A stretch of DNA of 41,370 nucleotides. Origin: Lachnospiraceae bacterium. Lineage in GTDB: Bacteria > Bacillota > Clostridia > Lachnospirales > Lachnospiraceae. Below, one piece after another: positions 1 to 41,370 of the stretch. Position numbers and translations under genes: made by a program. The notes below the pieces were generated by a model that was not told the DNA's origin, made no database searches, and saw only the letters and a program-made list of their open reading frames with translations. Position 1 is the stretch's first letter; each line of letters opens with the position of its first letter. The DNA is taken from positions 1 to 41,370 of the forward strand of contig JAFYYS010000016.1 in the NCBI GenBank assembly GCA_017546025.1, written 5' to 3'.

Positions 1-25
1 AATACCCCTCGGATTTGATACTTCC

Positions 26-31
26 ATTATA
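26..31 (-). promoter_or_regulatory. Possible extended -10 promoter firing out of the left edge
   Basis: The minus strand reads TGG-TATAAT here, a perfect -10 with a TG extension. The -35 position (about 49-54, TGGCTT on the minus strand) is poor and overlaps the adjacent terminator hairpin. It would drive a gene lying beyond the left edge, which cannot be seen. Confidence 0.35.
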
Positions 32-35
32 CCAT

Positions 36-81
36 AAAAAGTGCCGAAAAGCCAGTAAATATAAGGCTTTCGGCACTTTTT
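36..81. terminator. Hairpin terminator, probably bidirectional
   Basis: AAAAAGTGCCGAAAAGCC pairs with GGCTTTCGGCACTTTTT around a loop of about 10 nt, with one bulged A. Both flanks are A/T tracts, so it could act in either direction. It is the second hairpin downstream of the hsp20 gene on the minus strand. Confidence 0.7.
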
Positions 82-93
82 AACCAACAAAAA

Positions 94-132
94 AAGACAA
101 GTCCGAGGCGGTCGAGCCTCGGACTTTGTCTT
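94..132 (-). terminator. Intrinsic terminator of the hsp20 transcript
   Basis: AAGACAAGTCCGAGGC and GCCTCGGACTTTGTCTT form a 16-17 bp stem around a 6-nt loop. On the minus strand the stem is followed by a run of T (91-95 complement), as expected for a Rho-independent terminator after the hsp20 stop. A smaller stem at 140-149/155-164 (AAGAGACCGC/GCGGTCTCTT) lies between the gene and this one. Confidence 0.85.
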
Positions 133-205
133 CAGTCTGAAGAGACCGCCTTACGCGGTCTCTTTCCTGCTTTTGTGTGGGGGTAAAGTTACAATCGGGT
201 GTATA

Positions 206-676
206 TCAGCCGTCGATGGAGATGAACTTCTTCTCCTCCACTTCGGGCTTAGCCTCCTTCTTCGGAACGCTGATCTTCAGGATACCGTTTTCAAACTTCG
301 CCTTGATATCCTCTTCGGTTACATCCTTGCCGACAAAGAAGCTTCTGCTGCAGGAACCGTAATAACGCTCTCTGCGGATATACTTGCCTTCCTTGTCCTT
401 CTCGTCGTCCTTCTTCTCTTTGGAAGCGTGGATTACGAGGTAACCCTGTTTCAGCTCAGCCTTGACATCATCTTTGGTGTAGCCCGGAAGGTCCATGTCA
501 AGCTCATAACCGTTTGCGGTTTCCTTGACATCGGTCTTCATCAAACCGTTCACCGGAAAACCAATCCGCTCCATAGGCTTCATCGGTCTTGCGGTTCTTT
601 CGGCTCTGTCGGGAGCAAACAAATCATCAAACAAATCATCAAACAAATCAGCATCAAAAATTGCAGGCATCAACAT
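206..676 (-). CDS. hsp20: Small heat shock protein, Hsp20/alpha-crystallin family
   Basis: 156-residue ATP-independent holdase chaperone of the cytoplasm that binds unfolding proteins and hands them to DnaK/GroEL. The N-terminus has a repeated acidic-aromatic segment (DLFDDLFDDLF). An alpha-crystallin domain spans about residues 45-140, with the typical NGILKISVPKK strand near its end. The C-terminus has an I-S-I (IxI) motif that in this family docks oligomers. Start ATG at 674-676 is set by AGGAGG at 685-690, 8 nt upstream; a second ATG two codons on is a weaker choice. It is a single-gene unit with its own promoter under a CIRCE operator and its own terminator. The leader of about 80 nt contains a small CGGTA/TACCG hairpin (696-710) just upstream of the SD. 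Length and architecture are normal for the family. Confidence 0.95.
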   Translation of the reverse strand: MLMPAIFDADLFDDLFDDLFAPDRAERTARPMKPMERIGFPVNGLMKTDVKETANGYELDMDLPGYTKDDVKAELKQGYLVIHASKEKKDDEKDKEGKYIRRERYYGSCSRSFFVGKDVTEEDIKAKFENGILKISVPKKEAKPEVEEKKFISIDG

Positions 677-763
677 AAGTCATTCCTCCTTTTATCGGTA
701 AAAACTACCGTAACAATTAAATTCGGGAACTCCGGAAGCCCTTTCTTCCTTCGTTCTGACTAT

Positions 764-792
764 GTTATACCACTTGTTAGCACTCATGTCAA
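764..792 (-). promoter_or_regulatory. Sigma-A promoter of hsp20
   Basis: On the minus strand TTGACA (787-792) and TATAAC (764-769) are separated by exactly 17 bp. The transcript would start near 757, giving a leader of about 80 nt. The -35 hexamer lies inside the spacer of the CIRCE element, so repressor binding would block RNA polymerase. Confidence 0.85.
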
Positions 793-803
793 GTGAGTGC
801 TAA
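777..803. promoter_or_regulatory. CIRCE operator (HrcA binding site)
   Basis: TTAGCACTC (777-785), 9-nt spacer, GAGTGCTAA (795-803): a perfect match to the CIRCE consensus TTAGCACTC-N9-GAGTGCTAA. HrcA binds this element and is kept active by GroEL, so the gene is derepressed on heat or protein damage. hrcA is not in this window. Confidence 0.95.
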
Positions 804-810
804 CAATATT

Positions 811-1482
811 TCACATTTTCTTCACATTTCGTTTTTTCGGCCCGGCAAGGAGCTTAATCAGCACATCGTAGCTCCGCTCGCGGATGCTCTTCGAATCGCC
901 CTCCACCGCCTCAAGATAAGCTGCAGTCTCGGCTTCCGTCCGTCCGAGTATGCCAAGAAGCACAGTAAGAAACAGCTTGCCGCGTGCCCCCGGGTCCATC
1001 GCCGGTTCGTCGCGTAAAAAGCACGGAATGGCTTCCACCGCCGTTTTAATCCGCAATGTATCGGCCGCGCTCACGCCGCCCCTCGGTCTGACAAATGACA
1101 TGAAAATCTCTTCCGCAACCGCTGCCGCCTCAGGCTGGCGAAGTCCCTCCCGGCAGATTTCGCGAAGCGGTTCGTGCTGCATGCTGCCCGCAAGCAGTAA
1201 CGCGGAAAATACGACGGCCCCGTAAAAAGAGTCCTTCCGTCTTTCGGCAAACCGCTGCGCCTCGCGGCGGTTCTTCTCAAACAAAACGGTCAGAAGCTCC
1301 TTTAATAGCTCCGGCTTTCCGGAATAATAGCAATAGTATTTTCCGGTGGTACAGCCTGCCTCCTCGGCAAGCGACTTCATCGAGGTCGCTTCATACCCGT
1401 CCCGGAGGAATGCTCTTGCGCCGGCAAGAAACAGGGCTTCTTTCGTCTTTCGTTCTGCTTCCGGTGTTCGCTGTCTGGCCAC
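811..1482 (-). CDS. TetR/AcrR family transcriptional regulator
   Basis: 223-residue DNA-binding regulator. The N-terminal helix-turn-helix covers about residues 10-58 (ALFLAGARAFLRDGYEATSM then AEEAGCTTGKYYCYYSGK), the standard TetR pattern; the C-terminal ligand domain is not diagnostic. Start is GTG at 1480-1482 with AAGGAG at 1489-1494, 6 nt upstream. It is divergent from plsY, and the shared region holds an 18-bp dyad (1508-1525) between the plsY -35 and -10, a likely operator. The product may therefore control plsY and perhaps itself; the ligand is unknown. It lies upstream of hsp20 on the same strand but hsp20 has its own promoter. Confidence 0.85.
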   Translation of the reverse strand: MARQRTPEAERKTKEALFLAGARAFLRDGYEATSMKSLAEEAGCTTGKYYCYYSGKPELLKELLTVLFEKNRREAQRFAERRKDSFYGAVVFSALLLAGSMQHEPLREICREGLRQPEAAAVAEEIFMSFVRPRGGVSAADTLRIKTAVEAIPCFLRDEPAMDPGARGKLFLTVLLGILGRTEAETAAYLEAVEGDSKSIRERSYDVLIKLLAGPKKRNVKKM

Positions 1483-1504
1483 AACAGGCTCCTTTCATCC
1501 GTTC

Positions 1505-1533
1505 TCGACATTTACGGGAAAATGTTTTATAAT
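1505..1533 (+). promoter_or_regulatory. plsY promoter with embedded dyad
   Basis: -35 TCGACA (1505-1510), 17-bp spacer, -10 TATAAT (1528-1533). The spacer contains ACATTT-N6-AAATGT (1508-1525), a perfect-armed dyad well placed for the divergently encoded TetR protein. The upstream ATG at 1522 overlaps the -10, which excludes it as a start codon. Confidence 0.75.
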
Positions 1534-1563
1534 GTGAGGAGCATCCCGAATCAGGAGTCTCCT

Positions 1564-2172
1564 ATGTGGAAATACCCTCTGGCAATCTTAATCGGTTATC
1601 TTGCCGGCTGTTTCAGCACCGCTGATACAGTGGGCAGATTTCGGCATGTGAATATCCATAAGACCGGAACCGGAAACCCCGGTGCCTCGAACGTCACCTT
1701 CATTCTCGGCTGGCGCATGGGCCTTTTGGTCGGCTTCGTGGATATTGTGAAGGGAATCCTTGCGACCTTTCTGACCATCGTGATCTCGCACGGCAACCTG
1801 TTCCTCGGTCTTCTTGCCGGCTCGGCCTGCATTCTCGGGCACATGTTCCCCTTCTATTTGAAATTTAAGGGCGGCAAAGGCTTTGCCACCCTCGTAGGCG
1901 TTCTCTTCGGTTTTGACTGGAAGTTTGCTTTGCTCGCGGTTCTGTTCATCTTCCTCATTACGCTGACCACTGACTATATTGTCTTATCAACGCTGACGAC
2001 GACAGTACTCTTCCCGCTCCGCGCATACCTTCGGACTTCAAGCCTGCTTGCGCTTTGGATCGTGCTTCCGGTCGTTCTCATCATGTTCTATAAGCACCGC
2101 ACGAATCTCTATCGGATCTTCGTTGCAAGATGCGGCGAGAAGGGCTTCTCCCTCCTGTTCCGCAAAGAATGA
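1564..2172 (+). CDS. plsY: Acyl-phosphate glycerol-3-phosphate acyltransferase (PlsY family)
   Basis: 202-residue integral membrane enzyme that would transfer an acyl chain from acyl phosphate to sn-glycerol-3-phosphate, the first committed step of phospholipid synthesis. It has several hydrophobic helices and both PlsY signatures: GTGNPGASNV (GSGNxGATN type) near residue 35 and GGKGFAT near residue 90. Start ATG at 1564 has AGGAG at about 1552-1556; an in-frame ATG at 1522 lies in the promoter. The gene is divergent from a TetR regulator, and convergent with the rRNA-methyltransferase-like gene with one base between stop codons. The first motif deviates slightly (GTGNPGAS rather than GSGNIGAT), so it could be one of two PlsY paralogues in the genome. 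Confidence 0.88.
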   Translation: MWKYPLAILIGYLAGCFSTADTVGRFRHVNIHKTGTGNPGASNVTFILGWRMGLLVGFVDIVKGILATFLTIVISHGNLFLGLLAGSACILGHMFPFYLKFKGGKGFATLVGVLFGFDWKFALLAVLFIFLITLTTDYIVLSTLTTTVLFPLRAYLRTSSLLALWIVLPVVLIMFYKHRTNLYRIFVARCGEKGFSLLFRKE

Positions 2173-2173
2173 T

Positions 2174-2953
2174 CTAGCGTTTCTTCGCTTCGTACATCAA
2201 AACGGCTGCTGCCACGGCTGCATTCAGCGATTCCGCCTGCCCCGCCATGGGAATGCGCACGCGGTAATCCGCAAGCGAAGCGGCCTCTTCCGTAAGCCCG
2301 TTTCCCTCGTTCCCGATCATAATTGCATACTTCTTACCGTAGTCCGGTTCATCGTAAGGAACCGAGCCCTTAAGGTGCGCCGCAAACACGGTATAACCCT
2401 GTTCTTTTAACGATTTAACTGCCTCCGGAAAATCTGACGCATACACGAAAGGCACCCGTAAAATCGCGCCCATCGTGGCTCTGACAACCTTCGGGGAGAA
2501 AGCGTCCACAGAGTCGTGCGAGAGAAGGATTCCGCCCATGTCCGCCGCCTCCGCGGTCCGAAGCATGGTCCCGAGATTGCCGGGATCCTGCAGCGTCTCC
2601 AAAAGAAGGATTCCCTTTCCGGCTGACGTCAGGTCATTAAGGCTTCTCTCAGGCATCGAAACAATCGCCAGAACGCCCTGCGGTGTTACGGTCTCCGCTG
2701 CGGAAGCAAAGATATCGTCTCTTACAATCTCATAGGGATAAGAACAGGCAAGCTCCTTTTCTTCACCGGAAAGGCCCGCAAGCCCCGATTCCGAGAAAAA
2801 GGCGCGCTGCAAAAGCTCCGGGTAATCCCGCAGCAGCTCAAAGAACATCTTCCGTCCCTCAATGACGAAAGCCTGCTCTTCATCGCGGGCGCTTCTCTTT
2901 CGAAGCAGCTGCCCGATCCGTTTCAATTGCTGATTGCTTTTTGCAGTAATCAT
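2174..2953 (-). CDS. TrmH/SpoU family RNA 2'-O-methyltransferase
   Basis: 259-residue SPOUT-fold enzyme that transfers methyl from SAM to a ribose 2'-OH in rRNA or tRNA. The N-terminal substrate-binding segment (KSNQQLKRIGQLLRKRSARD) is typical of the RlmB/TsnR-like group. The three SpoU motifs are present: QDPGNLGTMLRTAEAA, MIGNEGNGL, and RIPMAGQAESLNAAVAAAVL forming the knot. ATG 2951-2953 is the preferred start because the alternative at 2998 overlaps the end of prfA by 32 nt; this leaves 13 nt after prfA. The SD is modest (ACGGGG). It is last in the rpmE-to-prfA cluster. The exact modified nucleotide cannot be deduced. Confidence 0.88.
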   Translation of the reverse strand: MITAKSNQQLKRIGQLLRKRSARDEEQAFVIEGRKMFFELLRDYPELLQRAFFSESGLAGLSGEEKELACSYPYEIVRDDIFASAAETVTPQGVLAIVSMPERSLNDLTSAGKGILLLETLQDPGNLGTMLRTAEAADMGGILLSHDSVDAFSPKVVRATMGAILRVPFVYASDFPEAVKSLKEQGYTVFAAHLKGSVPYDEPDYGKKYAIMIGNEGNGLTEEAASLADYRVRIPMAGQAESLNAAVAAAVLMYEAKKR

Positions 2954-2966
2954 ATCCCCGTCCCGG

Positions 2967-4049
2967 TTAAACCGTCTGTCCGGCCTCCTCGGCTGCAAGC
3001 TTTGCGGCCTGGTCCGCCGTAATCAGTGCATCGATGATTTCCTGAATATCACCGTTCATAATCTTATCAAGCTTATAAAGCGTGAGACCGATTCTGTGGT
3101 CGGTCACGCGGCTCTGCGGGAAATTGTACGTCCGGATCTTCTCGGAGCGGTCTCCGGTTCCGATCTGGCTTCTTCTCGCTGCCGCCTCGGCATCGTGTGC
3201 CTTCTGAATCTCGAGATCGAGAAGTTTTGAACGAAGCAGGGCGAAAGCCTTGTCTCTGTTCTGCAGCTGCGATTTCTCGGTCTGCGAATATACAACGATA
3301 CCGGAAGGATAGTGTGTCAGTCGTACTGCGGAGTCCGTCGTGTTAACGCACTGTCCGCCGTTACCGGATGCACGCATGACATCGATTCGGATATCCTTCT
3401 CATCGATGTGCACGTCAACCTCCTCCGCCTCGGGCATGACTGCCACGGAAGCCGTCGAGGTATGAATGCGTCCGCCCGATTCGGTCTCGGGAACACGCTG
3501 CACGCGGTGCACGCCGCTCTCATACTTCAATACGGAATAAGCGCCCTGTCCGTGCACCATGAACTGCACTTCCTTCATGCCGCCGATTCCGGTCTCATCG
3601 ATGTTCACAAGCTCGGTCTTCCAATGCTTGGATTCGATGTAATGGATGTACATGCGGTAAAGCTCCGCCGCAAACAACGCAGCCTCATCGCCGCCTGCGC
3701 CCGCACGGATTTCAACGACAACATCCTTCTCATCAAGCGGATCCTTCGGCAGCAGAAGAATCTTCATCTCCTGCTCCAGGCGCTCGATGTCCTCTTTTGC
3801 GGCATTCAGCTCTTCCTTGAGCATTTCGCGCATATCCTCGTCGCTCTCGCTCTGCAGAAGTTCTTCGCTGTCCGCAACCGTCTCCTTTGCCTTCTTATAG
3901 GCCTCATAAGCCTCCACAAGAGGCTGCATATCGCTTTGCTCTTTCATGAGCTTGCGGAAGCGGTTTGTGTCATTGGTCACGGCCGGATCGGACAGCGCCA
4001 GCTGCATCTCCTCATACCGCTTCAGCATATCTTCCAATTTATCAAACAT
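2967..4049 (-). CDS. prfA: Peptide chain release factor 1
   Basis: 360-residue class I release factor that reads UAA/UAG in the ribosomal A site and triggers peptidyl-tRNA hydrolysis. The catalytic GGQ lies in [18 protein letters not shown] near residue 232. The codon-recognition loop reads [20 protein letters not shown], the RF1 P-x-T position filled by P-E-T, which fits RF1 rather than RF2. Start ATG 4047-4049 has AAGGAG (4059-4064) 9 nt upstream. The preceding gene is prmC, whose product methylates the GGQ glutamine, so enzyme and substrate are encoded together. Length is normal. Confidence 0.97.
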
Positions 4050-4128
4050 TTCTTTAATCTCCTTATAGCATATAATCGTATGTCCGGAGTTCCTTCCCCC
4101 GGAAAATGTGAAATCTTACGATTCTCTG

Positions 4129-4953
4129 CTACAAGTGTCCCACGACCACACGGTCATTGCCCGCATAGTCTTTGATGACTTTCACCCCGGAAAGTCCCGC
4201 GTTTCGGAAGAGTTCCGATACACGGTCTGCCTGGTCATACCCGATTTCCACGATCAGATACCCTCCTTTATGCAAATGTTTTATTCCTTCCTCCGTCAGA
4301 ATCCGGTAAAAGGTAAGGCCGTCCTCGCCGCCGTACAGCGCGCTTACGGGCTCATGCTCCCGGACCTCCGGCATCAGTTCGTTCATCTGTTTTGCGTCAA
4401 TGTAGGGCGGATTGGAGACAATCACATCAAAGCTCCCGCTAATCTGCGCAAACATGTCGCTCTCAATAAATGTTATATCCGCACCGTTTCGCGTGGCATT
4501 TGCCTTCGCGACTGAAAGCGCGGCCGTTGAAATGTCGGCTGCCGTTACTTTGGCTGCTTTTCCGAGAAGCTTCAGGCTTACCGCGATGCAGCCCGTTCCG
4601 GTGCACATATCAAGCACATCGGCACCGTTGCAAAACGGAATCGCCGTCTCTACAAGCACTTCCGTATCCTGCCTCGGGCACAGTGTGTCCCCGGTCACAT
4701 GAAAAGGAAGTCCCATGAACTCCTGCACGCCCGTAATCTGCTGCAAAGGCTCGCGTCCGGCTCTTCGTCCGATCAGCTCGCCGTATGCCAAAGAAACATT
4801 CACCGGAATCTGCTCCGAGGCACGCAAAAGCCAGTCGGAAAGCGTCATGCCGCTTGCGAAAAGAAGTAATTCCTTCGCATCATATTCCGCATTCGGAACG
4901 CCCGCATTCTTCAGTTGACCGACCGCTGTTTTCAGCGCTTCCCGATACGTCAT
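4129..4953 (-). CDS. prmC: Release factor glutamine methyltransferase PrmC
   Basis: 274-residue SAM-dependent N5-glutamine methyltransferase that modifies the GGQ glutamine of RF1/RF2. An N-terminal helical substrate domain is followed by a Rossmann methyltransferase domain with VLDMCTGTGCIAVSL (SAM loop) and the hallmark NPPY (SNPPYI). PRQDTEVLVE is the usual conserved segment between them. I prefer ATG 4951-4953 (MTYREALK), with GGAG about 9 nt upstream; a longer frame to 5010 adds an unconserved extension. This start still overlaps the 3' end of the DUF1385 gene by 74 nt in another frame, suggesting translational coupling. The 79-nt gap to prfA contains a GGAAAATGTGA motif at 4101. Confidence 0.95.
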   Translation of the reverse strand: MTYREALKTAVGQLKNAGVPNAEYDAKELLLFASGMTLSDWLLRASEQIPVNVSLAYGELIGRRAGREPLQQITGVQEFMGLPFHVTGDTLCPRQDTEVLVETAIPFCNGADVLDMCTGTGCIAVSLKLLGKAAKVTAADISTAALSVAKANATRNGADITFIESDMFAQISGSFDVIVSNPPYIDAKQMNELMPEVREHEPVSALYGGEDGLTFYRILTEEGIKHLHKGGYLIVEIGYDQADRVSELFRNAGLSGVKVIKDYAGNDRVVVGHL

Positions 4954-5965
4954 CGCCGCTTTCTCCGTTGATAAATGCCTTCCAGTCGAATACCGCTTCC
5001 ACAGAGGCAATCGCGCACTCTATCATGGAATCGTCCGGCTCCTTCGTCGTCAGAGCCTGCATCCACATGCCGGGGCGGCTCAGAATATCCACAATCTTAT
5101 TGTTCGAACGGCCGGCAAGCTTCAGAAATTCATAGCTGATTCCCGCCACAAGCGGAAGCAGCAGAAGCCGCACACCGAAACGAATCAGAACCTTCATAAT
5201 AATCGAATCCCCGTCGTACAGCGTGAAGCAGTTCACGATGGAAAATACGAGGATGCTGACAACCATCACGAAAAGCAGGAAACTGGTACCGCAGCGTTTG
5301 TGTTCCTTTGAGGAGTTGCGCGCATTCTCCACGGTAAGCGGCAGTCCGTTCTCCACACAGTTGATGGACTTGTGCTCCGCGCCGTGATAGCGGTACACAC
5401 GCTTGATGTCGGGCATCAAAGAGATGAGACATACATAGCCGACAAAGATGGCGATTCTGACAAAGCCCTCCACAATGCTTGTGGCAAGAGCGCTGTCCCA
5501 GCCGGTCAGTGCCGTTACGCCTTCCGTTACCAGAACCGGCAGGAAGAAGAACAGTCCGATTGTCAGAAGAAGCGAGAGTGCGATGGTTCCGAAAATCATT
5601 CCGGTCGTCATGCCCTCGCCTGGCTTTTGCTGCTTTTCGGGCTTCTGCTTTTTTGCAGGCTTTTCAGGAGCCGGTTCTCCGGCTTCCGCGTCTGCAGCCT
5701 TGGCCTTCTCCTCTTCGTCCTCGATGAAATCCGCTGAGTAGGTCAGCGTCTTGATTCCGATGACCATCGACTCAATCAGATTCACCGTGCCGCGGATGAA
5801 CGGCCACCCAAGAAACGGCAGCTTCTCCGTAATGCTGTGCGTCTCTTTGACGTCGGTGATGATCTCACCGTCCGAACGTCTGCAGGACACCGCGTAGCGG
5901 TTTTTGTTCCGCATCATGACGCCTTCCAAAACGGCCTGACCGCCGATTCCGGAATTCCTTCTCAT
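4880..5965 (-). CDS. DUF1385 (YqhQ-like) membrane protein
   Basis: 361-residue protein of the DUF1385 family, function unknown. The N-terminal signature IGGQAVLEGVMMRN is the family hallmark. A Lys/Glu/Pro-rich linker (about residues 85-115) precedes several hydrophobic helices (TGMIFGTIALSLLLTIGLFF; IAIFVGYVCLISLMPD; FLLFVMVVSILVFSIVNC). RYHGAEHKSINCVE and RCGTSFLLFV are further conserved blocks. Start ATG 5963-5965 has GGGAGG about 6 nt upstream. The conserved part ends around EAVFDWKAFI; the last roughly 35 residues form a Ser/Glu/Cys-rich tail that overlaps prmC. The position between rpmE and prmC is typical of clostridia. Confidence 0.88.
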   Translation of the reverse strand: MRRNSGIGGQAVLEGVMMRNKNRYAVSCRRSDGEIITDVKETHSITEKLPFLGWPFIRGTVNLIESMVIGIKTLTYSADFIEDEEEKAKAADAEAGEPAPEKPAKKQKPEKQQKPGEGMTTGMIFGTIALSLLLTIGLFFFLPVLVTEGVTALTGWDSALATSIVEGFVRIAIFVGYVCLISLMPDIKRVYRYHGAEHKSINCVENGLPLTVENARNSSKEHKRCGTSFLLFVMVVSILVFSIVNCFTLYDGDSIIMKVLIRFGVRLLLLPLVAGISYEFLKLAGRSNNKIVDILSRPGMWMQALTTKEPDDSMIECAIASVEAVFDWKAFINGESGDDVSGSAENSGRSTEECGRSECGI

Positions 5966-5984
5966 AGCTTCCCTCCCGTATAGA

Positions 5985-6018
5985 AAAAGGAGTTGAGATA
6001 CGGATACCTCAACTCTTT
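5985..6018 (-). terminator. Hairpin terminator/attenuator after rpmE
   Basis: GAGTTGAG (5990-5997) pairs with CTCAACTC (6008-6015) around a 10-nt loop, and on the minus strand is followed by CTTTTTC. It lies between rpmE and the DUF1385 gene, so it probably trims most rpmE transcripts while letting some through. Confidence 0.7.
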
Positions 6019-6049
6019 CATCATCACATTACATTCCTTAGAAATCCGA

Positions 6050-6247
6050 TTAGAAGCCGTACTTCTTGTTGAACTTCTCAATCGCGCCGCGAGCCTGAAC
6101 AGCCTTCTTCTGGCCGGTGTAAAAAGCATGGCACTTGGAACAGATTTCCACATGAATCTCGGACTTGGTGGATCCGGTTACGAACTCGTTACCGCAGTTG
6201 CAGGTAACCTTTGCCTGATAGTACTTAGGCTGGATTGCTTCCTTCAT
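6050..6247 (-). CDS. rpmE: 50S ribosomal protein L31, zinc-binding (C+) form
   Basis: 65-residue ribosomal protein that helps bridge the subunits. C16, C18, C36 and C39 (TCNCGNEF and ICSKCHAFYTG) form the zinc site, making this the C+ form rather than the zinc-free RpmE2 type. ATG 6245-6247 is the start; an in-frame GTG at 6256 lies inside the SD (GAGAGGTG) and is rejected. It has its own promoter (6346-6374) and a downstream hairpin, and leads the DUF1385-prmC-prfA cluster. Confidence 0.97.
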   Translation of the reverse strand: MKEAIQPKYYQAKVTCNCGNEFVTGSTKSEIHVEICSKCHAFYTGQKKAVQARGAIEKFNKKYGF

Positions 6248-6345
6248 GACGTTCACCTCTCTAATTCAAAATATTGATATAGCCGCCCGGCCGAAACCAG
6301 TCGACCTAACATGCAAAATAATGCTTTCCAGAGGACAGCGGACTT

Positions 6346-6374
6346 ATTATAACATAGCATTTTCCGGAATGCAA
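6346..6374 (-). promoter_or_regulatory. rpmE promoter
   Basis: On the minus strand TTGCAT (6369-6374), 17-bp spacer, TATAAT (6346-6351). The leader is about 90 nt. The spacer contains one copy of the dispersed GGAAAAT motif (6359-6365, minus strand). Confidence 0.75.
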
Positions 6375-6445
6375 TACCCAATCTTCGAAAAATACAGACG
6401 GAATAAGGCTTCAAACCGCCTTTTCCGGCCGCACGCCGCAGCCGC

Positions 6446-7603
6446 TTACTCTAACCCGAACTTCTCCTTCTCCTCGTCCGTCAGATTGCGGTAAGGAACC
6501 GTAATCTGAATGTACTCGTAACGCTCAACTGTTTCGGTCCCGTACGCATCGGTGTAAAATTCTTTCACCTTGCAGCCGTTCTCATCGTAGATGCACGAAT
6601 AAGCATCAATGAGACCGTCTTCGTTCGGAGAGTCGATGTTGTATCCTCTTTCCCCGATCTTACGGCCGGCTTTATCGTAGAAGTAGTCCCGCCATAAGGT
6701 ATACTTACGGTCACCCTGTGGCACATCGTTATAATAACGGCGGCTTATGCGTCCTTCACTGTCATACTCATACTCATAAAACCACAGCAGGGTTTCCGCA
6801 TTCTGATACTGGTTCTCCCTGACGAGGCGTCCGTTTGTGAATTCCCTCGACACAAAGCTGCCGACCGAACCGTCCGGCCGAAGGGTCTCCTCGAGAATCA
6901 GATTTCCGTCGAAATCATAAACGTAGCGAATCTTTTCGTGGATATCTCTTGCGGTATCCATCTGATAAGCGACCTTCCGGCCCAGCTCATCGTAGGTATA
7001 CGAAATCGTATAATCCCAAACATCATTATTCGCGCCGAGATACCGTTCCTCTTTTGCGACTCTGCCGTCATCAAGGTAGCTCCAATCCGTCGCATACGTT
7101 ACGGTTCCGTCAATTCCTGTCATCTCAACGGTTTCCCGCATCATACGCCCTTTATCGTCATAGTCACGCTGTCTGGTCTCCAGCAGTTCACCGTCCGTGG
7201 AATACTCTCTCAAACGGGATGTCGAATAATCCTCCGAATAATCAGTCGTTGTTATATTTGCTTTGCCGGAAAAAGGGTCATAAAGCCGCTCGGTGACAAC
7301 GTATCCGCCCTCTCCGTACTCCCACTCGCGATAAAGCATTTCCTTCCCGTTCGGGTCAGGGCAGTACTGCTTTGTCATGCGCCAGACGGTGTAGACCTGC
7401 GTCTTCGGATCGGCCGGCTCCGTCGGTGTCGCCGTCGGCTTCTGTGCCGTCTGTGTCGGCGTTTCCGTCGGCGTGTTCTGCTGTTTCTTCTTTTTCGAGG
7501 CGCCCGAAATCAAAATGATCTCAGCGGCCGCTGCAATCAGGCAGATGATTACGATGGCAGCGATAAAAATCTTACGGGACTTTCCCGTCTTTTCAGGTTT
7601 CAT
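6446..7603 (-). CDS. Membrane-anchored YD-repeat protein (paralogue 2)
   Basis: 385 residues. A basic N-terminus (KPEKTGKSRK) precedes one hydrophobic helix (about residues 11-33), then a Lys-rich stop and a Thr/Pro linker (about 40-70), placing the rest outside the membrane. The ectodomain is built of YD-like repeats such as YTYDELGRKVAY, YVYDFDGNLILEE, YEYDSEGRISRRY and YFYDKAGRKIGER. It ends in a conserved ITVPYRNLTDEEKEKF segment. No Rhs core or toxin tip follows. A paralogue lies 35 nt upstream; SD GGGGGAGA precedes ATG 7601-7603. Rhs-type YD repeats form beta-shells and bind carbohydrate or protein, but the role of this short anchored form is unknown. Confidence 0.8.
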   Translation of the reverse strand: MKPEKTGKSRKIFIAAIVIICLIAAAAEIILISGASKKKKQQNTPTETPTQTAQKPTATPTEPADPKTQVYTVWRMTKQYCPDPNGKEMLYREWEYGEGGYVVTERLYDPFSGKANITTTDYSEDYSTSRLREYSTDGELLETRQRDYDDKGRMMRETVEMTGIDGTVTYATDWSYLDDGRVAKEERYLGANNDVWDYTISYTYDELGRKVAYQMDTARDIHEKIRYVYDFDGNLILEETLRPDGSVGSFVSREFTNGRLVRENQYQNAETLLWFYEYEYDSEGRISRRYYNDVPQGDRKYTLWRDYFYDKAGRKIGERGYNIDSPNEDGLIDAYSCIYDENGCKVKEFYTDAYGTETVERYEYIQITVPYRNLTDEEKEKFGLE

Positions 7604-7638
7604 AAGTCTCTCCCCCTTACGTCACATTTTCCAATGTC

Positions 7639-8814
7639 TTACTGCCCGTGTTCGCGGTTGTACCAGATGAGGTCTTCCTCGGTCAGGTCCTCATACGGGA
7701 TGGAAAATGCCATGTATTCATATCGGATGGTGCCGGAAACGCTTCCGTCGTCGTGGTAGTGCACATCCTCTCTGAGGCATCCGTTCTCATCATAGAAAAA
7801 GCCCTCGTCGCTCAGAATGCCTCCGTCACGGTACACCATCGTCTCGCGAATCGGGCGGCCCTTCTCACCGAACTCATACACTGTCTTGGTGCTGTAATTG
7901 TCGGGGTTTTGGTCCTCCGTTGCCATGTCGTACTTTGCGGTCATGCGGCCCGCCTCATCGTAGTCATACATACGGGTGGCAACCCACTGTCCGTATTCGT
8001 CGTATAAAACGTCCAGGATTACGTTGCCTCTTGCGTCATATTTCTTCTCGGTCGACGTCTTATAAGAGCCGTCCTCCTGCTCCTTGGCGCTTAATACCTG
8101 ATGCCCTGCGCTGTCATACTCGTAACGATAGTGCTCCCTGTCATCGCCGTAGGCACTGTGCCAGTAATGATCCGTCTGCAGCCCGGCTTCGTTGTATTCA
8201 TATACGATTTCGTACTCAAAGACATTGTCCTCCAGGCTGTACATGGCCTCCCGGATCAGTTGGCCTTTTCCGTTATACTCATATACCTCGCGTTCGGGAG
8301 CGATGTGCTGATTCTCCGCCGGTCTGTAGATAATCTCAACAACCTTCCCGGCTTCGTTGTAGGTACGGGTAACCGTCTCGTATATGGATCCGTCCGTATC
8401 AATTCTTTCGGTTTTCACCGGTCTGCCGGCGTCATCATATTCATACCTGACGTGCGAATATTCCGTGCCGACATGGTCCATCTCCAGATACTCGATTATG
8501 CGGCCGGCGTCATCATAAATCGACACGACGCCGAGATACGGCGAGCCGGTGTATTCAAAGTACCGCCTGCTCTCGCGGTATACGGTCACAAGTCCGGGAT
8601 CCGGCGTCGGCGCCTCAGTGATTTCGACCTTTTCCGTCGGCTTCTTGGTTACCGCCTCAGTCGGTGTAACGTTGTTTTTGTCCTTTTTGTCTTTTTTGCT
8701 GAATACTCCCGTAATCAGCAGCACCTCCGCAACCACGACTACGGTTACGAGTGCGAGGATTCCCGCAATGAAATACTTGCGCGAGATTCCTTTCTTTTTC
8801 TTACTCTGTGTCAT
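7639..8814 (-). CDS. Membrane-anchored YD-repeat protein (paralogue 1)
   Basis: 391 residues from ATG 8812-8814, the start best spaced (7 nt) from GGAGGG; ATG 8818 is only 2 nt away from it. Same plan as its neighbour: Lys-rich N-terminus, one membrane helix (YFIAGILALVTVVVVAEVLL), Lys/Asp-rich turn, Thr/Pro linker, then YD-like repeats (YEYDDAGRPVKT, RTYNEAGKVVEI, YEYNGKGQLIRE, YEYNEAGLQTDH, YEYDSAGHQVLS, YDYDEAGRMTAK). The terminal block FSIPYEDLTEEDLIWY matches ITVPYRNLTDEEKEKF of the paralogue, so the family has a C-terminal signature of its own. The stop of the upstream methyltransferase is 24 nt away, suggesting one operon. Confidence 0.8.
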   Translation of the reverse strand: MTQSKKKKGISRKYFIAGILALVTVVVVAEVLLITGVFSKKDKKDKNNVTPTEAVTKKPTEKVEITEAPTPDPGLVTVYRESRRYFEYTGSPYLGVVSIYDDAGRIIEYLEMDHVGTEYSHVRYEYDDAGRPVKTERIDTDGSIYETVTRTYNEAGKVVEIIYRPAENQHIAPEREVYEYNGKGQLIREAMYSLEDNVFEYEIVYEYNEAGLQTDHYWHSAYGDDREHYRYEYDSAGHQVLSAKEQEDGSYKTSTEKKYDARGNVILDVLYDEYGQWVATRMYDYDEAGRMTAKYDMATEDQNPDNYSTKTVYEFGEKGRPIRETMVYRDGGILSDEGFFYDENGCLREDVHYHDDGSVSGTIRYEYMAFSIPYEDLTEEDLIWYNREHGQ

Positions 8815-8838
8815 TTTCATTCCCTCCACACTTTCTGA

Positions 8839-9723
8839 CTATCTTTTTACCGCCTTCAGTATCACGGTCATATACGGATACTCATAAGGCGTTCCGTCCG
8901 CGTTCGTAATCACGACTCTGTCGGACAGAAACTTTTCATATTCTTCCCTGGATTTCGTCACGGTCTCTACGGAAAATCCGTTCTTCCCCAGAGCCTGAAC
9001 CCATCCGCGTTCGGTTAAAATGCCGAACCGCTCGCAAATCTCCCGCTCATAGCTTTCCGGTCCCCATGTGTACGTACACAAAAACTCCTTCAAAAAACTG
9101 CGGCCGACCTGATACCGGCCGTCTCCGAGATCCCTGATTTCACGGCACACGTCCATGTTGTCAAAGCCGCGGAAATCCTTCTGAAACCGGTACAGCCACT
9201 CGCTGTCTTCGGGCTTTTTGAACGAAATCACGGCCGGAGCATTCTGCTCTTCCGGGTCGGTCAGCATGCCGTCACGAATCAGGATGGTGCCGCCGGGTTC
9301 CATGATCTCTCGGCATTTGGCGAAAGCATCGTCAATCGGGCCCTCGGTGAAACGCCGACTCTCCTCCGGACAGTATGACGAAATCTCATGAAGAATCGAG
9401 GAAAATACGACGGTGTCGTATTTTCCTTCGGCAAGCTTCAGAAAATCCCCGTGAATCAGATCAAACGGGGCACCCGAAGCACGAAGGCTGTTGATTGCCT
9501 CCTCATTCAGGTCAAGGCCCGTCAGCTCCGCCTCCGGATTCTCCGCGGCGATGGCGTAAAGGAGCACGCCGCTGCCGCAGCCGACATCCAGAATCCGCTT
9601 GCCCTGTCTTGCCATAATCGGCAGAAAGCCCTTTGTCGAATTCCGGATGCTCTCGGTCATGCGTTTTAAGTACCGTTCGTAATTCTCACGGTTTTGTCTG
9701 CTCAGTTCTTCGAGTCGGTTCAT
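8839..9723 (-). CDS. Class I SAM-dependent methyltransferase
   Basis: 294 residues. After an N-terminal helical segment the Rossmann domain starts with RILDVGCGSGVLLYAI (SAM loop I), then LTGLDLNEEAI (acidic loop II) and YDTVVFSSILHEI (post-II/IV region). The C-terminal third has no recognised motif. Substrate unknown; the LHEISSY segment resembles small-molecule methyltransferases more than RNA ones. ATG 9721-9723 follows AGAGGAT by about 6 nt. It heads the unit with the two YD-repeat genes. Codons in the middle carry a perfect inverted pair of the dispersed 11-bp motif (9400-9426). Confidence 0.82.
   Translation of the reverse strand: MNRLEELSRQNRENYERYLKRMTESIRNSTKGFLPIMARQGKRILDVGCGSGVLLYAIAAENPEAELTGLDLNEEAINSLRASGAPFDLIHGDFLKLAEGKYDTVVFSSILHEISSYCPEESRRFTEGPIDDAFAKCREIMEPGGTILIRDGMLTDPEEQNAPAVISFKKPEDSEWLYRFQKDFRGFDNMDVCREIRDLGDGRYQVGRSFLKEFLCTYTWGPESYEREICERFGILTERGWVQALGKNGFSVETVTKSREEYEKFLSDRVVITNADGTPYEYPYMTVILKAVKR
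9400..9426. repeat. Perfect inverted pair of the dispersed motif GGAAAATACGA
   Basis: GGAAAATACGA (9400-9410), 5-nt spacer, TCGTATTTTCC (9416-9426). It is inside the methyltransferase coding sequence and encodes G-K-Y-D-T-V-V-F-S on the minus strand. See the finding on the dispersed motif. Confidence 0.9.
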
Positions 9724-9823
9724 ATGCTATCCTCTTTTCGTGCAAAGCACGGGTTACGCTTTTAAATTCGGATATTCCTTCATTCCGCTGTTTAGCCGAA
9801 CCTTTGCGGTTCAAAGCAACTGC
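9724..9823. other. Gap between rho and the methyltransferase gene
   Basis: This 100-nt gap holds a small dyad GAACC/GGTTC (about 9798-9812) and CGTGC/GCACG near 9740. The decamer TTAGCCGAAC occurs at the end of rho and again about 32 nt away, a partial local duplication. I see no convincing promoter or strong terminator. Confidence 0.4.
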
Positions 9824-11395
9824 TTAGCCGAACATCCTGGTGCGCTTTAACTGCGTGATGAACTCCGCATTGGAGCGCGTATGCGTGAACATGTTGACGA
9901 TGGCCTCGGTTGCTTCCTCGGCTCTTGCACCGCCGAATGCCCTGCGCATGATCAGATTGGCCTCCTGCTCGACCGGAGAAAGAAGCAGGTCCTCTCTTCT
10001 CGTGGACGATTTCGGAAGGTCGATGGCCGGGAAGATTCTCCGTTCGGAAAGTGCCCGGTTCAGCGTTAGCTCCATATTGCCGGTACCCTTGAATTCCTCG
10101 AATACGACGTCGTCCATACGGCTGCCGGTATCCACAAGCGCGGTTGCCAGAATCGTCAGGCTTCCGCCCTCCTTCATGCATCTGGCGGCACCGAAGAACC
10201 GCTTCGGCATGTAAAGCGCTGCCGGATCAAGACCGCCCGAAAGCGTACGGCCGCTCGACTGGCAGGTCAGGTTGTAAGCTCTTGCAAGTCTCGTGATGCT
10301 GTCAAGAAGGATGATGACATCCTTGCCGTATTCCACCAGTCTCTTCGCATGCTCCACAGTCATTTCCGAAACGCGCTTATGCTGCTCGGGAGACTCGTCG
10401 AACGTCGAATAGATGATTTCAACGTTGTTCCCGCGGATGCTGTCCTTCATGTCGGTAACTTCCTCGGGACGCTCGTCAATCAGAAGGATAATCATATGCA
10501 CATCGGGATTGTTCTTCTGGACGGCTCTTGCCACATCCTTAAGAAGCGTCGTTTTACCGGCCTTAGGCGGCGAAACGATCATGCCTCTTTGGCCTTTTCC
10601 AATCGGGGAAAGCAGGTCCACGATGCGCATCGAGGTCGGACCTCCCTCCGTCTCAAGGCGGAGTCTCTGGTGCGGAAATACGGGCGTAAGCTTATCAAAA
10701 CGCTTTCTGCGTACGGAAAGCTCGGGCGCCTCGCCGTTGATCTTCGTGATGTACAAAAGGGCTACAAATTTCTCCTGCGGGGACTTGATCTTCAGGTTTC
10801 CGCACAGGATATCGCCGTTGCTGAGATTATACCGCTTAATGAGCGCGGGCGAAACATAAATGTCGTCCGGGCTCGGCAGATAATTCTCGTTCCGGATGAA
10901 GCCGAACGACTGCTCCGGCGCGATTTCGAGAATGCCGGACTTCTGAATGCCGCTGTCTAACTTGGCATATTCGTTCGCCTGCTGACGGCGGTCCTCTCTT
11001 GCCGGGTAATTCTCATCGCGGTTCAGGCGTTCCTCACGGTAAGACGGGCGCTCCTCACGGGGTCTTGCGTCCTCGCGCGGTCTTACGTTCTCGCGTACCT
11101 CGGCGCGTGGCTCGGGCACGACAACGCGGCGGACAATCTTCTCCTCACGCTTTACGGGTGCTTCGTCAACGGTGCGCTTCGTTACCGGCGCGGCTTCTTC
11201 CTTCCGGCTGCTTTCCGAAGCACGCACGGGTGCCTTCTGCTCAGCGGAAACCGTCTGCGGGGTGGCATTTGCCTCGGCGTTTTTTGCGGTAATCAGCTCG
11301 ATGATTTCACTTTTCTTTTTGGTGCTGCAGCCGGGGATGCCAAGCTCCTTTGCTGCCTGTCTTAATTCGGCTACGGACAATTGCGTATAATCCAT
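9824..11395 (-). CDS. rho: Transcription termination factor Rho with long charged N-terminal insertion
   Basis: 523-residue hexameric RNA helicase that ends transcription. Residues 1-38 form the Rho N-terminal/SAP-like helical domain. Residues about 39-145 are a low-complexity Arg/Glu/Pro-rich stretch (REDARPREERPSYREERL). An RNA-binding OB fold (ILEIAPEQSFGFIRNENYL) follows, then the RecA-like motor with Walker A SPPKAGKTTL, DERPEEVTDM, Walker B DVIILLDSITRLARAYN, Q-loop SSGRTLSGGLDP and the Arg-finger region. ATG 11393-11395 follows AGGGAGG; a longer in-frame start at 11449 has no good SD. It lies after rpoBC but behind a strong terminator. Confidence 0.96.
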   Translation of the reverse strand: MDYTQLSVAELRQAAKELGIPGCSTKKKSEIIELITAKNAEANATPQTVSAEQKAPVRASESSRKEEAAPVTKRTVDEAPVKREEKIVRRVVVPEPRAEVRENVRPREDARPREERPSYREERLNRDENYPAREDRRQQANEYAKLDSGIQKSGILEIAPEQSFGFIRNENYLPSPDDIYVSPALIKRYNLSNGDILCGNLKIKSPQEKFVALLYITKINGEAPELSVRRKRFDKLTPVFPHQRLRLETEGGPTSMRIVDLLSPIGKGQRGMIVSPPKAGKTTLLKDVARAVQKNNPDVHMIILLIDERPEEVTDMKDSIRGNNVEIIYSTFDESPEQHKRVSEMTVEHAKRLVEYGKDVIILLDSITRLARAYNLTCQSSGRTLSGGLDPAALYMPKRFFGAARCMKEGGSLTILATALVDTGSRMDDVVFEEFKGTGNMELTLNRALSERRIFPAIDLPKSSTRREDLLLSPVEQEANLIMRRAFGGARAEEATEAIVNMFTHTRSNAEFITQLKRTRMFG

Positions 11396-11544
11396 AAATC
11401 CTCCCTGTCCATGTACCGACAAATCGGTTGTTCCGAAAGAGCGGCACATATGCTATTCAACTGTTATGATTCGGAAAGTCGTGTCAGAATGATTCGAAAT
11501 AAGAGTCCAAGATTCACGAAACGGCATGCGCCGTTAAAAAGAAA

Positions 11545-11575
11545 TGCGGGGACAGGGAATCCTGTCCCCGCGGGT
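11545..11575. terminator. Terminator of the rpoBC operon
   Basis: GCGGGGACAGG (11545-11555), loop GAAT, CCTGTCCCCGC (11560-11570): an 11-bp GC-rich stem followed by ATTTCTTTTT on the minus strand and GGGTTTTTG on the plus strand. It separates rpoC from rho, so rho must have its own promoter between about 11400 and 11540. No clean promoter hexamers are visible there. Confidence 0.88.
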
Positions 11576-11596
11576 TTTTGCTTCTGAAAAAGGAGA

Positions 11597-15436
<3,840 letters not shown>

Positions 15437-15488
15437 GTAGATTGCTCCTTTTCTGGTATTCGTTCACGAATGAAAAATGCGATGCGGA

Positions 15489-18400
15489 TTAAAACTCGTC
15501 GTCGCTGTCGGACAGATCGTCGCCGCTTCCGTAACTGAAGCTGCCAGTTGCACTGTCCGGAGTAACCTCCAGATATCCGTCTCCGAAATCATCCGCGTTT
15601 CGAGGAACATTATCACCTTCGATCAAGCTTCTGAGGCTGCGGTCACCGGTATCGATGTCTTCCGCCATGACAACCTCTTCACCGTTCTCATCAAGAACCG
15701 TAACATCGAGAGCCAGGGACTGGAGTTCCTTCAGCAATACCTTGAAGGATTCCGGAATGCCGCACTCGGAAATGTTATCGCCCTTAATGATGGCTTCGTA
15801 GGTCTTCACACGGCCGGTCACATCGTCGGACTTAACCGTCAGGATCTCCTGCAGGATGTGAGCAGCACCGTATGCCTCCAGTGCCCAAACCTCCATCTCA
15901 CCGAAACGCTGGCCGCCGAACTGGGCTTTACCGCCGAGAGGCTGCTGCGTAACAAGGGAGTAAGGACCGGTCGAACGGGCATGAATCTTATCGTCAACAA
16001 GGTGATGCAGCTTCAGATAATGCATGAAGCCCACCGTAACCTCGCCGTCAAACGACTCACCGGTACGTCCGTCGCGAAGCTGGACCTTGCCGTCCGGCTT
16101 AATCGGAACGCCCTTCCACTCTTCTCTGTTCTCAAGGTGGGCCATCAGGTAGTCCATAACCTCGGGAAGAAGAATGTCATCATATTTCTTATGGAAATCT
16201 GCAATCTCCATATTTACGTAATCATTTGCCAACTCAAGGGTCTGCATGATGTCGACCTCGTTGGCGCCGTCGAATACCGGCGTGGAAACCTTGAAGCCGA
16301 GTACTGCGGAAGCAAGGCTCAAATGGATTTCCAATACCTGACCGATGTTCATACGGGAAGGTACGCCGAGAGGATTCAGTACGATATCGAGCGGGCGTCC
16401 GTTCGGCAGGAAAGGCATGTCCTCAACGGGAAGTACGCGGGAAACTACACCCTTGTTACCGTGACGGCCGGCCATCTTATCACCGACCTGAATCTTACGC
16501 TTCTGCGCGATGTAAACGCGAACGCTCTGGTTTACTCCGGGCGGAAGCTCGTCACCGTTTTCACGGGTAAATACTTTTGCATCAACGATGATACCGAACT
16601 CACCGTGCGGAACACGGAGGGAGGTATCACGGACTTCTCTTGCCTTCTCACCGAAGATGGCATGTAAGAGACGCTCCTCGGCAGTCAGCTCGGTCTCGCC
16701 CTTAGGCGTTACCTTACCGGCAAGAATATCACCTGCACGAACCTCGGCACCGATACGGATGATACCGCGCTCATCGAGATCCTTCAGAGCATCGTCGCCG
16801 ACACCGGGAACATCACGGGTGATTTCCTCGGCACCGAGCTTGGTATCACGGGCCTCAGCCTCGTACTCTTCAATATGAACGGAAGTATAAACGTCGTCAC
16901 GTACAAGACGCTCACTGAGCAGTACGGCATCCTCGTAGTTGTAACCTTCCCAGGTCATGAAACCGATCAACGGGTTCTTACCGAGGGCAAGCTCACCGCC
17001 GGAGGTGGAAGGACCGTCTGCGATAACCTGACCGGCCTTAACCGCATCGCCCTTCTTTACGATCGGACGCTGGTTGATGCTGGTACCCTGGTTACTGCGG
17101 GCGAACTTCTGAAGTCTGTACTCATCGCGAAGGCCGTCAGCCGTACGGATGACAATGCGGTTGGCTTCGGAGCGCTCAACAACACCGTCGTTCTTGGCAA
17201 GAACGCAAACACCGGAGTCAACGGCTACCTTTTCCTCCATGCCGGTACCGACAACGGGGGAATCGGTGAACAGAAGCGGAACGGCCTGACGCTGCATGTT
17301 CGAACCCATGAGGGCACGGTTTGCGTCATCGTTCTGCAGGAACGGAATCATGGCCGTAGCTACGGAAAATACCATCTTAGGCGAAACGTCCATCAGATCA
17401 ATCTTACGCTTCGGGAAAAGGGAGGTCTCCGTGCGGTAACGACCGGATACGTTATTGTTAACGAAGTGACCGTCCTTGTCAATCGGCTCATTAGCCTGAG
17501 CTACTACATAACGGTCTTCCTCGTCTGCTGTCAGATATACGACATCATCGGTAACGGTCGGATTCTCGGGATCGGCGTGGCTGACCTTACGGTAAGGAGC
17601 CTCTACGAAACCGTACTCGTTGATTCTTGCATAGGAAGCAAGGGAGTTAATCAGACCGATGTTCGGACCTTCGGGGGTCTCAATCGGGCACATACGGCCG
17701 TAATGCGTATAGTGTACGTCTCGAACTTCGAAGCCTGCACGGTCACGGGAAAGACCGCCGGGGCCGAGTGCAGAAAGACGTCTCTTATGGGTCAGCTCGC
17801 CGAGCGGGGTGTGCTGGTCCATGAACTGGGACAGCTGGGAGCTTCCGAAGAATTCCTTTACCGCTGCGGTAACGGGCTTGATGTTAATCAAGGACTGAGG
17901 CGTGATGCTGTCGGGATCCTGCGTGGTCATACGCTCGCGGACAACACGCTCCATACGGGACATACCGATGCGGTACTGGTTCTGAAGGAGCTCGCCTACG
18001 GCACGGATACGACGGTTTCCGAGATGGTCGATGTCGTCCTTGTTTCCGATGCCGTGCTCAAGGTGCATATTATAGTTGATGGAAGCGAAGATATCCTCTT
18101 TCGTGATATGCTTCGGAACGAGGTCGAGGATGTTCTTGTGAATCTCCTCAATCAAAGCTTCCGGATCGGTCGTCTCGGCAAGAATCTGCTTCAGTACCGG
18201 ATAGTAAACCATCTCGGTGATCTCAAGCTTCTCCTTGGCTTCGGGAGCATACTCGGCAAGGTCTACCATCATATTGGAAAGAACCTTTACGTTGTGCTCT
18301 TCGGTCTGAATCCATACAAAAGGAATGGCAAGGTTCTGAATCTTGTCAGCCAGCTCCTCGGTCAGTACGGTACCTGCCTCGGCAACTACTTCGCCGGTAG

Positions 18401-19304
18401 CGGTATCGATGACATCCTCGGAAAGCTTATGGCCGGCAATACGGTTACGGAATGCCAGTTTCTTATTGAACTTATAGCGGCCGACTCTTGCAAGATCGTA
18501 TCTTCTGGGGTCGAAGAACATTGCGTGAATCAAAGACTCCGCATTCTCCAGTGACGGGGGCTCGCCGGGACGCAGCTTGCGGTACAGTTCCAGAACGCCG
18601 GTCTTGTAATCCTCGGTCGTATCCTTCTGGAAGCTTGCCTCCATCTTCTTCTCATCACCGAACAGCTCGCGAATCTCCGCATTGGTGCCTACACCGAGCG
18701 CACGGATCAAAACGGAAATCGGAACCTTACGGTTACGGTCTACACGAACATAAAAAACGTCATTGGAATCAGTTTCGTATTCAAGCCATGCACCACGGTT
18801 CGGAATAACGGTGCAGGAGTAAAGCTTTTTGCCTAATTTGTCTCTTGTAATATCATAGTAGATACCGGGAGAACGAACCAACTGGCTTACGATGACACGC
18901 TCGGCACCGTTGATGACAAATGTGCCGGTCTCGGTCATGAGCGGGAAATCACCCATGAAAATCGTATGCTCATTGATTTCGTCGGTTTCGGTATTATGAA
19001 GACGGACCTTAACCTTCATCGGCGCAGCGTAAGTAGCATCTCTCTCCTTGCACTCGTCGATCGTGTACTTCACTTCATCTTCGCAAAGCTGGTAGTCCAC
19101 AAATTCAAGACTCAGGTGACCGCTGTAATCCTCAATCGGAGAAATATCCTCAAACACCTCATGAAGACCCTTCTTCAGGAACCAGTTATAGGAATCCTTC
19201 TGAACTTCAATCAGGTTGGGCATTTCCAGGATCTCTTTCTGTCTTGAATAACTCATCCGGACGCCTTTGCCAACCTTTACGGGACAAATTCTGTTTTTAT
19301 CCAT
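15489..19304 (-). CDS. rpoB: DNA-directed RNA polymerase subunit beta
   Basis: 1271 residues. The rifampicin-binding region reads [20 protein letters not shown] then [20 protein letters not shown], without the common resistance substitutions at D516, H526 or S531 equivalents. [20 protein letters not shown] and [15 protein letters not shown] (nucleotide and Mg region) are present. The C-terminus ends with an acidic Ser/Asp-rich tail. ATG 19302-19304 follows AAGGGG by about 11 nt. rplJ/rplL, the usual upstream neighbours in Firmicutes, are absent; a repeat-filled intergenic region takes their place. I could not identify a convincing rpoB promoter in the leader. Confidence 0.99.
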
Positions 19305-19637
19305 ATGACGTTGTACCCCTTGAATGTATTACATATTGCGCCGTTTTATGCGCACAAAAATCAATCCTACCACATTTAGTATCCTGTAAACCGGTCGGAT
19401 ACGAGGTGTCGAAAAGCAGTTGCTTTTCCAACTAAATTATGGTATAATTGATGTGATTTGGGCATAGCTCAACACAATAGTGCACTCTAAATAGTACCAT
19501 AACTCCATCGGAATGTCAATCTTGCATTTTGAACAAATCATGCACGATTTCTTTCCGGTTTTTTTATGTTTAAAACGGAATCTTTTGTTTTCCGGGTTCC
19601 GTTTCATTGTTTCTGCCGGCCGTATGGCCCCAGAGAT
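19305..19637. other. rpoB upstream region before the repeat array
   Basis: AT-rich gap. It contains a hairpin-like GAAAAGCA/TGCTTTTC (19411-19428), a weak AAACGGAA/TTCCGTTT dyad (19573-19580/19597-19604) and a good-looking plus-strand promoter (19420-19448). A degenerate relative of the 53-bp unit core (TAGTACCAT) is at about 19493-19501. No credible gene was found. Confidence 0.5.
19420..19448 (+). promoter_or_regulatory. Possible orphan promoter facing the repeat array
   Basis: TTGCTT (19420-19425), 17-bp spacer, TATAAT (19443-19448) on the plus strand. No plus-strand gene follows; transcription would run into the 53-bp repeats and antisense to the zinc-ribbon gene, possibly stopping at the hairpin near 20071-20100. 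The -10 lies in a near-palindrome (AATTAT-GGT-ATAATT), so it may be fortuitous. Confidence 0.35.
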
Positions 19638-20036
19638 GGCTTTTGACTTGTTTCGTACCATGCCCGGCGGTCACTTGGAACTGAAAAGCTGTTTTTGACT
19701 TGTCTAGTACCATGCTATGGTGGCCACTTGGAACTGATGGGCGGTTTTTATCTTGTTTAGTACTATTCACTTCCCGGCACGTGGAACTGATGGGCGGTTT
19801 TTGACTTGTCCAGTACCACGCTATGGTGGCCACTTGGAACGGACGGGCGGTTTTTATCTTGTCCAGTACCATTCGCTTCCCAACACGTGGAACTGAAAAG
19901 ATGTTTTTGGCTTGTCCAGTACCACGCTATGATGGCCACTTGGAACGGGAGACTGTTTTTTATCTTGTCTAGTACCATTCGCTTCCCAACACGTGGAACT
20001 GAAAAGCTGTTCTTGACTTGTTTAGTACCATTTCCC
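19638..20036. repeat. Tandem array of eight 53-bp units in alternating A/B order
   Basis: Units start at 19638, 19691, 19744, 19797, 19850, 19903, 19956 and 20009 (the last is partial), an exact 53-nt period. All share a T-rich start followed by CTTG, then TAGTAC(C)A and a GTGGAAC/TTGGAAC block. Units at 19691, 19797 and 19903 carry CCA(T/C)GCTATG(G/A)TGGCCACTTGG; units at 19744, 19850 and 19956 carry TATCTTG and CACTTCCCGGCACGTGG or CGCTTCCCAACACGTGG. The higher-order repeat is thus 106 bp. The period is not a multiple of three, so the open frames across it are not maintained coding sequence. Type A units contain a short CCAT/ATGG or CCAC/GTGG dyad. It lies between rpoB and the zinc-ribbon gene. 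Confidence 0.93.
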
Positions 20037-20070
20037 CTAATGCAGCGGTTCAACTGCAAAAACGAAAAAG

Positions 20071-20100
20071 CCGGCGCGCCAACCTCGGTTGGCGCGCCGG
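20071..20100 (-). terminator. Terminator of the zinc-ribbon gene
   Basis: CCGGCGCGCCAAC pairs with GTTGGCGCGCCGG around CTCG, followed on the minus strand by CTTTTTCGTTTTT. A second small stem TGCAG/CTGCA lies at about 20041-20058. Confidence 0.9.
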
Positions 20101-20122
20101 TCCTTTACTTTACTTAATAAAA

Positions 20123-22228
20123 TTAAAACTCAATCGGAAAATCCACTTCATCCGGTTCGTCTTCGCAGTCATACTCGTCGAACTTCTTTGCGGGCTCGGG
20201 AGCGCCGCCGTTGGCGAAGATGTTAAATGCGATGCTTTCCGGCTCGGACGACTCTTCCTCGATGATGATCTCCTCGGGAAGGTTTCCTGCTTCATCGTCC
20301 GGGATCCGCTGTGAGAAGATGTCGTCTGCGTCATCGTCTACGTCGTACTGCTCTTCAGCCGGGGTGTTGATGTGAAGTTCTTCTTCCTTCGGTTCCTCAA
20401 AGAGTGACTCATCTGCTTTATGGAATATATCAAACAGCAGCGGGTCTTCCTTAATCTGCGCGGGCTGCTTGTCAGCTCCGTCTTCTCTGCCGAACGAGAG
20501 AAGCTCATCGATTGCTGCGGCGTTATTCTCCGGAATCTCGTCCAGGAAGTCTTCAACGGCATCCTCAATCTTATCGGCTGCCTCTTCCGCCCGGTCATTT
20601 CCGAACAGATTGCTGAACAGGAAATCTTCTTCCGGCTTCTCGTCTTCATCGACAGGGAGCTCAGGCTCTTCGTCGGCTTCAGGCTCATCAGACTCTTCTT
20701 CGTCAGCTTCGGGCTCGTCAGACTCTTCTTCGTCGGCTTCGGGCTCGTCAGACTCTTCTTCGTCGGACTCTTCATCATCCTCAGACTCTTCGTCATCGGA
20801 CTCTTCTTCGTCATCCTCGGGCTCTTCGTCTTCTTCGGCTTCGTCGTCGTCCTCAGATTCCTCGTCTTCGTCTTCGGACTCTTCGTCTTCAGTTTCGTCG
20901 CTGTCGTCGTCGGACTCTTCCTCGTCGTCAGCTTCCTCTTCCTCGTCCTCAGCTTCTTCCTCGGCATCGTCTTCGAAGGTAATTCCGATTTCGGTGCTTT
21001 CATTAGCGGGCTCTGCATCGGCAATTCCGATGGGCCAGGGCTCTTTATCAGGCTCGGAGAAGATATCAATGGAGATGGACTCGGGCTCAGCCTCTTCTGC
21101 TTCCACCGGAATCTCCTCCGTTTCGGGTTCGTCTCCTTCAATTGCCTTGTCTACGGCTTCCTCGGGAACCTCTTCAGCGAAGCCGATCGGAATCTCTTCG
21201 GCGTCAGCTTCGGGAGCGTCGATATCGAGGCTTTCCTCTTCAGCCGGAGCCTCTTCGTCTTCTGCCGAAGCCTCTTCCGCCTCTTCGGTAATCTCTACCG
21301 GAATTTCCTCAGCCTCTTCAGCAATCTCTACCGGAATCTCTTCAGCTTCTTCTGCAGTCTCAACCGGGATTTCCTCGGCCGGTGCTTCGGGCTCTGTCGG
21401 GTAGATGCGCTCACTCGCGAGTTCGCCGGAGTAGAGTTCTTCTTCCAGGAGTTCCTGACCGGTTGCGTCGGACATTACGAACCAGGAGGGTGTTTCCTTC
21501 TTCTCATTCAAATCCGCAATCGGAATCTCCTCGGCCGGTGCCTCAGCGTCAGCCTCTTCAGTGGCCTCCTCAGCAGCGGTTTCTTCAGCAGATTCCTCTT
21601 CAGCCGGAGCAGGAATTTCTTCGTCTGACTCGAAAAGATCGTCGAGCGATTTCTCGACATCGGCCACGGCCTCGTCTATTGCATCGGCAAGTTCCTCCGC
21701 AACCTCACCGGCTGCATCGGCGGCCTCGTTAACAGCCTTCTCTACGTTGTCGGCAGCCTCTTCGGCTTTGTCCTCGGGCTCTGCCTTGGCAACAGCCTTC
21801 TCAAACTCAGAAGCAACCCGCGAGACAACCTTGCCGATTCCGGCAAATGCTTTTTCAAGGCTTCCGGACACGGAACCGACCGCCTCAGTAACAGCTTCGG
21901 TTACCTGGCTGTCCATCTCACGGTAGAATTTCTCGGTTTCCTTAACCGCAGCCTCCTCCTTCTCCCCGTAGAGATCTGCGTTTCTGAGCATGTCTTCCAC
22001 TTTCTCGGTTGCCTTGGACGTTTCCCCTTCCTGATCCAAAAGCAGCTTCATATTCAGGAGGACGCTGACCCCAAGCGCCGACCCGAGCAGTTTCACCAGA
22101 CCGAGCGTGAGCTCTTTCACGCCCTCGGTCTCCCCTTTTCCTTTGGTGGGAACACTGACGCGCTTGCCGCAATACGGACAGAATTTCGCGTCATCCGGGA
22201 AATCGGCACCACATTTGCTACATTTCAT
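20123..22228 (-). CDS. Zinc-ribbon protein with giant acidic low-complexity region
   Basis: 701 residues from ATG 22226-22228, chosen because AAGGGAGG sits 8 nt upstream; a longer frame to 22297 runs back through the leader hairpins. The N-terminus is a four-cysteine zinc ribbon (C3, C6, C17, C20: CSKCGADFPDDAKFCPYCGK). A hydrophobic stretch (LGLVKLLGSALGVSVLLNM, about 62-80) may be a membrane helix or amphipathic segment. Then come Ala/Glu/Lys helices (about 95-220), and a very acidic tail with repeats EEIPVE and three copies of ESDEPEADEE. The C-terminus contains short IDIFSEP, LLFDIFHKADE and IAFNIFANGG motifs spaced along the acid background. Function unknown; it may be a charged scaffold. 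It has its own promoter, a structured leader and a strong terminator. Confidence 0.82.
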   Translation of the reverse strand: MKCSKCGADFPDDAKFCPYCGKRVSVPTKGKGETEGVKELTLGLVKLLGSALGVSVLLNMKLLLDQEGETSKATEKVEDMLRNADLYGEKEEAAVKETEKFYREMDSQVTEAVTEAVGSVSGSLEKAFAGIGKVVSRVASEFEKAVAKAEPEDKAEEAADNVEKAVNEAADAAGEVAEELADAIDEAVADVEKSLDDLFESDEEIPAPAEEESAEETAAEEATEEADAEAPAEEIPIADLNEKKETPSWFVMSDATGQELLEEELYSGELASERIYPTEPEAPAEEIPVETAEEAEEIPVEIAEEAEEIPVEITEEAEEASAEDEEAPAEEESLDIDAPEADAEEIPIGFAEEVPEEAVDKAIEGDEPETEEIPVEAEEAEPESISIDIFSEPDKEPWPIGIADAEPANESTEIGITFEDDAEEEAEDEEEEADDEEESDDDSDETEDEESEDEDEESEDDDEAEEDEEPEDDEEESDDEESEDDEESDEEESDEPEADEEESDEPEADEEESDEPEADEEPELPVDEDEKPEEDFLFSNLFGNDRAEEAADKIEDAVEDFLDEIPENNAAAIDELLSFGREDGADKQPAQIKEDPLLFDIFHKADESLFEEPKEEELHINTPAEEQYDVDDDADDIFSQRIPDDEAGNLPEEIIIEEESSEPESIAFNIFANGGAPEPAKKFDEYDCEDEPDEVDFPIEF

Positions 22229-22250
22229 GACTTTGTCCTCCCTTCTCTCA

Positions 22251-22300
22251 AGCCGTCCAATCGCGCATCCGGACGGCTTTCGGCTGTTGCTTTGCAACAG
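22251..22300 (-). promoter_or_regulatory. Structured leader of the zinc-ribbon gene
   Basis: Two adjacent hairpins lie in the predicted leader: CTGTTGC/GCAACAG with a 3-nt loop (22284-22300) and AGCCGTCC/GGACGGCT with a 12-nt loop (22251-22278). They sit between the promoter and the SD at 22237-22244. They may be mRNA-stabilising or a protein binding site; no known riboswitch is recognised. Confidence 0.5.
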
Positions 22301-22325
22301 TCGACCGTAAAAATTCGGTTAATAT

Positions 22326-22355
22326 ATTTTATCGTTTTTTCAATAGGGATGTCAA
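22326..22355 (-). promoter_or_regulatory. Promoter of the zinc-ribbon gene
   Basis: On the minus strand TTGACA (22350-22355), 18-bp spacer, TAAAAT (22326-22331). A dyad TTTCAGGC/GCCTGAAA (22360-22367 and 22389-22396) lies directly upstream of the -35 and could be an operator or the end of the LUD transcript; it lacks a T tract. Confidence 0.7.
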
Positions 22356-22417
22356 TAGTTTTCAGGCTTGTTTGCGGAAAACATTTGTGCCTGAAATTCT
22401 GTCAAAAACACAGTCAT

Positions 22418-23047
22418 CTAGTACCCCAAATCGTCATTTACGAGGATTACGTGGATTCTTCCCTCGTGGCGTGAAAAACGCGTGATCAGAATCTGGCAGC
22501 AAATCGTGTCGGGCGACTTGCAGTTCATGCACGAACCGGTCTTCGTGCACGGCGTGGAAAGCCCGAACCGCTGGGCGTTAATCGGCGCTGCAACGCCTCT
22601 CGCGCGCTTCATGGCACTGTCCGGATCGGGACAGATTTTGTTCATTCCGACGATGAAAACAACCTTGCGCGGTCCCTGCGCAATCGCAGACACCCGGTTG
22701 GCATTTCCGTCCACGTTAATGATGATGCCGTCCTCCGTCATGGCATTTGCCCCGGCCAGAAATACGTCGGCGTCGTAAGCCGCCAACATGGCGGCACGTT
22801 TGTCCTCCATCTGATCGCGGTCGATGAAGTTGTAGCGGTCGGTTTTAAGCGCGGCCGTCAGCCCGATTTCGTGGGCGCTCATGCATCCGCCCATCGTCAC
22901 CGACGAGCCCTCGGGAATCAGCTTTAACGCAAGCGCCACAGCCTCCTCGCGCGTCTCGGCAAAGTACCCCTCCATGTTGCGGGACCGAAGCCCCTTAATG
23001 ACCTTCTCCGCCAGAAGCCGGTTTCTTTTTTGTGTCATTTCATTCAT
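22418..23047 (-). CDS. LUD-domain protein (DUF162, LutC/YkgG-like)
   Basis: 209 residues. LUD-domain proteins are linked to lactate and other 2-hydroxyacid oxidation, but many stand-alone clostridial copies have no known role. Seen here: GSSVTMGGCMSAHEIGL, DVFLAGANAMTEDGIIINVD and GPRKVVFIVGMNKI, the family's typical Rossmann-like core, and a cysteine-rich C-terminal block CTKTGSCMNCKSPDTICC that may hold metal. ATG 23045-23047 follows GGAGGAG. It is the last gene of the kinase-GNAT-SLOG-MATE-LUD run, 21 nt after the MATE gene. No lutA/lutB partners are nearby. Confidence 0.87.
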   Translation of the reverse strand: MNEMTQKRNRLLAEKVIKGLRSRNMEGYFAETREEAVALALKLIPEGSSVTMGGCMSAHEIGLTAALKTDRYNFIDRDQMEDKRAAMLAAYDADVFLAGANAMTEDGIIINVDGNANRVSAIAQGPRKVVFIVGMNKICPDPDSAMKRARGVAAPINAQRFGLSTPCTKTGSCMNCKSPDTICCQILITRFSRHEGRIHVILVNDDLGY

Positions 23048-23068
23048 GCCTTCTCCTCCTTTTCGGTG

Positions 23069-24454
23069 CTACTCCTCGCGCACCAGGTTCTGCAGCCAGA
23101 CGCCCTTCTTAACAAGAATGAATCCGATGATGCACTTGATCAGATCCGTCGCCTGAACGGCAAGGTATAACATCAGCACGGGAATGTCCGTGTATTTGCT
23201 CAAAACATATGCAAACGGGATGCTCACGACCATCAGGAAGACACTGTCAAAACAGAACGTAACGAGCGTCTTGCCGCCGGTTCGAAGCGTGAAATACGTC
23301 GCGTGCATGAACGCGTAAATCGGCATGCATACCGCGCCGACCTGCATGAAGCCCTTCGCAAGCGTCTTGACCGATTCTTCCGTCTTGTAAAGCTCCGGGA
23401 AAAGCGGCGCCAGCAGGTACAAAAGTCCGCCGAGTACCAGACAGGACATGACGGAAAATGTGATGAGCTTCGTGTCGGTATCCCGTGCCTCTTCCAGCTT
23501 TCCTGCGCCGAGAAGCTGCCCGACCATGATGGCAATGGCGCTTCCCATTGCGATAAATACGACGTTGAACAGGTTCGTTACCGTCGAGGAAATGTTCAGT
23601 CCCGCAACAGCGTCCAGCCCTCTCTGCGAGTAGCACTGGTTGAGAAATGCCATGCCGGCCGACCACAAAAGCTCGTTGACCATTAAAGGAAGTCCCTTGA
23701 CCGTAATCTTTCCGAACAGTCTCTTCGGAACCAGCATGGTCTTGTAAAGGCCTTCTGCGAACTTCATCCGTACGGTATTGCGGTGCGTCCACAAAATGAC
23801 GATGGCCGCCTGTACGACACGGCTGATGACGGTAGCAACCGCAGCACCGGTAACGCCGAGCTCGGGAGCGCCGAATTTACCGAAAATCAGGATGTAGTTG
23901 AGGCAAAGGTTCACGAATACCGCCGTCAGACCGGCCACCATCGGAACACGTGTCTCGCCGCATTCGCGGAGCGTGCCTGCGTAAACCTCCTCAATGCCGA
24001 ACGGAATCAGACCGATCAGCATGACTGCCATATATTCACGGCCGTAGCGCAAAACGGCATCCACCGACTGCAGCGTACCGCCCTCTTCGTGCAGGTAAAG
24101 CTTCATCAGCGGGTCGCCGAAGCGGAACAGCACGGCAATTCCCAACAGCACCACGAAGCCCGTGATGTAAATCTTGTAGCGGAACGTGTTGCGTACGCCC
24201 TCGTGGTCTCCTTTGCCATAGAACTGCGCCCCGTAGATGCCCGGGCCCGCCAGGGCTCCGAAGATGCCCAGATAGATGACGAACAGCAGCTGATTCACGA
24301 TGGCAACGCCGGACATCGGCTCGGTGCCGACCCGTCCGATCATCAGATTATCGAGCAGGCTGACGAAGTTGGTGATGCCGTTCTGAATCATGATCGGCAC
24401 CGCAACCGTCAGCGCTTTTTTGTAAAATTTTCTGTCTCCGATTAACTTACTCAT
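23069..24454 (-). CDS. MATE family efflux transporter
   Basis: 461 residues with about 12 hydrophobic helices. MATE (NorM/DinF-like) carriers export drugs or metabolites using a Na+ or H+ gradient. The N-terminus AVPIMIQNGITNFVSLLDNL and the repeat-half segment KGLPLMVNELLWSAGMAFLN are typical of the two symmetrical halves; GAQFYGKGD and VGQLLGAGKLEEARDTD match the loops. Start ATG 24452-24454 has only a weak SD (AAGG far upstream), so it may be coupled to the preceding SLOG gene 36 nt away. The substrate cannot be predicted. Confidence 0.93.
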   Translation of the reverse strand: MSKLIGDRKFYKKALTVAVPIMIQNGITNFVSLLDNLMIGRVGTEPMSGVAIVNQLLFVIYLGIFGALAGPGIYGAQFYGKGDHEGVRNTFRYKIYITGFVVLLGIAVLFRFGDPLMKLYLHEEGGTLQSVDAVLRYGREYMAVMLIGLIPFGIEEVYAGTLRECGETRVPMVAGLTAVFVNLCLNYILIFGKFGAPELGVTGAAVATVISRVVQAAIVILWTHRNTVRMKFAEGLYKTMLVPKRLFGKITVKGLPLMVNELLWSAGMAFLNQCYSQRGLDAVAGLNISSTVTNLFNVVFIAMGSAIAIMVGQLLGAGKLEEARDTDTKLITFSVMSCLVLGGLLYLLAPLFPELYKTEESVKTLAKGFMQVGAVCMPIYAFMHATYFTLRTGGKTLVTFCFDSVFLMVVSIPFAYVLSKYTDIPVLMLYLAVQATDLIKCIIGFILVKKGVWLQNLVREE

Positions 24455-24490
24455 AAAAACAACAACCTTATCTGAATACTATAAACCCCT

Positions 24491-24985
24491 TTACCGGTCT
24501 TCGATGACCGTCACTTCTCTTCCGCGCTCTTTCGCATAATTTACGGTAAATGCCGTCCCGCCGCCCGAGCCGTTGAACACCGCAATGACCAGCGACGAAT
24601 TGTCGACCATCCACCGGTCGCGCGCCAGAAAGCACCCCGGCAGATACCGCGGACAGATGACCTCCTTCGCATCCGCCTCGTGAATCATCCTCTCGCACCA
24701 CTGCCGCTCCGTTTCGGTTCCCTTGTTCGGAAAGCCGGGATACGGAAGCGCGCAGATCAGGCGCACCGGATGCCCTTCGTTTCGAAGCGCCAGCACCTCC
24801 GCGGCCGCCCAGACATCAACGCCCGGGGCCATGCCGGAAATGAAATCCGTATAACCCTTCGAAACGGCCTTCAGAATCTGTTCCTTCAGCCGGATTCGGA
24901 TCTCCTGCTCGGTAAGCCGGCATTTTTCAGGCCGGTGCCCCGTAAAGCAGCAGACCTTCCCGCGCTCTTCTTCGGAAAATGTCAT
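24491..24985 (-). CDS. SLOG superfamily protein, DUF1273/YpsA-like
   Basis: 164 residues. The N-terminus KVCCFTGHRPEK and the segment DFISGMAPGVDVWAAAEVLAL are the nucleotide-binding hallmarks of DUF1273/YpsA proteins in the SLOG fold, which bind nucleotide-like ligands. NSSLVIAVFNGSGGGTAFTV completes the ligand pocket. B. subtilis YpsA influences cell division, but the clostridial role is not known. The ATG overlaps the stop of the GNAT gene by 4 nt (ATGA at 24982-24985), indicating coupled translation. Confidence 0.85.
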   Translation of the reverse strand: MTFSEEERGKVCCFTGHRPEKCRLTEQEIRIRLKEQILKAVSKGYTDFISGMAPGVDVWAAAEVLALRNEGHPVRLICALPYPGFPNKGTETERQWCERMIHEADAKEVICPRYLPGCFLARDRWMVDNSSLVIAVFNGSGGGTAFTVNYAKERGREVTVIEDR

Positions 24986-25731
24986 GCCATGCCTCCGATA
25001 CCGGGCTCCTGCGTGTTGAAAACAACTTCACCGTTGCCGTCATCCATCCGAAAGCCCACAAGCCGGTTCCCGCACCAGATGCTTTCAAACCGCGCGGCAC
25101 CCTTCTCCACACGGCTGAGAAGCTTGCAAAGCGCCGTCCGGTCGTCCGACTTTTTTGCTTTCCCGGACTGTTTCCGCCACTCGGAATAGTGCGGCAGCAT
25201 CCTATCAACCGCGCCTTCCACATTCGGAACCGGATAAATCTGATAGAGCCAGCGTTCGTATTTGGTTTCATCCTCGCATACATAAAAATCCGCGAAAACG
25301 CACGGCTCACCCGTATCGTGAAAACCGAACTTTTTGTGCAGCCCGATGGATCTGGCGTTGTTTCTTTTGATGGCAGATACAAGCTTTTCCGCGCCCCCGA
25401 ATTCCTGAAGCGTCTGAATCATCAGCTCATACATCGCCGTCGCGACGCCTTTCCTGTAAAATGCCGCGCGCACGTGCACGTCGCCCACATACCAGCGCCG
25501 CACATCGTCCGGGTCACGCATGCATCGGAGGTACCCGACGACCGCGCCGTCCTCCCACGCTGTTACCTCAAACCACTTCACGGCATATTCTTTTTCGTAC
25601 CAGTCGCAGAAAGCCGTCTGTCCCTCGGCGGCATCCCGCGGTATGCCCTTCACCTCGCAGAAGAAATCCGTAAGCACCTTTTTCGTGCGCTTCGACATCT
25701 TTCTGTGAGAATCCGTCACCTCATATTTCAT
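24982..25731 (-). CDS. GNAT family N-acetyltransferase
   Basis: 249 residues. The GNAT core lies in the first half: VVGYLRCMRDPDD, VGDVHVRAAFYRKGVATAMY (acetyl-CoA binding R/Q-x-x-G-x-A/G form, here R-K-G-V-A) and NNARSIGLHKKFGFHDTGE. The C-terminal about 90 residues (from YPVPNVEGAVDRML) look like an added domain. The start overlaps the kinase stop by ATGA (25728-25731) and the stop overlaps the SLOG start, so three genes are tightly coupled. Substrate unknown. Confidence 0.85.
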   Translation of the reverse strand: MKYEVTDSHRKMSKRTKKVLTDFFCEVKGIPRDAAEGQTAFCDWYEKEYAVKWFEVTAWEDGAVVGYLRCMRDPDDVRRWYVGDVHVRAAFYRKGVATAMYELMIQTLQEFGGAEKLVSAIKRNNARSIGLHKKFGFHDTGEPCVFADFYVCEDETKYERWLYQIYPVPNVEGAVDRMLPHYSEWRKQSGKAKKSDDRTALCKLLSRVEKGAARFESIWCGNRLVGFRMDDGNGEVVFNTQEPGIGGMA

Positions 25732-26282
25732 GCAGTCACTCCCTTATCGTCATCCGAAACCGCCGCTTCAGCCTCTTTGATCGCGGCTTTGTAATCGGAA
25801 TCAATCACAACTACCTTCTCGCCGGCCTTCGTGAAACCGTCAAGCATCTGCCGGTTAATCTCCTTAATCCATTCCGCCGGGAAGTCGTCCTCTTCAATCC
25901 GGCACTCGACATCCGACGCGTGCTTCCGAATCTCATCAAAGTGCGCGTCGACATACGCCTCCGTCATGGCAAGACAGACGAAGCGGATATCGGCAAGGTA
26001 TTCTTCCGTAAAATCCTTCCGCCAGTCAAACGGGATATAGCAGCCTTCGACAATCAGGTTCTGCCTGTTCTCGATCGCGGTTTTCACCATCTCACGCACA
26101 ACCGGCCACAGATACCCGGTCAGCTCATCATCGTCTTCCGGCGTCAAATCGGTATAACCGCTTCGAATCAGTCCCATCTTCAGATGATCGACGGACAGGT
26201 AAGGATAGCCGAGCTTCTCTAGAAGCCGCTGCGCCAAAACTGTTTTTCCGGTGTGGGATGCCCCGGTAATCAGGATAACCAT
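25728..26282 (-). CDS. P-loop kinase-like NTPase
   Basis: 184 residues. Walker A is GASHTGKT at residues 7-14; VDHLKMGLIRSG and NLIVEGCYIPFDW resemble the small-molecule kinase (adenylate/shikimate kinase-like) group. RFVCLAMTEAYVDAHFDEIRKH would be the lid and base region. ATG 26280-26282 follows GAGGGAG. It leads an operon of five genes whose promoter is at 26388-26393 and whose leader contains an 18-bp palindrome. The phosphorylated substrate is unknown. Confidence 0.8.
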   Translation of the reverse strand: MVILITGASHTGKTVLAQRLLEKLGYPYLSVDHLKMGLIRSGYTDLTPEDDDELTGYLWPVVREMVKTAIENRQNLIVEGCYIPFDWRKDFTEEYLADIRFVCLAMTEAYVDAHFDEIRKHASDVECRIEEDDFPAEWIKEINRQMLDGFTKAGEKVVVIDSDYKAAIKEAEAAVSDDDKGVTA

Positions 26283-26300
26283 TTGAATCTCCCTCTATTT

Positions 26301-26318
26301 GTTCTACACTTGTAGAAC
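26301..26318. promoter_or_regulatory. Perfect 18-bp palindrome, BlaI/CopY-like operator or leader hairpin
   Basis: GTTCTACA-CT-TGTAGAAC. The core TACA-N2-TGTA matches the operator core of BlaI/MecI/CopY winged-helix repressors. It lies in the transcribed leader of the kinase operon, 19 nt before the start codon and next to the SD, so it could instead act as an RNA hairpin limiting translation. No BlaI-type gene is in the window. Confidence 0.6.
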
Positions 26319-26387
26319 GTGTCACATTTTCCATCTTCTCTTGCGGAAGTTTTGCCGTTTCCTCCCGAAAAAAGCGGATTGGAACCC

Positions 26388-26393
26388 ATTATA
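26388..26393 (-). promoter_or_regulatory. Extended -10 promoter of the kinase operon
   Basis: The minus strand reads TG-G-TATAAT. The -35 at 17-bp distance (TTTCGT) is poor, as is usual for extended -10 promoters. The leader would be about 100 nt. Confidence 0.65.
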
Positions 26394-26403
26394 CCACAAT
26401 TGA

Positions 26404-26438
26404 GGAAAATACGAAACCCAAACGTGAGGAAAATGACA
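26404..26438 (+). repeat. Two direct copies of the dispersed GGAAAAT motif in an intergenic region
   Basis: GAGGAAAATACGA (26402-26414) and GAGGAAAATGACA (26426-26438) are spaced 24 bp apart between the divergent promoters of the kinase operon and the radical SAM gene. A third, inverted copy is at 26322-26332. Confidence 0.8.
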
Positions 26439-26452
26439 CCTTTTCGAAGCGA

Positions 26453-26481
26453 TGGACTTTTCCGCTTTTTTATGCTATAAT
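26453..26481 (+). promoter_or_regulatory. Promoter of the radical SAM gene
   Basis: TG-C-TATAAT with the hexamer at 26476-26481, an extended -10; TGGACT at 26453-26458 gives a 17-bp spacing. The transcript start near 26488 leaves a short leader that includes GCAAA-TGCAT-TTTGC (26493-26507). Confidence 0.7.
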
Positions 26482-26525
26482 ACTCCAATCAGGCAAATGC
26501 ATTTTGCAAAGTGACGGTGTGGAAT

Positions 26526-27599
26526 ATGGGGAATTCGGATTACGAACGTAAAATCAAAGAACTGCAGATGCTGGCGGAATACCGGAAGGAATTGCGGAAG
26601 AATCCGCAGCTTCGGTTTCTCTTCTTCGAGCTGACGCAGAAGTGCAACGAAAACTGCATTCACTGCGGAAGCCGCTGCGGAGAGAATGTGCCCGAGGAAT
26701 TGCCGACGGAAGCTTTCCTTAAGCTTCTTGATAAAGTCGCAGCAGACTTCGCGGGATCACTGCCGATGCTCTGCGTCACGGGCGGCGAACCGCTTCTGCG
26801 GCGTGATTTCTTCGAAATCGTTGAACATGCGCATCGCCTCGGTTTTACATGGGGCATGACAAGCAACGGAACACTGATCACGAAGGATGTCGCAAAACGT
26901 CTGAAGGAAGCCGGAATGGCTACCGTTGCCATAAGCCTTGACGGAACGAAGGAATACCACGATAAGTTCCGCCGTTCCCCGAACGCGTTCGAGCGGACGG
27001 TCGAGGGGCTTCGGAATCTTTTAGAGCAGGACTTTGAGGATGTTCAGGCAACCACCGTTGTGACGAAGCAGAATCTCGGAAGCCTTGAGGAACTGTTTCA
27101 GGTGCTTTATGACATCGACGTGGATTCCTGGCGGCTTCTGGCCATCGAACCGATCGGCCGGGCACTTGACATTCCGGAAATGCAGCTGAGCACGAAGGAT
27201 CACTTCGCGCTGCTTGATTTCATTCGCGGCAAGCGGGAACAGGGCTATCCTGTCACATACGGTTGCTGCCATTGGCTGGGGACGGATTACGAACGGGAAG
27301 TTCGGGACTGGTATTTTCTCTGTAACGCCGGAGTTTATACCGCAAGCATCATGTCTAACGGAGACATCGGCGCCTGTCTTGACACCGACCGGCGTCCGGA
27401 AACAATTCAGGGCAACATCCTGAAAGACGATTTCACGAAGGTCTGGAAGGAACGCTTTGAAATCTTCCGTACACCTCTTTCGGAGCGCTGTGCGGAATGC
27501 AAAGGATGCAAAGATGTCGCTTTTTGTGAAGGGGGTTCCTGTCACAGTTGGGACTACGACAACGACCGGCAGCTCGTCTGCCTGCATCGAGACCGGTAA
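26526..27599 (+). CDS. Radical SAM/SPASM enzyme, candidate peptide or lipoprotein maturase
   Basis: 357 residues. The radical SAM [4Fe-4S] triad is C40-x3-C44-x2-C47 (KCNENCIHCG), with VTGGEPLLRRDFFEI as the GGEP motif and MTSNGTLI and ISLDGTKEYHD as further barrel strands. The C-terminus is a SPASM-type cysteine set: FLCNAGVYTASIMSNGDIGAC, then CAECKGCKDVAFCEGGSC and a final C near the end, for auxiliary clusters. SPASM enzymes commonly modify ribosomal peptides or anaerobically mature proteins. ATG 26526 or GTG 26511 could be the start; neither has a strong SD, and GTG would add MTVWN. A small lipoprotein gene follows 41 nt downstream and shares the transcript. By memory this resembles NCBIfam's 'rSAM/lipoprotein system'; not checked. 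Confidence 0.9.
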   Translation: MGNSDYERKIKELQMLAEYRKELRKNPQLRFLFFELTQKCNENCIHCGSRCGENVPEELPTEAFLKLLDKVAADFAGSLPMLCVTGGEPLLRRDFFEIVEHAHRLGFTWGMTSNGTLITKDVAKRLKEAGMATVAISLDGTKEYHDKFRRSPNAFERTVEGLRNLLEQDFEDVQATTVVTKQNLGSLEELFQVLYDIDVDSWRLLAIEPIGRALDIPEMQLSTKDHFALLDFIRGKREQGYPVTYGCCHWLGTDYEREVRDWYFLCNAGVYTASIMSNGDIGACLDTDRRPETIQGNILKDDFTKVWKERFEIFRTPLSERCAECKGCKDVAFCEGGSCHSWDYDNDRQLVCLHRDR

Positions 27600-27640
27600 G
27601 TCCCGAATCGAACGGTCAACGGACCGGGAAAGGAATGACA

Positions 27641-27898
27641 ATGAAGAAGAAAACACTGAAGAAAGTATTTTCCGGCGCGGCAATCTTTCTTGCCGCCGCC
27701 AATATGAACGGCTGCGCGTACGGCCCTCCGAGGAGCGAAGCCACGCCTGTCGTCACGCGTCCCGCGGAAGAGCAGATGCTTCCGAAGGAATATGATGAAA
27801 CGGAGACGACGTATTTCCCGAATCCTGCCAAGCAGAATTCCGACGACAGTCAGGAAGAAGCCCCCGCCGGCGGCGGAACGCAGGAGCTGCAGTCTTAA
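27641..27898 (+). CDS. Small predicted lipoprotein, possible substrate of the adjacent radical SAM enzyme
   Basis: 85 residues. A Lys-rich N-terminus and hydrophobic core (VFSGAAIFLAAANMNGC) form a lipoprotein-type signal with C25 as the lipid-attachment residue; the lipobox MNGC is imperfect. The mature protein starts CAYGPPRSEATP and is short, acidic, Pro/Thr/Glu-rich and probably disordered; C25 is its only cysteine. ATG 27641 is 6 nt after AAGGA; the ATG at 27635 abuts the SD. The pairing with the SPASM enzyme and shared terminator suggest enzyme and substrate, with YGPP, prolines or tyrosines as possible sites; this is inference. Confidence 0.72.
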   Translation: MKKKTLKKVFSGAAIFLAAANMNGCAYGPPRSEATPVVTRPAEEQMLPKEYDETETTYFPNPAKQNSDDSQEEAPAGGGTQELQS

Positions 27899-27945
27899 CC
27901 GGCTTATAAAGTCGGTGCATTCCGAGAAGCATTTTTGAACGAAAC

Positions 27946-27980
27946 AACCCGGTACCACATGGTACCGGGTTTTCTCTTTT
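27946..27980 (+). terminator. Terminator of the radical SAM-lipoprotein transcript
   Basis: AACCCGGTACC (27946-27956), loop ACAT, GGTACCGGGTT (27961-27971), then TTTCTCTTTTC on the plus strand. It also separates the convergent gene that ends at 27981. Confidence 0.88.
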
Positions 27981-29750
27981 CTATCGAATGATCTGATATC
28001 CGGCGAACTGGCCGACACCGGCGCGGGTGCGGAACACGGCCGTTCCGTCCTTTTCGGTGTACAGCGGCTCAATCGTGAAGTCTCTTCTGAAGAACGACGG
28101 CGCGTTCAGCATCTTAAGTCCCTTAGCATCTTTGATGCGGATCGTCACTTCTGTATCCTTTGCCTGCGACGTCACATACGGATAGATGACAAATGTGTCA
28201 TTGTCGTACGGGAACAGGCTGATGCCGGAGGGACCTTCAAGCGTGATGCCATTTACCATAAACTCGGCACGCATCCGGTTGAACGCTCCCTCGGGAAGCT
28301 TGTACAAATCAGGGAAGGAGTCCGGAACGACAAGCGTCAGCATCTGGCCGTCGCCGTACGTGTCGCGGCCGAGAAGCATGTAGCTCTCTTCGTTCTTTCT
28401 TGCCTTCACAAGCGCGCCCCAGGTCGCATTGTTTCTGAACTCGAGAACGGGAACGGTCACGGAGGACGCTCCGACGCTCTCCCGGAAACCGAAGCCGCGA
28501 ACCGGTTCCGCCAGGAACTCATTCACGCTCACAACGCGTCCGCGGTAACGGATGGAGGTCAGCCGTTCGATACCCTCGCCGAGCATTTCGGTAACGAAGC
28601 CGGACGTCACGATTGCCTTGCCGCCTGCTGCCACGTAGGCTTCCAGCTTATCAAGAATGTCCTCATCGTACGTCGACGAAGCGGTTAACAGCATGGTCGG
28701 CGCATCGTTCTCGAAATACGGTGTCGTGCGAATCGGGAAGCCGCACATGCCGAGGAAATCCTGCACGTTGTCCTCGCCCTGCGAAGCGTTCGGAATGTAG
28801 CACGGGATTCCGACCGGTGCGCCGAGGCCGTCCATCAGCTCGTCAAGCTTCTCAAGCTGACAGCCGAGTGCGGGAATCAGCGGACTTCCGACAAGCGACT
28901 GGAAGCAGAACATCATCAGTTCCTTCGGCTTCGAGAAGCAGGTCAGATAAGCCTGCTCGAGATAGTAATCCATGACGGGACAGCTGTACGGATCAAACCA
29001 TCCGCCGCCGTTTCCGCCCGGAAGCATCTGCTCCATGTACGTCATCAGCGAATAGGAAAGATACCGCGGCAGATGCTGGTCGGTATGCAGCGGATCTCTC
29101 GTCTCCGTGCCGGTGTAAATGCCGTCGAACATATCCTTCTGGGACATCGGGTCATAACCGGTCTCCTGATAGGATTCCATCCAGTTCGGGTATTTGATGA
29201 TGACCTTGCAGTTCGGATTGACTGCCTTTGCGGCGTCAATCATATATTCCTTCGAAATCTTCTGAAGCAGATTTACGCGGTAGCCCTGCCAGCTGCCGTC
29301 CTCGATGCCGTTCTCCTCGTTGTAGCGGTCGCGTCCCTTGCGGCACGCCTCACACGTACAGTTCGAGAAGAAGAAATCGTCAATCAGAATCGAATCAAAA
29401 ACCTTCGCGCTCAGTTCCACTGCCTTCTTCAGCGTGGCGAGCATCTTCGGGTCGTTATAGCAAAACGTATCGAAAAGTCTCTGCTTCGGCTTGTCCCCCT
29501 CGGGTGTCGGAATGGCAGTCGTGATGCCGCCCTCAACGCGGATGCCTGCTTTCTCAAACGTCTCCTTCACCATCCGCACCTGCTCCTCCGTCGCGAAATC
29601 GCCGCCGCGGAAGGCTTCCACATATACCTTATCAAGCTTCATATACCGGTTGAACCACGCGATGTCCTGCTCCAGCTTTTCGCGTGTCGCCTTGACGGTT
29701 CCGCCGGCTACGAAGAACGTCGTCAGTGCAAAATTTCTGTAATTTCCCAT
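27981..29750 (-). CDS. Glycosidase-like TIM-barrel protein, unknown specificity
   Basis: 589 residues from ATG 29748-29750, set by GGAAGGAG; an earlier in-frame start at 29801 lies within the promoter. The first part looks like a beta/alpha barrel (KVYVEAFRGGDFATEEQVRM; SILIDDFFFSNCTCEACRKG; NCKVIIKYPNWMES), resembling hypothetical glycoside hydrolases. The middle (APTMLLTASSTYDEDILDKL, AAGGKAIVTSGFV) resembles the amidotransferase-like domain of GH42-type enzymes. The C-terminus is beta-rich. No signal peptide, so it is cytoplasmic. The paired Cys in CTCEAC may bind metal. I cannot name the substrate. It has its own promoter behind the Re-citrate synthase gene. Confidence 0.6.
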   Translation of the reverse strand: MGNYRNFALTTFFVAGGTVKATREKLEQDIAWFNRYMKLDKVYVEAFRGGDFATEEQVRMVKETFEKAGIRVEGGITTAIPTPEGDKPKQRLFDTFCYNDPKMLATLKKAVELSAKVFDSILIDDFFFSNCTCEACRKGRDRYNEENGIEDGSWQGYRVNLLQKISKEYMIDAAKAVNPNCKVIIKYPNWMESYQETGYDPMSQKDMFDGIYTGTETRDPLHTDQHLPRYLSYSLMTYMEQMLPGGNGGGWFDPYSCPVMDYYLEQAYLTCFSKPKELMMFCFQSLVGSPLIPALGCQLEKLDELMDGLGAPVGIPCYIPNASQGEDNVQDFLGMCGFPIRTTPYFENDAPTMLLTASSTYDEDILDKLEAYVAAGGKAIVTSGFVTEMLGEGIERLTSIRYRGRVVSVNEFLAEPVRGFGFRESVGASSVTVPVLEFRNNATWGALVKARKNEESYMLLGRDTYGDGQMLTLVVPDSFPDLYKLPEGAFNRMRAEFMVNGITLEGPSGISLFPYDNDTFVIYPYVTSQAKDTEVTIRIKDAKGLKMLNAPSFFRRDFTIEPLYTEKDGTAVFRTRAGVGQFAGYQIIR

Positions 29751-29786
29751 ACAATAAACTCCTTCCCGGTCGTAAGACCTGCGCTT

Positions 29787-29815
29787 ATTGTAAAATGCCA
29801 CCGCAACGATTTCAA
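29787..29815 (-). promoter_or_regulatory. Promoter of the glycosidase-like gene
   Basis: On the minus strand TTGAAA (29810-29815), 17-bp spacer, TACAAT (29787-29792). The leader is about 30 nt. Confidence 0.72.
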
Positions 29816-29859
29816 TGGCATAAATCGTATTCGCCGATTTTGTTTTTGTCGCATTTTTC

Positions 29860-31230
29860 TCATATGCAGGATGACAGGGAAAGATACCGCTGCGTCAGTT
29901 CCTCCTCACTGATGACCGTAATCCGGCCGCCGTCATACTCGGAGGTTACCCAGTCGTAAATGGATGTGATGACGGGGTCGTTTTTTGCAAGGGGCTGCTC
30001 GCCGCGCACTTTGCGGTACTCATTGACCCAGAACGCCACGCCCGCGACACCCGAGGTGCTCGAGATGGAAACCTTCGGCGGACGATTGAGAAGTGCGCCG
30101 GTGTCGAAGATGTTGTAAATCTCCGGATTCTTCATCATGCCGTCCGCGTGGATGCCCGCGCGGGTGAGGTTGAAGTTGGCGCCCACAAACGGCGTCATCG
30201 GCGGGATCTCGTAGTTCGTCTCCTGCTTAATGTACTCCGCGATTTCCGTAATCACCTGCGTGTTCATGCCGTTTAAGTGACCGCGAAGCGACGCATACTC
30301 AAAAACCATCGCCTCAAGCGGCACATTGCCGGTACGCTCGCCGATGCCGAGGAGCGAGCAGTTGACGCCGGCGGCACCGTACATCCAGGCCGTCGTCGCA
30401 TTTACCACGCCCTTATAAAAATCGTTGTGGCCGTGCCACTCAATCATTTCGGACGGTACGTCGGAATAGTGCTGCAAACCGTAAATGATGCCCGAAACGC
30501 TTCTCGGGAGCGCCGCGCCCGGATAAGGCACGCCGTAGCCCATCGTGTCACAGGCACGGATCTTAATCGGAACACCGCTTTCTTTCGAAAGGTCCATCAG
30601 CCGGTTGGCGAACGGAACGACAAATCCGTAGAAATCCGCTCTTGTGATGTCCTCAAAATGGCATCTCGGGCGAAGCCCCGCCTCAATGCAGTCCGAAACG
30701 ATGCCGAGGTATTTGTCAAGCGCCTGGCTGCGGGTGAGTCCCATTTTCTCAAAGATATGGTAATCGGAGCAGCTCACGAGGATTCCGGTTTCCTTGACGC
30801 CGATTGACTTCACAAGCTCAAAATCTTTTTTGTTGGCGCGGATCCAGGTCGTGATCTCCGGGAAACGGTACCCGAGCTCCATGCAGCGCTCAATCGCCTT
30901 CCTATCCTTTTCCGAATACGCGAAGAACTCTGTCTGCCTTATCATTCCGTTTGGTCCGCCGAGCTTATTCAACAACTTATATATGTGAACCATCTGATCG
31001 GTCGTATAGGGTGCACGGGACTGCTGCCCGTCGCGGAACGTTGTATCGGTAATGAAGATGTCCTCCGCCATCTGCTCCGGAACGCGCCGGTAGTTGAACG
31101 CAATCTTGGGCGTCTCGGTGTAAGGGAACATTTCACGGAACAATTCCGGTTTCTCCACGTCCTGTAATTGATACGAATAAGGATCCTGCTCTAACTTGTA
31201 TGTTTTGGTGCTGAGTGTCAAATCACGCAT
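29860..31230 (-). CDS. Re-citrate synthase homologue (homocitrate/isopropylmalate synthase family)
   Basis: 456 residues. DRE-TIM barrel enzyme with DTTFRDGQQSRAPYT (metal and acetyl-CoA site), GGPNGMIRQTEFFAY, ETGILVSCSDYHIFEKMGL, RCHFEDITRADFYGFVVP, EWHGHNDFYKGVVN (HxH metal ligands) and LLGIGERTGNVPLEAMVFEY. These blocks, including the extra residues around SCSDYHIF, fit from memory the clostridial Re-face citrate synthase group rather than LeuA. The reaction would be oxaloacetate + acetyl-CoA to citrate, feeding glutamate synthesis in anaerobes lacking the usual Si-type enzyme. ATG 31228-31230 follows GAGGAGG. It is divergent from a LysR regulator with overlapping promoters. A 2-isopropylmalate or homocitrate synthase role is the alternative. 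Confidence 0.82.
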   Translation of the reverse strand: MRDLTLSTKTYKLEQDPYSYQLQDVEKPELFREMFPYTETPKIAFNYRRVPEQMAEDIFITDTTFRDGQQSRAPYTTDQMVHIYKLLNKLGGPNGMIRQTEFFAYSEKDRKAIERCMELGYRFPEITTWIRANKKDFELVKSIGVKETGILVSCSDYHIFEKMGLTRSQALDKYLGIVSDCIEAGLRPRCHFEDITRADFYGFVVPFANRLMDLSKESGVPIKIRACDTMGYGVPYPGAALPRSVSGIIYGLQHYSDVPSEMIEWHGHNDFYKGVVNATTAWMYGAAGVNCSLLGIGERTGNVPLEAMVFEYASLRGHLNGMNTQVITEIAEYIKQETNYEIPPMTPFVGANFNLTRAGIHADGMMKNPEIYNIFDTGALLNRPPKVSISSTSGVAGVAFWVNEYRKVRGEQPLAKNDPVITSIYDWVTSEYDGGRITVISEEELTQRYLSLSSCI

Positions 31231-31254
31231 ATCCGCTGCCTCCTCAAAAAATCT

Positions 31255-31290
31255 TTTACAAGTATACGCAGATATGTTATGATTTGTAAA
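31255..31290. promoter_or_regulatory. Overlapping divergent promoters of the Re-citrate synthase and LysR genes
   Basis: Plus strand (LysR): TTTACA 31255-31260, 17-bp spacer, TATGAT 31278-31283. Minus strand (synthase): TTTACA 31285-31290, 18-bp spacer, TATACT 31261-31266. The two promoters occupy the same 36 bp, so polymerase binding is mutually exclusive. A dyad ATTCGA-TTT-TCGAAT follows at about 31315-31329 in the LysR leader, a candidate LysR-type site. Confidence 0.75.
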
Positions 31291-31353
31291 ATGAATAATT
31301 ACGATAGTATTAATTCGATTTTCGAATCGTTTATGATGGAAAAGGAGACGTCC

Positions 31354-32202
31354 ATGGATATTGAAAGCTTAAAAACCGTAATCACGCTTGCTTCTACTAA
31401 GAGTTTTACCCGGACGGCAAATCAGATGTTCGTCGCCCAGTCGACAGTGACCAACCGGATCAACGAACTCGAGAAAGAACTGAAACTGAAGCTTTTTAAC
31501 CGAACCAACAAAACGGTCGAGCTGACGCCGGACGGCGAGCGCTTCCGCCTGTACGCGGAACAGGTGCTCGAACTGACGCAGACGTCTCTTGCCGAGATTG
31601 CGAACACCCGTCATTTCGAGAATCACCTGCGGATCGGAAGCGCGGATTCCATCTACGAAGGCCACCTTGCGCCGCTCATTCTCGATTACCGAAAAAAACA
31701 CCCAACCGATTCCCTGAAGATTTCCATCGGTCTTTCGAATCATTTGATTGACCAGCTTCAGAGTGATCTGTTGGATGTCGTATTTACCTACTTACCGCTC
31801 AATAAAAGCAGTTATAACTGTGACATTTTCCGCCGCGACGAGCTCAAACTCGTGACTGACATTCACAACGAAACGCACAAGGACGGGATCACGCAGCAGG
31901 AACTCATCAACGAGCCGTACCTGATGTGTAACTTCGCCCTGCAGGACGTCGGCCAGTACATCCGCAAGCTCTTCCCGCGCTTCCATCAGTTTGAACTCGA
32001 GATTGACGACTGCATGAAGATTGTGCCCTACCTGCTCGGGCAGGCGAATTATACGTTCCTGCCGCAGGATATGGCGGACGCGCACATCCGAGAGGGCAAG
32101 CTACGCGAGGTGAAGCTGCTTGATTTCCGCACGCCTGTCATTAACAGCTATATCATTTACCGGAAAGACAAGGCGAAGCTGCTGCGCAACTTAATCTCCT
32201 AG
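31354..32202 (+). CDS. LysR family transcriptional regulator
   Basis: 282 residues from ATG 31354, which has AAAGGAG 6 nt upstream; an earlier in-frame ATG at 31279 overlaps the promoter. The N-terminal winged helix-turn-helix is MDIESLKTVITLASTKSFTR followed by TANQMFVAQSTVTNRINELE. The C-terminal effector domain (LRIGSADSIYEGHLAPLILD onward) is a periplasmic-binding-like fold. It is divergent from the Re-citrate synthase gene and probably controls it, with effector perhaps a TCA or glutamate-family metabolite. Its stop overlaps the convergent hydrolase gene by 4 nt. Confidence 0.93.
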   Translation: MDIESLKTVITLASTKSFTRTANQMFVAQSTVTNRINELEKELKLKLFNRTNKTVELTPDGERFRLYAEQVLELTQTSLAEIANTRHFENHLRIGSADSIYEGHLAPLILDYRKKHPTDSLKISIGLSNHLIDQLQSDLLDVVFTYLPLNKSSYNCDIFRRDELKLVTDIHNETHKDGITQQELINEPYLMCNFALQDVGQYIRKLFPRFHQFELEIDDCMKIVPYLLGQANYTFLPQDMADAHIREGKLREVKLLDFRTPVINSYIIYRKDKAKLLRNLIS

Positions 32203-32744
32203 CGGAAAATGCCATCCTGCCCCAGCTCAACATATCTGACGCCGAGCGCGCTCAGCCTCTTTCGCATTTTCTGCACTTTCTTGTCGGGGAAACGCCTGCC
32301 GATGCAGTCCGTAAGCATCGTCACCTTAAGTCCCGCCTTGACGGCGCCCTTCGCGGTCGCCCCGACGCAGCCGCACTCGTCAAGCCCGCACAAAACCAGT
32401 TCAGTGTACCCCGCTGCTGCCACTTGCTCGCGAAACGCTTTCGCGGAAAATGTGTCGGAGAAATACTTTTCAAAAACCTTATCCGAGACGACGTCCACTT
32501 TGCCGTAAATCTCCGCGCCGGGCGTGCCCTTGATCGTGAAGCCGATGAATGCGCGGTTCGTGATGAGGTTCTGGAAAACCTGCTTCACATAAAGGACGTC
32601 ACAGCCCTTCTCCCGATACACGGCAATTGCCCTGTTGACCGAAGTCACCAGGGCATCCGTATCGTAGGAAAACATCTTCTTTCGATTCTCGCGCAGGTAA
32701 TCTTCCTGCATGTCGATTACAACAAGTGCGGTTTTGTCAGACAT
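32199..32744 (-). CDS. Isochorismatase-like cysteine hydrolase
   Basis: 181 residues. ALVVIDMQEDYL carries the catalytic Asp (D11), SDKVFEKYFSDTF the Lys, and LCGLDECGCVGATAKGAVKA the nucleophilic Cys of the Asp-Lys-Cys triad. Members hydrolyse amides such as nicotinamide or ureidomalonate, or isochorismate; which one is not evident here. ATG 32742-32744 has AGAGGAT upstream. It follows the P-loop kinase gene by 20 nt. Confidence 0.88.
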   Translation of the reverse strand: MSDKTALVVIDMQEDYLRENRKKMFSYDTDALVTSVNRAIAVYREKGCDVLYVKQVFQNLITNRAFIGFTIKGTPGAEIYGKVDVVSDKVFEKYFSDTFSAKAFREQVAAAGYTELVLCGLDECGCVGATAKGAVKAGLKVTMLTDCIGRRFPDKKVQKMRKRLSALGVRYVELGQDGIFR

Positions 32745-32764
32745 AAGGCGTTATCCTCTCTTCG

Positions 32765-33280
32765 TCACATCTTCGGATAGCTCTCAATAAACTTCCTGAT
32801 GATTCCTGCCGTCTCATCAATCGTCTGGTTCGTGTTGTCGATGACGAGCGGAAATTTGCCTTTGTTCCTGCGGAACCACTGATTGTAACCGATGTGCGGC
32901 TCAATCTTATCATCGGACGTAAAGCCTCTCTCCGCCGGTCTGGCGCGAAGTCTTTCCCAAATCGCCTCGTCGGTCGGATTCAGGATGATAAACACCGTCA
33001 AATCCACCCCTTCGGGCAGGACATGCTTTTCGATGAAATCCTGCGGATTCGTGCAGGAAACGAAGATCAGATCCCGTCCCGCAGCGCGCTTCACAGCCTC
33101 CGCGATACAGTCGTCGTGGTACTTGGATTCGTGATCCGTTCCCGCATAATCCCACCAGTTGAAGCCGACCTCATCAATGTCGATGCAGGCGTACCGCGCC
33201 GGATCCATGATCTCCGTAAGCGCGTCCTTCATTGTTGATTTGCCGGAGCCGCACGGCCCGCTGATCATAAACAGTCTCAT
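32765..33280 (-). CDS. P-loop kinase-like NTPase
   Basis: 171 residues from ATG 33278-33280, which has AAGGAG upstream; the frame extends to 33319 but without SD. Walker A is GPCGSGKST at residues 8-16. IDIDEVGFNWWDYAG, DLIFVSCTNPQDF and LVIDNTNQTIDE resemble the AAA/zeta-like small kinases that phosphorylate nucleosides, sugars or antibiotics. Substrate unknown. It is probably cotranscribed with the hydrolase downstream. Confidence 0.78.
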   Translation of the reverse strand: MRLFMISGPCGSGKSTMKDALTEIMDPARYACIDIDEVGFNWWDYAGTDHESKYHDDCIAEAVKRAAGRDLIFVSCTNPQDFIEKHVLPEGVDLTVFIILNPTDEAIWERLRARPAERGFTSDDKIEPHIGYNQWFRRNKGKFPLVIDNTNQTIDETAGIIRKFIESYPKM

Positions 33281-33358
33281 AATAATTCTCCTTAGTCTCG
33301 CATCTGCGCACCGATGCACTTTCCAAAGCAGCGATACGCCAATGCATCTGCCTGACGA

Positions 33359-34105
33359 TCATCTCCGGATAATCGTACAATCCTTCACGTACTCGCCGTA
33401 CTTGCTCATAAAGTCTCTGAGTTCTTCCTCCTCGGTAATCCAGATGATTACCCAGGCAGTCTCAATACCGAGATTCTCGTATACCTTGTGACGATGGTTA
33501 CCGTCATTCAACTCAAACTCTCCGTCCACATAGTGAACGATCATCGGCGGCATCTCCTTACCTTCCTCCACTGCCTTCGTGATCTCGGAAAGCTTGTGCT
33601 CCCACCAGCCCTTATCGATTCGGTATTTCATGTCCTCCTCGGGACCCGCACACCGGTGAAAAAGATTGATCGGGAACTGCGCCGGGCTGATGAAATAACG
33701 GTCAAACAGTTTCAATCCGTCTGAGAAAGGAATGTTTCGTCCCTCCTCGTTTAAATACAGATGAACCCATGCGTCCATCTTCTCTTCCCTGCCATATTCC
33801 ATTGCGGATGCAAGCGTCGCACTATACTTTAGCATAGTAACCTCCTTCTTACTGTAAACAATTCGTTTGATCGTATCGTAAGAAAGCGAATACTCCTCCA
33901 TCAGCGCTTCAATTGTCTTTCCATTCTGAAAAGCGTCCCGGATTGCGGCGTTGCGCTCGCGGATATACTGCTGATATCCCGAGGTCTCCCCCCAGTCCTT
34001 CTTCTCTACACCGGCCGGAATGTAGATGGTCTCGCCGGAAACATACTTCTGAATCTGCCGAAGCAGCTTCTCGGGAAAGACGTCTTTTGCGTTTCTGTAC
34101 TTCAT
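33359..34105 (-). CDS. CD3324-type HTH domain fused to a ParB-like domain
   Basis: 248 residues. Residues 1-90 match the small CD3324/Mor-like DNA-binding family (MKYRNAKDVFPEKLLRQIQK, PAGVEKKDWGETSGYQQYIR, HTH IEALMEEYSLSYDTIKRIVY), normally a complete protein of about 90 residues. Residues 91-248 end in a ParB/Srx-like fold: PMIVHYVDGEFELNDGNHRH, where DGNHR resembles the ParB nucleotide-binding motif. M91 (33833-33835) is preceded at 5 nt by AAGGAGG (33841-33847), so the second domain may also be made alone. ATG 34103-34105 has AAAGGAG. No frameshift is seen at the junction. Confidence 0.78.
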   Translation of the reverse strand: MKYRNAKDVFPEKLLRQIQKYVSGETIYIPAGVEKKDWGETSGYQQYIRERNAAIRDAFQNGKTIEALMEEYSLSYDTIKRIVYSKKEVTMLKYSATLASAMEYGREEKMDAWVHLYLNEEGRNIPFSDGLKLFDRYFISPAQFPINLFHRCAGPEEDMKYRIDKGWWEHKLSEITKAVEEGKEMPPMIVHYVDGEFELNDGNHRHKVYENLGIETAWVIIWITEEEELRDFMSKYGEYVKDCTIIRR

Positions 34106-34201
34106 CGTATCCGCTCCTTTCTCTTACAAAGCATACGATACTATGCCGGCCGCCGAAGTAATATACCGCGATTGTTTATAACCGTTCTCTACACAAACCT
34201 C

Positions 34202-34705
34202 TCAAAGCTTCTTCGCGTAGTACTCCACATTGATCACCGTGCCGTCGGGATACGTCTCGGTGTCGGTCTTCACGAATTCCGCAAAGCCGTAGTGCGCATA
34301 GATCTGCTTGTTGACGACCTCCTCCGGCTCGACACCGACGGTCACTCTCTCGTACCCGCGCGTACGCAGGTCCTCGATCATATATGCAAACAATTTCGAA
34401 AAATACCCTTTCCCGCGGTACGGAGGGTTCGTCCGAAACGCGCACAGATACGCGGTCGTCTCGTCGATCAGCCCCTCGGCATCCTCGTCCGGGTCCGGCT
34501 TGATAAACGCCGTCGCCTCGCAGATGATCTCCCCGTTCAAAAGGCCGTAGTACGGCAGCGTCCTTCCCTCGCGGCGGTTCGCAAGCGCCCCTTCCTTCCA
34601 CACGATCCAGTTGCCCGGATCGTCGGCGTGCCGCGCGATCTCGTATTCCCATTTTCGCTCCATATCCGTAAGCGTTGCGATCCTGCAGATAAATGCGTTT
34701 TCCAT
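34202..34705 (-). CDS. GNAT family N-acetyltransferase
   Basis: 167 residues. The acetyl-CoA motif is TNPPYRGKGYFSKLFAYMIE (R-G-K-G-Y form), with VTVGVEPEEVVNKQIYAHYG and FAEFV as the usual C-terminal strands. ATG 34703-34705 follows GGGGGTG. It has its own promoter. Substrate is not evident. Confidence 0.87.
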   Translation of the reverse strand: MENAFICRIATLTDMERKWEYEIARHADDPGNWIVWKEGALANRREGRTLPYYGLLNGEIICEATAFIKPDPDEDAEGLIDETTAYLCAFRTNPPYRGKGYFSKLFAYMIEDLRTRGYERVTVGVEPEEVVNKQIYAHYGFAEFVKTDTETYPDGTVINVEYYAKKL

Positions 34706-34725
34706 GCCATCACCCCCTGAAGAAT

Positions 34726-34753
34726 ATTATACCCGAAATATTGTCTATATCAA
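34726..34753 (-). promoter_or_regulatory. Promoter of the GNAT gene at 34202-34705
   Basis: On the minus strand TTGATA (34748-34753), 16-bp spacer, TATAAT (34726-34731). Confidence 0.65.
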
Positions 34754-34768
34754 GGAAATGTCTACAGA

Positions 34769-34801
34769 AAAACCGAGGCCGGAACTCTCCGACCTCGGTT
34801 T
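34769..34801 (-). terminator. Terminator of the KaiC-like/ATP-grasp gene
   Basis: AAACCGAGG pairs with CCTCGGTTT, with an inner CGG/CCG extension, followed on the minus strand by TTTTTC. Confidence 0.82.
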
Positions 34802-34824
34802 CACCATGACACTGTCCTGCGCAC

Positions 34825-37401
34825 TCACGGCGTGTAACAGAGAATATGCTCCGACTTCATGTCGTTGCTAAGCGTGAGCCCCGTCGCCGACACGTCATAT
34901 ACATACACGATCTCCTCGAGCCCTTCACCGTCCTTTACGATGTCGCGGAAAATGTTACAACACCCGCCGAGCATCTCCGGCCGGTAAGTGATTGTCTTCT
35001 CGTTCTCAAAGATAGCGTTATACAGAATTCCCGACTCGACAAGGTCCTGGAAGAAATGGCTTCCGTACGAAAGTTCGGGATTGTATCCGGCCTTCGAATT
35101 CGACACCTCGCAGATGGCCGCAAACTCGCTGATGTCGGCAAATGCGGTCGGCACGCCGAGTTCCGGTGAAGTCGTTCCAATCCGCCCGGGCACCATCAGA
35201 AGCAACTTCTTATCCTGCCCGCGCATCGTCCAGTTGACCGTTCCGATGGCACGTGCCACGCGGTATTTGTCGCGGTACGGCATGTTGTAGTATTTGACCG
35301 GGTCGACGTAGACAACCAGGTCGAGTTTATCCGTGCGGGACAGTCCCATCGCCGAGTTGCGGCACTCGAAAAGAATGTTGTCCGGCGTCACATTTTCCGG
35401 CATGGAGGTTTCCTCGGAATCGCGGAACACCTGTAACGGACGGCACTGCAGGATGTTGATGACGTAATCGCCGTTCTCCGAGAGATTGATCGTGAATTCG
35501 GTGTCGACCGGGTATTGGTACGCTTCCTGAATCGTGGCGAGAATGTCCTTCATCTGCTGCATGATGACCTCGCGGTTCACGATGCCCTGGCACGAGATGA
35601 ACTCAATGTCGCGGTTCTGCCCGCGCTCACGGAACGAGCGCTCCGCGTCGAAATCGTGCTCTAAAAGAAGCCTCTTCAGGAAGTAAGGCATGTACGGCTC
35701 GATCACATCGAGTGAAACCTGCTCGAGTTTTCCCTCGCTTCGGTTGATCAGCTCGAGTTTCCGCTGTGAAAACTGATGCTTCTCGGCGCTTGTACGCGCC
35801 ACGGCCGCCTTCGGCTGATCGAGGCTCACGAGGCGCGGATACGAGCCTTCCGTGCGGTCCACCGCCGATGTTCCGAGTCCCATAACCAGACGGAGCATTC
35901 CGGCTGACGAATCAAGACTCTCGAGAAACCGGTACGGGCTGTAGGAATAGCCGACCCCGGCGACACAGGGCATGTAGAAGTCGCCGTAGTAGGAGCCCGA
36001 CACGCGCTGCACGAGAAGCGCCATCTGCTCATCTCTTGCCTGCAGACCGCGGCGGCTCCGGTAATCGAGCGCCGACTTGCTCATCGTGCTCGCGTAAACG
36101 GTCCTCACCGCGTCCTCGAACTCCTGAAGGCGGTGCTCCATATCTCCCGCGTTCGGGCAGAAGACGGATTCGTATTTTCCTGCGAAGGCGTTACCGAAGC
36201 CGTCCTCGAGAATCGAACTCGAACGGACAATAATCGGGTCCTGCCCGTAGTATTCGAGAAGTTTGACGAACTCTTCCTCCATGTCGCGGGAGAACCGGCC
36301 CTCGCGCAGTCTTCTTGCGAGCTCATCCGCGAGCGTGAAGTACTCTTCCTTGCTCCTTTGGCGCACCCTGATGTCCCAGAATTGATTTTCCACGATAAAG
36401 GTATAAAACACATCGGATCCGATGAAAAATGAGTCGTGCGGCTCAAAATTCGCAAAAATGTCGGGGCGCTTGTTCTCGATGATCTTTCTTGCAAGAAGCA
36501 TGCCGGTCGCCTTGCCGCCGATCATGCCGGTGCCGAGCATGCGCTTCTTAACGTTCAGGTAATCCTCCGCCTTAAAGTTCTCCTTGATCATGATACGAAG
36601 CCTCTCGTCGCGCGTCATCATGATGTTGCACATGCGGCTACACTGCTCGGTCACGTCGAGGCCGTTTTCATGCATCGTCTCGGTCATCTCGAAGAACCGG
36701 TCCCAGCTGTCCTTGTTGCCGCGGTCCGCGCCCGCCGTATTGTGCTCAAGCAGCTGGTAGAAATGACTCGCGACAACGCCGTCGAGAATCGGCTGAAACA
36801 CGCCGCTCTCGGGCTCGTAACGGTGTGGCAGGAACATCGTCTCGGAATAGCGGTTCCAGACCTTGTCCGGACGCACGTAGATGTTCGTCTTGTCCGAATA
36901 CACGTCGAGGAACAGCTGCGTCGTGTCGCGGATCTTGGCGATCGCCTTGAACGAATGCTTGCCTCGGATCAACGGGAAAAATGCGACGGTATCGAGCTGA
37001 AACAGATACGGGCAGGTCACCTGGAAGAAGTTGCCCATCATCAGGTCGGTCGCCCACGCCGTCTGCAGCTCCGAAAGGCAGTCGAACACATAGAACGCGT
37101 CAACGCCTTCCTTCCGGATAATCTCGTGAATGTCGACCGTGAATGTCTCGAACCGATGCGACAGCTCCACGTTGACGATTTTCAGCCCCTCCCGCTCCGT
37201 AAAGAACGGTTCGTGCGAGGCAAACCGGATGTAGATTAGGTTTCGTCCGTCGCGGATTGCCTGCTCCATATACGGCTCCACGAACAGCCGGAAATCCTCC
37301 AGCCGGTCCACTCTCCAGACGACATTGTCCCCGAGGCGGATGTTGTCGAAGCACTCATCCATCTGCGGAATTCCCGATAATACTCTGTCAAATGCTGCCA
37401 T
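34825..37401 (-). CDS. Degenerate KaiC-like domain fused to PEP-synthase-type ATP-grasp domain
   Basis: 858 residues from ATG 37399-37401 (SD AAAGGGG). Residues 1 to about 240 resemble a RecA/KaiC fold (SGIPQMDECFDNIRLGDNVVWR; AFYVFDCLSELQTAWATDLM as the Walker B strand; IAKIRDTTQLFLDVY), but the P-loop glycines and lysine are missing. The second part is a PEP/pyruvate-binding ATP-grasp: GGKATGMLLARKII near 291, then VRSSSILEDGFGNAFAGKYE near 390, with the usual Arg, Glu and Gly-Lys positions. The His-containing phosphotransfer and TIM-barrel domains of PEP synthase are absent. It may act as a phosphotransferase subunit or a regulator. It is a single-gene unit. Confidence 0.75.
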   Translation of the reverse strand: MAAFDRVLSGIPQMDECFDNIRLGDNVVWRVDRLEDFRLFVEPYMEQAIRDGRNLIYIRFASHEPFFTEREGLKIVNVELSHRFETFTVDIHEIIRKEGVDAFYVFDCLSELQTAWATDLMMGNFFQVTCPYLFQLDTVAFFPLIRGKHSFKAIAKIRDTTQLFLDVYSDKTNIYVRPDKVWNRYSETMFLPHRYEPESGVFQPILDGVVASHFYQLLEHNTAGADRGNKDSWDRFFEMTETMHENGLDVTEQCSRMCNIMMTRDERLRIMIKENFKAEDYLNVKKRMLGTGMIGGKATGMLLARKIIENKRPDIFANFEPHDSFFIGSDVFYTFIVENQFWDIRVRQRSKEEYFTLADELARRLREGRFSRDMEEEFVKLLEYYGQDPIIVRSSSILEDGFGNAFAGKYESVFCPNAGDMEHRLQEFEDAVRTVYASTMSKSALDYRSRRGLQARDEQMALLVQRVSGSYYGDFYMPCVAGVGYSYSPYRFLESLDSSAGMLRLVMGLGTSAVDRTEGSYPRLVSLDQPKAAVARTSAEKHQFSQRKLELINRSEGKLEQVSLDVIEPYMPYFLKRLLLEHDFDAERSFRERGQNRDIEFISCQGIVNREVIMQQMKDILATIQEAYQYPVDTEFTINLSENGDYVINILQCRPLQVFRDSEETSMPENVTPDNILFECRNSAMGLSRTDKLDLVVYVDPVKYYNMPYRDKYRVARAIGTVNWTMRGQDKKLLLMVPGRIGTTSPELGVPTAFADISEFAAICEVSNSKAGYNPELSYGSHFFQDLVESGILYNAIFENEKTITYRPEMLGGCCNIFRDIVKDGEGLEEIVYVYDVSATGLTLSNDMKSEHILCYTP

Positions 37402-37540
37402 ATCAATACCCCTTTGAAAGCACATTTTCCGCCTCCCTTTTACGAGGTCGGCGGCTACCGAAACAAAAAGGGCAAAGAAGTCACAGTAAAGACTCCTTTG
37501 CCCTTAATGGCAGTATAGCATGTTTTACAGCGATTGTATA
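37402..37540. other. Gap between the surface protein and the ATP-grasp gene
   Basis: Apart from the terminator at 37468-37505, this region has the SD of the ATP-grasp gene and one GGAAAATGTGC copy (37420-37430, minus strand). No clean promoter hexamers were found. Confidence 0.4.
37468..37505 (-). terminator. Terminator of the surface protein gene
   Basis: AAGGGCAAAG (37468-37477) pairs with CTTTGCCCTT (37496-37505), extended by AGTC/GACT; the minus strand continues with TTTTTGTTT. Confidence 0.88.
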
Positions 37541-40500
37541 CTACTTCTTTCCGCGCCCTGCGTTGCTTATGTGAAGCCCCCATACGCGAAGCGCAACCAC
37601 GGCTCCGAGGCAAACAACCAGAAGCACTATCAGATAGTTGTAAGGCAGCGTATCCGTAGTCTTAGGGGAATCGTTCGGCACCGGCGTCAGTTCCGGAGTG
37701 ACTTCAGGAGTAGTCTCCGGAGTGACTTCAGGAGTAGTCTCCGGAGTGACTTCGGGCGTTACCTCCGTCTTCGGCGCAGTATAAGTGTTACCGAATGTCG
37801 TCCGGCTCTGCGTTCCTCCCTTGACGGTACCCTTTGTGCCTTCCGCGGTGGACTGCGCAAAACCTTCCGGCATGCTGCCGCTCTCCTGCGAAACTTCAAA
37901 TGTCGCTCCGTGAGGAAGCCCGGACACAATTAAAGTCTTGCCGCCCGGTACTTGAAGCGTGGCTCGTCCTTCGCTGTCTGTGGTCAGCACATTGCCGCTG
38001 CCTGCCGCACGAAGCGCACGTCTCTTTGTCTCCTCCGTAACGATAAACGTCGCATTTGCCATCGGCTTCCCGTCGCGGTCCTTGATCACGATTTCCACCG
38101 GGAAAACCGGCTGATTTCCCTCCGGAACCGGTCCGTCCATGGTGATTTCGACTGCGAGCGAACCGTCCTTATAACCGTTTCGGAACTCCGTATCACCGAT
38201 GGTCTTGATGTCCGGGGTAAAGAGACCGTCTTCATTTTCCGTGAATGTGACGACGTACAGCGCTTCATGACTGTCATATTCGATGGTATCGTCCCCGTCG
38301 GACAACTCGCGAACCACAAAGTAGTACGGCTCTGTGACGGTCGGATCCAGCCACATAGTGGAAAATGTAATCGTTCCGTCCGGCTTATTCTCTACCGTCT
38401 CAATCAGTTTCGTCGTATATCCGTTCTCATTGCTCTCATACAGACCGAACGTATACTTCTCCGTTGCCGGCTTGCCTTCAAACGTCTTCGTTGCGGTAAT
38501 CGACACTTCCGGCTTCAGGTAATTGACCAGCTGCACCGGCTCCGCTTCGCCGTCGACCACCAGTTCTCCGTCCACCTTTCCGGTTCCTCCGCAGACGCTG
38601 CAGGGATCCTCGGTACGCGCCGGGTAAATCGCGGCGATCCGATGAAGGTAATTGTACAGGGCGTTTGGATTCTCCTGGATGGTTGCCCATTCCTCCTCCG
38701 TGAAAACATATCCGGCATACACGCCGGGGGTTATGCAGGACGGGCATTGATCCTCGGGCACATACGTCATCTCGCACAATTCGGAAAGCGTGAAACCTGG
38801 CAAGACCGGCCCGATGACCATGCCGTCCCTGTGGATCGCCGGAGCGCCCAGGATCCCGATGCAGTCCGGGCAGATCGCCCCGGTCTGGTTGGGATGCTCA
38901 CACGGGTTGAATGTAAAGCCGGCTCCTTTGCAGGTGCCGCACGGATCTCCCGTGCCGGCCGGGTCGAGCCCGGTTCCGTGGCAGTCCGGGCAGGATTCCA
39001 TGATCTCCCCGTCCAGGCAGTCGCTCAGCATGTAGATCTCGGTGACCTTTCCCATCGAGGCATCTATCGTGACCGCCGCGATCCCACCCGTGCCGCTTCC
39101 GCCGCAGGCCATGCAGTCTTCTTCCCCGGGTTTCAGCGTCTGCCCGGGCATCGCCACCAGCAGTTCGCCGCTCTCCGTCAGCGCGATCTGAACCTTCGCC
39201 TCAACCGGTTTGGTCATATACATCACCGTCGGATCCGTTCCCTGCACCTCGCTGATCAGGAACGTGATTTCCCCGATACCGGTCTGCGGCGAGATGGTTT
39301 CCAAATCTCTTTCCGTCAGAATGATATCCGGCGAGAAGGTGATATTGCCGTCAGCATCATTTTTCCCGATTGCTAAAGGCTCCGAGTCCGGGGCAGCATC
39401 CGCACGCCGGACTTCAAAAGAGAATTCCTCCGGCTGCAACGACCGCCCGACCAGTTCCTTGTGAGCAGTCAGGGTGATTTTTTTCTCAAAGCCGTACACA
39501 TTTGTGAAAACCAGATCTCCCGTCTCCGTAGACGCCATGACGTTCAGCGTGCCGTCCTTGTTGTCCGTGAAGGTAAGGGTAACCTGCTTTATCTGCGTGT
39601 CGTACGTTACATTTTTGTACGTCACGGTGCCGTCCGCCGCGGTCTGCGCGCCGTTCGGAATCACCTCGCGCACCAGGTAGGTAAGCGTCTTGGTCCCGCC
39701 ATATTCGGTGATCTCAACAGTATTGTAGCCGTCATAACTGCCGTTGATGGTGAATCTGGCCAAACCGACCGTTTCGCCGTTTTCGGTCACGGTTCCGCGG
39801 CTCTGTCCCGTCGTCGCCGTGCCGACTACATCCTTGTACGAGTAATTAGCGTAACCGTAGTCGTTGTACTGGTTGTCGTCGACCATTTCAAACCGGAACT
39901 CCCCAGCCTGCTGCTCGCGGCCCCGCAGTTTCTTCGTTCCGGTGACCGTGATCCCGGACTTTGCCGAATAGTCGTTCCGGAACGCGATCTTCTCGGTTTT
40001 CCCTACCCGGATTGTTTTTTCCACGGGCACCCGCCACGGCGAGTAGATGCTCCAACCCTTGGGAACCTGCTCATTCACAGAGCATACGGTCCCGGCCGGC
40101 AATCCGATGATTTGGAAGCACTGATTCTCCTTCAACGTAATCGTGCCGCCAGCCCGAATGGTTCCCCGGCTGACTACAGCCGCTTCCGTCGGAAGCTCTG
40201 TGCTGTCATAGTTCACGGGCGACTTGTCGAAAATGACATACTCGTATTCCCCGCTCAGGTCCGCGCCGTCGTATTCCATCTCCACGGTGAAGGGGAAGGA
40301 CGGAAGGACGGTGTTGTTGCCATCCTTCGGCTTGCTGCGGTCCTCCACATGCGCCGAAACCATAAGATAACCGAAATCCGGCTTTTTGAAGTTGCGGAAG
40401 GTGTGGATGTCGTTCTTGTCGTACTCCGCCACTTCGACGCCCAGCGGGACTTCGTTGGTCTGCGCAAACCAGCCGTCCGGCACGTTACTTTCTCCGGTCA

Positions 40501-41370
40501 CGGCGTAGATATACTCAAATCCGCCCGGTTCATAGCGGTCCATAACAAAGGTATAGGTCCAGTCCTCGTTCTTGGTGTAGGTATGAGGGAAGTCGGTCTT
40601 CTTTCCGTCGCTTCCGATCCGGGTCAGCACGATGATGGGCTGGGCGCCGTCCGGCGCTTCCGCGGCCGTTCCGTCCGGGTTCAGCCACAACTTGTCGATT
40701 TTGATGCTGACCTGTTCCTTCGTATGTTTGTTGACGATCTCGTAGGAGCGGTTATCTTCCTTGTAAACCGACGTGGTATAGCCCGGCACCGGATCTTCCG
40801 TGACAGTATATGTATACCGGTTTCCGTTGCTGTCTGTCTCCGGAGCATTTTGGAAAATGCCCTGCCAATTATCATCAGCCTTAAGGATCAGAGTATCCGT
40901 GATTACCGGTGAATTTTCCACTCCCGTTTCGCCCTTAAGGCGCACCGTCACCTGGTCCGGCCGCAGCCCGTCGTAGTTGTCAACATAACCTACGCCGCTC
41001 GCATAACCCTTGTCGTCCCAGGTCTTACGGACCATGATCGACTCGGGCACGATGCCGACACGGGTATACTCAAAATCCAGCACCGACCGGTCTCTGGCAT
41101 ATCCGTGGGACGCCTGCGTCGTGGGCGTGGAGAAGCGGAGGTACACCGCCGCCGCCTTGTTGTACGCGTACATGTTGTTGGCCGAATCCGCCGACGCAAT
41201 CCAGTCGATATCGTCCGGCGACGCGGCGTTGTCCGTTTTATGGGCATACGTGCCCTTCGCGTTCCATTTGTTGTCGTCGCCGCCGTCGGTCGGCGCCTTC
41301 ATGTTCAGGTAGACGGAAACCTTGTCCCCCGGCGACAGCAGGCACATCGTGGCGGGATTCGTTCCCCGCT
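37541..41370 (-). CDS. Large Cna-B/FctA-type surface protein with DnaJ-like cysteine module (5' end outside window)
   Basis: At least 1275 residues; the reading frame is open to the right edge, so the N-terminus is missing. It is a string of beta-sandwich repeats of the isopeptide-forming Cna-B/Spy0128 (FctA) type: about 41010-40720 (VRKTWDDKGYASGVGYVDNY), 40700-40400, 40360-39970, 39965-39490 (VTGTKKLRGREQQAGEFRFE), 39485-38530 (LTAHKELVGRSLQPEEFSFE), 38520-38170 and 38165-37790. The fifth has an insertion (38591-39115) with six CxxC pairs, four exactly CxxCxGxG. A Thr/Pro stalk (TPEVTPETTPE, 24-bp DNA repeats), an SPKTTD sequence, a membrane helix (YLIVLLVVCLGAVVALRVWG) and a basic tail end the protein. 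The anchor is SPKTxD-like instead of LPXTG. Role probably adhesion or pilus scaffold. Confidence 0.88.
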   Translation of the reverse strand, partial: RGTNPATMCLLSPGDKVSVYLNMKAPTDGGDDNKWNAKGTYAHKTDNAASPDDIDWIASADSANNMYAYNKAAAVYLRFSTPTTQASHGYARDRSVLDFEYTRVGIVPESIMVRKTWDDKGYASGVGYVDNYDGLRPDQVTVRLKGETGVENSPVITDTLILKADDNWQGIFQNAPETDSNGNRYTYTVTEDPVPGYTTSVYKEDNRSYEIVNKHTKEQVSIKIDKLWLNPDGTAAEAPDGAQPIIVLTRIGSDGKKTDFPHTYTKNEDWTYTFVMDRYEPGGFEYIYAVTGESNVPDGWFAQTNEVPLGVEVAEYDKNDIHTFRNFKKPDFGYLMVSAHVEDRSKPKDGNNTVLPSFPFTVEMEYDGADLSGEYEYVIFDKSPVNYDSTELPTEAAVVSRGTIRAGGTITLKENQCFQIIGLPAGTVCSVNEQVPKGWSIYSPWRVPVEKTIRVGKTEKIAFRNDYSAKSGITVTGTKKLRGREQQAGEFRFEMVDDNQYNDYGYANYSYKDVVGTATTGQSRGTVTENGETVGLARFTINGSYDGYNTVEITEYGGTKTLTYLVREVIPNGAQTAADGTVTYKNVTYDTQIKQVTLTFTDNKDGTLNVMASTETGDLVFTNVYGFEKKITLTAHKELVGRSLQPEEFSFEVRRADAAPDSEPLAIGKNDADGNITFSPDIILTERDLETISPQTGIGEITFLISEVQGTDPTVMYMTKPVEAKVQIALTESGELLVAMPGQTLKPGEEDCMACGGSGTGGIAAVTIDASMGKVTEIYMLSDCLDGEIMESCPDCHGTGLDPAGTGDPCGTCKGAGFTFNPCEHPNQTGAICPDCIGILGAPAIHRDGMVIGPVLPGFTLSELCEMTYVPEDQCPSCITPGVYAGYVFTEEEWATIQENPNALYNYLHRIAAIYPARTEDPCSVCGGTGKVDGELVVDGEAEPVQLVNYLKPEVSITATKTFEGKPATEKYTFGLYESNENGYTTKLIETVENKPDGTITFSTMWLDPTVTEPYYFVVRELSDGDDTIEYDSHEALYVVTFTENEDGLFTPDIKTIGDTEFRNGYKDGSLAVEITMDGPVPEGNQPVFPVEIVIKDRDGKPMANATFIVTEETKRRALRAAGSGNVLTTDSEGRATLQVPGGKTLIVSGLPHGATFEVSQESGSMPEGFAQSTAEGTKGTVKGGTQSRTTFGNTYTAPKTEVTPEVTPETTPEVTPETTPEVTPELTPVPNDSPKTTDTLPYNYLIVLLVVCLGAVVALRVWGLHISNAGRGKK
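37697..37757. repeat. 24-bp coding repeats of the Thr/Pro stalk
   Basis: Units at 37697-37720 and 37721-37744 are identical (AGTGACTTCAGGAGTAGTCT then CCGG) and a third is partial. They encode PETTPEVT on the minus strand, an extended wall-spanning stalk likely to vary in copy number. Confidence 0.9.
38591..39115 (-). other. DnaJ-type cysteine-rich module inserted in an FctA domain
   Basis: On the protein in order: CMACGGSG, CPDCHGTG, CGTCKGAG, CPDCIGIL, CPSCITPG and CSVCGGTG. Four are exact CxxCxGxG, the zinc-centre repeat of DnaJ. It splits the last strands of the surrounding pilin-type domain (VQIALTESGELLVAMPGQ before, PVQLVNYLKPEVSITATK after). Flanking NPCEHPNQTG also holds Cys and His. 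Confidence 0.88.

Follow-up and report, generated by a model that had tools for sequence, protein, structure and literature searches.

We report a cysteine-rich module of 183 residues inserted into an FctA pilin-type domain of a large surface protein from a rumen-type gut bacterium. On balance, we favor an interpretation in which a zinc-binding cysteine-cluster head, probably one that engages a partner, arose by expansion of an FctA hairpin in this adhesin-like protein, which we take to be exported and probably wall-anchored. The module (38579..39127) lies in the window, i.e., the whole stretch of DNA analyzed, which constitutes contig C6 (41,370 bp) of a 2.2-Mb genome (G000). Unless noted otherwise, window features are on the minus strand and residue numbers refer to the 1275-residue frame of ORF 37541-41368.

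This frame (37541..41368) is open at the contig end and encodes the C-terminal 1275 residues of the surface protein. The N-terminal half is found on a second contig of the same genome (G000:C21:1-3324, minus strand), opens with what reads by eye as a signal-peptide-like start, and ends in RGTNPATM, the same residues with which the window frame begins. Scanning the frame against Pfam returned Cna_B, DUF7601 and FctA domains: a Cna_B domain at residues 112-214 (PF05738, 40727..41035; the better-matching of two stretches), DUF7601 at residues 337-467 (PF24547, 39968..40360), and FctA-1 (39494..39943), FctA-2 (residues 629-952, 38513..39484) and FctA-3 (38168..38500), which account for all three PF12892 matches in the genome and each score above the cut-off. 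Toward the C-terminus follow Thr/Pro/Glu-rich stalk repeats (residues 1197-1233, 37670..37780) and an SPKTTD element followed by hydrophobic residues and a basic tail (37544..37669), which by eye resembles a sorting signal, differing from the canonical LPxTG; two sortase genes are present elsewhere in the genome. The protein is thus probably exported, wall-anchored, adhesin-like and very large, and the original prediction of an extracellular surface protein is supported, with the signal-like start and sorting-like tail both read by eye. Elsewhere in the window, a frame at 19573-19926 (minus strand) contains a degenerate repeated peptide (VLDKIKTARPFQV / TKQDKNRPSVPSG / VLDKSKTAFQFQV) and resembles an intergenic repeat read as protein.

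Two of the three FctA domains are uninterrupted and match PF12892 over nearly its full length (positions 2-119/120 for FctA-1 and 1-120/120 for FctA-3). FctA-2 matches just positions 2-102/120 (39158-39469), and this part, which precedes the insertion, scores 24.6 bits versus a cut-off of 22.1 bits. Because the FctA-2 match ends at 102/120 and those of FctA-1 and FctA-3 reach the end, the insertion is placed before the last strand. The module is flanked by a strand ending in AMPGQT and by the strand VQLVNYLK, which would be the last strand of FctA-2, and the proposal that the insertion sits within an FctA-type domain is supported. In a published FctA structure, the isopeptide triad is Lys52/Glu139/Asn213 (PMC12617251). 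Alignment with FctA-1 and FctA-3 identified K637 (39458..39460) and E707 (39248..39250) as the presumed isopeptide lysine and catalytic glutamate of FctA-2, both located before the module. The presumed isopeptide asparagine, N949 (38522..38524), lies past the module and was assigned by eye (LVNYLK versus FTNVY) because MAFFT placed the last strand of FctA-2 differently, leaving N949 outside the Asn column. With K637 and E707 on one side and N949, as assigned by eye, on the other, FctA-2 would need the module to fold back on itself in order to close.

The module contains six CxxC motifs at residues 752-930, four of which are exact matches to CxxCxGxG. Motif 1 (CMACGGSG, residues 752-759, 39092..39115) and motif 6 (CSVCGGTG, residues 923-930, 38579..38602) form the outer pair, and between them are motif 2 (CPDCHGTG, residues 793-800, 38969..38992), motif 3 (CGTCKGAG, residues 810-817, 38918..38941), motif 4 (CPDC, residues 833-836, 38861..38872) and motif 5 (CPSC, residues 875-878, 38735..38746). 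All six had been called previously, and the position and strand given for each were confirmed. In addition, there are single cysteines at positions 784, 823 and 865, the second of which belongs to a CEHP element (C823 and H825, 38891..38902) that may supply extra ligands. In total, 15 of the 19 cysteines of the frame fall inside the module. Against the four exact motifs observed, shuffled sequences averaged 0.0019 when the whole frame was permuted and 0.021 when the module was; among 20,000 module shuffles, none contained four exact CxxCxGxG motifs and one contained six CxxC. Across the whole genome, on both strands, the CxxCxGxG codon pattern gave 50 DNA matches and its reversal 33. A single motif is thus close to background level, and it is the clustering that is informative.

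Long modules were found six times in 5 of 22 genomes of the genus (G000, G006, G008, G013, and two copies, a and b, in G009), a lower bound given that several of these genomes are incomplete and that each of the six copies (L022-L026 and the window end) is cut at a contig end. The remaining module-profile matches at E ≤ 0.01 amounted to one frame of 311-385 residues in each of the 22 genomes, 21 of which carry HPD and at least four CxxCxGxG motifs and are therefore DnaJ; the 311-residue frame of G001 has four motifs in DnaJ spacing without HPD. A seventh, short copy occurs in a paralogous domain of G008, with the same flanks and just CPLCGGKG-E-CSACGGTG, that is, motifs 1 and 6 in tandem.

The cysteines of motifs 1, 2, 3 and 6 are invariant in 6/6 long copies, and all six motifs are present in four of them (window, G009a, G008 and G013). 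The G006 copy retains motifs 1, 2, 3 and 6, whereas motifs 4 and 5 are missing from it jointly with the CxH element; motif 4 and CxH are each found in the other 5/6 copies. In G009b, motif 5 reads CPSRITC, with one cysteine displaced and everything else of the six-motif set kept. Spacing is constant between motifs 2 and 3 (17) and between motifs 3 and 4 (23) in every copy having those motifs, and varies between motifs 1 and 2 (41-42), 4 and 5 (42-49), and 5 and 6 (47-48). The pattern of motif gain and loss, including the short copy, supports treating motifs 1 and 6 as one unit and motifs 4 and 5 as mutually dependent, and such pairwise gain and loss favors metal sites as its explanation. It fits a nested pairing (1+6, 2+3, 4+5) and equally an arrangement of 1+6 around a DnaJ-like set (2+5, 3+4), which would collapse to 2+3 in G006. 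The three single cysteines and the displaced cysteine of G009b misfit a simple four-ligand scheme. An internal duplication of the motif 1-2 unit as the motif 4-5 unit was considered and rejected, as the profile match covered 6 columns at a probability of 6.9%; the two remaining pairs of units reached 90% and 77%, aligned over one CxxC motif alone, which for the latter pair is the shared motif 5 itself.

Several observations concern the surroundings of these copies. Both G009 copies start at the same residue (LETISPQTG), and since the upstream halves of paralogous copies are near-identical, the assembly probably breaks there, which hints at inter-copy recombination. In G006, two overlapping frames (L095, G006:C25, 2-856 and 706-2736) share the N-terminal half of the protein between them, through either gene breakage or misassembly. 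Downstream of the module gene, window 34825-37425 (minus strand) encodes 866 residues with PEP synthase-type family matches far below the cut-offs; a similar frame also follows both G009 copies, whereas the stretches listed around the copies of G006, G008 and G013 showed none.

Conservation within the module is concentrated on the cysteines. Among the window, G008 and G013 sequences, 12/15 cysteines versus 31/168 other residues are invariant (p = 2e-6), and with G006 added the figures are 8/15 versus 21/168 (p = 5e-4); the comparison thus covers four diverged sequences from a single genus. Retention of the cysteines among homologues, which the original prediction had named as a test, is thus observed. 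Comparing the window with G009b, the one pair in which module and flank were set side by side, we determined a dN/dS of 0.57 (dS 0.26) for the module and 0.22 (dS 0.35) for the downstream flank; faster evolution of the module would be as expected of an exposed head. Upstream of the module, the same two sequences differ at just 2 positions over 58 codons, a near-identity suggestive of exchange between copies.

Module dN/dS values of 0.44-0.60 across six pairs could also be read as those of a cysteine-rich decoration, i.e., a disordered or disulfide-stabilized insert without metal that a rapidly evolving surface protein has kept through drift. The structure predictions would be compatible with such an insert: AlphaFold models were of low confidence both for FctA-2 with the module (pLDDT 43.8) and for the module alone (pLDDT 51.3, pTM 0.52), each with three close rows in the alignment, and a Foldseek search with the better, module-alone model returned 42 matches at E ≤ 10, of which none reached E ≤ 0.001. 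Under drift, however, the cysteines would not be expected to be more conserved than the remaining residues, nor the motifs to be present or absent in pairs, and we regard a metal-free decoration as very unlikely.

Next, we evaluated the relation of the module to DnaJ, whose CxxCxGxG motifs it shares. Spacings of 17 and 23 between motifs 2, 3 and 4 approximate those of DnaJ repeats 1 to 3 in the genus (repeat spacing 17-26-14), the first two of which are 17 and 26 in 22/22 rows; these rows represent 21 genes (one gene appears twice, and there are three identical row pairs in all) and leave out the G001 match without HPD. PF00684 was the top Pfam match in 4/4 modules scanned (the long copies of the window, G006, G008 and G013), DnaJ chains ranked first and second in a PDB profile search (E 0.019 and 0.067), and hhalign of the module against the 22 DnaJ rows gave a score of 47.3 and a probability of 94.6%. 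Nevertheless, the PF00684 scores of 19.0, 17.3, 19.1 and 26.2 bits all remained below the cut-off of 32.7. The genome's own UvrA (named by eye) scored 18.9 bits with the same profile, compared with 19.5 bits for the module, which marks such scores as background. When the module was shuffled keeping its Cys/Gly skeleton and gapped columns, 57/300 shuffles reached the hhalign score of the real module; a weaker control, in which Cys/Gly were kept and the gapped columns moved, partly destroying the spacing, yielded 0/20. We conclude that, at the level of sequence, the module genuinely resembles DnaJ in its motifs and in part of their spacing, and we do not claim homology because the similarity is no greater than the Cys/Gly skeleton and spacing provide. 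Membership of PF00684, the family against which the original prediction had suggested a search, is accordingly not shown, with scores of 17.3-26.2 bits and close to a fifth of skeleton-preserving shuffles performing as well.

These comparisons bear directly on a second interpretation, in which the pilin has acquired a true DnaJ-type central domain that acts at the cell surface as a holdase or peptide-binding domain for unfolded or extended chains. The sub-threshold PF00684 ranking, the PDB profile search and the 17/23 spacing are what this interpretation would predict, whereas the shuffles, a next motif that lies at least 42 residues away (42 in the window) and lacks GxG, and the presence of neither a J domain nor a C-terminal DnaJ domain in the 1275-residue frame are not. 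For the J domain, this result applies to the C-terminal part of the protein, which the Pfam scan covered. The module further departs from DnaJ in having six CxxC motifs and long spacers, and in belonging to an exported-type protein, inserted in a pilin domain. We therefore consider a transplanted DnaJ domain unlikely.

Returning to the expanded FctA hairpin, the preferred reading, we envisage the loop before the last FctA-2 strand as having grown into a module that most likely binds two or three zinc ions, each held by a pair of CxxC(xGxG) knuckles. Motifs 1 and 6, as the outer knuckles, would form one site at the neck, adjoining the host domain, and the inner motifs would provide one or two more, either nested (2+3, 4+5) or DnaJ-like (2+5, 3+4). 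In DnaJ, the Zn1 ligands are C147, C150, C200 and C203 (PMC8262869), which we take to be repeats 1 and 4. Zinc would stand in for a hydrophobic core, holding short strand and helix segments as a rigid head on a mechanically stable, isopeptide-type stalk, and this head would probably bind a partner protein or surface.

The same thiols could alternatively serve as a redox- or metal-responsive lock, switching between metal-bound or reduced and disulfide states and thereby reshaping the stalk or head with the supply of oxygen or metal. Such a role is suggested by the presence of CxxC pairs in a protein of exported type whose host presumably lives anaerobically (a relative in the genus is a rumen Lachnospiraceae MAG, from which we infer anaerobic life), and by the oxidoreductase activity of DnaJ, which is described as mapping to its zinc-2 site (PMC8262869). 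On the other hand, the xGxG glycines are kept in the outer motifs, and a redox CxxC would presumably not need them; moreover, the related ZnJ2 is described as binding zinc without reductase activity (PMC5818400). A lock of this kind appears improbable to us. A bolder form of the adhesin-head proposal is similarly doubtful: an extracellular, wall-anchored, DnaJ-type three-zinc module that would have gained its second and third knuckle pairs stepwise inside the pilin domain. Such a head would bind proteins of feed, host or microbial origin as unfolded or extended chains, or else act as a sensor of metal and redox state at the surface.

Beyond the genus, searches of two overlapping samples, with 397 genomes from the family and 392 from the order (E ≤ 1e-6, at most 8 candidates scored per genome), returned only DnaJ besides the module itself; the family sample contained five DnaJ frames of 380-410 residues, one of which recurs in the order sample. 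A 75-residue query around the short copy retrieved its own protein alone from the 397 family genomes at E ≤ 0.001. Among named genome contigs, a single Lachnospiraceae MAG, sampled from water-buffalo rumen, accounted for both matching records and is probably the same genome as G009. The plasmids, phages and viral contigs searched gave no match to the module, and a mobile origin was rejected on this basis. In the open-access literature searched, we did not find CXXCXGXG together with pilin or with cell wall and sortase, isopeptide, zinc-binding, sortase and zinc ribbon in one paper, or FctA and isopeptide in Lachnospiraceae.

Within this single genus, the module occurs in forms with one, two or three apparent sites, a small natural series in which the addition of metal sites to surface proteins can be tested. 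Should the module bind protein, it would represent a new type of head on surface stalks of Gram-positive rumen bacteria. The genus also encodes another kind of exported-type CxxCxGxG protein: L031:5830-6768 (G000:C8:41829-42767, plus strand) encodes a lipoprotein-like protein of 312 residues with an RsgI_M domain (PF23750, E 7e-11) and a tail of five exact CxxCxGxG motifs, and a similar protein, its tail longer, is encoded in G018 (L067).

CxxCxGxG-type zinc cysteine clusters are known mostly from intracellular chaperones and regulators. BSD2/ZnJ2 and PSA2/EDA3, plastid DnaJ-like zinc proteins that lack a J domain, are small proteins whose zinc domain is not known to be inserted in another domain, and they differ from the module in being plant or algal and in having four motifs. 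Plastid ZnJ2 resembles the module in that its CxxCxGxG domain is found apart from a J domain (PMC5818400), and PSA2 is reported to reside in the thylakoid lumen (PMC7662858). The short G008 copy is reminiscent of anti-TRAP (RtpA, PF15777), in which two CXXCXGXG motifs bind zinc (PMC2896485); unlike the module protein, anti-TRAP is described as a trp operon regulator that assembles into trimers and dodecamers (PMC2896485). Membership of that family was rejected, as scores were below the cut-offs in both NCBIfam (11.1 bits for the window frame versus 65) and Pfam (at best 19.6 bits, in the G006 module, versus 32). On the side of the host domain, CnaA/CnaB folds are described as tolerating inserted domains, usually isopeptide or adhesion domains, and the pilins RrgA and Spy0125 carry a large domain inserted between isopeptide-forming residues (PMC12617251), as FctA-2 would with its presumed triad. 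The FctA-2 insert differs in being a cysteine-cluster module. Each half of the protein is of a known type, and their combination, a CxxCxGxG module within a pilin domain, looks new.
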